DNA of 61,811 bases from Bifidobacterium breve (GTDB lineage Bacteria; Actinomycetota; Actinomycetes; Nanopelagicales; Nanopelagicaceae). A program made the position numbers and the translations under genes. The stretch spans positions 1-61,811 of the forward strand of contig CAMCYA010000004.1 of assembly GCA_945883675.1 (NCBI GenBank), written 5' to 3'. The notes beneath the pieces are model-generated. The model saw only the letters and a program-made list of their open reading frames with translations, had not been told where the DNA came from and made no database searches. Each line of letters opens with the position of its first letter. Within the stretch, counting starts at the first letter, position 1. Below, piece by piece: positions 1 through 61,811 of this stretch.

Positions 1-189
1 AATCTCTAATCCGACAAACCAGCCCGCACTAGTGGCGATGAAGGTGGGAGCGGTAACTCCTCTTGCAGTGGTTGTTACTCCACTGGTCTGGGCCCAAGAT
101 TACCCATTCCGCCTCAAAAGAGGAAATCTCCGCACGAATTGAGCCTTCCCATCCTTCTTACCCAGCAGGAAATCTGAAGCAGCGAGTAC
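1..189. other. left-edge stretch without an assignable gene
   Basis: No gene is recognised here. A plus-strand frame is open from the window edge (base 2) to a TGA at 140-142 and reads as about 46 residues with a Val/Thr/Pro-rich middle. It could be the C-terminus of an upstream gene on the same strand, but I do not recognise it and the stretch looks richer in GC than its neighbours. The minus strand also has short open frames with no good start codon. Bases 143-189 hold nothing I can name. Confidence 0.3.
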
Positions 190-195
190 TACCCT
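190..195 (+). promoter_or_regulatory. -10 box TACCCT for the DUF3099 gene, probable leaderless start
   Basis: TACCCT fits the TANNNT pattern and lies exactly 6 bases before the ATG at 202, with no Shine-Dalgarno sequence between. In actinobacteria this spacing places transcription initiation at or next to the A of the start codon. The same arrangement recurs at many transcription-unit heads in this window, which supports the call. No convincing -35 box. Confidence 0.45.
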
Positions 196-201
196 TGAGA
201 A

Positions 202-474
202 ATGGGTAAAGAGAAGAAGGTTTTTGAAATCACGACAGCGCCTTCTGCTCTGACGAGAGACCAAGCCGGTCGACAAAAACGTTATTTCATTTCAATGATG
301 ATAAGAACCGCTTGTTTTTTACTGACGGTAATTTTGCCGAGCCCATATCGATGGTTTGCACTTTTAGGAGCCGTGACTTTGCCCTATTTCGCAGTGGTCA
401 TAGCCAATGCTGGACGTGAAACGATCTCCACTCGTGAAGATATTTTAAAAGATAAACCACTGGCAATTGAATAA
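202..474 (+). CDS. DUF3099 small membrane protein
   Basis: A 90-residue protein with a short charged N-terminus and two hydrophobic segments (about residues 28-46 and 50-68), so probably a two-pass membrane protein with both ends in the cytoplasm. The layout and local pattern match the actinobacterial DUF3099 family, whose function is unknown. The ATG at 202 has no Shine-Dalgarno sequence but has a TANNNT box 6 bases upstream. Its TAA shares one base with the ATG of the SURF1 gene (TAATG), so the two are co-transcribed and probably translationally coupled. That coupling hints at a link to cytochrome oxidase assembly, but this is inference from position only. Confidence 0.75.
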   Translation: MGKEKKVFEITTAPSALTRDQAGRQKRYFISMMIRTACFLLTVILPSPYRWFALLGAVTLPYFAVVIANAGRETISTREDILKDKPLAIE

Positions 475-1199
475 TGTCGCTGAAGCAAGACACAGATTCT
501 AACCAAAAAGAATCATGGCCAATTTTCAAGTCGCTTATAGCCATTCTGCTTTTTGTGCTTTGTCTATGGGCTGCGCAATGGCAGTATCAACGTGGCGTTG
601 ACCGACATGAGAGAAATACGGTTATTAAAGAACGTATTACGCAGCAATCTATAGAACTTGATCAGGTCACAAATCTTTCGGAAACCGCCCAATCCTATGA
701 GTGGCGAATTGTTCGTGCCGGTGGCGAGTTTGATGAAGATCAACAGATACTCCTAAGAAATCGATACTTTGAAGGTAAATATGGATTTGAAGTTTTAACT
801 TTATTTCGGGTTGTTACGGGCGAGAAATTCTGGGTTGACCGTGGATGGGTTCAAGCTGGTGAAACTGCACTCACAAAACCTACGATCCCTTCACTTCCTC
901 TAGGACAAGTAGAAATTGAAGGTCGAGTGCGTCTGGATTCATCCTTACCGCGAGGTGCATTCTTTGCAATCAGTTCTAGCGGAGAAGGAATTGTCAGTAA
1001 ATTAAATGCACAATCGCAACTAGAAACTGAGAAATATTACATCGACTTAATAAGTGGATCTCTCCCGCAATTAACTCCTGCAGTCCCAGCGCAGTTGCCT
1101 GAGTTAAGCGATGGTCCTCATATGGCTTATGCGCTGCAGTGGTTATTTTTTGGCGGGTTAATCATTTATGGAAGAATTTTAATTCGTCGCTCCCGTTAG
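474..1199 (+). CDS. SURF1 family cytochrome c oxidase assembly protein
   Basis: A 241-residue SURF1-like protein. It has an N-terminal membrane segment (about residues 18-37), a long extracytoplasmic domain, and a C-terminal membrane segment (about 217-235), which is the standard SURF1 topology. Recognisable family features are the WQ-x-R-x-x-K/R-like segment just after the first helix (AAQWQYQRG) and a conserved 'DRGWV' block near residue 121. SURF1 assists insertion of heme A into cytochrome c oxidase subunit I. Heme A synthase is encoded at 9407, so two oxidase assembly genes flank the SUF operon. The last 21 bases overlap the end of the convergent ABC transporter gene, and no terminator separates them. 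Confidence 0.88.
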   Translation: MSLKQDTDSNQKESWPIFKSLIAILLFVLCLWAAQWQYQRGVDRHERNTVIKERITQQSIELDQVTNLSETAQSYEWRIVRAGGEFDEDQQILLRNRYFEGKYGFEVLTLFRVVTGEKFWVDRGWVQAGETALTKPTIPSLPLGQVEIEGRVRLDSSLPRGAFFAISSSGEGIVSKLNAQSQLETEKYYIDLISGSLPQLTPAVPAQLPELSDGPHMAYALQWLFFGGLIIYGRILIRRSR

Positions 1200-3050
1200 A
1201 TCTTGTCTGTTATAAAGCTCTGAATATAATCCGCCGCGTGCAATAAGTTCATCGTGTTTACCCTGTTCGACAATCACACCCTTGTCCAGAACAAGTATTT
1301 GGTCAGCCTCACGTACTGTACTTAACCGGTGGGCTATGACAATGCTGGTTCTTCCCTTAAGTGCATTAGAAAGTGCGGCATGTACCAGCTGCTCATTTTC
1401 TGAATCTAGATGAGCAGTTGCTTCATCGAGAATAACAATCGATGGAGATTTTAAGAGCAATCGCGCGATGGCTAATCGCTGTTTTTCACCGCCAGAGAGG
1501 CGATGTCCGCGTTCACCCACCATGGTTTCAAACCCATTTGGGAGTGATTTTACAAGATCCCAAATTTGCGCCGCCTCACATGCACTTTGCATCTGATCCT
1601 GCGTGGCATCTTGTTTTGCATACCGCAAGTTTTCGGCGATACTCTCGTGAAATAGATGTGCATCTTGCATAACAACACCAATTGAATTTCGAAGTGATTC
1701 CAAGGTCAGATCACGAATGTCATTTCCATCGATTGTGATAGCTCCATCAGTTACATCGTAGAGCCGTGGAATAAGTGCACTAATTGTCGTCTTACCTGCA
1801 CCCGATGGCCCAACTAATGCAGTTGTTGTACCGGGTTCAACAATGAAAGATAATCCCTTTAGAACATTCCCAGATGCAACTGTTTCAGCCTTTGCCACTG
1901 ATTCAAGTGAAGCCAAAGAAATCTCATCCGCGTTCGGATATGAAAATCCAACATTTTTAAATTCGATTTTTCCCCGTGAAGTATTGAGGGTGATTGCACC
2001 GTTTCTGTCCTTAACCATAGGTTCGAGATCCAGGACTTCAAAAACTCGTTCAAAAGAAACAAGTGATGTCATGACATCTATTCTCACATTCGATAACGCT
2101 GTCAATGGACCATAAAGGCGCGCTAGCAAGGCAGTGATTGCGAGCAGCGTTCCAACTGTTAGTCCACCATTGATTGCAAGATGGCCACCAATTCCATACG
2201 CAATTGCCGTTGCAATTGCGGCCACACTTGTTAGGGCAATAAAGAAAAGTCGATTAAGCATGGCGGTTCTGATACCGATATCTGCCACTCGACGCGCGCG
2301 TAATCGAAAACCAGCTTCCTCACGCATTGGCTGTCCATAGAGTGAAACCAACATGGCACCTGAAACGTTAAAACGTTCTGTCATAGTGCTGGACATCTCT
2401 GAATTAAGGGTAAAAGATTCACGGGTAAGTGATTGCAATCGACGACCTACCCATTTGGTTGGAATCAGAAACAAAGGCAGCATGAGCAAAGAGAAAACAG
2501 TTATTTGCCATGACAAGATGAACATTGTGATTCCAACTAGTAAGAGGCTGACAACATTGCTTACTAAACCAGAAAGGGTTGCAGTAAATGCTTGTTGCGC
2601 TCCGATAACGTCAGAATTAATCCTAGATATAAGCGCACCCGTCTGAGTGCGGGTAAAGAATGCGATCGACTGCTTCTGGACATGGGCAAAAACCAAAGAT
2701 CTCAAATCATAAATAAGGCCTTCACCTATTCTTGAGGAAAAATATCTTCCCAACATATTAAAGGCAGCGTCTGCAATTGCAATAAGAGTTACAAAAAATG
2801 CTAATTGAGTAACTACCGATGAATCCTTTGGAATAACACCATCATCGATCAGTTTTTTTAATAAAAGTGGAGTTGCAACAATCAATGCTGCATCTACAAC
2901 AACTGTGGCCAAATAAATATAGATGCTTACTTGGTAGGGCTTTGCAAAGGAGAATATCCGCTTGACTGTTCCTGGCTTTAACTTCTGCTCTTTAAGTGAT
3001 GGGTCTGCCGTCATTGAACGGTAGTTCAGCCATGCACCATGCATAGACAT
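1179..3050 (-). CDS. ABC exporter, fused membrane and ATPase domains
   Basis: A 623-residue half-transporter. The N-terminal half (about residues 30-330) carries six predicted membrane helices of the type I exporter fold. The C-terminal half is a nucleotide-binding domain with Walker A GPSGAGKTT, signature LSGGEKQR, Walker B IVILDEATAHLD and the switch histidine in IAHRLST. It should work as a homodimer in the plasma membrane. The substrate cannot be told from sequence. It starts 2 bases after sufT stops and so looks like the last gene of the SUF operon. A role in exporting a sulfur-containing compound (as for Atm1-like exporters) is only a guess from position. ATGs at codons 3 and 13 are alternative starts. 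Confidence 0.85.
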   Translation of the reverse strand: MSMHGAWLNYRSMTADPSLKEQKLKPGTVKRIFSFAKPYQVSIYIYLATVVVDAALIVATPLLLKKLIDDGVIPKDSSVVTQLAFFVTLIAIADAAFNMLGRYFSSRIGEGLIYDLRSLVFAHVQKQSIAFFTRTQTGALISRINSDVIGAQQAFTATLSGLVSNVVSLLLVGITMFILSWQITVFSLLMLPLFLIPTKWVGRRLQSLTRESFTLNSEMSSTMTERFNVSGAMLVSLYGQPMREEAGFRLRARRVADIGIRTAMLNRLFFIALTSVAAIATAIAYGIGGHLAINGGLTVGTLLAITALLARLYGPLTALSNVRIDVMTSLVSFERVFEVLDLEPMVKDRNGAITLNTSRGKIEFKNVGFSYPNADEISLASLESVAKAETVASGNVLKGLSFIVEPGTTTALVGPSGAGKTTISALIPRLYDVTDGAITIDGNDIRDLTLESLRNSIGVVMQDAHLFHESIAENLRYAKQDATQDQMQSACEAAQIWDLVKSLPNGFETMVGERGHRLSGGEKQRLAIARLLLKSPSIVILDEATAHLDSENEQLVHAALSNALKGRTSIVIAHRLSTVREADQILVLDKGVIVEQGKHDELIARGGLYSELYNRQDLTGATN

Positions 3051-3052
3051 TT

Positions 3053-3364
3053 TTAAACCGTGAAACCTAGAGCACGAAGCTGATCTCTCCCATCATCACT
3101 AATCTTGTCTGGCCCCCAAGGTGGCATCCATACCCAGTTGATTTTTACATCATTAGTCATTCCTGCCAATGCAGCCCTTGTTTGATCTTCAATAACATCT
3201 TGTAAAGGGCAAGCTGCTGAGGTTAACGTCATGTTAAGTATCGCGATGTTAGCTTCATCTACCATGACATCGTAAATAAGACCTAGGTCGACAACATTGA
3301 TTCCAAGTTCTGGATCAACTACGTCCTTCATCGCCTCAGTTACATCCTCGATTGAAGTTGTCAT
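3053..3364 (-). CDS. sufT: SufT / MIP18-like iron-sulfur cluster assembly protein (DUF59)
   Basis: A 103-residue single-domain DUF59 (MIP18) protein. The family signature DPELGINVVDLGLIYDV is at about residues 17-33, and the conserved Cys lies in TSAACPLQDVI near residue 52. Members support iron-sulfur cluster maturation, acting after the SufBCD scaffold, though their exact chemistry is unsettled. The ATG shares one base with the sufU stop codon (TAATG), and the gene is followed after 2 bases by the ABC exporter. The same position, last of the suf genes, is usual in actinobacteria. Confidence 0.9.
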   Translation of the reverse strand: MTTSIEDVTEAMKDVVDPELGINVVDLGLIYDVMVDEANIAILNMTLTSAACPLQDVIEDQTRAALAGMTNDVKINWVWMPPWGPDKISDDGRDQLRALGFTV

Positions 3365-3828
3365 TAGTTGCTCCCTCTATTTTCTGACTCTTTTAACTGT
3401 TTAATTCTAACCGCTGCATCCTTAAAGGCCATCCACCCCAGCAAAGCACATTTGATTCGAGCGGGAAACTTTGAGACACCGGCCAGCGCTACTGCATCCT
3501 CAAGGATCGTAGGATCTCCCTCTTTCATTCCTTTACTATGCATCAGTTCAACGAAAACATCTGTGATGGAACCTGCTTGCTCCAGTGTTTTATTGATTAG
3601 CAGATCACTGACGATTGAGACACTTGCCTGCGAAATCGAGCAACCGACCCCATCCCAAGTGATTGATTTGACGATCCCTGCTTCTATAGAGAGATTGAGA
3701 GTTATTTCATCCCCACAACTTGGATTTATATGGTGAACCTGAACTCCATATTTTTCTGAAAGCCCTTTATTAAGTGGATGTTTATAGTGATCCAAGATTA
3801 CTTCTTGGTAGAGGCTATCTAACTCCAT
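3364..3828 (-). CDS. sufU: SufU zinc-dependent sulfurtransferase
   Basis: A 154-residue SufU of the IscU-like fold. Three cysteines are in the expected places: NPSCGDE (about residue 38), DGVGCSISQASVSI (about 63) and RIKCALLGW (about 127), with the family Asp in CGDE. In Gram-positive SUF systems SufU binds zinc and accepts persulfide from SufS, passing it on to the SufBCD scaffold. The start ATG overlaps the sufS stop by one base, so sufS and sufU are coupled, consistent with a working pair. Confidence 0.93.
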   Translation of the reverse strand: MELDSLYQEVILDHYKHPLNKGLSEKYGVQVHHINPSCGDEITLNLSIEAGIVKSITWDGVGCSISQASVSIVSDLLINKTLEQAGSITDVFVELMHSKGMKEGDPTILEDAVALAGVSKFPARIKCALLGWMAFKDAAVRIKQLKESENRGSN

Positions 3829-5066
3829 TATGCAAAGTACTTCTGTGCGTTAACAATTGCATTCACAAGTAGATCGCACTCTTCTTCTTGGTTGTAGAGA
3901 TATAGCGACGCTCTGGTAGTTGCCGGTACACCTAATTTTCGAGTCAAAGGCCAAGCACAGTGATGACCAGTACGGACAGCTAACCCCTGACTGTCTAGAT
4001 ATTGACCAAGATCATGAGGATGGATCTGGCCCACAGTAAATGAAATACAGGAACCACGAAGATCAAGATCGGTGGGTCCGATTATCTTTAAAGTTGGGAC
4101 TTTTTGTAACTGTTCTAAAAAATACTTCGTCAATTGCAATTCGTGTTGATGAATTTTTTCCATTCCGATTGTATTCAAATAATCTATTGCAGCTCCTAAG
4201 CCAACTGCCTGTGCCATATTCGGAACGCCTGCTTCAAATCGTTTAGGCGCTGGTGCCCAAGTGGCAGATTCCATAGTTACGTTTTCAATCATTGATCCGC
4301 CAAAAAGAAATGGCGGTAGATCTTCTAGGACAGAACTCCAAAGGACTCCTACCCCAGTTGGGCCGATTGCTTTGTGTCCGGAGAAAACAAGAAAATCTAC
4401 TCCGAGCGTTTTTACATCTATTGGCATGTGAGGAACAGATTGACATGCATCAAGTACAACAACTGCGCCAACTTCATGTGCGCGAGCCACAATTGCATCC
4501 AACGGATTAATTGTTCCTAAAACATTTGATTGGTGCGTTAAAGCGACAACCTTTGTATTTTCTGTAATCACCGTATGAATGGAGCTAAGGTCTAACCGGC
4601 CATTAGGAAGAACATCAAACCAAGACAGTTGTGCACCCGTGCGCGCCGCTAACTGCTGCCAAGGGATCAGATTTGCGTGGTGTTCCATCTCCGTAACTAC
4701 AATTCGATCCTTAGGCGTTATCGCAAAACGGGAACCAGAAGGTGCATTTCCCATTGCATATGCGATCAAATTCAAAGACTCAGTTGCGCCCTTAGTGAAA
4801 ACTATCTCTTCCGCTTTTGCTCCTAAAAACGAAGCAACCTTTGAACGAGCGCTTTCATATGCATCTGTAGCCTCCTCTGCCAACTGATGAGCTCCGCGAT
4901 GCACCGCAGCATTATGAAACCTATAAAAATCGCCTTCGGCTTCAATTACCGAATTTGGTTTTTGACTGGTCGCTCCACTATCCAGATATATGAGTTTTTT
5001 TCCATCGCGAACCGTTCGGTTAAAGATCGGGAAATCTTTGCGAATAGTTGCGACATCTAAACTCAT
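3828..5066 (-). CDS. sufS: SufS cysteine desulfurase
   Basis: A 412-residue class V (SufS/CsdB-type) PLP enzyme that removes sulfur from cysteine to give alanine and a protein-bound persulfide. The PLP lysine is in FSGHKAIGPTG and the catalytic cysteine is in RTGHHCAWP, the RxGxHC motif of the SufS branch. Full length for the family. It lies 8 bases after sufC and overlaps sufU by one base. It is the sulfur source of this operon, which is the only iron-sulfur assembly system visible in the window. Confidence 0.95.
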   Translation of the reverse strand: MSLDVATIRKDFPIFNRTVRDGKKLIYLDSGATSQKPNSVIEAEGDFYRFHNAAVHRGAHQLAEEATDAYESARSKVASFLGAKAEEIVFTKGATESLNLIAYAMGNAPSGSRFAITPKDRIVVTEMEHHANLIPWQQLAARTGAQLSWFDVLPNGRLDLSSIHTVITENTKVVALTHQSNVLGTINPLDAIVARAHEVGAVVVLDACQSVPHMPIDVKTLGVDFLVFSGHKAIGPTGVGVLWSSVLEDLPPFLFGGSMIENVTMESATWAPAPKRFEAGVPNMAQAVGLGAAIDYLNTIGMEKIHQHELQLTKYFLEQLQKVPTLKIIGPTDLDLRGSCISFTVGQIHPHDLGQYLDSQGLAVRTGHHCAWPLTRKLGVPATTRASLYLYNQEEECDLLVNAIVNAQKYFA

Positions 5067-5074
5067 GAAACTAC

Positions 5075-5827
5075 TTACTTACTAACGTAATCGGCATAAC
5101 CGTTCGCTTCAAGTTTCTCCGCAAGTTCTGGTCCGCCTTGTTCAACAATGCGACCATTTGCAAAGACATGAACAAAGTCAGGCTTTATATAGCGAAGGAT
5201 TCGTGTGTAGTGAGTAATCAAAATAACACCTAAGTTATTGGCCTCTTTTGCCCGATTTACGCCCTCTGAAACAATGCGCAAGGCATCCACATCTAAGCCT
5301 GAGTCGGTTTCATCTAAAATTGCCATCTTTGGCTTTAGAAGTTCGAGCTGCATAATTTCATGGCGCTTTTTCTCTCCACCCGAGAAACCTTCATTAACAT
5401 TTCTCGTTGCAAATGCCGGATCCATATTCAAAGCTTCCATTGCAGATTTTACTTCTGTTACCCACGTACGAAGCTTTGGAGCTTCTCCGCGAAGAGCTGT
5501 TGCGGCAGTGCGAAGGAAGTTTGATACTGACACGCCAGGAACTTCAACTGGATACTGCATCGCCAAAAACAGACCAGCCTTTGCTCTTTCATCAACACTC
5601 ATTTCAAGAATATCTGCACCATCTAAAGTCACTGTTCCACGAGTAATTGTGTACTTTGGATGACCCGCAATTGAATAAGCAAGAGTTGATTTTCCTGATC
5701 CATTTGGACCCATAATTGCGTGGGTCTCTCCTGACTTGATTGTTAGGTCAACTCCTTTGAGAATTTCAACAACTCCATTATCAGTATCGACTGTAACCTC
5801 AAGCCCGCGGATTTCTAGTGTGCTCAT
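5075..5827 (-). CDS. sufC: SufC ATPase of the SufBCD scaffold
   Basis: A 250-residue soluble ABC-type ATPase. Walker A is GPNGSGKST, the signature is the SufC-typical FSGGEKKR, and Walker B is MAILDETDSGLD. SufC powers conformational change in the SufBC2D complex, where clusters are built. It has no membrane segments. It follows the Rieske-type gene after 22 bases with a purine-rich stretch ahead of the ATG, and precedes sufS by 8 bases. Confidence 0.95.
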   Translation of the reverse strand: MSTLEIRGLEVTVDTDNGVVEILKGVDLTIKSGETHAIMGPNGSGKSTLAYSIAGHPKYTITRGTVTLDGADILEMSVDERAKAGLFLAMQYPVEVPGVSVSNFLRTAATALRGEAPKLRTWVTEVKSAMEALNMDPAFATRNVNEGFSGGEKKRHEIMQLELLKPKMAILDETDSGLDVDALRIVSEGVNRAKEANNLGVILITHYTRILRYIKPDFVHVFANGRIVEQGGPELAEKLEANGYADYVSK

Positions 5828-5849
5828 CTTCTTCTCTTCTCTCTAGTGA

Positions 5850-6146
5850 TTAAATCTCAACCGTGACGGAGTTTCCGTCTATTTTTACCGAATATGTTTT
5901 CAACGCAATGTTTGCAGGCAATGTCAATGCTTCGCCGGTTCGCAGATCAAACTCTGCTCCATGAAGCCAACATTCAATCTTAAAACCATCCGTTTCGCCT
6001 TCAGAAAGTGAAGCCTCTGAATGCGAACATGTATCTGCAATCGCGAAAACTTCCTGACCAACTCGTGCAACGCAGATTGCTTTACCGCTTTTTTCTAGAA
6101 GTACTGGCTTACCCTCAAGAATCTGGTCAAGCTGCAAATCAGACAT
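5850..6146 (-). CDS. small Rieske [2Fe-2S] ferredoxin in the SUF operon
   Basis: A 98-residue single-domain Rieske protein of the NirD/dioxygenase ferredoxin type. Cluster ligands are CSH in ADTCSHSEASLSEG (about residues 39-41) and CWLHG (about 59-62), giving the two Cys, two His set. There is no membrane anchor, so it is soluble. Rieske genes between sufD and sufC are common in actinobacterial suf operons; its role there (electron delivery during assembly) is assumed rather than shown. The ATG overlaps the sufD end by 8 bases. Confidence 0.9.
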   Translation of the reverse strand: MSDLQLDQILEGKPVLLEKSGKAICVARVGQEVFAIADTCSHSEASLSEGETDGFKIECWLHGAEFDLRTGEALTLPANIALKTYSVKIDGNSVTVEI

Positions 6147-7227
6147 TACTTGCCGCCTTTTCTAACTCAGAATCAATTCGATCCATAATTCGATCCTGGA
6201 CTACTTGATCCCCGATCTCTAGAACTATCTCATTGAAAAATCCACGAACAACTAAGCGTCTAGCATCGTTTACCGAAATTCCTCGAGACATTAAGTAGAA
6301 AAGTTGCTCATCATCAAAGCGACCTGTTGTACTGGCGTGACCGGCTCCAATAATCTCCCCAGTTTCGATCTCTAAGTTTGGAACTGAATCCGCCCTAGCA
6401 CCATCACTAAGAAGTAAATTTCTATTCAGTTCGTAAGTATCAGTGCCTTCTGCAGCAGCACGTATGAGCACATCCCCGATCCACACTGTGTGCGCATCTT
6501 GTCCGGCAAGTGCGCCCTTGTAGTTAACGTTTGATTTTGCATGTGGCACAGCATGATCAACATGAATACGATGCTCAAAGAATTGCCCGGCCGTTGCAAA
6601 GTAAACACCTAAGAGATTAGCTGATGCTCCAGGAGCAATGAATTCAACTGTTGGAAGTATCCGTACAACATCTCCTCCGACGGTAACCGTAACTGACTTA
6701 AATGTTGCATCTTTGTCGATTACCGCGTGATGTCTTGCAGCGTAAACAGATTCGGCTTCAAACTCTTGAAGAGTTACAAACTTCAAATCAGATCCTGGTG
6801 CTAAAGATATTTCCAGATCTTCAGCCAAGACAGTATCTGTTGTGTTTTCCACAATAACTATAGCTCTGGCATTTGATCCCAGGGATATTCTTACTCGCGA
6901 AAACTCAGCAGTATCTACGGCCCCTTTAGATCTTGATAGAAAAATTGGCTCGGCGATCTCTGAATTAGCTGCAATAGATAAGTGAGAAACGCTCTTTGAA
7001 GCACCTCTAATTCGCTCGATAATCACATCATCGCTTTGGGCTAGAGGATTTAAATCTTCACGAGTGAAGGAAACACCGCTAGGTAATCCATTCTTTACGG
7101 AAAGAGATACTCGATCTGAAATGACTGCAACACCATCATGTAATCCGTGAAGGCGTTTGAGTGGAGTAAATCTCCACGCCTCTTCTCTACCAGATGGGGT
7201 GAGATAGTTTGTTGTTAAAACTGACAT
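6139..7227 (-). CDS. sufD: SufD scaffold subunit
   Basis: A 362-residue SufD, paralogue of SufB. The C-terminal family block '[24 protein letters not shown]' (about residues 302-329) is shared with SufB, and the N-terminal half is divergent as usual for SufD. With SufB and SufC it forms the scaffold on which [4Fe-4S] clusters are assembled. The ATG shares one base with the sufB stop (TAATG) and the end overlaps the Rieske gene by 8 bases. Confidence 0.93.
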   Translation of the reverse strand: MSVLTTNYLTPSGREEAWRFTPLKRLHGLHDGVAVISDRVSLSVKNGLPSGVSFTREDLNPLAQSDDVIIERIRGASKSVSHLSIAANSEIAEPIFLSRSKGAVDTAEFSRVRISLGSNARAIVIVENTTDTVLAEDLEISLAPGSDLKFVTLQEFEAESVYAARHHAVIDKDATFKSVTVTVGGDVVRILPTVEFIAPGASANLLGVYFATAGQFFEHRIHVDHAVPHAKSNVNYKGALAGQDAHTVWIGDVLIRAAAEGTDTYELNRNLLLSDGARADSVPNLEIETGEIIGAGHASTTGRFDDEQLFYLMSRGISVNDARRLVVRGFFNEIVLEIGDQVVQDRIMDRIDSELEKAASNV

Positions 7228-8636
7228 TAACCTACGGCACCTTCCATCTGTAGTTCAATTAATCTATTTAGTTCAAGTGCGTACTCCATAGGAAGTTCAC
7301 GAGCAATCGGTTCGATAAATCCACGAACAATCATGGCCATTGCTTCATCCTCGTTTAGTCCTCGTGACATCAGGTAAAAGAGTTGATCGTCACTAACTTT
7401 TGAAACAGTTGCTTCATGACCCATAGATACATCATCCTCGCGGATATCAACATAAGGGTATGTATCAGAACGTGAAATTGTGTCTACTAACAATGCATCG
7501 CATTTCACGGTGCTCTTTGAATGATGCGCGCCTTCTTGTACTTGTACAAGACCTCTGTATGAAGTTCGACCGCCACCGCGAGCTACTGATTTAGAGATAA
7601 CCGATGATGACGTGTAAGGGGCAGCATGAACCATCTTCGCGCCTGAATCTTGGTGCTGACCTTCACCAGCAAATGCAAGTGAAAGAGTTTCACCCTTTGC
7701 ATGGGGTCCCATCAAGAAAATTGCTGGGTACTTCATGGTTACTTTTGAACCGATGTTTCCATCTACCCACTCCATGGTTGCACCTTCTGCACATGTGGCG
7801 CGCTTTGTCACCAAGTTATAAACATTGTTTGACCAGTTTTGGATAGTTGTATAGCGAACTCGGGCACCTTTTTTAACAATAATCTCAACGACTGCAGAGT
7901 GAAGTGAATCTGACTTATAGATTGGAGCCGTACATCCCTCTACATAATGAATGTAAGAATCCTCATCCGCAATGATCAAAGTTCTTTCGAACTGACCCAT
8001 GTTCTCAGTGTTAATTCTGAAATATGCCTGCAAAGGAATATCTACGTGAACGCCCTTTGGTACGTAGATAAATGAGCCGCCAGACCAAACGGATGTGTTG
8101 AGGGCCGCAAATTTATTATCTCCAACTGGAATAACTGTTCCAAAATACTCTTTGAAAAGCTCGGGGTGCTCTTTCAAAGCTGTATCTGTGTCTAGGAAAA
8201 TCACTCCCTGTGCCGCTAAATCTTCACGAATCGAGTGATAAACAACTTCAGATTCGTACTGAGCTGCAACACCTGAAACCAAACGTTGTTTTTCTGCCTC
8301 TGGGATACCTAAACGATCATAAGTATTCTTGATCTCATCTGGCAGGTCATCCCAAGTAGTTGCCTGCTTTTCAGTAGAGCGAACAAAATACTTAATTGTG
8401 TCGAAAAATATTCCAGATAGATCCGAACCCCAGTTAGGCATTGGCTTCTTTTCAAAAAGTGAAAGCCCCTTAAGGCGAAGCTCCAGCATCCAGGCTGGCT
8501 CTGATTTCTTTGCAGAGATATCTCGTACAACATCTTCATTGATTCCACGCTTTGCATTTTCTCCAATTTCGCTTTTGTCTGACCAACCATATTCATAGTT
8601 GCCAAGACCCTCTAGCTCTGGATGTGCTGTAGTCAT
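7227..8636 (-). CDS. sufB: SufB scaffold subunit
   Basis: A 469-residue SufB, full length for the family. It starts at an ATG that overlaps the sufR stop by 4 bases (ATGA); an upstream in-frame extension to 8708 is ignored because it would lie inside sufR and the family begins with the acidic segment near this ATG. Conserved features are the long beta-helix core, [17 protein letters not shown] (about residues 281-297) with the Cys of the persulfide route, and the C-terminal [11 protein letters not shown] block. It is the largest scaffold subunit and the first enzyme gene of the operon after its regulator. Confidence 0.95.
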
Positions 8637-9325
8637 GCGCGTTCCCCGTTTCTTGATGTTTTCGATCTGCTTGTAGTTGTGGAAGATTTTGGAATAAAAG
8701 TTGTACAAACACCATCACCATGAGCAATAGTTGCAAGTCGCTGCACATGGGTTCCTAAGACTCTAGAAAGTGCAGATGTTTCTGCCTCGCACAGTTGTGG
8801 AAATTCAGCGGCCACGTGTGCAATTGGGCAGTGATGCTGAATCAATTCCTGACCCATCGGCTTATCGTCTACGCTCGCTGCGTATCCCTGTTCGGTTAAG
8901 AACGAAGCTAGGGCTGCGGTTTTATTTGAACTCTTTGCGATTGATTCCAACGCTTTTCGTTCAATGTCATCTGCACGTGATTGCGCAAATTGATTAACTA
9001 GTTGATCGCCAGATTGTGATGACATAAATTTAAGTGCAGCTACTGCCAAGTCATCATACGAATGTTCAAACTGACTTCGACCTTTATCTGACATGATAAA
9101 TACTTTTGAGGGTCTGCCTCTTCCGCGAACTGCCGCAGATCTTGGTTCGCGTGCCTCAATCAATCCATCAGCGATTAGAAGTTCTAGATGTCTTCGAATT
9201 CCTGTAGGCGTAAGCGCAAGCCGCTCCCCTAGAATTGCTGCAGTTGAGGGACCATTTTCTAGAATTGATCGTGCCACGAGATCACGTGTACGGACGTCAT
9301 CACCGGCAATCATTGAACCCGTCAT
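8633..9325 (-). CDS. sufR: SufR iron-sulfur-sensing repressor of the SUF operon
   Basis: A 230-residue winged-helix regulator. The DNA-binding helix-turn-helix spans about residues 15-60, followed by an RGRGRPSK wing. Three cysteines (C166, C179, C207) are spaced C-X12-C-X27-C, the pattern described for mycobacterial SufR that holds a [4Fe-4S] cluster; a His sits where cyanobacterial SufR has a further Cys. The ATG at 9325 is preferred over an in-frame start at 9394, because the operator and a TANNNT box 7 bases upstream both lie inside the longer version. Its stop overlaps sufB. Expected role: repress the operon when clusters are plentiful, release when iron is short or oxidation destroys the cluster. 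Confidence 0.92.
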
Positions 9326-9328
9326 TTT

Positions 9329-9357
9329 CACAACACTATTGTGTCGTAATTCGACAC
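9329..9357 (-). promoter_or_regulatory. SufR operator with two inverted repeats over the sufR -10 box
   Basis: Two perfect inverted repeats lie side by side, each with a 5-base centre: CACAA-N5-TTGTG (9329-9343) and GTGTCG-N5-CGACAC (9341-9357), sharing three bases. The first covers the -10 box TAGTGT (9333-9338 on the minus strand), which ends 7 bases before the sufR ATG. Position and symmetry fit autoregulation by SufR. The assignment to SufR is inference. Confidence 0.7.
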
Positions 9358-9366
9358 CTCTTGCCA

Positions 9367-9382
9367 GTTGGAACGCGCCAAC
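9367..9382. repeat. short inverted repeat in the sufR-ctaA intergenic region
   Basis: GTTGG-N6-CCAAC lies midway between the divergent starts of sufR and ctaA. It could be a separate operator for ctaA or for longer-range SufR binding, or chance. Little can be said from one copy. Confidence 0.3.
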
Positions 9383-9394
9383 CCTTGCAGTCAA

Positions 9395-9400
9395 TAGGCT
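9395..9400 (+). promoter_or_regulatory. -10 box TAGGCT for ctaA, probable leaderless start
   Basis: TAGGCT lies 6 bases before the ATG at 9407 and there is no Shine-Dalgarno sequence. This is the only visible promoter for the ctaA-tkt-tal-pgi run, whose later genes are joined by 4-base overlaps. Confidence 0.5.
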
Positions 9401-9406
9401 TGACCC

Positions 9407-10303
9407 ATGTCCCGTTCCGCAGTGGCAAGGCCCAGATTTTCGGCTGCGAGGATTCTCATTCCGGCTAGTGCCGTCCTTCTTTTTCTGCAGGCCGCCCTTG
9501 TTGTAACAGGTGGAGCGGTTCGGTTAACAGGCTCGGGTCTTGGCTGTCCTACATGGCCAGAATGCACGCCAGGTTCTTACACCCCGGTTCCCCATCAAGC
9601 CGAACCAGTACTTAATGTTTGGATTGAATTTGGAAATCGAATGCTGACCTTCGCACTCGTTCTAGCCTCCTTGGTGCTCATTGTAACTGTGTTGAAAAGT
9701 GGAAGACGAGACCTTCGTTCATTAGCTGTTGGACAGTTTTTAGGAATTTTTGGTCAAGGAATTCTAGGCGGAATTACTGTCCTTACAGGTTTACATCCAA
9801 TCACTGTTGCCTTGCATCTCTTACTCTCGATGGTCCTGATAGCCGGAGCTACATCAATTCACATTCGTAGATTTGAACCCTCAATCAATATCGAAACCAG
9901 CAAATTAACGAGATCACTTGCTATCTTGCATGTCTTGATTGTGTTTTTAGTAATGATTCTTGGCACGGTGGTAACTGGCTCTGGTCCTCATGCTGGCGAT
10001 GCACAAGCTGAGCGTTTTACATTTGATATTCGAACTGTCGCAATTCTGCACGCTGACTTTGTTATTTTTCTTTTTGGCGTAACTATCGCTTTCTTTGTTG
10101 CAGTTGGCACATCAGCTCAAACCAAAATCAAACTTCGAACATTCACAATAATTGCTCTTGCACAAGGCATTATCGGCTATGTTCAATATTTCTTAGGTGT
10201 ACCTGCGTTAATAGTTGGTCTACACCTATTGGGCGCTGCAGTTCTTTGGATAAGTGCATGGAGAGTGTTTCTATCGTCGAGGATAAGAATGGATGCAAAA
10301 TGA
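9407..10303 (+). CDS. ctaA: heme A synthase, COX15/CtaA family
   Basis: A 298-residue membrane protein with about eight helices in two similar halves, as in CtaA. It oxidises the C8 methyl group of heme O to the formyl group of heme A for cytochrome c oxidase. The family block VRLTGSGLGCPTWPEC follows helix 1. Candidate heme-ligand histidines are in TGLHPITVALH (about residues 126-134), HADF (about 214) and GLHLL (about 271). The partner enzyme CtaB, which makes heme O and is often encoded next door, is absent here. It overlaps tkt by 4 bases (ATGA), tying an oxidase-assembly gene to a sugar-phosphate operon. Confidence 0.93.
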   Translation: MSRSAVARPRFSAARILIPASAVLLFLQAALVVTGGAVRLTGSGLGCPTWPECTPGSYTPVPHQAEPVLNVWIEFGNRMLTFALVLASLVLIVTVLKSGRRDLRSLAVGQFLGIFGQGILGGITVLTGLHPITVALHLLLSMVLIAGATSIHIRRFEPSINIETSKLTRSLAILHVLIVFLVMILGTVVTGSGPHAGDAQAERFTFDIRTVAILHADFVIFLFGVTIAFFVAVGTSAQTKIKLRTFTIIALAQGIIGYVQYFLGVPALIVGLHLLGAAVLWISAWRVFLSSRIRMDAK

Positions 10304-12345
10304 GTACACCAGCGGGTTGGACAAACCTTGATGATCGGGCTGTTTCATATGCAAGAGCTCTAGCTGCCGATGCGGTTCAGAAGGTAGGAAATGGACATCC
10401 AGGCACTGCAATGTCTCTTGCGCCAGTTGCATACTCACTTTTTCAACGACATTTAGTTCACGATCCTTCCGATCCACAATGGCTTGGCCGTGATCGTTTT
10501 ATCCTTTCATGTGGCCACTCTTCACTGACTTTGTACATTCAACTCTACTTAAGCGGCTATGGGCTTGAGATGAAAGATTTAGAAAGCTTTAGAACCTGGG
10601 GTTCTCTTACTCCTGGACATCCAGAGTTTGGTCATACTGCTGGAGTCGAGATGACGACTGGTCCGTTAGGTCAAGGTGTTGCAACCGCAGTAGGTATGGC
10701 GATGGCAGCGCGCTTTGAACGAGGTTTGCTTGATCCGAATACACCGCAATCGCAGTCAATTTTTGACCATCGCATCTGGGTTATCTGCTCAGATGGAGAC
10801 TTACAAGAAGGTGTTAGTGCTGAGGCATCTTCATTAGCTGGCACACAAAACCTTGGATCCCTCAACGTTATTTATGATGACAACAGAATTTCAATTGAAG
10901 GTGATACGCATAATGCTTTTACTGAAGATGTTTCAGCCAGATACGTCGCATATGGTTGGCATGTCATCGACGTAGCAGCACAGGCAAATGGTGATGTCGA
11001 TCTTGTTGCACTTGATGCGGCTATGAATTCAGCAAAGGCTGAATTGATCCGACCAACATTGATTCGATTGAAATCTGTAATTGCATGGCCTGCACCAAAA
11101 GCGCAGGGAACAGCTGCTTCACATGGTTCTGCGCTAGGAGCCGACGAGATAAAAGCCACGAAGCAAGTTCTAGGTTTAAATCCTGAGGAAGATTTTGCAA
11201 TGCCTGCCGAGGTGCTAGCCCATGCCCGAAAGGTAAAGGAACGTAGCGCTACTAACAGAATTGCATGGGAGAAATCCTTTGAAACTTGGAAAGCGGCTCA
11301 GCCAGAAAAAGCTGCATTGTTGGCGCGCTTGAGGAAAAAGGAATTACCAAGTAATTGGGATCGAGACATTCCGGTCTTTGCGCCAGGGAAAGATTTAGCT
11401 ACTCGCGCAGCTTCGGGTGAAGTTATCAATGCAATCGCAGAACAGCTACCGGAGTTTTGGGGTGGATCTGCCGATTTAGCTGGGTCAAACAATACAAGTA
11501 TTAAAGGCGCGCAATCTTTCCTACCAACTACAAGTTCAATTGCCAATGCAAATCCCTATGGTCGGATTATTCACTTCGGAATTAGAGAGCATGCAATGGG
11601 TGCAATCCTCAACGGAATAACACTTCATGGTTTAACGCGCAGTTTTGGTGGAACTTTTGCGGTATTTAGTGACTACATGCGCCCAGCCGTGCGATTAGCA
11701 GCATTAATGAATATTGGCTCTATTTTTGTGTGGACACACGATTCAATTGGAGTCGGTGAAGATGGACCGACGCACCAACCGATTGAACATTTTGCCGCAT
11801 TGCGAGCTATTCCAGGATTAGACGTAGTGCGTCCTGGAGATGCAAATGAAGTTGCACAGGCATGGAAAACAATAATCAGACGTAATCGCCCCGTAGGTAT
11901 TTTGCTCTCTCGCCAGAATTTGCCGGTTCTTGATCGCACCATTTATAACTCTGCAGACGGCGTTTCAAAAGGTGCATATGTATTAAAAGATGCAGACAAA
12001 CCCTCCGTGATACTAATTGCTACTGGTTCTGAAGTTAGCCTTGCAATCGATTCTGCGATTGCCCTTGAATCGCAAGGAGTGCAAGTAAGAGTTGTAAGTG
12101 CGCCATGCCTTGAATGGTTTGATGAGCAGGATCAAAGTTACAAAGATAGTGTGCTCTCCCCTGGTGTCATCAAAGTAAGTATTGAGGTGGGAATTTCGCA
12201 GGGATGGCATAAATACATCGGTGATAAAGGATTGGCCATATCACTAGAACATTACGGAGCATCAGCGGATGCAAAAAAACTCTTCAAAGAGTTTGGGTTT
12301 TCCGTGGACAATGTAGTCGCCCAAGTTAAGGGGATTCCTAAGTGA
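10300..12345 (+). CDS. tkt: transketolase
   Basis: A 681-residue transketolase, moving two-carbon units between sugar phosphates in the non-oxidative pentose phosphate branch. The thiamine diphosphate motif begins SDGDLQEG and ends YDDN (about residues 154-183). The catalytic N-terminal block GHPGTAMS and the C-terminal pyrimidine domain with FGIREHAMG (about 414-422) are intact. It starts at the ATG overlapping the ctaA stop (ATGA); the frame is open further upstream but that part lies inside ctaA. It is followed by transaldolase with a GTGA overlap. Confidence 0.95.
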   Translation: MSTPAGWTNLDDRAVSYARALAADAVQKVGNGHPGTAMSLAPVAYSLFQRHLVHDPSDPQWLGRDRFILSCGHSSLTLYIQLYLSGYGLEMKDLESFRTWGSLTPGHPEFGHTAGVEMTTGPLGQGVATAVGMAMAARFERGLLDPNTPQSQSIFDHRIWVICSDGDLQEGVSAEASSLAGTQNLGSLNVIYDDNRISIEGDTHNAFTEDVSARYVAYGWHVIDVAAQANGDVDLVALDAAMNSAKAELIRPTLIRLKSVIAWPAPKAQGTAASHGSALGADEIKATKQVLGLNPEEDFAMPAEVLAHARKVKERSATNRIAWEKSFETWKAAQPEKAALLARLRKKELPSNWDRDIPVFAPGKDLATRAASGEVINAIAEQLPEFWGGSADLAGSNNTSIKGAQSFLPTTSSIANANPYGRIIHFGIREHAMGAILNGITLHGLTRSFGGTFAVFSDYMRPAVRLAALMNIGSIFVWTHDSIGVGEDGPTHQPIEHFAALRAIPGLDVVRPGDANEVAQAWKTIIRRNRPVGILLSRQNLPVLDRTIYNSADGVSKGAYVLKDADKPSVILIATGSEVSLAIDSAIALESQGVQVRVVSAPCLEWFDEQDQSYKDSVLSPGVIKVSIEVGISQGWHKYIGDKGLAISLEHYGASADAKKLFKEFGFSVDNVVAQVKGIPK

Positions 12346-13427
12346 ACTTAGATGAACTGATGAATTGTCCAACTTCCATCTGGCTCGATGATTTATCGAG
12401 AGCAAAAATTACCGGCTCAGATCCTCATTCTTTACCCTCACGAATCGCCACATCGGCCGTTGTGGGTGTCACAACAAATCCCAGCATATTTAGTTCAGCA
12501 ATAAGCTCTGGCTCTGAGTATTCCAAGGACATCAACCTTATGAAGGGATCTACCGTTGATGAGGTCATAGAAAAATTGACGACAGATGATGTTCGCGCGG
12601 CTTGTGATCTTTTGTACCCAATATTTAAGAGCAGTAAGGGCATAGACGGTCGCGTGAGTATTGAAGTAGACCCAACCCTTGCACATGACACGCAAGCAAC
12701 CATAGATGCTGGTCAAAAGCTCTGGAAAATAATCGACAGAGCCAATGTGATGATTAAAGTGCCAGCAACGATCGAAGGGTTGCCAGCAATCACAGCTCTC
12801 TTGGCAGCTGGAATTAGCGTTAACGTAACATTGATTTTTTCTATAAAACGATATGGGCAGGTGATTGATGCCTACATGAAAGGTGTACAAGAGTGCAGCG
12901 ATCCATCAAAAATACACTCGGTCGCATCATTCTTCATCAGCAGAATTGATTCTTCAATTGATGCCCAACTAAAGGAAATAGGATCACCTCAAGCGTTATC
13001 GCTATTGGGCAAGGCAGCTATTGCCAACGCTCATTTGGCTTATCACTTATTTGAAGAGAAATTCAATTCACCATCATGGAGGGCGTTCGAATCCAAAGGT
13101 GCCCACAAACAAAGACCATTGTGGGCTTCAACTGGAGTGAAGGATCCTTCATATCCAGATACGCACTATGTAGTGGAGCTAATTGCGCCAGATACCGTGA
13201 ACACAATGCCGCAATCCACACTAGATGCGTTCATTGATCACGGGGTTCTACGTGGTGACACTGTTACGGGAAATTACCAACAAGCAGTACAAGTTCTCAA
13301 GGGATTATCAGATGTAAATGTTTCACTCGATAATGTCACAACTGAACTTGAGGTTGATGGAGTTAAGAAGTTTGCACAGGCTTGGAAAGAGCTTCAAAAA
13401 AATGTCGAAGCTGCTCTGCAAGCATGA
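12342..13427 (+). CDS. tal: transaldolase
   Basis: A 361-residue transaldolase of the long actinobacterial type. It transfers a dihydroxyacetone unit from sedoheptulose 7-phosphate to glyceraldehyde 3-phosphate. The Schiff-base lysine is in NVMIKVPAT (about residue 139), preceded by VSIEVDPTLA; the N-terminal GVTTNPSIF block is present. The start is a GTG that overlaps the tkt stop (GTGA); no ATG fits. It overlaps pgi by 4 bases. Confidence 0.95.
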   Translation: MNLDELMNCPTSIWLDDLSRAKITGSDPHSLPSRIATSAVVGVTTNPSIFSSAISSGSEYSKDINLMKGSTVDEVIEKLTTDDVRAACDLLYPIFKSSKGIDGRVSIEVDPTLAHDTQATIDAGQKLWKIIDRANVMIKVPATIEGLPAITALLAAGISVNVTLIFSIKRYGQVIDAYMKGVQECSDPSKIHSVASFFISRIDSSIDAQLKEIGSPQALSLLGKAAIANAHLAYHLFEEKFNSPSWRAFESKGAHKQRPLWASTGVKDPSYPDTHYVVELIAPDTVNTMPQSTLDAFIDHGVLRGDTVTGNYQQAVQVLKGLSDVNVSLDNVTTELEVDGVKKFAQAWKELQKNVEAALQA

Positions 13428-14959
13428 TTAAAGTTAGTGGTACCGCTGTAGCAAAAATCGATCGATCTTCCCCGGAGTACAAAGCCTTATTAGAGGCTCA
13501 TGCAAGATTGGCTAAGAAAGACAACACACTCTGGGGAAAACAGGCGGAGGCAGAGGCAGCGATCAGGCTAAATTGGGTAGATCTACCCAATGATTCGCGT
13601 GATCTTTTGCCCACTTTAGATGCTCTTGCGGCAAAACATCGCGATAAGACCTCTTTTGTACTTTGCGGAATGGGTGGATCCTCTTTAGGCCCTGAAGTGA
13701 TTGCGACTACTCATCAAAAGCAATTGTTTGTTTTGGACTCCACAGATCCTGATCATGTCCAAAGAGCGTTGAAAAATGATTTAGCAAAAACTTTAGTCAT
13801 TATCAGTTCTAAATCAGGCACGAGCATTGAAACTATCTCTCATCGATCAATCTTTGAAGAGGCTTTTCGGAAGCAATCCCTAGAACCCACGGCACACATG
13901 GTTTTTGTAACCGATCCTGGTTCACCATTAGATGAACAGCTCCGCGAACATGGATACTCTGTAGTAAAAGCCGATCCTCATGTTGGTGGTCGATTTAGTG
14001 TTCTCAGCGCCTTTGGACTTGTTCCCGCATCATTACTCGGCATAGATGTTTCGGTTTTATTAGATGAAGCAAACGATGCCAAAAAATCTTTTCTTCTAGA
14101 TCCACATCTTGTATGTGATATTGCATTTTTGCTTGCATACCAAAGCGATCAATACATTGCATTCAATGACTCTGGCAGCGGAATGCCCGGGTTAAGTGAT
14201 TGGATAGAACAACTGATTGCCGAATCGACTGGAAAAAATCAATGTGGAAGATTACCGATCGTTGTCAAGAATTTTAAGGATGTACATTACGGCAACTGTT
14301 TGAAGGTAGCTTTTAGCGGGAATGCCGATTTAATAGTAGAGGCTGATCTATCTGCGCAGTTTATTCTTTGGGAGTGGGTCACGTCCCTACTTTGTTTTGC
14401 TCTTAAGGTGGATCCCTTTAATCAACCAAATGTAACTGAGGCAAAGGTTGCTGCTTCTGCTCTCCTGTCGCAGTGGAATGGGACAAAACCCGTCTTTACG
14501 GCAGATCATGTTGACGCAGCGGTTGAGATATATGGAAAAGGTTCCAGCGTTAAAGATGCACTTAACACTTTAATAGCATCGGTTCCAACTGATGGATATA
14601 TCGCCGTCATGGCCTACCTTGATAGATCCCACGATTCGGCTCTTACCGAAATTCAATCCATACTTTCAGAAAAAGCTAATAGACCTGTCACTTTTGGTTG
14701 GGGCCCACGTTTTTTACATTCAACAGGACAATTTCATAAAGGCGGGCAACAAAATGGAGTTTTTCTACAGATTACAGGCAATCACCAGGTTGAGATAAAA
14801 ATACCTGGCGCCGAATTTGATTTAGGCACACTTATCGCTGCACAAGCCTTGGGTGATGCAAATGTTTTAACCTTAAGAAAGTATCCACTACTTCGATTTA
14901 ACTTTACGAAAAGAAAAGAAGGAATTGCAGCCTTGCTTGCCTCTGCAAAATCGCTTTAA
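13424..14959 (+). CDS. pgi: glucose-6-phosphate isomerase
   Basis: A 511-residue SIS-fold isomerase interconverting glucose 6-phosphate and fructose 6-phosphate. Sugar-phosphate contacts are visible in GMGGSSLGPEV, SSKSGTSIET and the VGGRFSVLSAFGLVPA block. The start is the ATG overlapping the tal stop (ATGA); an upstream extension lies inside tal. It ends only 6 bases before the end of the convergent rbpA. In related genomes zwf, opcA and pgl are often found with tkt and tal; none is here. Confidence 0.9.
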   Translation: MIKVSGTAVAKIDRSSPEYKALLEAHARLAKKDNTLWGKQAEAEAAIRLNWVDLPNDSRDLLPTLDALAAKHRDKTSFVLCGMGGSSLGPEVIATTHQKQLFVLDSTDPDHVQRALKNDLAKTLVIISSKSGTSIETISHRSIFEEAFRKQSLEPTAHMVFVTDPGSPLDEQLREHGYSVVKADPHVGGRFSVLSAFGLVPASLLGIDVSVLLDEANDAKKSFLLDPHLVCDIAFLLAYQSDQYIAFNDSGSGMPGLSDWIEQLIAESTGKNQCGRLPIVVKNFKDVHYGNCLKVAFSGNADLIVEADLSAQFILWEWVTSLLCFALKVDPFNQPNVTEAKVAASALLSQWNGTKPVFTADHVDAAVEIYGKGSSVKDALNTLIASVPTDGYIAVMAYLDRSHDSALTEIQSILSEKANRPVTFGWGPRFLHSTGQFHKGGQQNGVFLQITGNHQVEIKIPGAEFDLGTLIAAQALGDANVLTLRKYPLLRFNFTKRKEGIAALLASAKSL

Positions 14960-14965
14960 TATTAC

Positions 14966-15304
14966 TTACTCGTCGTCTCCACGTAATCTACGCAGTGCAT
15001 CTTCTAAAAGTCTTTCGCCCTCTGAATCAGTACGTCGTTCTTTCACGTATGCTAGGTGCGTCTTGTATGGCTCATTTTTGATTGGGCTCGGCGGATTGTT
15101 GCGATCTCTACCAGCAGGGTAGCCACATTTTGGACAATCCCATTCAGCTGGGATTACAACTGTCTCTTCAACTGCAAAAGATGGGCGAACTTCATGTCCG
15201 TTAGCACACCAGTAAGAGACATAGGCACGAGCAATCGAATCTCCGCGCTCTGCTTCGCCCATTGGGCCAGCACCAACACGACTTCCACGAATTGCACTTG
15301 CCAT
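14966..15304 (-). CDS. rbpA: RbpA, RNA polymerase-binding protein
   Basis: A 112-residue RbpA, an actinobacteria-specific factor that binds the principal sigma factor and RNA polymerase and helps open promoters. Zinc ligands are C33, H37, C57 and C60 (CANGH and CPKC). The basic linker and C-terminal sigma-interaction helix (ERLLEDALRRLRG) are present. A strong Shine-Dalgarno sequence, GAAGGAG, sits 6 bases before the ATG, unlike the leaderless genes nearby. It lies downstream of secG on the same strand. Confidence 0.93.
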   Translation of the reverse strand: MASAIRGSRVGAGPMGEAERGDSIARAYVSYWCANGHEVRPSFAVEETVVIPAEWDCPKCGYPAGRDRNNPPSPIKNEPYKTHLAYVKERRTDSEGERLLEDALRRLRGDDE

Positions 15305-15353
15305 TTCGAACTCCTTCGTTGATGTGCAAAAATTTTATGAATTAAGAATTGAA

Positions 15354-15581
15354 CTACTTAAGCAAGAGCGAGAGAGCTACGACAAGAGAGAACCACAAGC
15401 CACCGGCAACGATCGTTACTCGATCAAGGTTTCGCTCTACTACTGAAGATCCTCCATAGTTCGAAGATATCCCTCCACCAAACAAGTCAGAGAGTCCACT
15501 CCCCTTGCCTTTGTGCAGAAGCACTAAAAGAATCATGAGGGTACTTGTAATCATTAATGCAATTGAGAGACCTAGTATCAC
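15354..15581 (-). CDS. secG: SecG preprotein translocase subunit
   Basis: A 75-residue SecG with two membrane helices (about residues 2-21 and 55-74) flanking the cytosolic loop LHKGKGSGLSDLFGGG, the family hallmark. It supports SecYE-dependent protein export. The start is GTG, with AGGAG 10 bases upstream. It follows tpiA after 57 bases, the usual actinobacterial gap-pgk-tpi-secG order. Confidence 0.93.
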   Translation of the reverse strand: MILGLSIALMITSTLMILLVLLHKGKGSGLSDLFGGGISSNYGGSSVVERNLDRVTIVAGGLWFSLVVALSLLLK

Positions 15582-15638
15582 TTTTCTAAAACTCCTAGTT
15601 CGTAGAGGGTAAGGATACCCGCCTAAAAGGCTAAACGT

Positions 15639-16415
15639 TTACTCGGCTACCGCGTAGAACTTGGCTATTTTAGCCAATTCCTCAGGATCCAGGCTAGCCC
15701 CACCGATCAAAGCACCATCGACATCTTCTTTTTTCATGATTTCAACGATGTTGGAAGATTTCACAGATCCACCGTAGAGAATACGCATATTGCTCGCGAT
15801 ATCTGCAGATCCAATGTTTTCGATCTCTTCACGAATTGCAGCGCAAACTTCTTGAGCATCTTCAGGCGTTGCAGTTTTGCCAGTTCCTATGGCCCATACC
15901 GGTTCATAAGCAATTGTGATTTTCTTCAACTCTGGCTTTGTGAAACCCTCTAAACCGGCCCGGAGCTGACGAACAACATGTGAAACATGCATACCCGATT
16001 CGCGAATAGAGAGCTCTTCTCCTACACAAAATATTGGAGTTAGTTCATTTGCTAGCGCCGCTTTAATCTTACGATTGATCAAGGAATCGGTTTCATTGTG
16101 AATAGCGCGACGTTCTGAGTGACCGACAATGACGTAGGTGCAACCAAGCTTTTTTAACATCGCACCAGAGATATCACCAGTAAAGGCACCGCTGCTGTCA
16201 GGGGATAGATCTTGGGCCCCATACTGAAGACGTAAACGATCTCCATCTACCAAGGTTTGAATGGAGCGTATATCGGTAAATGGGGGAATGACGGCAACAT
16301 CCACGGCGTCATAATCTTTATCACCTAAGCCGTAGACAAGTTTTTGCGCAACTGCAATCGCCTCTAGATGATTTAAATTCATCTTCCAGTTACCGGCCAT
16401 CAATGGCTTACGCAT
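15639..16415 (-). CDS. tpiA: triosephosphate isomerase
   Basis: A 258-residue TIM-barrel enzyme of glycolysis. Catalytic residues are visible: N and K in AGNWKMN (residues 8-14), His in VGHSERR (about 99), and Glu in the [14 protein letters not shown] block (about 171), whose loop closes over the substrate. AGAGGAG lies 6 bases before the ATG. It follows pgk after 37 bases. Confidence 0.96.
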
Positions 16416-16452
16416 CTTTGTCTCCTCTAGTTACTTCGAAGTTTAATATCAA

Positions 16453-17642
16453 TTAAGCCAAATCCAATGCAATTAAACCTGGCAGTTTCTTTCCCTCTAA
16501 GTACTCGAGTGAAGCGCCACCGCCTGTTGAGATGTAGCCAAACTGTGAATCTTCAAAGCCCAAAGCACGAACAGCAGCAGCTGAATCGCCTCCGCCAACA
16601 ACACTAATGCCCTTTACCTGCGTCAATGCTTGAGCAATTACCTTTGTTCCTGCCGCAAAGTTAGGAAACTCAAATACTCCCATAGGTCCATTCCAGAAAA
16701 CTGTTTTACATTTAACAATCGCAGATGCAAAATTCTCTGCAGATTTTGGACCAATATCTAGGCCCATCTGATCTACAGGGATTTGATCAACTGATACCAA
16801 TGTAGGAACCGCATCGGGTGAGAAAGAAGGTGCAACTACTATGTCCGTGGGCAAAAGTAATTGCACTCCGTTATCTTTTGCCTTCTGGATTAACTCCTTT
16901 ACGACATCCAGCATCTCATTTTCTACTAAAGAAGTTCCGATCTCTTTCCCCTGTGCCTTTAAAAATGTGAAAACCATTCCTCCGCCGATAGCAAGCACAT
17001 CCACCTTGCTTAGCAAATTTTCAATGACAGCTAATTTGTCGGAGATTTTTGCTCCGCCAAGTACGACCCCATAGGGACGCTCAGGATAATCGGTTAGCGT
17101 TTTCAGAACTTTAACTTCGGCACTAATTAGAGAACCAGCCGCGTGAGGCAGAAGTCCAGGAAGATCAAAGACGGATGCGTGTTTTCGATGTACCGCCCCG
17201 AAACCATCTCCGATGTAAAAATCTGCATACGATGCTAACTCTCTAGCAAAGTTTTCACGTTCGACATCGTCCTTACTAGTTTCAAAAGATGAGAATCGAA
17301 TATTTTCAAGAAGAAGTATTTCGCCTGTCTTTAATGAGCCAGCCTTTTCGGCAACAGAATCTCCGGTGATCTCGCCCAAGAATTTAACATCTTGTTTCAA
17401 CAGTTCGCCGAGTCGCTTTGCTACAGGTGCCAAGGAAAACTCCGTGGAGGGACCATTTTTTGGACGCCCAAGGTGTGCTGCTATAACTACTGATGCACCT
17501 TTATTCAACAAAAGTTGAATAGTTGGCAAGCTGGCTTTGATTCGACCGTCATCTTTAATAACACCATCTTTTATTGGCACATTAAGATCGCAGCGCAAAA
17601 AAACCCGCTTGCCTTTTAAATCAATGGTTGAAAGCTCTGGCA

Positions 17643-17643
<1 letters not shown>
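16453..17643 (-). CDS. pgk: phosphoglycerate kinase
   Basis: A 396-residue kinase making ATP from 1,3-bisphosphoglycerate. The N-terminal substrate block RVFLRCDLNVPI and the nucleotide-binding GGGDSAAAVRALG block are intact, with FWNGPMGVFE between. The start is the ATG that shares a base with the gap stop (TAATG); an in-frame extension upstream lies within gap. Confidence 0.96.
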
Positions 17644-18743
<1,100 letters not shown>

Positions 18744-18756
18744 TTATCAGTGACAG

Positions 18757-18786
18757 AACCTACGCATCCCCTTCTCTTACAATCAA
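18757..18786 (-). promoter_or_regulatory. candidate gap promoter
   Basis: On the minus strand TTGATT and TAGGTT are 18 bases apart, at the whiA stop codon and just after it. This would give a leader of about 110 bases before gap. The boxes are only moderate matches. Confidence 0.35.
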
Positions 18787-19760
18787 TTGAGTAAATCTGG
18801 AGATAATCCACTCTCAGTATCAGGAATTCCTAACTCAGCAGCGCGCTTGTCAGCCATTGCCAACAAGCGACGAATGCGCCCAGCGATCGCATCTTTAGTC
18901 ATAGCAGGAGTTGCCAATGAGCCCAGTTCCTCTAACGATGCTTGTCCGTGATTAATGCGCAACTCCCCGGCCTCTTTTAAGTGATCAGGAATTGTTGGTC
19001 CCAAAATCTCCATCGCTCTTTGTACTCGAGCAGCTGCAGCAACTGCAGCTCTTGCCGATCTACGTAGATTTGCATCATCAAAATTTGCAAGACGATTTGC
19101 CGTAGCTCTTACCTCACGGCGCATTCGACGCTCTTCCCACGCCATCACACTTTCATGTGCGCCAAGTCGTGTTAGTAAAACGCCAATAGCATCGCCGTCT
19201 CGGATAACAACTCGATCTACTCCACGTACTTCACGCGCCTTAGCCGCAATTCCCATTCGACGTGCTGCTCCAACAAGTGCTAAAGCAGCCTCTGGGCCTG
19301 GGCAGGTAATTTCTAATGAGGATGAACGGCCCGGTTCGGTTAGTGAACCATGTGCGATGAAGGCTCCGCGCCATGCTGCCTCAGAATCACAAATTGCTGC
19401 AGAGACTACTTGTGGCGGAAGACCTCTTACTGGGCGACCGTTTGAATCAACAAGTCCTGTCTGACGCGCAAGTGCATCTCCCTCATTAATTACCCGGACA
19501 ACATAGCGAGAACCTTTACGTAATCCTCCAGATGATAAAACTGCTAAATCAGAATCATGACCATAAATGTCGGAGATATCTTTACGTAACCTTCTGGCAC
19601 TCTGAGAAGTATCTAGTTCAACTTCAATAACTATCTTGCCGGCTGCCAAGTGCAATCCCCCAGCAAAACGAAGAAGTGCGGAGACTTCGGCTTTTCGGCA
19701 ACAAGGCTTAGTTATTGCGATGCGCGAAAGCTCATCCTTCACTGCTGCAGTCATTGCCAT
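18783..19760 (-). CDS. whiA: WhiA sporulation/division transcription regulator
   Basis: A 325-residue WhiA: an N-terminal domain related to LAGLIDADG homing endonucleases (about residues 15-215) followed by a C-terminal helix-turn-helix (about 255-310). Actinobacterial members regulate cell division genes, together with WhiB in Streptomyces; the gene is also kept in non-sporulating lineages. I chose the ATG giving [13 protein letters not shown], the usual N-terminus, over a TTG four codons earlier. The gene upstream is rapZ; yvcK, which usually sits between them, is missing. Confidence 0.93.
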
Positions 19761-19804
19761 GGCGTAATCCAACCAGTTACTTAAGGCGAATGTGGCTCAA
19801 ACTA

Positions 19805-19844
19805 AAATTATTTTCTGACCTGAGATCTCTCAACCTAAGGTTGA
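19805..19844 (-). promoter_or_regulatory. whiA promoter with palindromic operator over the -35 box
   Basis: Minus-strand boxes TTGAGA (19828-19833) and TAATTT (19805-19810) are 17 bases apart, a good sigma-A-type promoter. A perfect 15-base palindrome, TCAACCT-A-AGGTTGA (19830-19844), covers the first four bases of the -35 box, and an 8-base palindrome GAGATCTC (19822-19829) lies beside it in the spacer. This looks like an operator for an unknown repressor. Confidence 0.55.
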
Positions 19845-19886
19845 TACTTCAATCGCAATCTCTTTTTTATTCAATATCCTTAATTC

Positions 19887-20750
19887 TTACTCGCGACCAA
19901 CGTCTCGATGAGTTGGGTGCGCCGAAATTTCACTTCCTAATTCATTGAGCTGTCGAGCAATTTCGGCTGTAACCGCAACACTTCGGTGTTTACCACCCGT
20001 ACATCCGACTGCAATTGTTACAAATTTCTTCCCCTCTCGCATATATACAGTCAACATTGAGTTCACTAGATGAACATAGTCGGATACAAATTCGGCAACA
20101 CCATCACTATCTAAAACCGCCGAGCTAACCTGAGGCGTTAAACCTGTTAATTGGCGTAACTCTGGATTCCAATGGGGATTGGGAATAAAGCGGCAATCCA
20201 ATACTAGGTCTGCATCCACTGGTATTCCGTATTTATAACCAAAAGAAAGCACATTAATGCGCACACCTTGAGTTTTTCCTTTGCCAAAAATCTCGCCCAC
20301 TCTTTTTTCTAACTGATGTACATTTAAATTGGTTGTGTCGATGGCAACATCAGATTGTGAACGGACCTCTTCAAGTTTCTCACGTTCCCGAGAAATCCCA
20401 TCAACAATACGATCTTGCCCTTGTAGTGGATGTGGGCGCCTAGTTGATTCAAATCGTTGTACTAAAGCCTGATCTGTAGCGTCGAGAAAAACTAAACGAT
20501 ATTCAAGTGACTCTGACTTTAACTGCGCTAATGCAAGTGAGAGTTCATCAAAAAACTCTCCCCCACGTACATCTACGACAACGGCTAACTCTTTACCTTG
20601 AGGTCCAGTCCCCTTTGAAACTAACGCAGATAACAAAGCTGGTGGCAGGTTGTCTACGACATACCAACCCAAGTCTTCCAAAGCGTGCGCAACCGTAGAT
20701 CTACCAGCACCAGACATGCCAGTGAGGATCAGGGTTTCGTTTGAACTCAT
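19887..20750 (-). CDS. rapZ: RapZ-family nucleotide-binding protein
   Basis: A 287-residue RapZ (YvcJ) protein. The N-terminal P-loop reads GMSGAGRST (residues 11-19), with Arg in place of the usual Walker Lys, a variant I recall in other actinobacteria. A DVRGGEF block (about 60) and the C-terminal GCTGGKHRSV motif (about 254-263) are intact. In E. coli RapZ adapts an sRNA for RNase E in glucosamine-6-phosphate synthesis control; in Gram-positives its role is less clear. It begins 3 bases after uvrC ends. Confidence 0.9.
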   Translation of the reverse strand: MSSNETLILTGMSGAGRSTVAHALEDLGWYVVDNLPPALLSALVSKGTGPQGKELAVVVDVRGGEFFDELSLALAQLKSESLEYRLVFLDATDQALVQRFESTRRPHPLQGQDRIVDGISREREKLEEVRSQSDVAIDTTNLNVHQLEKRVGEIFGKGKTQGVRINVLSFGYKYGIPVDADLVLDCRFIPNPHWNPELRQLTGLTPQVSSAVLDSDGVAEFVSDYVHLVNSMLTVYMREGKKFVTIAVGCTGGKHRSVAVTAEIARQLNELGSEISAHPTHRDVGRE

Positions 20751-20753
20751 GGA

Positions 20754-22670
20754 TTAATTATCGCTGATTTCGCCAGTTTCGGTGTTCACTTTCTGAGTAG
20801 AAATTCCCTCCAAATAGCTTTCAATTACTGATGCAATCTTTCCCCCGATGCCTGGTGTAGCAGCGATCTCCTCGACCGATGCTTTTCGAATTGCCGCGAC
20901 TGAACCGAAACGCTCCAATAAGGAGGCTCTTCGCGCTGAACCCAATTGTGGAATCTCATCCAGAATCGATTCCAACATTATCTTTGAGCGCCTGGAGCGA
21001 TGGAAGGTGATTGCAAAGCGATGAGCCTCATCTCTAATTCGTTGCAGGAGATATAGACCTTCACTATTTCGGGGAAGAATAAGTGGATCTTTCGATCCAG
21101 GTATCCATACCTCCTCTAATCGTTTTGCTAGTCCGCATAATGCAATATCTGTTATTCCTAACTCATCCAAGGCACGTTGAGCTGCATTGACTTGTGGTTG
21201 CCCACCATCGACAACGATCAATTGAGGCGGATAGGCAAACTTGCTGGGCTTTCCACCGAGCTCTGCCACCTCTGCCTCATTCTCTTTACGATCATCAAGT
21301 AGACGCTTTAACCTGCGAGTAATAACTTGATGCATTGCTCGTGTGTCGTCAAAGCCCGCGCTTGTATCAATAATGAATCGTCGATACTCACTCTTTTTAA
21401 TCATTCCATCTTCGAAAACCACCATGGATGCCACCACTGAAGTTCCTGAAATATTTGAGATATCAAAACACTCAATTCGAAGTGGAGTTCTCCCTAAGTT
21501 AAGGTGCTCTTCTATCTCAGTCAGAGCCTTACCGCTTACAGCTGCATCTGTTGCTCGTTTGCTTAAGTATTGAATCAAGGAGTATTGAGCATTTCTTTTG
21601 ACAGTGCTTAAGAGCTCAACTTTCTCGCCTCGTTGTGGAGATTTGATCTCTACTTTGGTAGAACCAATTTGACCTAACCACTGCTCTAGTTGTTCTTTAT
21701 CTGCAGGATCTGAGCTGATGTAAATGTTACGTGGAACTACTATTGCTCCAGTTCCATAAATCGAATACAAAAGAGCAGTTAACTCATCTTGGCCTTCAAG
21801 CACCATCTCTTGATCTACTATCCATGACCTTGAGCCCTTTACCGATCCTCGTTGCATGGAAAAAATTGAGCCCGCTGCATGGAATCCGTCGTGATAAATA
21901 GAAATAAAATCTCCATCTAAATCATCTGAGAAACTTCCTTCAGTAGATTTTTGCGCCTTTTCAAATGATTCGATCTGATCTCTCAGTCGAGCAGCTCTTT
22001 CGAACTCTTCATTTGCAGCAGCTGCATTCATCTCTTCATGAAGTTTAGGAAGAATGTTCTCCATGCCTGAATCCATGAACTCATTAAGTCGACCGGCCAA
22101 CTTCTTATGCTCTTCCTGAGAAATCCAACCCACACATGGCGCTGCGCACTTTCCGATATCCCCCAACAAGCATTGACGTTTGCTGCGTTGTGCGCGAGTG
22201 AAATTGGATGAAGAACAGGATCTAACGGGAAAAACCTTAAGCAGGACATCGAAGGTATTTCGAAGAGCCCAAGCATTTGTATATGGACCAAAGTATTTCA
22301 AGCCCGCACGCTTATCTTTGCGCGTAATGAAGATCATGGGGAATTCATCATTTAGAGAGAGAGCCAAGTATGGATAGGACTTGTCATCTTTAAATTGGAC
22401 GTTGTACTTCGGTTGATACTGCTTGATCCAACTAAACTCTAATGCTAACGCCTCTAACTCTGTGCTAACGATAGTCCAGTCAACACGAACCGCCTCATGC
22501 ACCATACGATTAGTTTTTGTAGCAAGATTTGTTTGAAAGTAATTACTCAACCGATTCTTAAGATTTTTTGCTTTACCAACATAGATAACTTTGTCCTGCT
22601 TGTTGTAAAAGCGATAAACCCCTGGGTGCTCTGGAATGTTACTAGGCCGATAACTCTTTGGATCTGCCAT
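20754..22670 (-). CDS. uvrC: UvrC, excinuclease nuclease subunit
   Basis: A 638-residue UvrC, which makes both incisions in nucleotide excision repair. Order: GIY-YIG nuclease domain (about residues 14-95, GVYRFYNKQDKVIYVGKAK), UVR motif that binds UvrB (about 205-240), RNase H-like endonuclease half (about 390-540, with ECFDISNISGT and VDGGQPQV), and tandem helix-hairpin-helix repeats at the C-terminus (about 565-620). It follows uvrA after 4 bases. Confidence 0.95.
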   Translation of the reverse strand: MADPKSYRPSNIPEHPGVYRFYNKQDKVIYVGKAKNLKNRLSNYFQTNLATKTNRMVHEAVRVDWTIVSTELEALALEFSWIKQYQPKYNVQFKDDKSYPYLALSLNDEFPMIFITRKDKRAGLKYFGPYTNAWALRNTFDVLLKVFPVRSCSSSNFTRAQRSKRQCLLGDIGKCAAPCVGWISQEEHKKLAGRLNEFMDSGMENILPKLHEEMNAAAANEEFERAARLRDQIESFEKAQKSTEGSFSDDLDGDFISIYHDGFHAAGSIFSMQRGSVKGSRSWIVDQEMVLEGQDELTALLYSIYGTGAIVVPRNIYISSDPADKEQLEQWLGQIGSTKVEIKSPQRGEKVELLSTVKRNAQYSLIQYLSKRATDAAVSGKALTEIEEHLNLGRTPLRIECFDISNISGTSVVASMVVFEDGMIKKSEYRRFIIDTSAGFDDTRAMHQVITRRLKRLLDDRKENEAEVAELGGKPSKFAYPPQLIVVDGGQPQVNAAQRALDELGITDIALCGLAKRLEEVWIPGSKDPLILPRNSEGLYLLQRIRDEAHRFAITFHRSRRSKIMLESILDEIPQLGSARRASLLERFGSVAAIRKASVEEIAATPGIGGKIASVIESYLEGISTQKVNTETGEISDN

Positions 22671-22674
22671 TGGA

Positions 22675-25533
22675 CTACTTCTTCGCTGTAATTTTTCGAT
22701 TAGTTTTTAAAATCTCACCCAAGAACTGACCTGTGTAACTCTCTTTGACTGCAGATACCGTTTCAGGAGTGCCCTCTGCTACTACCATTCCTCCGCGGAA
22801 TCCACCTTCAGGTCCCATGTCAATGACCCAGTCAGAGCATTTAATAACATCTAAGTTGTGCTCAATTACTACAACTGTGTTTCCTGTATCTACCAATCGG
22901 TTTAGAACAGTCAAGAGTTTACTTACATCTTCAAAGTGCAATCCAGTTGTAGGTTCATCAAGAACATAAATTGTTCGGCCAGTAGAACGACGTTGTAGCT
23001 CGGTGGCTAGCTTTACCCGCTGTGCCTCTCCTCCAGAGAGCGTCGGTGCTGACTGACCTAGTCGAACATAACCAAGTCCAACATCGTTAAGCGTCTTCAA
23101 ATATCTCGCAATAGCTGGGACAGATTCAAAAAATCCGCCGGCCTGTTCAATGGGCATGTTTAGAACTTCGGCAATGGTTTTTCCTTTGTAATGAACTTCA
23201 AGAGTTTCTCGGTTATATCGCGCTCCATGACAGACTTCGCAGGGTACGTACACATCTGGAAGAAAATTCATTTCGATTGTTATTGTTCCATCACCTGAAC
23301 AGTTCTCGCAGCGTCCACCTTTAACGTTAAATGAGAAACGCCCCTGCTGATAACCACGTATTTTTGCTTCACTAGTTTCGGCAAAAAGTGCTCGAATTTT
23401 GTCGAATACACCTGTATATGTGGCGGGATTTGATCTAGGTGTTCGTCCAATTGGAGATTGATCAACATGAACAACTTTATCTAGATGCTCAACACCAGCT
23501 ACCGTTCGATGCCTTCCGGGAACCAAGCGTGCACCATTTAGTTTGTTAGCTAAAACTACGTAAAGAATGTCATTTACAAGGGTTGATTTTCCAGATCCGC
23601 TCACACCAGTTACGGCAACAAAAACACCTAGAGGTACTTCAACCTCAATATCTTTTAGATTGTTTTCCTTGGCACCTTTTATTACAAGTTTACGTTTAGG
23701 ATCAATGGCGCGACGTTTTTTCGGTATCTCAATTGACTTTTTGCCAGATAGATAAGCACCAGTTATTGACTCTTTTGAATTGATGAGATCTTCATAGCTT
23801 CCAGAAACAACTACATGCCCACCATGCTCACCAGCCCCTGGACCGATATCTACGATCCAGTCGGCTGTGCGAATTGTCTCTTCATCATGCTCAACAACAA
23901 TCAACGTATTACCCAAGTCACGCAAACGAGTAAGAGTCTCGATTAAACGTTTATTGTCCCTTTGATGTAATCCAATAGAGGGTTCATCCAAAACATAGAG
24001 AACACCGACCAAGCCGCTACCAATTTGGGTTGCGAGTCGAATGCGCTGAGCCTCACCGCCTGAAAGAGAACCAGCTGGCCTTGCTAAAGAGAGATAGTCC
24101 AGACCAACATCAAGTAGGAAGCCAAGTCGTGCATGTACTTCTTTCATCACGCGCTCTGCTATTTGCGCCTCACGTTTATTTAACTTGATCTGTTTCAAAA
24201 ATACTGCGCAATCAGCGATAGAAAGTTCGCAAATCTCAGCAATGTTTTTATCACCTATAGTCACAGCCAAAACTTCAGGCTTTAGTCTGGCTCCATTGCA
24301 TGCCTCGCATGCAATTTGACGCATATACGCCTCATATTTATCCCGACTGTAATCACTATCGGTCTCACTATGACGACGGTGAATAAATGGAACGACGCCT
24401 TCAAAACCAGTTGTGTAGTTTCGGGCCCCATATCTACCTTTGTACTTCATTTTTATTTCATATTCATACCCATTTAAGATTGCTTCGCGTGCTTTTGCAG
24501 AGATTTTTTTCCACGGTGCATCGAGGGAGAATGGGAGATCTTTTGCTAGGGCCTCTAATAATCTTAGGAAGTAGTCGGATGACTGACCTCCCGACCATGG
24601 GGCGATCACTCCATCATTAATCGAAATTGAATCATCTGGGATGATTAACTCTTCATCAACTTCTAACTTCGTTCCGATACCGGAACACTCGGAGCATGCT
24701 CCAAATGGCGAGTTAAATGAGAACGATCGAGGCTCTAACTCTTCGAATGAAAGTTCGCACCCATGGCAGGCCAGATGTTCACTAAATGTGCGTTCCTTAT
24801 CCTTACCCTTTGCATCCACAAAATCCAAAACAACAATTCCGGATGCTAAGCGCAATGCAGTTTCAATCGAATCCGTTAACCTCGTTTTACTTTCAGGTTT
24901 AGCAGTTAAGCGATCAATGACAACTTCAATAGTGTGCTTTTCTTGTTTCTTAAGTTTTGGAGCATCACTTAACGCGACCACTACCCCATCAATTCGCGCC
25001 CTTGAATAACCCTGGGTTATCAAATCGTTAAAGAGTTCGAGAAACTCTCCTTTTCGGGCTCTAATAACAGGTGCCAGCACCTGAAACTTTGTTGTAGGAG
25101 GAAGTTCTAAAATCTGATCAACAATTTGTTGAGGCGATTGTCGAGTTACGGTTTTGCCACATTTTGGACAATGTGGAGTACCAGCGCGTGCAAAGAGAAG
25201 TCGTAGATAGTCATAAACTTCCGTGATAGTTCCCACTGTTGAGCGAGGGTTTCTATTGGTAGATTTTTGATCGATAGAAACAGCTGGAGATAAACCCTCT
25301 ATGAAATCAACATCTGGTTTGTCCATTTGGCCCAAAAATTGGCGAGCATAGGCCGAAAGAGATTCCACATAGCGTCGCTGGCCCTCGGCAAAGATTGTGT
25401 CGAATGCTAAAGATGATTTACCCGAACCAGATAATCCAGTGAAAACTACCAGTGATTCTCTAGGCAGTTCAATCGAAACATTTTTAAGATTGTGTTCGCG
25501 AGCACCACGCACAATTAACTTGTCGATACTCAC
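22675..25533 (-). CDS. uvrA: UvrA, excinuclease damage-recognition ATPase
   Basis: A 952-residue UvrA with two ABC ATPase modules. Walker A sites are GLSGSGKSS (about residue 32) and GVSGSGKST (about 640); signature motifs are LSGGEAQRI (about 488) and LSGGEAQRV (about 830). Zinc-binding Cys clusters are visible near residues 255-285 ([14 protein letters not shown]) and 742-770 (CENCSG, CEVCHG). The start is GTG, 1 base after the uvrB stop codon. Confidence 0.96.
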
Positions 25534-25534
25534 T

Positions 25535-27613
25535 TCACACTCCTGCTTCTTCCATCATTCGCAGTTCTTTCTTCAAGATCTTGATTTCATCGCGCAACCG
25601 AGCGGCGACTTCAAATTGAAGTTCAGCTGCAGCGTTCTTCATCTGGTCAGTCAGAGAGCCTATCAACGCAATCAAATCCTTGCGAGGAAGCGAAATCGAA
25701 TTCTCATCAAATAGACCTGAAACTGCCGATTTCTTGAATGTTGATTTTTCATGAGCCAAAAGCTCTTCGGTGTCTTCGCTCTCTCGATTTATTAAATCTG
25801 TAATATCGGCAATTTTTTTACGAAGCGGTTGAGGATCGACCCCACGTTCCAGATTGTATGCAACTTGTTTAGCTCGGCGTCGATTGGTTTCATCTATTGC
25901 TTTGGCCATTGATGCAGTTATGTTGTCGGCATACATGTGTACTTCGCCGGAGACATTTCGCGCGGCGCGACCGATAGTTTGAATTAAGGATGTTGCAGAA
26001 CGCAGGAAGCCTTCTTTATCGGCGTCGAGAATAGAGACAAGAGATACTTCGGGAAGATCCAAGCCTTCACGTAACAGGTTGATACCAATCAAGACATCAT
26101 ATTCACCTGTTCTTAGTTCGCGAAGTAATTCGACTCTTCGCAAAGTATCTACTTCCGAATGAAGATAGCGAACATTTACGCCCTTCTCTTGAAGATAATC
26201 AGTGAGATCTTCTGACATTTTTTTGGTTAAAGTTGTAACTAAGACACGTTCATTACGGGCTGCTCGAATGTTGATCTCCAGCAGAAGATCATCAATCTGA
26301 CCCTTAATCGGCTTGATTACAATCGCAGGATCAACCAAACCGGTTGGTCGAATAACCTGTTCAACCACATCGTTCTTAACTTTTTCTAATTCATATTTAC
26401 CGGGTGTTGCAGATAGGTAGAGCTTTTGTCCTGTTCTTTCAATGAATTCGGGAAATTTGAGAGGCCTGTTATCCAGTGCGCTCGGAAGTCTGAAGCCATG
26501 TTCGACCAAGGTTCTTTTTCTCGATGCATCGCCTTCGAACATAGCTCCCAATTGCGGAACAGTTACGTGGCTTTCATCGATTACTACTAGAAAATCCTCT
26601 GGAAAATAGTCCAGTAAGCAGTGTGGAGCAGAGCCTGCTGGACGATCATCTAAATGGCGAGAATAGTTTTCGATTCCACTACAAAAGCCAATTTGTTCCA
26701 TCATCTCTATATCAAATGTTGTTCGCATGCGAAGTCGCTGAGCCTCTAGCAATTTGCCCTGTTTCTCAAGGAGATTCAATTGCACTTGGAGTTCGTCTTG
26801 AATATCACCTATTGCGCGCTTCATGGTTTCAGGTCCAGCTGCATAGTGAGTTGCCGGAAAAATATACATCTCTTGCTCATCGGCGATGATCTCACCGGTT
26901 AAGGGATGAAGTGTTGATATCTTCTCAATTTCATCTCCAAACATCTCAATTCGTATGGCTAGCTCTTCATACATGGGAATAATCTCGATTGTGTCGCCCC
27001 GCACCCTGAAGGTTCCACGTTCAAAGGCCATGTCATTTCGTTTGTACTGAACATCAACAAATTTTCTTAATAGCGAGTTTCGTTCAATTTCATCGCCAAC
27101 GCGAAGGCGAACCATTCGATCTACATACTCCTGCGGTGTTCCAAGGCCATAAATACAAGAAACTGTTGCAACAACAATCACATCTCGCCTGGTCAACAGT
27201 GAGTTAGTAGCAGAGTGTCGTAACCTTTCGACCTCTTCATTGACTGATGAATCTTTTTCAATGAAAGTGTCGGTCTGTGGCACGTAGGCCTCTGGTTGGT
27301 AATAGTCATAATAGGAAACAAAGTATTCAACGGCGTTGTTTGGAAGGAGTTCGCGAAACTCATTAGCCAACTGAGCAGCCAATGTCTTGTTGGGTGCCAG
27401 CACTAACGTTGGTCTTTGCAACTTCTCAATCAGCCAAGCAGTTGTCGCTGATTTTCCAGTTCCGGTAGCACCTAGAAGTACGACATCTTGTTCACCAGCT
27501 TCTATTCGGCGAGTGATCTCTTTAATAGCCTCTGGTTGATCCCCGGCGGGAACATAGTCACTAATCACCTGAAATGGAGCAACTGAACGTTGCAGATCAG
27601 ATACCGGGCGCAT
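25535..27613 (-). CDS. uvrB: UvrB, excinuclease helicase-like subunit
   Basis: A 692-residue UvrB. Walker A is [12 protein letters not shown] (about residue 48), the damage-probing beta-hairpin block [21 protein letters not shown] begins near residue 102, the DEAD-like box is VIDESHVT, and the C-terminal UVR motif for UvrC contact is at about 650-690. ATG at 27613. The three uvr genes are stacked B-A-C with spacings of 1 and 4 bases, so they are made together. Confidence 0.96.
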
Positions 27614-27619
27614 TTTCCT

Positions 27620-27625
27620 AGCCTA
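27620..27625 (-). promoter_or_regulatory. -10-like box TAGGCT ahead of uvrB
   Basis: TAGGCT ends 6 bases before the uvrB ATG and could give a leaderless uvrB-uvrA-uvrC transcript. The bases between (AGGAAA) could instead act as a close Shine-Dalgarno sequence on a transcript from coaE, so both readings are open. Confidence 0.4.
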
Positions 27626-27626
27626 C

Positions 27627-28214
27627 TTACAAAGTTTCGTTGATGCTATCCCAGATATTTTCAACTTGGCGCAGAAGTTCATCTTCATTTCCGTTATTTT
27701 CTATCAGAAAATCAGCAACCTCCTCGCGTTCAGGACGGGTGGCCTGCGCCGCCATTCGGGCATCGATCTCTGATTTTTGCATTCCCCTTGAACGCAACCT
27801 TTCAACTCTATTTTCATACTCGGACTCAACGGTAATAACTAGATCAAAACGATCTTGAGATTTTGTCTCAACTAATAATGGAATCTCATAAACCAGTACT
27901 TCACTATCTTTTAAAGAAGAGACAGCAAACTCAAATTTCTTTCTCACAAAGGGGTGAATTATTGCTTCGAGTTTTGTTTTTAAATCTTGATCTTTGAAAA
28001 TTGATTCAGCTAACGCTTTACGGTTTATTTCGCCATTAAGTAAAATTGAGTCTCCAAAAATACTTACTACTTCATCAAATCCCTTAGATCCGCGCTCAAT
28101 GGCTTCTCGGGCAAGTTGATCGGCATCAATTACAAAAGCGCCTAGCTCAGCGAAATATTGCGCGGCCAAAGATTTGCCGCTTCCAATTCCGCCAGTTAAA
28201 GCAATTACTCGCAT
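27627..28214 (-). CDS. coaE: dephospho-CoA kinase
   Basis: A 195-residue P-loop kinase for the last step of coenzyme A synthesis. Walker A is GGIGSGKS (residues 8-15), followed by the conserved DADQLAREA block (about 31-39); the lid region is near 110-140. It sits between rpsA and uvrB, as in other actinobacteria. The promoter box TACGAT is 6 bases before the ATG. Confidence 0.94.
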   Translation of the reverse strand: MRVIALTGGIGSGKSLAAQYFAELGAFVIDADQLAREAIERGSKGFDEVVSIFGDSILLNGEINRKALAESIFKDQDLKTKLEAIIHPFVRKKFEFAVSSLKDSEVLVYEIPLLVETKSQDRFDLVITVESEYENRVERLRSRGMQKSEIDARMAAQATRPEREEVADFLIENNGNEDELLRQVENIWDSINETL

Positions 28215-28220
28215 GTGCTA

Positions 28221-28226
28221 ATCGTA
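28221..28226 (-). promoter_or_regulatory. -10 box TACGAT for coaE, probable leaderless start
   Basis: TACGAT lies 6 bases before the coaE ATG with no Shine-Dalgarno sequence. It follows the rpsA terminator, so coaE needs its own promoter. Confidence 0.5.
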
Positions 28227-28277
28227 TCTTTTCTACTTGTAAAGATTGCAGATCTTGCATCTATTGATCGACAATGA

Positions 28278-28307
28278 AAAAGGCCCAGCATGATCGCTAG
28301 GCCTTTT
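28278..28307 (-). terminator. rho-independent terminator after rpsA
   Basis: On the minus strand a 12-base-pair stem (AAAAGGCCTAGC paired with GCTGGGCCTTTT, one G-T wobble) with a 6-base loop is followed by T-rich sequence, 13 bases past the rpsA stop. It separates rpsA from coaE. Confidence 0.8.
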
Positions 28308-28320
28308 CCATTCGAACCAA

Positions 28321-29667
28321 TTATTCGCTTTGGGTTGCTTCCTCTGGCGTGGCAGCTGCGTCAGCAACTTTTGCTTCGGCTTTCTGCTTTTTGTGTGCCA
28401 TGAAGCGTTCCTTCGCAAGTGAGTATTGACCTTCCCACTCTTCGCGCTGGCTTTCATATCCCGGCTTCCACTCTTGAGTATCTGCGTCAAAGCCTTCTGG
28501 ATAGATAAAGTTACCTGCAGCATCGTAGCGAGCAGACATTCCATATTGAGATGGATCGAATGCTTCAATTTCAATTTCGTGACCTTCATTTGCTTGCTTC
28601 AATGACAAGGAAATGCGACGACGCTCTAAATCAATATCTATGATCTTTACGAATAGTTCATCATCAACTTGAACAACTTGCTCTGGAATCTCAACATGTC
28701 GTTCTGCTAACTCTGAAATATGAACAAGACCTTCGATTCCTTCATGCACACGAATAAACGCGCCGAATGGAACAAGCTTTGTTACAACACCAGGGACAAC
28801 CTGATTAATTGTATGTGTACGAGCAAATGCTTGCCATGGATCTTCTTGAGTTGCCTTAAGAGAAAGTGAAACACGTTCACGTTCGAAATCAACTTCTAGA
28901 ACTTCAACAGTTACCTCATCGCCAACTTCTACAACTTCACCTGGGTGATCGATGTGTTTCCAAGAAAGCTCTGAAACGTGTACTAGGCCGTCAACTCCAC
29001 CAAGATCAACGAAAGCACCAAAGTTCACGATTGATGAAATAACACCTGAGCGAACTTGTCCCTTTTCAAGTTGATTAAGGAACGTTGTGCGTGATTCAGA
29101 TTGAGTCTGCTCTAAGAATGCGCGGCGAGAGAGAACAACGTTGTTACGGTTCTTATCAAGTTCAATGATTCGTGCTTCAACTTGCTTGCCGATGTATGGA
29201 GTTAAATCGCGAACGCGACGCATTTCTACTAGTGATGCCGGTAAGAATCCGCGAAGACCAATGTCGACGATTAGGCCGCCTTTAACAACTTCAATAACTG
29301 TTCCGATGACAACTTCGTCACGCTCTTTCTTGCCTTCAATATCTCCCCATGCGCGTTCATACTGTGCGCGCTTCTTAGAAAGTATGAGGCGACCCTCTTT
29401 GTCTTCTTTTTGAAGAACAAGAGCTTCGATGATTTCACCGACTTTAACGATTGAATTTGGATCTGCATCATGGCGAATTGAAAGTTCACGGGCTGGAATT
29501 ACACCCTCTGTCTTATAACCGATGTCAACAAGAACTTCATCTCGTCCTACTTGGACAACTGCTCCTGAAACTAAGTCGCCGTCATTAAAATTTCTAATTG
29601 TGCCTTCGATTGCGGCAAGAAAATCTTCTGCTGATCCAATATCGTTTACTGCGATTTGCGTGGTCAA
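28321..29667 (-). CDS. rpsA: 30S ribosomal protein S1
   Basis: A 448-residue S1 protein with four S1 (OB-fold) domains at about residues 32-103, 120-186, 206-274 and 291-360, each ending in the RVSLSLK-type motif, then an acidic, poorly conserved tail. Four domains, rather than the six of E. coli, is the actinobacterial form. It brings mRNA to the 30S subunit. The start is TTG, supported by GGAG 5 bases upstream and by the family N-terminus. It has its own terminator. Confidence 0.94.
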   Translation of the reverse strand: MTTQIAVNDIGSAEDFLAAIEGTIRNFNDGDLVSGAVVQVGRDEVLVDIGYKTEGVIPARELSIRHDADPNSIVKVGEIIEALVLQKEDKEGRLILSKKRAQYERAWGDIEGKKERDEVVIGTVIEVVKGGLIVDIGLRGFLPASLVEMRRVRDLTPYIGKQVEARIIELDKNRNNVVLSRRAFLEQTQSESRTTFLNQLEKGQVRSGVISSIVNFGAFVDLGGVDGLVHVSELSWKHIDHPGEVVEVGDEVTVEVLEVDFERERVSLSLKATQEDPWQAFARTHTINQVVPGVVTKLVPFGAFIRVHEGIEGLVHISELAERHVEIPEQVVQVDDELFVKIIDIDLERRRISLSLKQANEGHEIEIEAFDPSQYGMSARYDAAGNFIYPEGFDADTQEWKPGYESQREEWEGQYSLAKERFMAHKKQKAEAKVADAAATPEEATQSE

Positions 29668-29779
29668 GTGAGCTCCGTAGGGATAGAAAGTAGTAGTTTC
29701 CGCTTTCGCGGTTGGAGGGCAAGGGTAAGGTTTGCGCGCTCATAAGGGCAAATCCAGATACTTTTTTGAGCGTAATCAC
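29668..29779. promoter_or_regulatory. divergent promoter region of rpsA and the MFS gene
   Basis: This gap must hold the rpsA promoter; a TACTTT box on the minus strand is possible but no matching -35 box stands out. A CCGC-GAAA-GCGG mini-hairpin lies about 40 bases upstream of the rpsA start. Confidence 0.3.
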
Positions 29780-29785
29780 TACACT
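29780..29785 (+). promoter_or_regulatory. -10 box TACACT for the MFS gene
   Basis: TACACT ends 10 bases before the ATG at 29796, giving a very short leader of about 3-4 bases if initiation is 6-7 bases after the box. Confidence 0.35.
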
Positions 29786-29795
29786 GAATTACGTT

Positions 29796-31022
29796 ATGAA
29801 TAGATATAGAGAGCTCATGGCTTTCCCCCAGGTGATTCGGCTCGGTATCAGCGCCTTTCCAGCGCGTTTGGCCTACGGCATGATCGGTTTAGGCATATTT
29901 TTCAAGACTGAACAAGAGACCGGCTCTATTGCAGCAGCTGGTTTTGCAATTGGATTGAACTCACTTGCGGGAGCACTCACCGCAGGTCTTCGTGGATCGG
30001 TGATGGATCGCTTTGGTCAAAAGTGGCCCATCCGCATTCTTGTCCCAATGTATTCACTTCTTATTGTCTTGCTCAACACAATGGAAACCCGTCAATCTAT
30101 TTTAATTACCGCTTTCATCTTAGGAATTACAGCACCACCCATCAATCTCTCTGTTCGCCCGTTGTGGAAAGACATTGTTCCTGATTCTTATTTGAGAACT
30201 GCTTATGCATTTGACTCTTCAATGATGAGTACAACTACTGTAATTGGACCTGTTGTTATCACTGCGCTTTCTCTCTCATCTAGGCCAGGAATTGCATTAG
30301 CCACTGTGGCAGCCTTGATGTTGATAGGCGGAATTGCACTTTCTCTCACTCCCGCTTCACGTGATTGGATTCCAGAAAAGAAGGCAAAAGGTCAGAAGGG
30401 TCTGTGGAGAGATCGAGCGATTCAATTACTAATGTTTGAAGGCTGCTTTATTGGTTTTGGTTGGGGTGTTTTTGATGTTGCTGTACCTGCTTTTGCAACT
30501 CAGGAAGGTGTCCAACATAGAGTTGCTTGGATCTTTGCCGCCTTTGGTTTAGCAACAATCATTGGTGGCCTACTCGGCGGACTAGTTTCTAAGAATTTGG
30601 CTCCGCTACCTGCTTTGAGAAACACCTACTTGGTGTGGTTTTTAGCCTGTATCCCTATCACGTTTACAAACCCTGATTGGACGATGGCATTAGTTGGTGC
30701 AATTATCGGATTTTTTGGCGGAGCGGTGCAGGTTTTTTACTTTGAAGTTCTTGAAGCGGTACGTCCTCAAGGCTCTCAAACTGCATCACTTGGTTGGATT
30801 TGGAGTGTTGAAGGATCCTTCATGGCAGTTGGCGCTGCAGTTGGCGGTGTGGTCTCTGAAGAGTTCTCACCACGTGTTGGTTTAGCAATGTTGCCAATTA
30901 TGATTTTCTTTGGGTTCATTATTTTGACTGTCGGTAAAGGCAGATTGAGTACTGCCAACGACGTTCCGACTGAAGAGGAAGATTTGCGCGCAATCAAAGA
31001 TATATCAAACGAGGTTAAGTAG
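29796..31022 (+). CDS. major facilitator superfamily transporter
   Basis: A 408-residue integral membrane protein with about 12 helices in two halves and a charged central loop (ASRDWIPEKKAKG, about residues 188-200). A MDRFGQKWPIR segment between helices 2 and 3 fits the MFS loop motif G-x-x-x-D-R-x-G-R-R/K. Its substrate is not evident; relatives are often called drug or sugar exporters without proof. The start at 29796 is chosen because the longer frame runs into the promoter region; an ATG at 29817 is also possible. It abuts the convergent polA with no bases between the stop codons. Confidence 0.8.
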   Translation: MNRYRELMAFPQVIRLGISAFPARLAYGMIGLGIFFKTEQETGSIAAAGFAIGLNSLAGALTAGLRGSVMDRFGQKWPIRILVPMYSLLIVLLNTMETRQSILITAFILGITAPPINLSVRPLWKDIVPDSYLRTAYAFDSSMMSTTTVIGPVVITALSLSSRPGIALATVAALMLIGGIALSLTPASRDWIPEKKAKGQKGLWRDRAIQLLMFEGCFIGFGWGVFDVAVPAFATQEGVQHRVAWIFAAFGLATIIGGLLGGLVSKNLAPLPALRNTYLVWFLACIPITFTNPDWTMALVGAIIGFFGGAVQVFYFEVLEAVRPQGSQTASLGWIWSVEGSFMAVGAAVGGVVSEEFSPRVGLAMLPIMIFFGFIILTVGKGRLSTANDVPTEEEDLRAIKDISNEVK

Positions 31023-33626
31023 TTAGTGCGCGGCCTCGTGCCAGGTAAGACCCAAGCCAGCATTGACATCTAATGGCGCTTTGAGAGGGTATGCAGCACC
31101 CATTTCTCGCCTTACCAAATCACTGATCTTTTCCTCTTCACCTGCAACAACTTCCAGAATCAATTCATCGTGAATCTGCAACAACAATCGTGATTGCAGA
31201 TTCTCTTTTTCAATTGCTTTTTGAACGTTGAGCATTGCTAATTTAATTATGTCTGCGGCAGAGCCTTGAATTGGTGCATTAAGTGCCATACGTTCTGCGA
31301 CCTCACGGCGCTGACGATTGTCATGCATTAAGTCCGGCAGATATCTGCGACGTCCCATAATGGTTTCGGTATAACCAACCTTGCGGGCATCTTCAACAAC
31401 AGTCTTTAGGTATCCACGGATACCTCCGAAGCGCTCAAAATATGTATCCATTAACTGTTGGGCAGCAGGTGGTGAGATATCTAACTGAATGGCTAAACCA
31501 TATGAAGAGAGGCCGTAAGCAAGTCCATATGACATCGCCTTCATCTGTCGACGCATTTCTGGGTCTACTTCAGATTGTTTAACACCGAAGACAAGTCCAG
31601 CAACTGTTGCATGTAGATCTTCACCTGAAGTAAATGCGGCTAACAGTCTTTCATCATGGGATAAATGAGCCATGATGCGCATTTCAATCTGACTGTAATC
31701 GGCTGTGAGTAGACCAACATAACCCTTACCTACTGTGAAGCAATCTCGAATCTTTCGCCCTTCTTCGGTGCGCACCGGAATGTTTTGCAAGTTAGGCGCA
31801 GTTGATGACAATCGACCCGTTGCAGCAACGGTCTGCTGGAAATGCGTATGGATGCGACCATCTTTTGCAATTTCAGCTATTAGTCCCTCAACCGTTGTTC
31901 CTAACTTCTTAGTTTCACGAATTCGAAGCAATGATGTTAGAACAGGGTGTCCACTTTTTTGATGGAGCCAATCAAGGCTTTCGGCATCTGTTGTATAACC
32001 GGTCTTAATCTTTTTAGTCTTTGGTAATCCAAGTTCATCAAATAAAACAACCTGTAACTGCTTCGGAGAAGCCACATTGAACTCGTGTCCAACAGCCTCA
32101 TGCGCTGCCTGTGTTTCACGTTTTACTTCACCTTCAAAGAAGGTGGCAAGCTCATCTAAACCCTTCTTATTGACCGCTATTCCTATGGACTCCATACGTG
32201 CGAGAAGTTCTGCAACAGGCAATTCCATAGTCATAAAAAGATCCCAAAGGTTGCGCTCTTTTAACTCGCGAGTTAATGAATCCCGCAAAGTAAAGACCGC
32301 ACGAGCAGATGTCAAAAGCTCTTGTTCAACGGTTGCTTGATTAATTGCTGAGCCATCTCCCCATCGTTCTTGAATGTCTTTAAGATCTTGACTTCGTACC
32401 CCTGGATTAACAAGGTATGCAGCCAAAGACGTATCAAAGCTAATCCCAGTTAACCCGTTAATTCGAGCTAGCGACTTTGCATCATGAGCAATCTTTAACA
32501 CATTTGTATCTGTTGCCCAATCCCCCATCGTTGATGAGTGAACCAAGAAAACATCATTTACTGACAGTGCAATGGCATAACGGTGTAGCGTCTGGTCTAC
32601 TAATTGAAAGGCAATAGCGATTTCACCTGAGTGTTGCGCAATCTTTGCCGATGCCTCTTCGGGTGTAAGTACACCTTCTGCGATCTCTGTTGCAAATAAT
32701 TCAAACTCAGGCTCGGCGGTCTTTATACTCTCTTTAAGTAAGATTGGCTTCATACGATCCTTTAGGGTCTTGAACTCTAATTTTTCAAAAAGTGGATTAG
32801 TTTTATTCTCATCAACACCGTTCCATGCAAGAGCATCAACACTTAACTCCAAGGGAACATTTGCCACCAGCTGTGTTAACTCACGGTTTCGGATTACATC
32901 ATTTATTGAATCGCGAAACGACTGACCTACCTTGCCACCTAACTTATCTATGTTGGCAATTAATTCATGAAGAGAGCCATACTCAACAATCCACTTAGCA
33001 GCTGTCTTTTCTCCAACACCAGGAACAGAAGGCAAGTTATCGCTTGGATCTCCGCGAAGTGCAGCAAAATCTGGATATTGCTCAGGACTCATTCCATATT
33101 TTTCATGCACCGCCTCCGGGGTCATGCGCGTTAAGTCGCTGACACCTCGCTTTGGATATAGCACTGTGGTCTTTTCATTAACCAACTGAAAAGAATCCCG
33201 ATCACCCGTACAGATAAATACTTCCGCATTCTCGCGCTCTGCCTGCTTAGTGATAGTTGCAATGATGTCATCTGCTTCAAAGCCTTCGACTTCAAATGTT
33301 GTGATTCCAAATGCACTCACTAGCTCATGTAGGTAGGACATCTGGGATCGAAACTCATCGGGTGTTTTCGCCCGATTGGCTTTGTACTCAGGATAGATTT
33401 CTGACCGAAATGTCGTGCGAGAAACATCGAATGCAACTGCCACATGTGTTGGCTTCTCAGAGCTAAGCAAGGAAAGCAACATCGTTGCAAAGCCATAAAT
33501 GGCGTTTGTGTGCTGACCGGTGGCTGTAGTGAAATTTTCAGCAGGCAAGGCGAAAAATGCTCGATAGGCCATGGAGTGTCCATCAATTAAAAGAACTTTC
33601 TTATTAATCTCACTTTTGCCAGGCAT
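31023..33626 (-). CDS. polA: DNA polymerase I
   Basis: An 867-residue Pol I. Order: 5' nuclease domain (about 10-300, starting LLIDGHSMAYRAFF), a 3'-5' exonuclease-like domain (about 310-470) and the polymerase domain. Motif A is ADYSQIEMR (about 645), motif B is RRQMKAMSYGLAYG (about 695) and motif C is IHDE (about 820). The exonuclease-like domain lacks the D-x-E metal motif, so proofreading is probably absent, as in other actinobacterial Pol I. The motif B aromatic is Tyr. The ATG at 33626, with TAGGAT 7 bases upstream, is preferred over a TTG seven codons earlier. Confidence 0.95.
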   Translation of the reverse strand: MPGKSEINKKVLLIDGHSMAYRAFFALPAENFTTATGQHTNAIYGFATMLLSLLSSEKPTHVAVAFDVSRTTFRSEIYPEYKANRAKTPDEFRSQMSYLHELVSAFGITTFEVEGFEADDIIATITKQAERENAEVFICTGDRDSFQLVNEKTTVLYPKRGVSDLTRMTPEAVHEKYGMSPEQYPDFAALRGDPSDNLPSVPGVGEKTAAKWIVEYGSLHELIANIDKLGGKVGQSFRDSINDVIRNRELTQLVANVPLELSVDALAWNGVDENKTNPLFEKLEFKTLKDRMKPILLKESIKTAEPEFELFATEIAEGVLTPEEASAKIAQHSGEIAIAFQLVDQTLHRYAIALSVNDVFLVHSSTMGDWATDTNVLKIAHDAKSLARINGLTGISFDTSLAAYLVNPGVRSQDLKDIQERWGDGSAINQATVEQELLTSARAVFTLRDSLTRELKERNLWDLFMTMELPVAELLARMESIGIAVNKKGLDELATFFEGEVKRETQAAHEAVGHEFNVASPKQLQVVLFDELGLPKTKKIKTGYTTDAESLDWLHQKSGHPVLTSLLRIRETKKLGTTVEGLIAEIAKDGRIHTHFQQTVAATGRLSSTAPNLQNIPVRTEEGRKIRDCFTVGKGYVGLLTADYSQIEMRIMAHLSHDERLLAAFTSGEDLHATVAGLVFGVKQSEVDPEMRRQMKAMSYGLAYGLSSYGLAIQLDISPPAAQQLMDTYFERFGGIRGYLKTVVEDARKVGYTETIMGRRRYLPDLMHDNRQRREVAERMALNAPIQGSAADIIKLAMLNVQKAIEKENLQSRLLLQIHDELILEVVAGEEEKISDLVRREMGAAYPLKAPLDVNAGLGLTWHEAAH

Positions 33627-33630
33627 GGCA

Positions 33631-33658
33631 CCAATCCTAGATAACAAGTTATGATTGG
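33631..33658. promoter_or_regulatory. paired divergent leaderless promoters of polA and the thioesterase gene
   Basis: Only 35 bases separate the two starts. TAGGAT (minus strand, 33634-33639) is 7 bases from the polA ATG and TATGAT (plus strand, 33650-33655) is 6 bases from the thioesterase ATG. Outer arms CCAATC / GATTGG and inner arms ATAAC / GTTAT form a near-symmetric dyad between them. Two polymerases could hardly bind at once, so the genes may compete. Confidence 0.5.
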
Positions 33659-33661
33659 CTC

Positions 33662-34072
33662 ATGACGCAACAAGATTTACTTGCAATAATTAAAGAACGT
33701 GGCAATGGCGATCTTGGTACGAAAATGGGCATTGAGATTATTGAAGCCTCGGCCCAGCGGTTAGTTGCAACTATGCCGGTGGAAGGAAACACTCAGCCGG
33801 CTGGACTACTCCATGGCGGAGCAAGCGTCGTATTGGCGGAATCTCTTGGATCGATCGGTGCGCAGATTCATGCCGGAGCTAATCGCCGAGTAGTCGGCGT
33901 TGATATCAATGCCACTCATCACCGTCCGGCTCGATCTGGCCTTGTTACGGCAGTTGCAACACCGATTTCACTTGGTAAAACCCTATGCTCCTATGAAATT
34001 GTTATAACAAATGAGGCTGGGGAAAGAACCTGCACGGCTCGCATCACCTGCCTGATCCTTGCCGAGGTCTAG
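33662..34072 (+). CDS. PaaI-type hotdog-fold acyl-CoA thioesterase
   Basis: A 136-residue single hotdog domain. The family motif LLHGGASVVLAESLGS (about residues 49-64) carries the HGG turn and the catalytic acid (Glu) one helix later. The closest branch is the MenI/YdiI/EntH-like group that cleaves aryl or hydroxynaphthoyl thioesters, so a part in menaquinone synthesis is possible, but the substrate is not settled by sequence. Single gene with its own leaderless promoter, downstream-linked to nothing obvious; livH follows after 89 bases. Confidence 0.82.
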   Translation: MTQQDLLAIIKERGNGDLGTKMGIEIIEASAQRLVATMPVEGNTQPAGLLHGGASVVLAESLGSIGAQIHAGANRRVVGVDINATHHRPARSGLVTAVATPISLGKTLCSYEIVITNEAGERTCTARITCLILAEV

Positions 34073-34161
34073 GTCCGTTAGTTAAGGTTAGCCGCCTAGG
34101 CTCAATTAAAAGCCTGATGCATCCGCATCACATTGCACTGATAACAGATTTGGAGCGCGAC

Positions 34162-35457
34162 TTGAATTTTGCAGTTAAAAAAATCAGCGCTCGTTTGATT
34201 CTTTCCTCTATCGCCATGTTAAGTGCGACAGCAGGGATATCTTTAATTGCCACACCTGCGCACGCAGCCGAAACTCCAACAAAACTCTACGGTATTGTTA
34301 CCGGTTCAACCGAACAACCTCTTGAAGGAGTCGGTATTTCGATCGCAGGTCCAGATGGTTTTAACGCTGAAGTAATAACGGACGCTCTTGGTGCATGGGA
34401 AGTACTTATTCCAACAAAGGGCACATACAGCGCAACGATCAATGAAGGTGATCTACCTGAAGGACAGGCGCTAACAGATCCAACAAAGGCAACTGTTAAG
34501 GCAAATGTATTTATGCCTGGAGTAGAGCTGCGACTTCTCTTTCCTATCGGACCCGGTGTTAAAAAAGCTACCTTGCTAGAGCGTTCAGTTCAGTTGACAG
34601 TTGATGGATTAATTTTGGGTCTCATCATCGCTTTAGCCGCACTCGGGCTTAACCTCATTTTTGGAACAACGGGGTTAACAAATTTTGCCCATGGTGAGAT
34701 CTTAACTTTTGCCGGTCTCCTCACCTATTACTTAAGTGCAATAGTAAAACTGCCAGTGATTGCGGCAGCGCCGATAGCGGTCGTGCTCAGTGCATTCATC
34801 TCAGGATTCTTGCAAGATAGATACCTTTGGAAACCTCTTCGCAAGCGCGGCACTGGTTTAATCGCCATGCTCGTTGTCTCCATTGGCTTTGCAATCTTTT
34901 TGCGTTACTTCTTCCTTTTCCTTTTCGGTGGAGATACAAGGCAACTTCCACAGTACGCAGGCCAAGCGGGCTTAGAGCTTGGATTGGTAAACATCACACC
35001 AAAATCAATTCTTACAACTGCAATTGGAATCGGATTCATTGTCTTTGCAACTCTGTGGCTTCTTCGTACCCGTATGGGCAAGGCAAGTCGAGCCGTAGCA
35101 GATAATCCAGCCTTAGCATCGGCTTCCGGAATCGATGTTCAAAAAGTAATTCAAGCAGTTTGGATATTAGGAGCGGCTTTGGCTGGTTATGCGGGAGTAA
35201 TCGTGACGCTCAATCAAGGAGTCAGTTTTCTTATGGGTCAAGACATGCTGCTGCTTATATTTGCTGCCGTCACATTAGGTGGGCTAGGCACAGCAAACGG
35301 CGCACTTGTTGGTTCATTAATCATTGGGCTCTTTGTTCAGCTTTCAACGCTATTTATTCCGACAGAGTTAAAGTACGTCGGAGCCTTAGTCGTTCTCATT
35401 TTGATTCTGATTGTTCGCCCACAAGGCATTTTAGGCCGGAAGGAGAGGATCGGGTAA
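34162..35457 (+). CDS. livH: LivH-type branched-chain amino acid ABC permease with secreted N-terminal domain
   Basis: A 431-residue permease. Unusually, a signal peptide (residues 1-35, cleavage after AHA) and a beta-rich domain of about 95 residues (36-130) resembling a carboxypeptidase-regulatory or Ig-like fold precede the LivH membrane bundle, which begins near residue 145 (GLNLIFGTTGLTNFAHGE). The C-terminus has the family ending VRPQGILG. I chose a TTG with GGAG 6 bases upstream that puts the Lys-Lys of the signal peptide at the start; an ATG at 34117 is the alternative. The membrane part pairs with LivM. The substrate class (branched-chain amino acids, other amino acids, urea or amides) is not certain. 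Confidence 0.82.
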   Translation: MNFAVKKISARLILSSIAMLSATAGISLIATPAHAAETPTKLYGIVTGSTEQPLEGVGISIAGPDGFNAEVITDALGAWEVLIPTKGTYSATINEGDLPEGQALTDPTKATVKANVFMPGVELRLLFPIGPGVKKATLLERSVQLTVDGLILGLIIALAALGLNLIFGTTGLTNFAHGEILTFAGLLTYYLSAIVKLPVIAAAPIAVVLSAFISGFLQDRYLWKPLRKRGTGLIAMLVVSIGFAIFLRYFFLFLFGGDTRQLPQYAGQAGLELGLVNITPKSILTTAIGIGFIVFATLWLLRTRMGKASRAVADNPALASASGIDVQKVIQAVWILGAALAGYAGVIVTLNQGVSFLMGQDMLLLIFAAVTLGGLGTANGALVGSLIIGLFVQLSTLFIPTELKYVGALVVLILILIVRPQGILGRKERIG

Positions 35458-36453
35458 ATGGACTTTCTCTTTATTATTCAACAAACCTTCAGTGCAACTC
35501 TTGGAGTCAACGCGATTATCTTTGCACTAGCTGCTATTGGTTTGAACATGCACTTTGGTTACACGGGGTTGCTTAACTTTGGTCAAGCAGGCTTTCTAGC
35601 AATTGGTGCTTACAGTGTTGCTGTCCCAGTGATTTCATTTAATATCTCACTTTGGGTCGCTTTCTTGATTGGAATTTTCAACTCTATTATCTTTGCTCTT
35701 CTATTAGGTCTTCCAACCCTGAGACTTCGTGCAGATTATCTAGCCATTGTCACTATTGCAGCGGCCGAAATCGTTCGCCAAATCGCTCGATCAGCCACTT
35801 TTCGTGACTTCTTAGGTGGTTCTGATGGAATTACGGGAAAGTTCGCTAGTGAATTCTTCGACCTCAATCCATTCAAGCAAGGGCTTACAACTCCTATTCT
35901 CCGATTTAGTGGAAATGATCTATGGGTGGTCATTACTGGTTGGATACTCGTAGCGCTCATTACTTTTGTCATGTGGGTCATGGTTAACTCTCCATGGGGC
36001 CGCGTTTTGCGCGCAATCCGTGAGGATGAAGATGCTGTTCGCTCGCTAGGCAAGAACGTTTATCTCTACAAAATGCAGTCGTTAATCATTGGTGGCGTTA
36101 TTGGATCTATTGCTGGTTTTGTCTATGCACTGTCACGGCAATCAGTCCAACCTGATAACTATGGAACAGCGCTGACGTTCTTTGCCTATACGGTTTTGAT
36201 TTTAGGTGGGGCCGCACGAGTTTTTGCTCCCATTATTGGTGCAATGATTTTCTGGTTCTTGATTGTATTTATTGAGCAAGTGCTTCGAGAGGGTGTGACA
36301 TCGGATGTAATTCCTGATTGGCTCATTGGAGTTAATCAAGTTGGCCAGATCAGATTCATGCTTATGGGCCTTGGCTTGATGTTGCTCATGATCTTTAGGC
36401 CACAAGGAATCTTTGGTGATAAAAAGGAGTTGGCACTCGATGCAAAAGCGTAA
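35458..36453 (+). CDS. livM: LivM-type ABC permease
   Basis: A 331-residue permease with about nine or ten helices. The family blocks GLNMHFGYTGLLNFGQAGFLAIGAY (about residues 27-51), LRLRADYLAIVTIAAAEI and RPQGIFG (C-terminal) are present. It starts at the base after the livH stop and overlaps livG by 14 bases. With LivH it forms the membrane channel of the importer. Confidence 0.92.
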   Translation: MDFLFIIQQTFSATLGVNAIIFALAAIGLNMHFGYTGLLNFGQAGFLAIGAYSVAVPVISFNISLWVAFLIGIFNSIIFALLLGLPTLRLRADYLAIVTIAAAEIVRQIARSATFRDFLGGSDGITGKFASEFFDLNPFKQGLTTPILRFSGNDLWVVITGWILVALITFVMWVMVNSPWGRVLRAIREDEDAVRSLGKNVYLYKMQSLIIGGVIGSIAGFVYALSRQSVQPDNYGTALTFFAYTVLILGGAARVFAPIIGAMIFWFLIVFIEQVLREGVTSDVIPDWLIGVNQVGQIRFMLMGLGLMLLMIFRPQGIFGDKKELALDAKA

Positions 36454-37294
36454 CTCCGGGGCAGATTTCTCCTTAACTACATCCCAGATACCTGGATCAT
36501 CAAAACCAGATCCAATATTGATTGCAGATAAAATAACGCGCCAGTTTGGTGGTTTAACGGCTGTCAATGTTAACCATGTTGAGATTCAACGTGGATCTAT
36601 CACGGCACTTATTGGCCCAAACGGTGCGGGCAAAACTACTTTCTTTAATCTACTAACTGGTTATGACTCACCGAACTCTGGTACATGGAGTTTTAATGGA
36701 ATGGCACTCAACGGCGTCCCGCCCTACAAAGTTGCGCGCCTTGGAATGGTGAGAACTTTTCAATTAACTAAAGCTCTCTACCGGTTAACAGTTATGGAAA
36801 ACATGTTACTTGGTGCCAGAGCGCAAAAGGGTGAATCTGTGCTGCGCTCAGTTTTCCCTTGGATCTGGCGTTCTCAAGAGGCTGCGATACGTGTGAAGGC
36901 AACATCAATTCTTAAAAACTTCAAGTTGATTGAAAAGCAAGATGATTTTGCCGCCGCTTTATCTGGCGGACAGAGAAAACTTCTTGAAATGGCCAGAGCG
37001 TTAATGGTAGAGCCAGAGATGGTAATGCTTGATGAACCAATGGCTGGCGTAAACCCTGCACTCAAGCAATCTCTATTGGAACACATAAAAGAGCTGCGTA
37101 ATGAAGGAAAAACGGTTCTCTTCGTTGAGCATGACATGGACATGGTTCATGAGATTAGTGACTGGGTAATTGTTATGGCACAGGGGGAAATTATCGCCGA
37201 AGGAACTCCTGCAACTGTTATGGGAAATAATCAGGTGATTGAAGCCTACTTAGGTGCTCATCACGACACCGACTTAACGAGTGAGGGAGCCTAA
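36440..37294 (+). CDS. livG: LivG-type ABC ATPase
   Basis: A 284-residue ATPase. Walker A is GPNGAGKTT, the signature is LSGGQRKLLEMAR, Walker B is MVMLDEPMAGVNP, and the LivG-typical FVEHDMDMV switch follows. The first 30 residues are an extra polar leader. The ATG at 36440 lies within livM, with AGGAG 10 bases upstream; a GTG at 36413 would lengthen it by nine residues. Confidence 0.93.
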   Translation: MQKRNSGADFSLTTSQIPGSSKPDPILIADKITRQFGGLTAVNVNHVEIQRGSITALIGPNGAGKTTFFNLLTGYDSPNSGTWSFNGMALNGVPPYKVARLGMVRTFQLTKALYRLTVMENMLLGARAQKGESVLRSVFPWIWRSQEAAIRVKATSILKNFKLIEKQDDFAAALSGGQRKLLEMARALMVEPEMVMLDEPMAGVNPALKQSLLEHIKELRNEGKTVLFVEHDMDMVHEISDWVIVMAQGEIIAEGTPATVMGNNQVIEAYLGAHHDTDLTSEGA

Positions 37295-37297
37295 GCC

Positions 37298-38035
37298 ATG
37301 GAATCGATGACTAACGCCCCGCTAGTTTCGGCAAAGGATTTAGTTGCCGGCTATCTTCCTGGAATCAACATTCTCAATGGTTGTAACCTATATGCAAATA
37401 AGGGTGAGCTTGTAGGAATCATCGGACCCAATGGAGCTGGTAAGTCAACGTTGCTCAAAGCCCTATTCGGTCTTGTAAAGGTACGCGAAGGCAATATCAC
37501 CTTATCTGGACAAGAGATTACGAATATGAGAGCCGACCAATTGGTTGCAATGGGTATTGGTTTTGTCCCACAGAGTAATAACGTCTTTCCCTCTCTAACG
37601 ATTGAAGAAAACTTGCAGATGGGTGCATTCCAATCTCCACGTCAGTTCTCTGAACGCTTTGACTTTGTCACTGAACTTTTTCCAACCCTTGGTACTCGCC
37701 GTAAGCAGCGTGCTGGATCTTTGTCTGGCGGAGAGCGCCAAATGGTGGCGATGGGAAGGGCATTGATGATGAATCCATCTGTGCTGCTGCTTGACGAACC
37801 AAGTGCTGGTCTCTCCCCTGCTTTGCAGGACGAAGTTTTTGTACGTGTGCGTGAAATCAACAAGATTGGCGTTACAGTGATCATGGTTGAGCAGAATGCA
37901 CGCAGATGTTTGCAGATTGTTGATCGAGGATATGTTCTAGATCAGGGCAAGAATGCCTACGAAGGTACCGGTAAGTCGCTTTCGACAGATCCTAAAGTGA
38001 TTGAGCTGTATCTAGGGACCCTAGCAAAAAAGTAG
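37298..38035 (+). CDS. livF: LivF-type ABC ATPase
   Basis: A 245-residue ATPase, last gene of livHMGF. Walker A is GPNGAGKST, the signature is LSGGERQMVAMGRAL, Walker B is VLLLDEPSAGLSP, and the MVEQNARRCL block is typical of LivF. AGGGAG lies 8 bases before the ATG; three bases separate it from livG. The operon ends at a strong hairpin terminator. Confidence 0.93.
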   Translation: MESMTNAPLVSAKDLVAGYLPGINILNGCNLYANKGELVGIIGPNGAGKSTLLKALFGLVKVREGNITLSGQEITNMRADQLVAMGIGFVPQSNNVFPSLTIEENLQMGAFQSPRQFSERFDFVTELFPTLGTRRKQRAGSLSGGERQMVAMGRALMMNPSVLLLDEPSAGLSPALQDEVFVRVREINKIGVTVIMVEQNARRCLQIVDRGYVLDQGKNAYEGTGKSLSTDPKVIELYLGTLAKK

Positions 38036-38056
38036 CTGACTTTTATTCTTCAAACA

Positions 38057-38094
38057 TAAGAATGGCCCGCCGGATAACCGGCGGGCCATTCTTA
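38057..38094. terminator. bidirectional terminator between livF and livK
   Basis: A perfect 17-base-pair inverted repeat (TAAGAATGGCCCGCCGG and its complement) with a 4-base ATAA loop sits between the convergent ends of livF (38035) and livK (38111). The GC-rich core and the A/T-rich flanks on both sides make it usable from either strand. It is the strongest hairpin seen in the window. Confidence 0.9.
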
Positions 38095-38110
38095 CTACTT
38101 ATTTAGCTGA

Positions 38111-39337
38111 TTATTCACCTGCTGGTACATCACCAGTGATGAACTCTTCAAGAACTGCATCAGCCTTATCATTGGCTGTGTATAAGTACACACCCATTGT
38201 TGCGATTGAAGGATCGCCATTCTGATCGAACTCAATTGGACCAGATACACCGTCATAGTCAATGTCTGTTCCTTCTGCGATGAGAGCCTTGCAATCAGCA
38301 AAGGTTGTGCACTTTGTGCCATCCCTTGAAACCGACTGTAGGTTGTCGCGGATGGTCTTACCATCTGTTGCTCCACCCTGCTCTGCTGCAAGTGCGATCA
38401 AAACTACTGCATCGTATGACTCTGCAGAGTATGTGAAATCAGTAAGCGTTGGATCTATTGATAGGAAACGATCCTGTAGGGCTGCATCTGGCTTAACACC
38501 AGGTGTTGTTGCCTTAACGCCCTTCATGATTCCTGCAGGAAGATCCTTGTATGCAGTCTGGGAATAGTTTCCATCTACTAGGTATGTAGGAAGCTTGTTT
38601 GGCCCAATACCCTGCTTAATAAGTTCAGTTAAGACTTTTACTGTCTCATCAAAGCCGATGATTGCAATCGCATCTGGCTTTGCAGCCTTTGCCTTTGCAA
38701 CATCTGCTGAGAACTCAGCTGCAGTTGGGTTGTAAACAATGTTTGTTGATGTTCCAGTAAATGCAGCCATTGCGTACTTGGCAAGACCGTTACCGTATGC
38801 ATCATCCAAGTTTAGGATGACGACGTTCTTGTGGCCATCTTTTGCCATCAACTGACCAAGAACTGCTCCCTGGTAAGTATCTGATGGAGCAGAGCGGAAG
38901 TAGTAACCGTCATCGGCATAGCTTGTCAAAACTGGTGAGGTGTTAGCTGGTGAGAAGTGGACAATTCCAGCTCCTGCAATCTTGTCGATCACAGTCAATG
39001 AAACTCCAGATGATGCTGCACCAACAATTGCACTTACACCTGCTGAAATATGTGAGTCAGTTGTCTGTTGTGCGATATCAGTACTTGTATCTCCTGAGTC
39101 GCCACGGATGTGCTCAATATTTTCTCCAAGTACTCCACCTGCTGCGTTGATATCAGCAACAGCTAAATCAACTCCTGCAAACTCTGGGGGTCCAAGGAAT
39201 GCAAGGCTGCCTGTCTCAGGCAACAATGAACCAATCTTTAGAGGACCAGAAGCTGTTCCTCCTCCACCGCAACCAGCAAGTACCAAGCTAGCTACTGCAG
39301 AAGCAACCACGATGGCTGCCTTATTGAATTTCTGCAT
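38111..39337 (-). CDS. livK: LivK-type periplasmic-binding lipoprotein of the ABC importer
   Basis: A 408-residue type I binding protein (Leu/Ile/Val-binding family). The signal sequence ends in the lipobox LAGC with the lipidated Cys at residue 23, followed by a Gly-rich linker. The mature part starts LKIGSLLPETGSLAFLG, and GAASSGVSL and the NASP-like HFSPANTSPVLT block contact ligand in the family. It should bind the substrate for LivHMGF but is encoded on the opposite strand, so it is made separately and perhaps in larger amounts. AAAAGGAG 5 bases before the ATG at 39337 is a strong ribosome-binding site. Confidence 0.93.
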   Translation of the reverse strand: MQKFNKAAIVVASAVASLVLAGCGGGGTASGPLKIGSLLPETGSLAFLGPPEFAGVDLAVADINAAGGVLGENIEHIRGDSGDTSTDIAQQTTDSHISAGVSAIVGAASSGVSLTVIDKIAGAGIVHFSPANTSPVLTSYADDGYYFRSAPSDTYQGAVLGQLMAKDGHKNVVILNLDDAYGNGLAKYAMAAFTGTSTNIVYNPTAAEFSADVAKAKAAKPDAIAIIGFDETVKVLTELIKQGIGPNKLPTYLVDGNYSQTAYKDLPAGIMKGVKATTPGVKPDAALQDRFLSIDPTLTDFTYSAESYDAVVLIALAAEQGGATDGKTIRDNLQSVSRDGTKCTTFADCKALIAEGTDIDYDGVSGPIEFDQNGDPSIATMGVYLYTANDKADAVLEEFITGDVPAGE

Positions 39338-39342
39338 GTTTT

Positions 39343-39407
39343 CTCCTTTTGTAAGTTCCTTTATCAAAGGTATCTAGATGACCTTCAAAAAGGATCACCG
39401 AATTGTA
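39343..39407 (-). promoter_or_regulatory. livK promoter -10 and structured leader
   Basis: On the minus strand TACAAT (39402-39407) is a -10 box with a weak TTTCAC 17 bases upstream. The leader then holds two small hairpins, CCTT-N4-AAGG (39382-39393) and CCTTT-N3-AAAGG (39358-39370), followed by the AAAAGGAG ribosome-binding site (39343-39350). Either CCTTT could instead pair with the ribosome-binding site, so the leader might switch between open and closed forms. Confidence 0.4.
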
Positions 39408-39516
39408 CTAGCCAGTAACGATTAGTGAAAACTGATTTGCGCTCAATAGCAGCGTAGATCTGTGCTCATCCCTTCAAAAATCGGGGATCTCATGGGGATT
39501 TCCTTACTCGGAGGGG

Positions 39517-40098
39517 CTAAGAAAGAAACTGTTCGGCCTGCTTAGGGTCGATTACCGCCAGAGCGACTTCTTTCATGGTCAGCCGTCTATCCATCGCCGC
39601 TTTTTGTATCCATGAAAACGCTTCCGGCTCGCTCAAGCTAAGGGCGGACATCAAAATGCCCTTTGCTTTGTCAATGGTTTTACGGGTCTCTAACCGATCA
39701 TGAAGATCTGCAACCTCTGTTGCCAAGGTTTTCATCTGATTATGTCTACTCATTGCAATCTCAATTGCGGGCATTAAGTCACCTATTGTAAATGGCTTAA
39801 CCACATATGCCATTACTCCGGCATCACGCGCCCGCTCTACTAACTCTTTTTGCGAGAAAGCAGTGAGCATAAGGACAGGGGCAATCTCAATAATTTTAGA
39901 AGCTGCAGAAATACCATCGAGGACCGGCATTTTTACGTCTAAAATGGCAAGATCTGGTTTGTGCTCAACAGCTAAATCAATTGCTTCTTGCCCGTTCGTT
40001 GCAGCCGCCACAACTTCATAACCAGCACCCTGAAGCATCTCGATCAAGTCCATTCGAATGATCGCTTCATCTTCGGCAACCAGAATACGAACGCTCAT
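39517..40098 (-). CDS. ANTAR-domain response regulator, PdtaR type
   Basis: A 193-residue two-domain regulator. The receiver (about residues 1-120) has the acidic pocket EDE near 8-10, the phospho-acceptor Asp in AILDVKMP (about 54), Thr in LTAF and Lys in VKPF. The C-terminal ANTAR domain (about 125-185) has the AKGILM core that binds paired hairpins in RNA to stop termination. The mycobacterial homologue PdtaR is partnered by the kinase PdtaS, encoded elsewhere; no kinase is here either. The ATG at 40098 has AAAGGA upstream. It is the last gene of the gltB-gltD-pyk-tRNA stretch. Confidence 0.92.
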   Translation of the reverse strand: MSVRILVAEDEAIIRMDLIEMLQGAGYEVVAAATNGQEAIDLAVEHKPDLAILDVKMPVLDGISAASKIIEIAPVLMLTAFSQKELVERARDAGVMAYVVKPFTIGDLMPAIEIAMSRHNQMKTLATEVADLHDRLETRKTIDKAKGILMSALSLSEPEAFSWIQKAAMDRRLTMKEVALAVIDPKQAEQFLS

Positions 40099-40162
40099 CT
40101 TTGACTGATCCTTTCTGGCGATTTCTTGACGCACATGTATCAAGAAGTCCAAATAACTAACG

Positions 40163-40235
40163 TGCCCCGAGTCGGATTCGAACCGACACTATGCAGTGTT
40201 TGAGACTGCCCTCTCTACCGTTGGAGTACCGAGGC
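40163..40235 (-). tRNA. tRNA with anticodon CAA (Leu by anticodon), short class I form
   Basis: A complete cloverleaf of 73 bases. Acceptor stem GCCTCGG / TCGGGGC (two wobble pairs), T8 A9, a 3-base-pair D stem (CTC / GAG) with loop CAACGGTAGA, anticodon stem GCAGT / ACTGC with loop CTCAAAC (anticodon CAA), a 5-base variable region, T stem GTCGG / CCGAC with loop TTCGAAT, and discriminator A. No CCA is encoded. By anticodon it reads UUG (Leu). The 3-pair D stem with a GGTAGA loop and A73 are Leu-like, but bacterial tRNA-Leu normally has a long variable arm, which is missing here. Confidence 0.88.
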
Positions 40236-40289
40236 CTTGCTTTAGTCATCTAGTCTATCCGTAAACAGGATTGGTTTGGAAAACGAGAT

Positions 40290-41729
40290 TTATTGATACG
40301 CGGGAACAACACCACCAACTGCATCACCAACGCGGTGCACACGCATTGCATTCGTTGACCCAGGAATTCCAGGTGGAGATCCAGCAACAATGATGACTGT
40401 CTCACCCTGTTTTGCACGCCCAGATTCAATAAGTAACGTATCAGTCTGCTTTACCATTTCATCGGTGTGCTTAACCATCGATGCAATTGCAGGCTCGACT
40501 CCCCATGTAAGTGCAAGGCGATTGTAGGTGCCTACCTCTGGGCTAAATGCAAGGATTGGAATTGGTGACCGCAGCCGCGCCATTCGACGAGCAGAGTCAC
40601 CAGATTGAGTAAAAGTAACTAGGTACTTAGCTTCAACGATTGCACCAACTTCAGCTGCGGCGCGAGTAATAGCACCGCCTTTCGTCCGAGGTGTAGTGCG
40701 AAGTGGTCGAATCATTTCGAATCCACCTTCCTCGGTTCGTGCGATGATTCGGGCCATCGTTGCAACCGCCTCAATAGCAAACGCTCCAACGGCTGTCTCA
40801 CCCGATAACATCAAAGCATCAGCACCATCTAGAACTGCATTCGCGCAGTCGGTGGCTTCAGCTCGAGTCGGAGTTGAATTACTAATCATTGAATCCAACA
40901 TTTGGGTAGCAACAATTACAGGTTTGGCAGCTTCGCGAGCAAGTTCGATGCATCGCTTTTGTACCAGAGGAACCTCTTCAATGGGCATCTCAACTCCAAG
41001 ATCCCCACGTGCAACCATGATGCCATCAAATGCGCTTACTATCTCCTGCAAATTCGCAACCGCCTGTGGTTTTTCGATCTTAGCGATTACTGGGATACGA
41101 ATCCCCACTTCATCCATAATTGCATGAACGTCATCAATATCTTTGGCGTTTCGCACAAAAGATAAAGCAATAAAATCTGCACCGGCACGAAGGCCCCAAC
41201 GTAGATCATCCATATCTTTTTCAGAAAGCGCTGGAACAGAAACGGCTACCCCCGGTAAGTTAATTCCTTTGCTATTGCTTACTAATCCTGGTTCTATAAC
41301 TTTTGTAACTACATCATTGCCTTTAATCTCAATCACTTCAACGGTAACTTTTCCATCATCAATAAGTATGCGATCGCCAGCTTTGCAATCGCTAGGTAGC
41401 CCTTTATAGGTTGTGCCAACCCTTTCCTTACTACCCTCTATTTCATCTGTAGTAATTGTGAAAATATCACCGCGGGAAAGTTCATGAGGTCCATCTAAAA
41501 ATGTAGAGAGACGAATCTTAGGACCCTGCAAATCAATGAGCACTGCCACAGGAACACCGGCCTCTTTTGCCCCTGCTCTAACAAGATCCAAACGCGATTG
41601 ATGGTCAGTGTGTGTGCCATGTGAAAGATTTAATCGAGCCATATTCATTCCAGCATGAATGAGTGCTTTTACTTTTTCGGCGGTATCTACTGCAGGACCC
41701 ATGGTGCAGACGATTTTTGCTCTACGCAT
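40290..41729 (-). CDS. pyk: pyruvate kinase
   Basis: A 479-residue pyruvate kinase converting phosphoenolpyruvate and ADP to pyruvate and ATP. The N-terminal TMGPA block, LIDLQGPKIR (about 65), the catalytic Lys/acid block IPVIAKIEKPQAV (about 212-224), MVARGDLGVE and the DALMLSGETAVG block are all intact, followed by the C-terminal regulatory domain. It starts 10 bases after gltD. A TANNNT-like TAACGT 7 bases before the ATG overlaps the gltD stop codon and may be chance. Confidence 0.96.
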   Translation of the reverse strand: MRRAKIVCTMGPAVDTAEKVKALIHAGMNMARLNLSHGTHTDHQSRLDLVRAGAKEAGVPVAVLIDLQGPKIRLSTFLDGPHELSRGDIFTITTDEIEGSKERVGTTYKGLPSDCKAGDRILIDDGKVTVEVIEIKGNDVVTKVIEPGLVSNSKGINLPGVAVSVPALSEKDMDDLRWGLRAGADFIALSFVRNAKDIDDVHAIMDEVGIRIPVIAKIEKPQAVANLQEIVSAFDGIMVARGDLGVEMPIEEVPLVQKRCIELAREAAKPVIVATQMLDSMISNSTPTRAEATDCANAVLDGADALMLSGETAVGAFAIEAVATMARIIARTEEGGFEMIRPLRTTPRTKGGAITRAAAEVGAIVEAKYLVTFTQSGDSARRMARLRSPIPILAFSPEVGTYNRLALTWGVEPAIASMVKHTDEMVKQTDTLLIESGRAKQGETVIIVAGSPPGIPGSTNAMRVHRVGDAVGGVVPAYQ

Positions 41730-41739
41730 GGACGTTACG

Positions 41740-43194
41740 TTAGACCATAAGTGGTTTAGAAGTTGGCTCTATCGGTGATGGAAGTTGAGTTCCTCCAGTC
41801 AGATAGGTATCAACAGCCGCCGCAGCGCTTCGCCCTTCAGCGATTGCCCAAACGATTAAGGATTGACCTCGCCCGGCATCTCCTGCAACAAAGATGCCTT
41901 CTTCAGTGGTTTGAAAATTTGAATCTCGTTTTATGTTTCCACGTTCATCGATCCCTACTTCTAACTGATTAATCAATGAAGATTTCTCCGGCCCTGTAAA
42001 TCCCATGGCCATAAAGACAAAGTCAGCTTTGATTTCTTTCTCACTGCTTGGCTTTGCCTCAAATTTTCCATTAATAAATTCAGTTTCTACAATCTTAATT
42101 GCACGCAAATTTCCCTCTGAGTCTCCGAGAAACTCTTCAGTACTTACAGCAAAGAGGCGATTGTCCTGCTCTTCATGTGCACTTGATACGCGATAAATCA
42201 TTGGATAAGTAGGCCAAGGCTGCGAAGCCGGACGCTCATCTGTTGGTCTTGGCATAATCTCTAACTGGGTAACCGATGCCGCACCTTGTCGTACAGAAGT
42301 TCCAAGACAGTCAGCACCAGTATCACCTCCACCAAGAATGACAACATGTTTTCCTGCAACATTTATAAATGGCTCTTCAATTTCACCTAAGGCTTGTTTA
42401 TTTCCCCACGGTAAAAACTCCATTGCTTGATAAACACCCTTGAGCTCTCGGCCCTTAATGTTCAGATCTCGCCATTGTGTTGCGCCTACTGCAAGTACCA
42501 CAGCATCATATTTTCTACGTAGATCTGTTCCTGTTAATTCAATTCCAACATCTACACCAGAACGAAAACGTGTACCTTCCTTCTCCATCTGTTCTAATCT
42601 TCGATCGAGAATATGTTTCTCCATTTTAAACTCAGGAATTCCATAACGTAAAAGTCCACCAATTTTGTCGGCGCGCTCATAGACCGCTACAGTATGTCCC
42701 GCCCTAGTTAACTGCTGGGCAGCTGCAAGACCTGCAGGTCCTGATCCAATAACTGCAACCGTCTTACCCGTTAAGCGATCAGGAGGCATCGGCTTCACAT
42801 TATCCATGTCGAATGCTTCTTCAATTGTTCGAAGTTCTATCTGTTTAATCGTTACTGCGTCGCGATTAATTGCTACCACGCATGCAGTCTCACAAGGCGC
42901 TGGACATAAACGACCTGTGAACTCTGGAAAATTATTTGTAGCATGCAGACGGTTAATCGCCTCTTCTTTATCTCCCCGATAAATCAAATCATTCCACTCT
43001 GGAATTAAATTCCCTAGCGGGCAACCGTTGTGACAGAAAGGAATGCCACAGTCCATGCATCGACCTGCTTGCTTTTGCAAGTGCTCAAAACTTTGTGGTT
43101 CGTAAACTTCACGCCAATCTTGAATTCGAACATCGACTGGACGGCGCTTTGGAACTTCGCGCGCAGTTGTCATAAAACCCTTTGGATCAGCCAT
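41740..43194 (-). CDS. gltD: glutamate synthase small subunit
   Basis: A 484-residue GltD. The N-terminal ferredoxin-like part has the Cys clusters [14 protein letters not shown] (about residues 47-60) and CPAPCETAC (about 97-105) for [4Fe-4S] centres; FAD- and NADPH-binding GxGxxG motifs follow ([12 protein letters not shown] about 147, [12 protein letters not shown] about 286). It feeds electrons from NADPH to GltB. Its ATG overlaps the gltB end by 8 bases. Confidence 0.96.
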
Positions 43195-46100
43195 TAGCTG
43201 CTACCTCCATTACTAGTTCATCAACTGGCAGACCTTCTCGTTCCGCTCTCTCCATTGCCGCTATTACTCGAGCATAGTCACGAGGCATTACAAGTGAAAT
43301 ACGTGCAAGGCTCTTTTCCCAATTCTTTAACAATTCGGAAGCGATCTCTGAGCCAGTCTCTGCATGGAACGTTGAAATATTTTCATTAAGAATCACTATC
43401 TGATCCGCAGGGACGGCAAGAATATCTACCATCTCTGAATTCACATTAGCTCTTTCTAGATCTAGAACAAATGCACGTCCACCTGACATTCCTGCAGCAA
43501 AGTTTCGACCTGTCTGTCCTAAGACTATGACTGTGCCGCCAGTCATGTACTCACAACCGTGATCTCCAATTCCTTCGACGATTGCTAGAGCGCCGGAGTT
43601 TCGAACACAGAATCGCTCACCAACGACTCCGCGGATGAAAATCTCACCAGATGTTGCGCCATAACCGATCACGTTTCCAGCAATGACATTGTTCTGTGAT
43701 TTAAAACTGGCCTTCTCATCTGGACGAACGACAACACGACCACCAGAAATTCCTTTTCCAACATAGTCATTTGAGTCGCCGTAAAGCCGAATGGAGAGGC
43801 CACTTGGGATGAATGCACCAAGTGACTGACCAGCAGAGCCATGTAATACAACATCGATGGTGCCAGAAGGTAATCCCTCAACTCCATATCTGCGGGTAAC
43901 TTCTGCTCCAAGCATTGTGCCAACAGTACGATTTACATTTCGAACTGGTAGATCAATTTTTACACTTTCACCTTTTTCTAGTGCAGGTGAAGCCAAAGAT
44001 ATGAGTTGATTATCTAAAGCCTTATCAAGTCCGTGATCTTGCTTGATCGTATTGTGTAATGGACTGACCACATCTGGACGAACGAGTAACGGAGCAAGAT
44101 CTAATCCTGAGGCCTTCCAGTGATCGATGGCTTTGCGAGTATCAAGATACTCAACATGACCGATTGCTTCTTGCATAGTCTTAAAGCCGAGTTGAGCCAA
44201 AATCTCTCGAACTTCCTCTGCAATGTATTCAAAGAATGTTTCAACAAATTCAGGCTTACCACTAAAGTTTTTGCGCAATTCAGGATTTTGTGTGGCAACG
44301 CCAACTGGGCATGTATCTAAATGACATACGCGCATCATGATGCATCCAGAAACAACTAGTGGCGCTGTCGCAAAACCATACTCTTCAGCACCAAGCAGTG
44401 CGGCGATAACAACATCTCGTCCAGTCTTTAACTGACCATCGGCCTGAACAACTATGCGATCACGCAACCCATTGAGTAAAAGTGTTTGTTGTGTTTCTGC
44501 TAATCCAAGCTCCCATGGAGCTCCAGCATGCTTAAGGGAAGTTAAAGGCGAGGCACCTGTACCACCGTCATGCCCGGAAATTAAAACAACGTCGGCATGA
44601 GCTTTTGATACACCAGCAGCAACAGTGCCTACTCCAACCTCTGCTACAAGTTTTACGTGAACTCGTGCATTTTTGTTTGCATTCTTTAGGTCATGAATTA
44701 GCTGTGCTAAATCTTCAATCGAATAGATGTCATGGTGAGGCGGTGGAGAAATAAGACCAACTCCTGGTGTTGAGTAACGAGCCTTTGCAATCCATGGATA
44801 AACCTTGTATCCCGGAAGTTGTCCACCCTCACCTGGCTTTGCGCCCTGAGAGATTTTGATTTGAATATCATCACTGTTGACCAAGTAATTGCTATTTACA
44901 CCAAAGCGACCAGATGCAACTTGCTTGATTGCAGATCGCTTGGAATCACCATTAGCCATTGGTGTATATCGCTCGATCTCTTCGCCACCTTCACCAGTAT
45001 TTGATTTTCCACCAATGCGGTTCATAGCTATTGCTAAAGTCTCGTGCGCCTCGGCCGAAATCGATCCATAAGACATCGCACCTGTTGAGAACCTTTTAAT
45101 GATTTCACTTGCTGGCTCAACATCATCAATTGAAATTGCGTTATTTGAACTCGCTTTGAACTCAAATAATCCGCGCAAAGTCATCAGGCGGGAACTTCGC
45201 TCATTAACGCGATCGGTATATCTCTTGAAGATGTCGTATCGCTTATTTCTAGTTGAGTGCTGCAGAGTAAAGACTGTCTCTGGATCAAATAAATGTGGTT
45301 CACCTTCACGGCGCCATTGATATTCGCCGCCGATTGGAAGTCGTTTAGTTCCTGGAATCTCTCCACCTGGTGGATAAGCAATGTGATGTCGAGCGATGGT
45401 CTCTTCTGCAATCACATCTAGAGATACTCCCCCTAAGCGTGAAGTTGTTCCTACAAAATACTCATCCACGATTTCTTGTGACAAACCAATTGCTTCAAAG
45501 ACTTGTGCTCCCGTATAGGAGGCGATTGTGCTGATACCCATCTTTGACATAACTTTTAGCACGCCTTTGCCCAAGCTTTTTATGAGATTCTTTACAGCTT
45601 TTTCAGGTGTTATGCCGGTGATGACTCCTTGAAGCACTAAATCTTCGGCTGACTCCATAGCAAGATAAGGATTAACACACGCTGCTCCATAACCAATCAA
45701 AAGTGCAACATGATGGACCTCTCGCACATCACCTGCCTCAACAACTAATCCAACAGTCGTGCGAGTTTTTTCTCGAATCAAATGATGGTGGACCGCAGCA
45801 GTTAACAAAAGTGATGGAATAGAAGCATCCTCTGCATCTCCATCACGATCTGACAAGACAATGATGTGCGCCCCATCGTTTATAGCCTGTGTAACCTCAC
45901 GCTTAATCTCATCAAGTCGCTCGCGAAGGCCGGCACCACCTTTAGAGACATTAAACAAACCACGGATTACATGTGCGCTAAGTTCGGGAAAATCATCATC
46001 TGCATTGATATTAATAATCTTAGCCAGCTCATCATTATCGATAACAGGGAATGCAAGTGAAACTTGACGACAACTTTCTGGGCCAGGATCAAGCAGATTG

Positions 46101-47704
46101 TGTTCTGGCCCCATAGAAGTTCCCAAACTTGTAACTAACTCTTCACGAATCGCATCTAGAGGTGGATTAGTTACTTGAGCAAATAGCTGTGAGAAGTAAT
46201 CAAAAATCAATCGAGGCTTCTCTGAAAGAGCAGCAATTGGGGTATCCGTACCCATTGAACCCAACGGCTCCATGCCATTTTTTGCCATCGGAGTAATGAG
46301 AATGCGTAGATCTTCTTCTGTGTATCCAAATGCACGTTGCCGACGAACAACTGAAGAGTGAGGATAAACAATGTGCTCTCTTGATGGGAGCTCGCTGAGC
46401 TTAACCATTCCATCTTCTAGCCATTTTCCGTACGGTGCAGCATTTGCTAATCCATCTTTAATTTCACCATCTTCAATGATGCGTCCTTGTTCAATGTCAA
46501 CTAAAAACATTTTTCCAGGTTGCAAGCGGCCTTTTCGTTCTATGTTCTCTGCAGGAATATCAAGTACTCCAACTTCAGAGGCAAGAACGACAAGACCATC
46601 TTTTGTAACCCAATAACGAGATGGTCGTAGTCCATTGCGATCTAGAACTGCTCCTACTTGATGTCCATCTGTAAAAGTTACACATGCAGGTCCATCCCAT
46701 GGCTCCATCAAAGATGCATGGAAGGCGTAAAAATCACGACGATTCTTTGGCATCGATGCATGGTTCTCCCAAGCTTCAGGAATCATCATCAAAACTGCGT
46801 GTGCTAGTGAGCGACCACCCAAATATAGAAGTTCTAAGACCTCATCAAATGATGCAGAATCAGAACCATCCATCTGAACAATTGGAAACAATCTTTTTAA
46901 GTCACCTGGAATGAGATCACTTTCAAGCAGTGACTCTCGTGCGCGCATCCAATTTCTATTTCCTTTAACAGTATTTATCTCACCATTGTGGGCAATAAAT
47001 CGATAAGGGTGAGCAAGTGGCCAAGAAGGAAAAGTATTAGTTGAAAAGCGAGAGTGAACTAAGGCAAGTGGAGAGACAACCCGTTCATCTGAAAGCTCTG
47101 GAAAAAACTCTTCTAACTGACCAGTTGTAAGCATGCCCTTGTAAACAATTGTCTGAGAAGAAAGAGATGGGAAGTACACCTCTAATGAATGTTCTACTCT
47201 TTTTCGTAAGCAAAACGCCATGCGATCCAGGATAATTCCGCTCTCATTGTTTTTTCCAGAAATGAATAACTGGTGAAACTCTGGCATTACCGAAAGGGCA
47301 GTTTTTCCCAACGACTTCGGATCGATAGGGACTTCTCGCCACCCTAAGACCACAACTCCCTCTTCGTCGGCTATCTTTTTTATTTCATCTTTAAAACTGG
47401 ATCCCTTTGCAACAAATGCGATGCCTGTGGCATAAGTACCGACAGGTGGAAGTTTAAATTCACTTACTTCTTGAAAGTATTTATCCGGTATTCGGATGAG
47501 AATTCCGGCACCATCTCCACTATCTGGCTCAGCTCCAGATGCACCGCGATGCTCCATGTTACGAAGAGCGGTAAGTGCTTTAGAAACTATCTCATGTGTT
47601 GCGATTTTGTTGAGTGTGGCAACCATTGCAACACCACATGCATCATGTTCATCTGCAGGGTTATAAAGCCCTTGAGCCTGCGGATAATTATTTGCGAGGG
47701 CCAT
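43187..47704 (-). CDS. gltB: glutamate synthase large subunit
   Basis: A 1505-residue GltB, making two glutamates from glutamine and 2-oxoglutarate. A 22-residue propeptide precedes Cys23 (HDACGVAM), which becomes the N-terminal nucleophile of the class II glutaminase domain (to about 430). A central domain, the FMN-binding synthase domain (about 820-1200, with the [13 protein letters not shown] cluster block) and a C-terminal beta-helix follow. The ATG at 47704 has AGGAG 5 bases upstream; a longer frame to 47743 lies in the leader. First gene of the ammonia-assimilation operon. Confidence 0.95.
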
Positions 47705-47716
47705 GAACACTCCTAC

Positions 47717-47745
47717 GGATAGTCCGAAATAATGATGGGACATCC
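47717..47745 (-). promoter_or_regulatory. hairpin directly upstream of the gltB ribosome-binding site
   Basis: On the minus strand GGATGTCC pairs with GGAC-T-ATCC (8 pairs, one bulged T) around a 12-base loop, ending 4 bases before the GTAGGAG-type ribosome-binding site. This could control access to the start. The rest of the 110-base gap to the VIT gene (47746-47814) shows no clear promoter. Confidence 0.4.
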
Positions 47746-47814
47746 TTGGCCCGTACTACTTACCGTCAAAGCGTAGCAAGAAGGTCGGAATGTGTCGCCT
47801 TAAATTATGTGAAA

Positions 47815-48522
47815 TTAAAGACCTGAAATATTGGCAATCTTTCCAATTCCGGCTGTGATGAGCATGCCTAGGCTTCCCCCGAGCATGACTCTTACCGTTG
47901 GAGTAAAAATCCGAGCACCGGCAAGTCGCGCACTCACCACTCCAGTAATCAGCAGCCCACCTAAGGTGAATACAACGATCGACCAAAATTTGGCACCGAT
48001 AGTTGGTGCAAAAGCTCCAACAAATGGAATCACGCCACCGGCAGTAAATGAAATTGCAGATGCAATGGCAGCTTGAACAGGTCTGGCCTTTGTGTGCGGA
48101 TGTTGACCTAACTCATCTCGCAAGTGCGCCTCTAGAGCATCTTTTTTGTGCATCTCTTGTGCAACTTGCAATGCTAACTCTGGAGTAAGACCTCTCGCAA
48201 TATAAATATGTTGTAGCTCCAAAAGCTCTGCCTCTGGATCTATTGCCAAGTGTTCCATCTCTAAAACCCGATCAGATGCCTCGACATCATTTTGAGATTT
48301 CACGGAAACGTATTCACCAACAGCCATAGACATAGCTCCGGCAGTTATTCCTGCCAAACCTGCAGTCAGTAGGAATTCTTCTTTGCCAGCAGCTGCAACA
48401 CCAATCATTAATGAGGCAGTTGAAACCAATCCATCATTTGCGCCGAGAACCGCAGCACGTAACCAACCTGCACGATGAGTGCGATGTTGCAGATTGCGCT
48501 TATAAACATCCTCAAGGCTCAT
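47815..48522 (-). CDS. VIT1/CCC1-family iron or manganese transporter
   Basis: A 235-residue membrane protein of the VIT family. The signature AAVLGANDGLVSTASLMIGVA (about residues 23-43) and GAMSMAVGEYVSVKSQND (about 61-78) are hallmark segments, followed by an amphipathic Glu/His-rich cytosolic region (about 85-145) that binds metals in relatives, then three more helices. Relatives move Fe(II) or Mn(II) out of the cytosol. TAGGCT 7 bases before the ATG suggests a leaderless start of its own, although lgt ends only 15 bases upstream. Confidence 0.88.
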   Translation of the reverse strand: MSLEDVYKRNLQHRTHRAGWLRAAVLGANDGLVSTASLMIGVAAAGKEEFLLTAGLAGITAGAMSMAVGEYVSVKSQNDVEASDRVLEMEHLAIDPEAELLELQHIYIARGLTPELALQVAQEMHKKDALEAHLRDELGQHPHTKARPVQAAIASAISFTAGGVIPFVGAFAPTIGAKFWSIVVFTLGGLLITGVVSARLAGARIFTPTVRVMLGGSLGMLITAGIGKIANISGL

Positions 48523-48529
48523 GTTTATC

Positions 48530-48535
48530 AGCCTA
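48530..48535 (-). promoter_or_regulatory. -10 box TAGGCT for the VIT gene, probable leaderless start
   Basis: TAGGCT lies 7 bases before the VIT ATG, between it and the lgt stop codon. The gene has no Shine-Dalgarno sequence. Confidence 0.45.
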
Positions 48536-48537
48536 CA

Positions 48538-49350
48538 TTAAGATTTTGAGCGCTCTTTCGAGGCACGCACAAAAAAGAGAAAGGAGAGTAGGCCCACAAG
48601 CAGACTCACCCAAACATTCACTCGCAGCCCAGCTATCGTGTTTGCTGCATCAATTCGAATCAACTCAATAAAGAGACGACCAAAGCAGTAGGCGAAAACG
48701 TAGGCGGCAAAAACTTGCCCTGGATTTAAGCCCTTACCAAAGTAAATGAGCACGACAGCTATTAGGGTGCACCAAATCGCTTCGTATAAGAAAGTGGGAT
48801 GGAAGGTTTCAAACTGTGTATACCCGTTGGGCCGATACTCAAGTGGAACTTGTAGCGACCACCAAGTATCTAATGGACGTCCAAAAAGTTCACCATTAAA
48901 CCAGTTTCCAAAACGTCCAATTGCTTGGGCAAACAATATTCCTGGAGCCAGACTGTCAGCGAAAACCGCAAAAGATGGAAGGTTGAACTTTTTTTGTAAC
49001 ATTCGATAACGTAAGAAAGCTCCGAAAAGTCCAATGGAGATCGCACCCCAAATTCCGAGCCCACCCTCCCAAATTTTAAATGCATCAATTGGCTGACCAT
49101 CTTCGCCAAAGTACGCGTTAGGTGAAGAGAGCACGTGATAAAGACGACCGCCAATTATTCCGAGTGGAACTGCAGTGATCGCTACCTCTGCAACGATCGA
49201 CTCACCTTGTTCCGCCTTTGCTTTGAAACGTTTATCACCCAACCAGATTGCAACAGCAATACCGGTGATGATGCAAAGTGCATAAAAATGAATTGTGAGT
49301 GGACCAATCTCTAACGCCGAAACTGATGGCGTTGGTAAGGCAAAGTTCAA
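48538..49350 (-). CDS. lgt: Lgt, prolipoprotein diacylglyceryl transferase
   Basis: A 270-residue membrane enzyme with about seven helices. The Lgt signature AIGRFGNWFNGELFG (about residues 137-151) and GGRLYHVL (about 61-68) are present. It transfers diacylglyceryl from phosphatidylglycerol to the lipobox Cys of exported proteins such as LivK. The start is TTG; 3 bases separate it from the DsbA-like gene. In many actinobacteria lgt lies just after trpA; here the two disulfide genes are in between. Confidence 0.94.
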   Translation of the reverse strand: MNFALPTPSVSALEIGPLTIHFYALCIITGIAVAIWLGDKRFKAKAEQGESIVAEVAITAVPLGIIGGRLYHVLSSPNAYFGEDGQPIDAFKIWEGGLGIWGAISIGLFGAFLRYRMLQKKFNLPSFAVFADSLAPGILFAQAIGRFGNWFNGELFGRPLDTWWSLQVPLEYRPNGYTQFETFHPTFLYEAIWCTLIAVVLIYFGKGLNPGQVFAAYVFAYCFGRLFIELIRIDAANTIAGLRVNVWVSLLVGLLSFLFFVRASKERSKS

Positions 49351-49353
49351 GTG

Positions 49354-50061
49354 TTATCCAGCCTCTACAGCTGAACGGAAATCATTCAGGTCAAAGAACT
49401 CCATAGTTGGTTTCCATACTTTTCCATTAATGAAAACAGTTGGCGTTCCCTGAACCCCAAACTTGCCCATAGAGTCGTAGTGGGCTTTAACTAAATCTGA
49501 TTTGGATCCCTGAGAGACACACTCTTCAAACTCTGGAGATTTAATACCAATTGCCTCACCAATTTTTAGAAGAACCTCTGTAGTGAAAAAACCGGAGCCC
49601 TCTCCTGGTGATTCAACTGTGTACAGAGCGTTATGAAAATCCAAAAAATGCCCTTCATCTGCCGCGCAAAATGCTGCATTTGCAGAACGAACTGATTCTG
49701 GTCCTTTGAATGAGAGAACATGGAATCGAACAGTGGCTTTTTCGTCACGCACAAGTGAATCCAAGTAATCACCCATTACGATTTCAAATGCCTTACATGA
49801 TGGGCACTGTGGATCTTCCCAAACATCTATGACCGTTGATAGGCCGGGATTAAAAGTGACAGCAGATCCATTTTCGACATCGATTGTTGATACCACTGCC
49901 GGTTTCAAGCTAATTCCGTCAAGGCCTGCCAAGGGTGCATTTTCCTTGTTGTTTTGACCCATGATTGAAAAGGCCACACCAGTTCCAATAACAAGTAAGA
50001 CCATAGCAAGAACAATCCAACGATTTGCGTTGTCTGCGTTCTTACCCTGCTGCTTTGCCAT
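49354..50061 (-). CDS. membrane-anchored DsbA-like thiol-disulfide oxidoreductase
   Basis: A 235-residue protein with one N-terminal membrane helix (about residues 14-33) and an extracytoplasmic thioredoxin-fold domain with a DsbA-type helical insertion (Thioredoxin_4). Active-site CPSC is at 86-89 and the cis-proline loop is GVQGTPTVF (about 201-209). It should put disulfides into exported proteins. The VKOR encoded just upstream on the same strand is its likely reoxidant. GGGGA 6 bases before the ATG gives a ribosome-binding site, on a leader of about 50 bases. Confidence 0.9.
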   Translation of the reverse strand: MAKQQGKNADNANRWIVLAMVLLVIGTGVAFSIMGQNNKENAPLAGLDGISLKPAVVSTIDVENGSAVTFNPGLSTVIDVWEDPQCPSCKAFEIVMGDYLDSLVRDEKATVRFHVLSFKGPESVRSANAAFCAADEGHFLDFHNALYTVESPGEGSGFFTTEVLLKIGEAIGIKSPEFEECVSQGSKSDLVKAHYDSMGKFGVQGTPTVFINGKVWKPTMEFFDLNDFRSAVEAG

Positions 50062-50118
50062 TAAAGATCCCCTATCAATTCATTTGAGTCATTAGAATCA
50101 AACCTATCCAAGGCTATA

Positions 50119-50146
50119 AGTATAGATAATCTTCTCTCGGCATCAA
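50119..50146 (-). promoter_or_regulatory. promoter of the dsbA-like/lgt unit
   Basis: On the minus strand TTGATG and TATACT are 16 bases apart, one of the best sigma-A-type matches in the window. Transcription would start near 50112, giving a leader of about 50 bases. Confidence 0.6.
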
Positions 50147-50189
50147 ATCCAAACCACCGTGGGTTTTAACGAAATTCATTGTCCAAACA

Positions 50190-50213
50190 AGCCGATTACG
50201 CAATCAATCGGCT
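50190..50213 (-). terminator. hairpin after the VKOR gene, weak terminator
   Basis: A perfect 8-base-pair stem AGCCGATT / AATCGGCT with an 8-base loop lies about 60 bases past the VKOR stop. The following T-run is interrupted, so it may terminate poorly or serve another purpose. The rest of the 50062-50270 gap holds the promoter above and AT-rich sequence. Confidence 0.5.
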
Positions 50214-50270
50214 GAAATCTTTCTTTGTGGCTCAAAACTTCTCTGAAAAACAAAATCTAGAGTCAAAAGT

Positions 50271-50897
50271 CTAGCTATAAAGAAATTTAGGTAAGAAATA
50301 AGTCCCGTACTTCCAGATTATTGCTGCGGCTATTACGGCATATATGAATACCATCACTACATAGTCACGACCTTGCAGTATGAACCTGAGAATCCTCTGA
50401 TGAGCCTGTTCTTTCCAGTTAAATGAGTTCTGGTAGATGTTGATTCTCAACATGCTTGTAAAAACGGAGATTGTTGAGACCGTTACCAGCATGCACCACG
50501 GACAAAAAGCTTTAATTACAAAAAATGATTGTGAGAATAACCAAAGTGCAAAAAGTAGTGCAGCCGAATATATAAAGAATGCAATACGCAAAAGGGAGTT
50601 TGGAAAGCGGACAAGCATTAATCCTGCAATTGCGATAGTAATTACTGCTGACTCAAACATCAACCCGATAAATGAATTAGGAAATCCAAAAACCGTAGAC
50701 TGCCAAGACAACGCTACTTTGCTGCACGATACGATGGCATTGATACTGCAAGAAAGTTCTGTATTTTCATCTTTAGCAAGTTTAAAAGCATCAATCGATA
50801 AGACCATGGCAGCAAATAGGCTTAATGATGCCGAAACGAGCATCGTCAGATATGCATTACGCACTCGACGCGCACTGGCAATAAAAGGCTCTGACAT
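50271..50897 (-). CDS. vitamin K epoxide reductase (VKOR) family protein
   Basis: A 208-residue membrane protein with about five helices. Loop cysteines C50 and C58 (SCSINAIVSC) and the quinone-side CPWC at 132-135 are in VKOR order, with the SWQSTVFGFPNS block after the first pair. Bacterial VKOR takes electrons from a DsbA-like partner and passes them to menaquinone. ATG at 50897 is favoured over one two codons earlier because TACGAT lies 7 bases upstream of it. Confidence 0.9.
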   Translation of the reverse strand: MSEPFIASARRVRNAYLTMLVSASLSLFAAMVLSIDAFKLAKDENTELSCSINAIVSCSKVALSWQSTVFGFPNSFIGLMFESAVITIAIAGLMLVRFPNSLLRIAFFIYSAALLFALWLFSQSFFVIKAFCPWCMLVTVSTISVFTSMLRINIYQNSFNWKEQAHQRILRFILQGRDYVVMVFIYAVIAAAIIWKYGTYFLPKFLYS

Positions 50898-50904
50898 AGT
50901 CATA

Positions 50905-50910
50905 ATCGTA
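50905..50910 (-). promoter_or_regulatory. -10 box TACGAT for the VKOR gene, probable leaderless start
   Basis: TACGAT lies 7 bases before the second in-frame ATG (50897). It detaches this gene from the trp genes upstream, where no clear terminator is seen in the short gap 50911-50980. Confidence 0.45.
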
Positions 50911-50980
50911 ACCGAATCCCCCAGTGTTTGCTGTCTAAGCCGAATGAAAATTAATACTTCTCAAAAACATAAAGAATGGT

Positions 50981-51781
50981 TTATCGACCTTCTCGCACTC
51001 CGATTGCTAGCTCCTTGGCTAACTGTGAAACAGCCTCTAAGCCTGCTTGTTCATCCTTAGCGTTGAGTAAGAGTTTGATGAATGCAGAGCCAACAATCAC
51101 ACCGTCGGCATAAGCCGCTAAAGATTTCGCCTGATCACGAGTTGATACTCCTAAACCAACACAGACAGGTAGATCACTTACTTTTCGAATTCTAGAAACT
51201 AAATCTTTAGCATCGATAGAAACTGATTCTCTAGTACCCGTAACTCCCATTGAGCTAGCTGCGTATACAAAACCGCCAGTCTTTGAGGTAACACGTACCA
51301 AACGTGGATCCTTGGTACTTGGCGCGACGACATATATTGGATTTATGGAGTTAGCTTTAGTTGCCGCCAACCAAGTTTCGGACTCTTCAATTGTTAAATC
51401 TGGAGTAATAACTCCAGCTCCCCCATTTTCAGCAATAGATGCAGCAAATTTTTCCACACCATATCGTTCAATTGGATTCCAGTAGGTCATTACAACAGAG
51501 GCAGTTCCAGTATCAGATGCAACCTTCAGGGCTTCAAATACTTCTGTTGCACCTGTTCCACCCTTGAGAGAAATGTCAGCGGCTTCTTGAATAACTGGTC
51601 CATCCATCACGGGATCGCTATAAGGAAAACCTATTTCAATCGCATCAACACCAGCATCTACCAATGTTTGAATAACTTTGAGGCAACCCTGCCTGGATGG
51701 AAAGCCTGCCGGAATGTAGGCAATGAGTGCTGCACGATTTTCTGCACGGCACTTTTCTAAGACAGAATCTAAAGCTGTCAT
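50981..51781 (-). CDS. trpA: tryptophan synthase alpha subunit
   Basis: A 266-residue TIM barrel that splits indole-3-glycerol phosphate. Catalytic Glu and Asp are in AIEIGFPYSDPVMDGPVIQ (about residues 47-65). The phosphate-binding GLGVSTRDQA block is at about 210. Its ATG shares a base with the trpB stop (TAATG), as expected for partners in one complex. Confidence 0.96.
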   Translation of the reverse strand: MTALDSVLEKCRAENRAALIAYIPAGFPSRQGCLKVIQTLVDAGVDAIEIGFPYSDPVMDGPVIQEAADISLKGGTGATEVFEALKVASDTGTASVVMTYWNPIERYGVEKFAASIAENGGAGVITPDLTIEESETWLAATKANSINPIYVVAPSTKDPRLVRVTSKTGGFVYAASSMGVTGTRESVSIDAKDLVSRIRKVSDLPVCVGLGVSTRDQAKSLAAYADGVIVGSAFIKLLLNAKDEQAGLEAVSQLAKELAIGVREGR

Positions 51782-52971
51782 TAAAGAGGAATTCCGAAGT
51801 ACTGCGCAGCAGTCTGTACATCTTTATCTCCGCGACCTGAAAGATTGATTAGCAAGTTTGCTTTAGGTCCAAGTTCATTTCCAATAATCAATGCACCAGC
51901 TAAAGCATGAGCGGTTTCGATCGCAGGGATGATTCCTTCAGTTTTGCTCAGCAGTGCAAATGCATTCATGGCCGCGTCGTCATTAATTGCTCGATACTCG
52001 GCTCGTCCGACATCATGTAAGTAAGCATGCTCTGGACCAACACCTGGATAATCAAGACCGGCAGAAATTGAATGTGACTCAACAGTCTGTCCATTCTTAT
52101 CTTGGAGAACATATGAGCGAGTTCCATGGAGAACGCCTGGAGTTCCACCCGTAATTGTTGCGGCATGGTGACCTGTCTCTACTCCATCACCGCCTGCTTC
52201 TAATCCAATTAATCTAACGTTTGCGTCAGGAATAAATGCATTAAATATTCCTATTGCATTAGACCCTCCACCAACACAGGCTAGAACAGCATCAGGAAGT
52301 CGACCAGTTATCTCCAGCATCTGTTCGCGAGATTCTTCACCAATTATTTTATGAAAATCACGGACCATGGTTGGAAATGGATGAGGTCCTGCGACGGTGC
52401 CAAGCATGTAATGCGTGTCATGAACATTTGTCACCCAATCACGCATCGCTTCATTAATTGCATCCTTCAAAGTTTTTGATCCAGAAGTGACTGCAACTAC
52501 TTCTGCCCCTAATAACTTCATTCTGGCAACATTGAGTGACTGTCTGCGAGTATCTTCTTCGCCCATATAAACAACGCACTTCAAACCCATCAGTGCTGCC
52601 GCTGTTGCTGCGGCTACTCCATGTTGTCCAGCACCAGTTTCTGCAATTATTCGTTTCTTGCCCATTCGCTTAGTCAAAAGCGCCTGGCCGAGTACGTTAT
52701 TTATTTTGTGGCTGCCGGTGTGGTTTAGATCTTCGCGCTTTAGAAAAATACGTGCGCCACCTGCGTGCTCTGAAAATCTCTTGGCTTCAGTAATGATGCT
52801 GGGACGGCCTGTGTAGGTTCGATGCAGTTCTGCTAACTCAGCAAGAAATACCGGGTCTTTTTGTGTTTGGTTATGAACGGCTTCTAACTCATCTAATGCT
52901 TCGATTAACGCCTCCGGCACAAATCGTCCACCGTATTGGCCAAAGTGTCCTAAGACATCAAAGCTCTCCAT
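51781..52971 (-). CDS. trpB: tryptophan synthase beta subunit
   Basis: A 396-residue PLP enzyme joining indole and serine. The PLP lysine is in [12 protein letters not shown] (about residue 89), the catalytic Glu is in ETGAGQHG, and the phosphate-binding loop is [10 protein letters not shown] (about 231-240). Full length; it begins 2 bases after trpC ends. Confidence 0.97.
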
Positions 52972-52973
52972 CG

Positions 52974-53747
52974 CTAAAGCCTACCGAGCAATTCATTGAT
53001 CGCAACTGATGGCGAATTTGCACGCACAAGCGCCTCACCTACGAGAATTGCTGATGCTCCGCACTCATGGGCAAAGATTACGTCTTCTCTTTTCGAAATC
53101 CCAGATTCTGCGACGCGAGCAATGCTGGATGGAATTTGTGGAATCAATTGTGCAAAGGCTTGTGTATCTACTTCCAGAGTTTTTAAGTTTCGAGAATTAA
53201 CTCCGATAATCTCCGGAGAAATCTCTAACGCCCTTTCAAGTTCATCGTGAGTATGAACCTCTACAAGAGCGCTCATCCCAAGTTCCTTGCTCAATTGAAA
53301 GTAGTCATCCAATTGATTTTGCCCAAGGGCTGCAACTATAAGCAGTACAACATCAGCGCCATGTGCGCGTGCTTCATAGAATTGATACTCGCTAATCATA
53401 AAATCTTTACGCAAGATTGGAATCTCTACCGCTTTTCTCACGCTATCTAAATCGGCTAAAGATCCACCAAAGCGCCGCTGTTCAGTCAGCACGCTGATAA
53501 CTGATGCGCCGGCTTCTTCATAGGTTGCAGCTAATCCTGCAGGATCGCTGATTGCTGCCAATGAACCCTTGCTTGGAGAAGATCGTTTGATTTCAGCAAT
53601 GATTGAGATTTCTTCGGTTAGTAGAGCGGGTAAACAAGTGCGGACTTGTGGTGCCAACTCCATTTTCTCAAGTAGCTGGCCCATCGGGAGTCGTCTTTGT
53701 TCTAAATCTTCGCGCACCCCGGCAATAATTGAATCTAAAGCGCTCAT
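52974..53747 (-). CDS. trpC: indole-3-glycerol phosphate synthase
   Basis: A 257-residue single-function IGPS barrel, not fused to trpF. The signature [13 protein letters not shown] (about residues 49-61), catalytic Lys in ILRKDFMIS (about 113), [13 protein letters not shown] and AESGISKR blocks are present. Its ATG overlaps the stop of a 56-codon gene by 4 bases. Confidence 0.96.
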
Positions 53748-53914
53748 TTGTTCTCAATATCCGTTGGATCTATTCCGTGATCTTGAGCATTCCATGTGTT
53801 TAGCTCACGGGGTTTTCTTTCATACCTACTTGAGAGTTTGAATTTTGAACTCAATAGAAGTACTAACCCCATTACTACGATTATTGAAACAAATACTGGC
53901 ATTAAATCACGCAT
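53744..53914 (-). CDS. 56-residue single-pass membrane protein in the trp operon
   Basis: A 56-codon gene that fills the space between trpE and trpC exactly: its ATG shares one base with the trpE stop (TGATG) and its TGA overlaps the trpC ATG by 4 bases. The product has one N-terminal membrane helix (about residues 3-22), a basic stretch, and a conserved-looking tail WNAQDHGIDPTD. Actinobacterial trp operons often carry a Trp-associated membrane protein or a small protein with a similar D-x-G-x-DPT tail at this spot (from memory). Function unknown. Confidence 0.72.
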   Translation of the reverse strand: MRDLMPVFVSIIVVMGLVLLLSSKFKLSSRYERKPRELNTWNAQDHGIDPTDIENK

Positions 53915-55398
53915 CAGCTTTTCACCAAACTATTTGCGGCGTGGACAGCGGTTAGCACTGCGGCAGCCTTGTTATGGCACTCTTGGTTTTCACTCTCTGG
54001 ATCAGAATCGGCAACTATTCCAGCACCTGCTTGCACGTAGGCAGTTCCATCAAGAATCAATGCAGTTCGAATCGCAATTGCAGTATCCAGGTTGCCCGTG
54101 AAATCAATATACCCAACTACTCCACCATAAATTCCTCGGCGCAAGTTTTCATGTTCTTCAATAATCTCCATAGCCCGTGGCTTAGGTGCTCCCGATAATG
54201 TGCCAGCTGGAAATACTGCAAAGAGAGCATCTGTTGGCGTTGCGCCTTCCTTTAACTTTCCCGTGACAGTGGAGACAATATGCATTACATGTGAATAACG
54301 TTCAATGTGCATAAAATCTACGACTTCAACCGTTCCGGGAGCGCACACTCTTCCTAAATCATTTCGACCAAGATCAACTAACATCAAGTGTTCGGCACGC
54401 TCCTTTGGATCTGCCAAAAGCTCTTGCGCTAATGCATCATCTTCTTGAGGATCTTTAGAACGTCTTCGAGTTCCTGCAATCGGATGAATCATCACATCTT
54501 TTTGATTTACTTTAACTAGCGCCTCTGGACTTGATCCAACTACCACTATTCCGGCGCTGAATCTAAAGAGATACATGTAGGGAGATGGATTATTCAACCG
54601 TAACATTCTATAAACATCCATGGCATCAGCATGAGATGGCATAGAAAAACGTTGCGAAAGAACCACTTGAAAGGCCTCTCCTGAATGAATCTCTTCTTTG
54701 ATTTTTTTTACACTAGATCTGAAATTTTCTGAAGAGATATTTGCTTCATATTTAGGCTTTGCAAATTCAGGTATGCGATGTACATCGGGAGTAATTGATA
54801 CAGCTAAATCTGCCTCCATTTGATCAAGGCGGCTCTGGCATGAGGCGTAGGCCTCGTCAACTCGATCATCACTTCCATCCCAATTAATTGCATTTGCAAT
54901 AAGAGTTATTGTTCCATTGCTGTGATCTAGAACTGCAAGATCACTTGTTAGCATAAAAGATAACTCTGGTAGGTCGATATCTTTTGTTGTTAGGTCAGGT
55001 AGTTTCTCCAGACGCCGAACTACGTCATAGCCCATGAAACCCACAAGCCCACTAGTTAATGGCGGCAAACCAGTGATTTGAGGAGAGCGCAAATGTGAAG
55101 CACAGATTTTCAAAGCTAGAAGCGGATCGATCCCACTTGGAGCTCCAGCCGGTGCAACCCCCTGCCAATATGCGAGCCCATTTTCTTCACTTAAAGTTGC
55201 TTCGCTTCGAACCCCAACAAATGAATATCGCGACCAACTTCCGTCATGTTCGGCAGATTCAAGAAGAAAAGTATTCTCTGCATTCTTTGCGAGTTTTTGA
55301 TAAACCCCAACAGGTGTTTCCCCGTCAGCGAGAACTCTGCGAGATACAGGGATAACATTAAATTCTTTAGCGTAGGCACGAAACTCTTCCAAATTCAT
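53914..55398 (-). CDS. trpE: anthranilate synthase component I
   Basis: A 494-residue chorismate-binding enzyme giving anthranilate. The tryptophan feedback site is visible as [10 protein letters not shown] (about residue 38), and the catalytic C-terminal half has [22 protein letters not shown], and [15 protein letters not shown]. The ATG overlaps the hisI stop by 4 bases; a TTG further upstream lies in hisI and is rejected. The glutamine-using partner TrpG and TrpD are not in the window. Confidence 0.95.
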
Positions 55399-55739
55399 TG
55401 TGAGCCTAAATTTAATGGAGTATGGAAACAGGTTGATTCTCCAGTATGGCAAGCAGGTCCAGTTTGACTTACACGAAACACAATTGAATCGCCATCACAA
55501 TCTAGTGAAACTGCGCGCACCGATTGCACATGGCCTGAGGTTGCACCCTTTACCCATAATTCATTTCTGCTTCGGCTCCAATATGTTGCTTTCCCAGTCT
55601 CAAGTGTTATCGCAAGAGATTCTGAGTTTGAGTATGCAAGCATCAGAATCTCCAACGTCGAATCATCTTGAACGATCGTTGGAATCAGTGAAGTTGAATC
55701 TTTGAGCAAGGCTAGGACGGCTGGATCTAGAGTGCTCAT
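55395..55739 (-). CDS. hisI: phosphoribosyl-AMP cyclohydrolase
   Basis: A 114-residue HisI without the HisE domain. The metal sites DCDGDS (about residues 80-85) and CHTGESTCF (about 97-105) are intact; it opens the purine ring in step 3 of histidine synthesis. It links the his and trp genes: the stop overlaps trpE by 4 bases. Confidence 0.95.
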
Positions 55740-55753
55740 AGGATAATTCTGCC

Positions 55754-56527
55754 CTATGTTGCTAGGACGTTGCGCACAGAATAATTGTGCTTAGCTAAAT
55801 AGGCCTTTACATCACCAATTCGATGAGTGCCAAAGTGGAAGACGCTTGCGGCAAGCAGTGCATCTGCGCCAGCATCAAGGGCGGCAGCAAAATCAGAAAG
55901 AGCGCCGGCGCCACCGCTTGCAATTAAAGGGACCTGTGCCACAGATCGCACTGCAGTAATCATCCCAATGTCATATCCCGCTCTAGTCCCATCGGCGTCC
56001 ATTGAGTTTAATAAAATTTCACCAACACCCAACGCACATGCTTTTTCAACCCAACTCAAAGCATCTACTCCAGTGCTTTCCCTTCCACCGTGAGTAGTTA
56101 CTTCAAAACCTGATTCTGTCCGTGCCCGTCTTGCATCAACTGATATCACAAGTACTTGTGATCCAAATCGATCAGCAATCTCTGCAATTAGTTCTGGGCG
56201 GGCAATTGCTGATGTGTTTATCGAAACCTTATCTGCGCCAGCTCGAAGTAATTTATCTACGTCAGATACTGAGCGAATTCCTCCACCGACGGTCAATGGT
56301 ATGAATACTTGCTCTGCAGTTTTTCGAACAATATCCAGTGTTGTTTCACGCCCTGATGATGATGCAGAGATATCTAGAAAAGTTAACTCATCAGCGCCCT
56401 CAACATCATAAAGTGATGCCATCTCTACAGGATCACCCGCATCAACAAGGTTTGTGAAATTGACTCCCTTTACTACGCGACCATCTGTTACATCTAGGCA
56501 GGGAATTATTCGAACAGAAAGAGCCAT
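55754..56527 (-). CDS. hisF: imidazole glycerol phosphate synthase, cyclase subunit
   Basis: A 257-residue beta/alpha barrel. Catalytic Asp are in [14 protein letters not shown] (about residue 11) and [11 protein letters not shown] (about 131); phosphate sites TVGGGIRS and ASGGAGA are present. It works with HisH, which delivers ammonia through the barrel. Confidence 0.96.
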
Positions 56528-56534
56528 AAGCTTT

Positions 56535-57263
56535 TCACTTCCCTCTACTCACCTGTAAGGCTTGCTCTAAAGTAAATGCGCCTGCATATAAAGCTTTACC
56601 AACAATTGCTCCTTCAATACCAATGCTTTGAAGTTTGGCAAGGGCTGAAATATCTTCAAGCGTTGCAATGCCGCCACTTGCTATCACGGGCCTCTTTGTG
56701 ACAGAACAAACTGATTTCAATAGCTCTATGTTGGGTCCCATGAGCGTTCCATCCTTTGCAACATCAGTAACTACATAACGAGCACATCCATCACTATCTA
56801 AACGTGCAATCGTTTCGTAAAGGTCTCCTCCTTCTTTTGTCCAACCACGTGCCGCAAGTGTTTGACCTCGAACATCTAGACCCACTGCAATTCGATCGCC
56901 GTGCTCTGCAATAACCCGAGCAGTCCACTCAGGATTTTCAAGTGCGGCCGTACCTAGGTTTACCCGTCGACATCCTGTTGCAAGTGCTCGTGTAAGAGAT
57001 TCATCATCTCGAATTCCACCTGACAGTTCGACATCAATATCTAATGTGCCGACAACTTCTGCTAGCAGTAGAGAATTCTCCCCGCGGCCAAAAGCTGCAT
57101 CTAAATCAACTAAATGCAGCCAAGTAGCACCAGCGGATTGAAAATCTAATGCCACATCTAATGGAGCGCCATAGATACTTTCTTGAGAAAGCTCGCCCTG
57201 CACAAGACGAACAGCTCGGCCGTCCTTAACATCAACTGCTGGAAGTAGATCAAAATCGCTCAT
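56535..57263 (-). CDS. hisA: PriA-type phosphoribosyl isomerase (HisA with TrpF activity)
   Basis: A 242-residue barrel. It matches the actinobacterial PriA group: [40 protein letters not shown] and the RGWTKEGGD loop, whose Arg and Trp serve in both reactions in known PriA proteins. PriA isomerises both the histidine intermediate ProFAR and phosphoribosylanthranilate. No trpF is present among the trp genes here, which fits a shared enzyme. Dual function is inferred from sequence type and gene content. It overlaps hisH by 4 bases. Confidence 0.93.
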
Positions 57264-57862
57264 AGTGAATCAACCCAATTTCTAATTAGTTTGAGCCCAG
57301 CAGTTCCAGATTTTTCAGGATGAAACTGTGTGGAACACACATAACCATCTTCAACAACAGCAAGAAATCTTTCACCATAAAAACTCCAACTTTGCTTTTT
57401 CCCGGCAGAGGATTTAGCTGCATATGAATGCACAAAATAGAAAGCTTCTTCTTCTATGCCCTTGAGGAGTACTGAGTTGGGATCGGCCTCAACTGTATTC
57501 CAACCCATATGTGGAAGTATCGGAGCATTGAGTCGATCAACAACACCATTCCAAATACCTATGCCTTTAAAAGGCTCTCCCTGACTATTTTCAGTTCCTT
57601 GTGAAAACATTATCTGCATCCCGATACATATCCCTAAAACTGGACGCTCTTTTTTTAATCGCTCTCGAACAATAGAAACGCCATTTACTGCGTTGATTCC
57701 ATTCATGCACGAGGAAAAAGCTCCAACCCCAGGAACTACCAAACCATCTGCTTCTAAGGCAATTACAGGATCAGATGTCAGAACAACTTCTTGACCCGTT
57801 GTAGCAAATGCACGTTCTGCAGATCGTAAATTGCCAGATCCATAGTCAAGAATTGCGATCAA
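57260..57862 (-). CDS. hisH: imidazole glycerol phosphate synthase, glutaminase subunit
   Basis: A 200-residue class I glutamine amidotransferase. Nucleophile Cys is in GICIGMQ (about residue 79); His and Glu are in QFHPEKSG (about 182-189). It supplies ammonia to HisF. Overlaps of 4 bases join it to both hisB and hisA. Confidence 0.95.
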
Positions 57863-58443
57863 AGAGAGCCCTTAGTTGAAGGAATTCCAGCCACTCTGCC
57901 ATCTAATGAAACTGCATCTCGTAACGCTCGTGCAACTGCTTTGAACTGAGCTTCAAATACGTGATGAGCATTTCGACCTTCAAGAACTCGTATGTGTAAT
58001 GCAATTCGAGCTTCAGCAACTATCGATTCCCAAATGTGCTTACCGAGAGTTGTATCGAAAGTGCCAATAAGTTCAACAATTTCTGGTTGGCGGTGAACAA
58101 GGTATGGCCGACCAGAAAGATCTACGGCCGCTTGAACCAAAACTTCATCAAGTGGCACCATCGAATCTCCGAACCGGCGAATTCCTATCTTCTCCCCTAA
58201 CGCTTCACGCAATGCTTGGCCAAAGGCCAATGATGTGTCCTCGACACTGTGATGTGAATCCACTTCAACATCGCCAGTAGTTTTTATCATTAAATCAAAA
58301 CCTGAGTGCTTTCCCAACTGAGACATCATGTGATCAAAGAATGGAACGCCCGTGGCAACATCGATAACACCCTGACCGTCTAAATTAAGTTCAACGATTA
58401 CGTGCGACTCCTTGGTTTTTCTTTCAACACGGGCTGTTCTCAT
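57859..58443 (-). CDS. hisB: imidazoleglycerol-phosphate dehydratase
   Basis: A 194-residue single-domain dehydratase, without the phosphatase domain fused in E. coli. Manganese-binding motifs DSHHSVEDT (about residues 63-71) and NAHHVFEAQ (about 161-169) are intact. It starts 11 bases after hisC, behind GGAG. Confidence 0.96.
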   Translation of the reverse strand: MRTARVERKTKESHVIVELNLDGQGVIDVATGVPFFDHMMSQLGKHSGFDLMIKTTGDVEVDSHHSVEDTSLAFGQALREALGEKIGIRRFGDSMVPLDEVLVQAAVDLSGRPYLVHRQPEIVELIGTFDTTLGKHIWESIVAEARIALHIRVLEGRNAHHVFEAQFKAVARALRDAVSLDGRVAGIPSTKGSL

Positions 58444-58454
58444 CGTTTTCTCCT

Positions 58455-59540
58455 TTAGATTAGTTCTTCTAGGGCGGATATAAATAATTTATTTTCGGTC
58501 TCAGTGCCTATTGTTACTCTCAGATGTCCAGATAATCCCACATCTCTAATCAGAACTCCCTTTTTAAGTAGATCTGACCATAGCTCGTGGGCATCTTGCT
58601 TGAAACCTGTGAACAAAATGAAGTTGGCATCGGTTTTCACAGTAGTTAATCCTAAGGATGAAATGGATGCGATCAGTGATTCTCGAGATTTGATCAGCGT
58701 TTCGACACCCGATAACAACTCATCTTTAAAATCTAGAGCTACCTGTGCAACTACTTGAGTGATCGAACTCAGATGGTAAGGAAGGCGAACAATCATCATT
58801 GCATCTTTAACCACTGGATCTGCCACTAAATATCCAACACGAGCACCGGCAAATGCGAAGGCTTTACTCATCGTTCGAACAACTACTACATGCGGGTTTT
58901 TCTCGATTAAAGTAACGGATGAGAGCTCCTTTGAAAATTCGGCATAGGCCTCATCGACAACTAACAGCCCTCCTACACTTTTCACAGTATCGGCGATCTT
59001 GGCAATCTCTGTTAGTGCAACTGCCCCACCGGTAGGATTATTTGGCGTCGTAATGAAAGTCATTGCAGGCTTATGCAACGTAATTTGCTCAATCGCCTCT
59101 TTGGTATCGAGTGAAAAATCTGAGTTACGAAAACCATCAATCCATATGGTGTTACTTACTCTGCCAATTAAAGCGTGCATCGAATACGAGGGTGTAAAAC
59201 CTAATGCTGAGCCTTCTCCAAAGGCAAGAAAGAGTGATTGAATCACTTCATTACTGCCATTTGCTACCCAAATATTATTCAAAGTAAAATCTGTTCCACT
59301 GAGATTGTTTATATAGCTTGCTAATTTGGAACGTAAAAGTTCGGCATCACGATCTGGATAACGATTGAGCTGAGAAGCTACATCTGAGACTGCTTGAGTT
59401 ATCGCAGCTTGTAATTGGGCAGAAGGTGGATAGGGATTCTCATTTGTATTGAGAGAAGCTTGAGCCGGAACTTGGGGAGCACCGTATGGAGAAAGCGCGC
59501 ATAAATTATCTCGAAGGGGTAACCAATTTGGCCAACTCAT
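58455..59540 (-). CDS. hisC: histidinol-phosphate aminotransferase
   Basis: A 361-residue fold-type I PLP enzyme. TPNNPTGG (about residues 164-171), VVDEAYAEF (about 195) and the PLP lysine in [15 protein letters not shown] (about 224) are present. It overlaps hisD by 4 bases. Sister actinobacterial enzymes can also act on aromatic amino acids, which sequence alone does not exclude. Confidence 0.94.
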
Positions 59541-60847
59541 GACAACTCCTCAAATCTGGCCAGCATCGCTTCACCATGAGCTGGCAAATCCTCCGCTGTC
59601 GCAAGAGTTACAACTGTTTTAGCGATCTGATTAAATGCCTCTTCGGAGTACTCAATAAAGTGCAGTCCACGCAAAAATGTTTGTACCGATAACCCACTTG
59701 AATGACATGCACATCCACCTGTGGGAAGAACATGGTTAGAACCTGCCGAATAATCTCCCAAAGAAACCGGAGTGAAGCGACCGATGAAGACCGCACCCGC
59801 ATTTCTAATCTTTGAGGAAACTAAGGCTGCGTTTTTACATTGAATCTCTAAGTGCTCTGCAGCATATGCATTTACAACATCAATTCCTTGATCAATGTTG
59901 CTAACTAGAACGATGGCAGATTGCACTCCCGATAAAGCCTCTCGAATGCGATCAGAGTGTTTAGTTGCCGCTACCCGTATCTCTAACTCTTTTGCAGTTT
60001 TCTCTGCAAGCTCTGGCGAATCGGTTACTAAAATCGCCGCGGCAATTACGTCATGTTCGGCTTGACTAATTAGATCAGCTGCAACATCACCGGGCAGCGC
60101 AGTTGAATCTGCAAGTATTGCAATCTCTGTAGGTCCAGCCTCTGAATCAATTCCAATTACTCCCCTAAGAGCTCTTTTCGCAGCAGCAACATAAATGTTT
60201 CCAGGACCCGTAACAAGATCTACTTTTTCGCAGACGCCTTCCATGCCATAGGCAAAGAGTGCAATTGCCTGTGCGCCACCAACTGCGTAAACCTCTGTAA
60301 CTCCCAAGAGTGCACAGGTTGCAAGAATTGTTGGGTGGGGTAAACCACCAAACTCTTTTTGAGGAGGTGAGGCAACTGCAATCGATGAAACTTTTGCAAT
60401 CTGTGCTGGAATGACATTCATCATCACGCTACTGGGATATACAGCTCGACCCCCAGGAACATAAAGTCCAACACGATCAACAGGAATCCATCTTTCAGTG
60501 ACAGTTGCGCCTTCAACGACTGTGGTTGTACTTTCACTTCGTACTTGATCATTGTGTACTTTCTTGATGCGCACAATTGAGAGTTCAAGAGCAAGACGGA
60601 CTTCTGGGTCAAGTTTTTGTAAGGCCATATCTAAATCCGATTGAGAAACTTTTATCGCCGCTGGCTTTACTCCATCAAACTCTTGAGCCAGTGCAATCAG
60701 ATCTAACTCTGTTCCATTTTTGACTCTATCCAAAATGGGTTTAATCAACACTAGAGCCTGATCAATGTTGAAATTAGCCCGTGGAAGTTGGGCAGAGTAG
60801 CCCGCCTTTGATAGCGCCTTTCCGCGTAGGTCAACGGTGCGAATCAT
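59537..60847 (-). CDS. hisD: histidinol dehydrogenase
   Basis: A 436-residue zinc enzyme doing the last two oxidations to histidine. Catalytic and zinc residues are visible in [15 protein letters not shown] (about 258-272), the AEHLEI block (about 350) and [17 protein letters not shown] (about 378-394). The ATG at 60847, with TACGAT 6 bases upstream, is chosen over a TTG seven codons earlier. It opens the his-trp run. Confidence 0.96.
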
Positions 60848-60853
60848 GCGGCA

Positions 60854-60859
60854 ATCGTA
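60854..60859 (-). promoter_or_regulatory. -10 box TACGAT for the his-trp operon, probable leaderless start
   Basis: TACGAT lies 6 bases before the hisD ATG, in a 43-base gap after dnaE. It may drive all twelve genes down to trpA, since no later gap shows a good promoter. There is no room for a leader peptide or attenuator. Confidence 0.5.
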
Positions 60860-60890
60860 TCGGCTCAACGATAAATCTCGCCGAAGGTTT

Positions 60891-61811
60891 CTAAACTAAG
60901 CAGTTAGGCCCCAAAATTGATTTCAAATCAGCGCTCAGACTAGGCGAGGCAGTAATTAACGCATCAACTTTCATGACTGTACTGCTTCCATTTTCACGTA
61001 ACTGAAGATGCACTTCCCGCTTTCCAGGATGTGATCTGAGGATCTCTTTAATTCTTTCAACAACTGGTGGCGTGCATTGTGCAATAGGAAGACTAATCAC
61101 CAGTGGCCCAACAGGAGCTGATTTGATATCAGGTATCGACATTTCAAGTGCTGTAAACCTTAATGCATCTTCTCGCCTATCGACTCGGCCTCTGATCGTA
61201 ACAATTCGATCTTCTGTCAAAGTAATTGAGTACTGATTGTAAGTATTTGCAAAGAACAAAACTTCAAGTGATCCCTCCAAATCCTCCACAGTAACAACAG
61301 CCCATGAAGCACCTTGACGCGAAACTTTTCTTACAACGCTGGTGATTAAACCGCCTATTGTTACGATCGATTCATGTTGAGCACCATCATCAACTAGCTC
61401 ACTAATTGTTAAATCAGTATTGGCACGCAAAACATGTTCAACACCAAGAAGAGGGTGATCAGAGACGTAAAGCCCCAGCATCTCTCTTTCGTAAGTAAGC
61501 AGAATCGACTTTTCCCATTCGCCTTCGGGAATTTCAATATCTAAACCTGAAACAGCCGTCACTGCTTCGCCGCCAAAGAGATCAAACTGGCCAATGGCTT
61601 CAGCACGTTTTGATTCAATTACTGAATCAATTGCTTCGAGGTGAACTGCGATTAGACCTTTTCTAGTCGAACCCAAGGAGCCGAATGCGCCAGCCTTAAT
61701 TAAAGATTCAATAGTTTTTTTGTTGCATACCTGAGCATCAACTTTTGCTAAGAAGTCACCAAAGGAAGTAAATCTGCCTTTCACCTGCCGAGCCGATTTA
61801 ATCGAGGCAAC
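60891..61811 (-). CDS. dnaE: DNA polymerase III alpha subunit, C-terminal part (cut by window edge)
   Basis: The last 306 residues of DnaE; the reading frame stays open to base 61811. It holds the end of the fingers/helix-hairpin-helix region ([17 protein letters not shown]), then an OB-fold domain ([14 protein letters not shown] ... [13 protein letters not shown]) and a short C-terminal domain. The [15 protein letters not shown] block is typical of DnaE. The catalytic core lies outside the window. It ends 43 bases before the hisD start. Confidence 0.93.

Follow-up and report, generated by a model that had tools for sequence, protein, structure and literature searches.

According to a 2023 review, tRNA-Leu carries a long variable arm everywhere except in animal mitochondria. 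In the E. coli work reviewed in PMC9976931, A73, the A15-U48 pair, G18G19 and A20a were essential for leucylation, the sequence and folding of the variable arm were uncorrelated with leucylation, and the arm was dispensable; tRNA variants without the long arm and the anticodon arm were still active with LeuRS, and U8:A14 matters for Aquifex LeuRS (PMC9976931). The only description of a bacterial class I (short variable loop) tRNA-Leu found in the open literature was a remark on a mycobacterial cluster (PMC6582537), and an earlier one may exist.

The gene described here occupies 40163..40235 (minus strand) of the window, that is, the whole 61,811-nt stretch of DNA that was analysed, and encodes a tRNA with the leucine anticodon CAA on a class I body. 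With E. coli-type class II tRNA-Leu it shares a Leu anticodon, A73, A14, A15-U48, G18G19, A20a, a 3-pair D stem with unpaired positions 13 and 22 and, presumably, charging by LeuRS; its variable loop has 5 nt, as against 13-15 nt in the class II tRNA-Leu of its own genome, and class I tRNA-Leu has A9 in place of G9 and usually A at position 46. Animal mitochondrial tRNA-Leu(UUR) also reads UUR, lacks the long arm and is identified by A73 and A14 (PMC9976931), whereas the tRNA here is a full, stable bacterial cloverleaf with A15-U48, from a bacterial genome in which CUN codons are left to class II tRNAs. The tRNA-Leu(TAG) of the mycobacterial cluster, likewise actinobacterial and with a short variable loop, is an extra gene beside a normal class II isoacceptor (PMC6582537), whereas the short form of the window is the sole reader of its codons. 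As in the actinomycete tRNA-ProX (reviewed in PMC11415595), body and anticodon seem at odds, but in the window tRNA the body determinants and the anticodon agree on leucine, and decoding is leucine. A CAA anticodon on a body lacking the long arm is also found in a human gene, but that gene arose by recent mutation of a tRNA-Met and is expressed at a low level, whereas the window tRNA has Leu determinants and is conserved across a bacterial class.

Structure of the tRNA

A tRNA-Leu(caa) was called by ARAGORN at 40162-40235 (minus strand), RF00005 (Rfam) matched 40163-40235 over the whole model (52.1 bits, E 2.5e-8), and the cloverleaf, with 7/3/5/5 pairs, is the minimum-free-energy fold of the RNA, bearing out the complete 73-nt cloverleaf with anticodon CAA that had been proposed in a sequence-only reading of this DNA. 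The folding energy by itself is unremarkable (z -1.56), and the mature 3' CCA is not encoded. The first part of the tRNA is GCCUCGG UA CUCC AACGGUAG AGAG G GCAGU CUCAAAC ACUGC, and the second part, after ACUGC, is AUAGU GUCGG UUCGAAU CCGAC UCGGGGC A. These form an acceptor stem (GCCUCGG/UCGGGGC), a D arm (CUC-CAACGGUAGA-GAG, with C13 and A22 opposed and unpaired), an anticodon arm (GCAGU-CUCAAAC-ACUGC) and a T arm (GUCGG-UUCGAAU-CCGAC). The anticodon, at positions 34-36 (40200..40202, minus strand; ARAGORN and sequence), reads UUG.

The pairing of a bacterial tRNA (7/3-4/5/5 pairs) and the T-loop consensus are both present. In place of the class II long arm there is a variable loop of 5 nt, AUAGU (positions 44-48, 40188..40192, minus strand, U48 at 40188), so that the earlier count of only five bases between the anticodon and T stems can be read directly from the sequence. 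Because the feature that defines class II tRNA-Leu, a variable arm of at least 10 nt with a stem, was looked for and is absent, the tRNA is filed as a variant of tRNA-Leu outside class II. The Leu-like D arm and discriminator that had been pointed out are in place: the D arm (40211..40226, minus strand) has 3 pairs, C13 opposite A22, A14 (40222), A15 (40221) and G18G19-U-A20a, and A73, the main leucine identity base, lies at 40163..40163 (minus strand).

The reality of the family was assessed on 36 diverse class I sequences, from which the CAA genes of the window's lineage were left out. Standard pairs filled 99.2% of pair cells, both sides had changed in 17 of the 21 pairs, and the covariation score was 0.725, compared with 0.179 for shuffled alignments (0/500) and at most 0.155 for slid partners. 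A covariance model (R1) built from the same 36 sequences, and hence without the window lineage's CAA genes, scored the window tRNA at 80.9 bits and its UAA sister at 90.3 bits, the best other complete tRNA of the window genome tested reaching 60.5 bits. The match of the window tRNA to the class I family is far beyond chance. The gene is kept in its genus and across the class with compensatory changes in the stems, contrary to the refuting outcome named beforehand, a silent pseudogene absent from relatives.

Leucine identity determinants

For comparison of identity elements, 186 distinct class I tRNA-Leu(UUR) sequences were used, collected with a pattern that fixed AGAG, the anticodon loop and GGTTCRANYCC, and so favours that subset, but left A14, A15, U48, C13 and A73 free. 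U8, A14, A73 and the C13/A22 non-pair were found in 186/186, GG followed by N-AGA in nearly all, and A15-U48 in 179/186, the other 7 having G15-C48, a compensated change. In the window genome, one and the same D-loop string, AAUGGCAGA, occurs in the class I Leu(UAA) and the class II Leu(UAG) tRNAs, and no D arm with unpaired 13 and 22 was found among the non-Leu tRNAs parsed. The window tRNA has the G18G19 and A20a of a Leu-type D loop, and all of the reviewed LeuRS determinants, U8:A14 included, are present in it. The mark of a mistranslating tRNA, synthetase determinants at odds with the anticodon, was not seen, as Leu determinants, anticodon and decoding agree.

These elements suggest that LeuRS would recognise A73, A14, A15-U48 and, in the Leu-type D loop, G18G19 and A20a, and would have no need of the long arm. 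The leucine signal would thus probably reside in A73, the D arm and the pair 15-48, so that the body could dispense with a long arm. In the window's lineage, the class I CAA and UAA tRNAs take the place of the class II UUR isoacceptors, and the CUN isoacceptors are class II.

Leucine tRNA set and meaning of UUR codons

The window genome (1.19 Mb, 62 contigs, 84.5% complete) gave 43 tRNA matches, in which the other Leu tRNAs are a class II UAG, a class II GAG and a class I UAA (contig 2, 63915-63990); a class II CAA or UAA was not found in this 84.5% complete assembly. To allow for the incomplete assembly, we turned to two closed genomes from the same genus (G014 and G015) and inspected every class II-length tRNA match together with the class I matches of lowest score. 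In both, the tRNAs of class II length comprise Leu(UAG), Leu(GAG), three Ser and one Tyr, and UUR (UUA/UUG) codons are read only by the class I CAA and UAA genes. The class II tRNA-Leu genes that turned up read CUN codons only, and a normal class II tRNA-Leu(CAA), which was to be sought elsewhere, was found in none of the three genomes. In the 34 genomes sampled of the window's family, the class I pattern was present in 34/34 and the class II UUR pattern in 0/34. G014 also contains two low-scoring, odd tRNAs at C1:1036066-1036139 and C1:1070867-1070938, a second tRNA-Ala(TGC)-like and a tRNA-Gly(ACC)-like, which are possibly mobile-element tRNAs or decayed copies.

Codon meaning was tested on two genes, gltB and leuS, in genomes of the window's family, scoring columns that are invariant in high-GC reference actinobacteria and not UUR-coded there. 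UUA and UUG make up 556 of the 1291 Leu codons (43%) in these genes. The reference residue at the scored columns was Leu for 136/164 TTA and 93/111 TTG codons, and for 158/190 CTT, 78/95 CTC, 60/75 CTA and 36/51 CTG codons; in gltB and leuS of these genomes, UUR means leucine just as CUN does. The gltB of one relative (G254:C14:57333-61868) was reported with an in-frame TGA, possibly an assembly error or a pseudogene.

In 9/9 near-complete genomes a single LeuRS exceeded the curated cut-off, so that one and the same enzyme would presumably serve tRNA-Leu of both classes. With the long arm absent, the Leu determinants kept and UUR meaning leucine, the earlier suggestion of a slimmed tRNA-Leu is supported.

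Distribution in bacteria and phages

A strict class I pattern (AGAG-N8-CTYAAA-N12..14-GGTTCRANYCC), which has false negatives such as T stems without GGTTC, was found in 264/346 genomes of the class and, outside it, in 28/137 genomes sampled from other classes of the phylum; the reversed control of the pattern never gave a match. A class II UUR pattern was found in 122/346 genomes of the class, and the tRNA-Leu sets of many genomes are mosaic: Streptomyces-like genomes combine a class II UAA of the bldA kind with a class I CAA, and another family of the class combines a class I UAA with a class II CAA. Named carriers of the class I form include Mycobacterium, Nocardia, Rhodococcus, Gordonia, Corynebacterium, Streptomyces, Kitasatospora, Bifidobacterium, Microbacterium, Nocardioides and Candidatus Planktophila versatilis, and the window's own CAA sequence type occurs also in Planktophila and other Nanopelagicales contigs, which makes this freshwater order the window's probable source. 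About seven of the 80 matches listed fall on contigs labelled as other phyla or unclassified, mostly from MAGs, for which misbinning is possible. The anomaly is lineage-wide rather than local.

Two arrangements were observed in passing. One actinomycete MAG has adjacent, divergent class I Leu-like CAA and UAA genes (L295, 4937-5060), possibly a phage tRNA array. In a relative of the window's genus (G007:C3:12500-22500), a class I tRNA-Leu(UAA) is followed by partial 3' copies, the copies lying at 1547-1620, 4836-4873, 6229-6254 and 8677-8737 of that region (L388) and alternating with genes for secreted or surface proteins, several of which share a C-terminal CVKGK..KKV..PKCP.GYKKK motif; the array looks like a cassette array or a genomic island from serial integration at tRNA-Leu(UAA).

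BLAST of a Streptomyces-type CAA tRNA against phages gave no match, and the UAA consensus gave 311 records, not all of which need be class I Leu. Eleven phage tRNA-Leu were read (75-78 nt; anticodon UAA, CAA or UAG), from phages of Mycobacterium, Corynebacterium, Streptomyces, Pseudomonas, Bacillus, Rhizobium, Shigella, Lactobacillus, Vibrio and Myxococcus. A15-U48, C13/A22 and A73 were present in 11/11, and A14 in 10/11 as parsed, the tRNA of phage Iacchus having been parsed one base out of register; scores with model R1 were 74-90 bits. Class I tRNA-Leu is thus carried by non-actinobacterial phages too, namely those of the last seven hosts named, some with anticodon UAG.

Genomic neighbourhood

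Upstream of the tRNA, at a distance of 54 nt, lies pyk (pyruvate kinase; 40290..41729, minus strand), and downstream lies a gene for an ANTAR-domain response regulator (39517..40098, minus strand), which we take to be PdtaR/Rv1626-like. The placement between these two genes had been described correctly, and comparison of loci across the class and phylum showed the neighbourhood to be conserved. The ANTAR gene, often with pyk, adjoins the CAA gene in nearly all loci of the window's family, and outside it the same adjacency was found in 51/58 CAA loci, other classes of the phylum included, there usually with the ANTAR gene on the opposite strand and upstream of the tRNA. The UAA sister occurs at unrelated loci; only 4/168 of its gene copies adjoin pyk or ANTAR. 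The pyk - tRNA - ANTAR location is old, and co-transcription is not general; many families have the ANTAR gene on the other strand, which makes this a conserved location and not an obligatory operon. A regulatory operon was considered and dropped, since gene orientations vary between families. No sigma-70-like promoter was found at the locus, where the consensus may not apply, and a terminator search was likewise negative.

Alternative explanations

The class I body could mean that another amino acid is charged and that UUG is mistranslated or reassigned, as in the actinomycete tRNA-ProX family. Anticodon and textbook class do disagree, mistranslating tRNAs are known in actinomycetes (PMC11415595), and the body of the window tRNA is most identical to tRNA-Thr (0.71), just over its sister class I tRNA-Leu (0.69), with Asn about equal. 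Against this, UUG and UUA occupy conserved Leu positions as frequently as CUN codons do, the 186 sequences preserve the Leu identity set, and UUR codons account for the 43% of Leu codons given above with no other reader found. Charging with something else, as the sequence-only reading had allowed, is contradicted for the majority charge by the leucine meaning of UUG and UUA and by the failure to find a further UUR-reading tRNA in these genomes; it is highly improbable, though low-level mischarging may remain. Both the conserved neighbourhood and the unexpected class would suit a pseudogene, or a tRNA with a regulatory rather than a translational role linked to pyk or the ANTAR regulator, but this is scarcely credible: all stems covary, the tRNA is needed as the UUG reader, the neighbours are on the opposite strand in many families, and the UAA sister has the same body at loci elsewhere. 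The special regulatory role once suggested finds no support, and the gene can be explained without it.

A different kind of alternative concerns history and leaves the function as it is, namely that the gene was acquired laterally, from a phage or another phylum, and has since been fixed. The same body occurs in the phages of non-actinobacterial hosts named above and in scattered MAG contigs of other phyla, but the CAA gene occupies a single conserved site in many families of the class, and in further classes of the phylum too; any acquisition must therefore be old. Body similarity would allow either descent from class II through loss of the arm or descent from a different class I tRNA. Lateral acquisition is compatible with the functional reading, and we regard it as rather unlikely. 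The reading that we prefer, with a probability of about 0.93, is that the window tRNA is a functional tRNA-Leu(CAA) with a class I body that reads UUG and is charged with leucine, presumably by the single LeuRS; in this analysis we observed the structure and its covariation, the conservation, the position of the tRNA as sole reader and the meaning of UUR as leucine.

Discussion

The class I family contradicts, for bacteria, the long-arm rule of the 2023 review, and is apparently a structural variant of tRNA-Leu undescribed before. Comparable phage genes are already annotated as tRNA-Leu in public records, and what is new appears to be the recognition of class I tRNA-Leu and of its extent, not the genes. 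Going further, it is conceivable, at somewhat less than even odds, that these tRNAs constitute a second, separate bacterial tRNA-Leu architecture, a single class I lineage with C13/A22, A15-U48, GG-N-AGA and a CAGU-type variable loop that passes between phages and bacteria and has come to decode UUR in much of Actinomycetota. If hosts use the phage copies, LeuRS of several phyla would accept such an architecture.

Class I tRNA-Leu is a natural counterpart of the in vitro finding that LeuRS ignores the long arm, and these essential genes could be mislabelled by isotype checks that rely on the long arm to detect false tRNA-Leu. If there is such a second architecture, the leucine tRNA pool of one cell is structurally split, with class I for UUR and class II for CUN, and each codon group could be regulated, or attacked, independently of the other. 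The division of UUR and CUN by architecture could be relevant to bldA-type codon control, tRNA-targeting nucleases, phage tRNAs and the design of orthogonal tRNAs.
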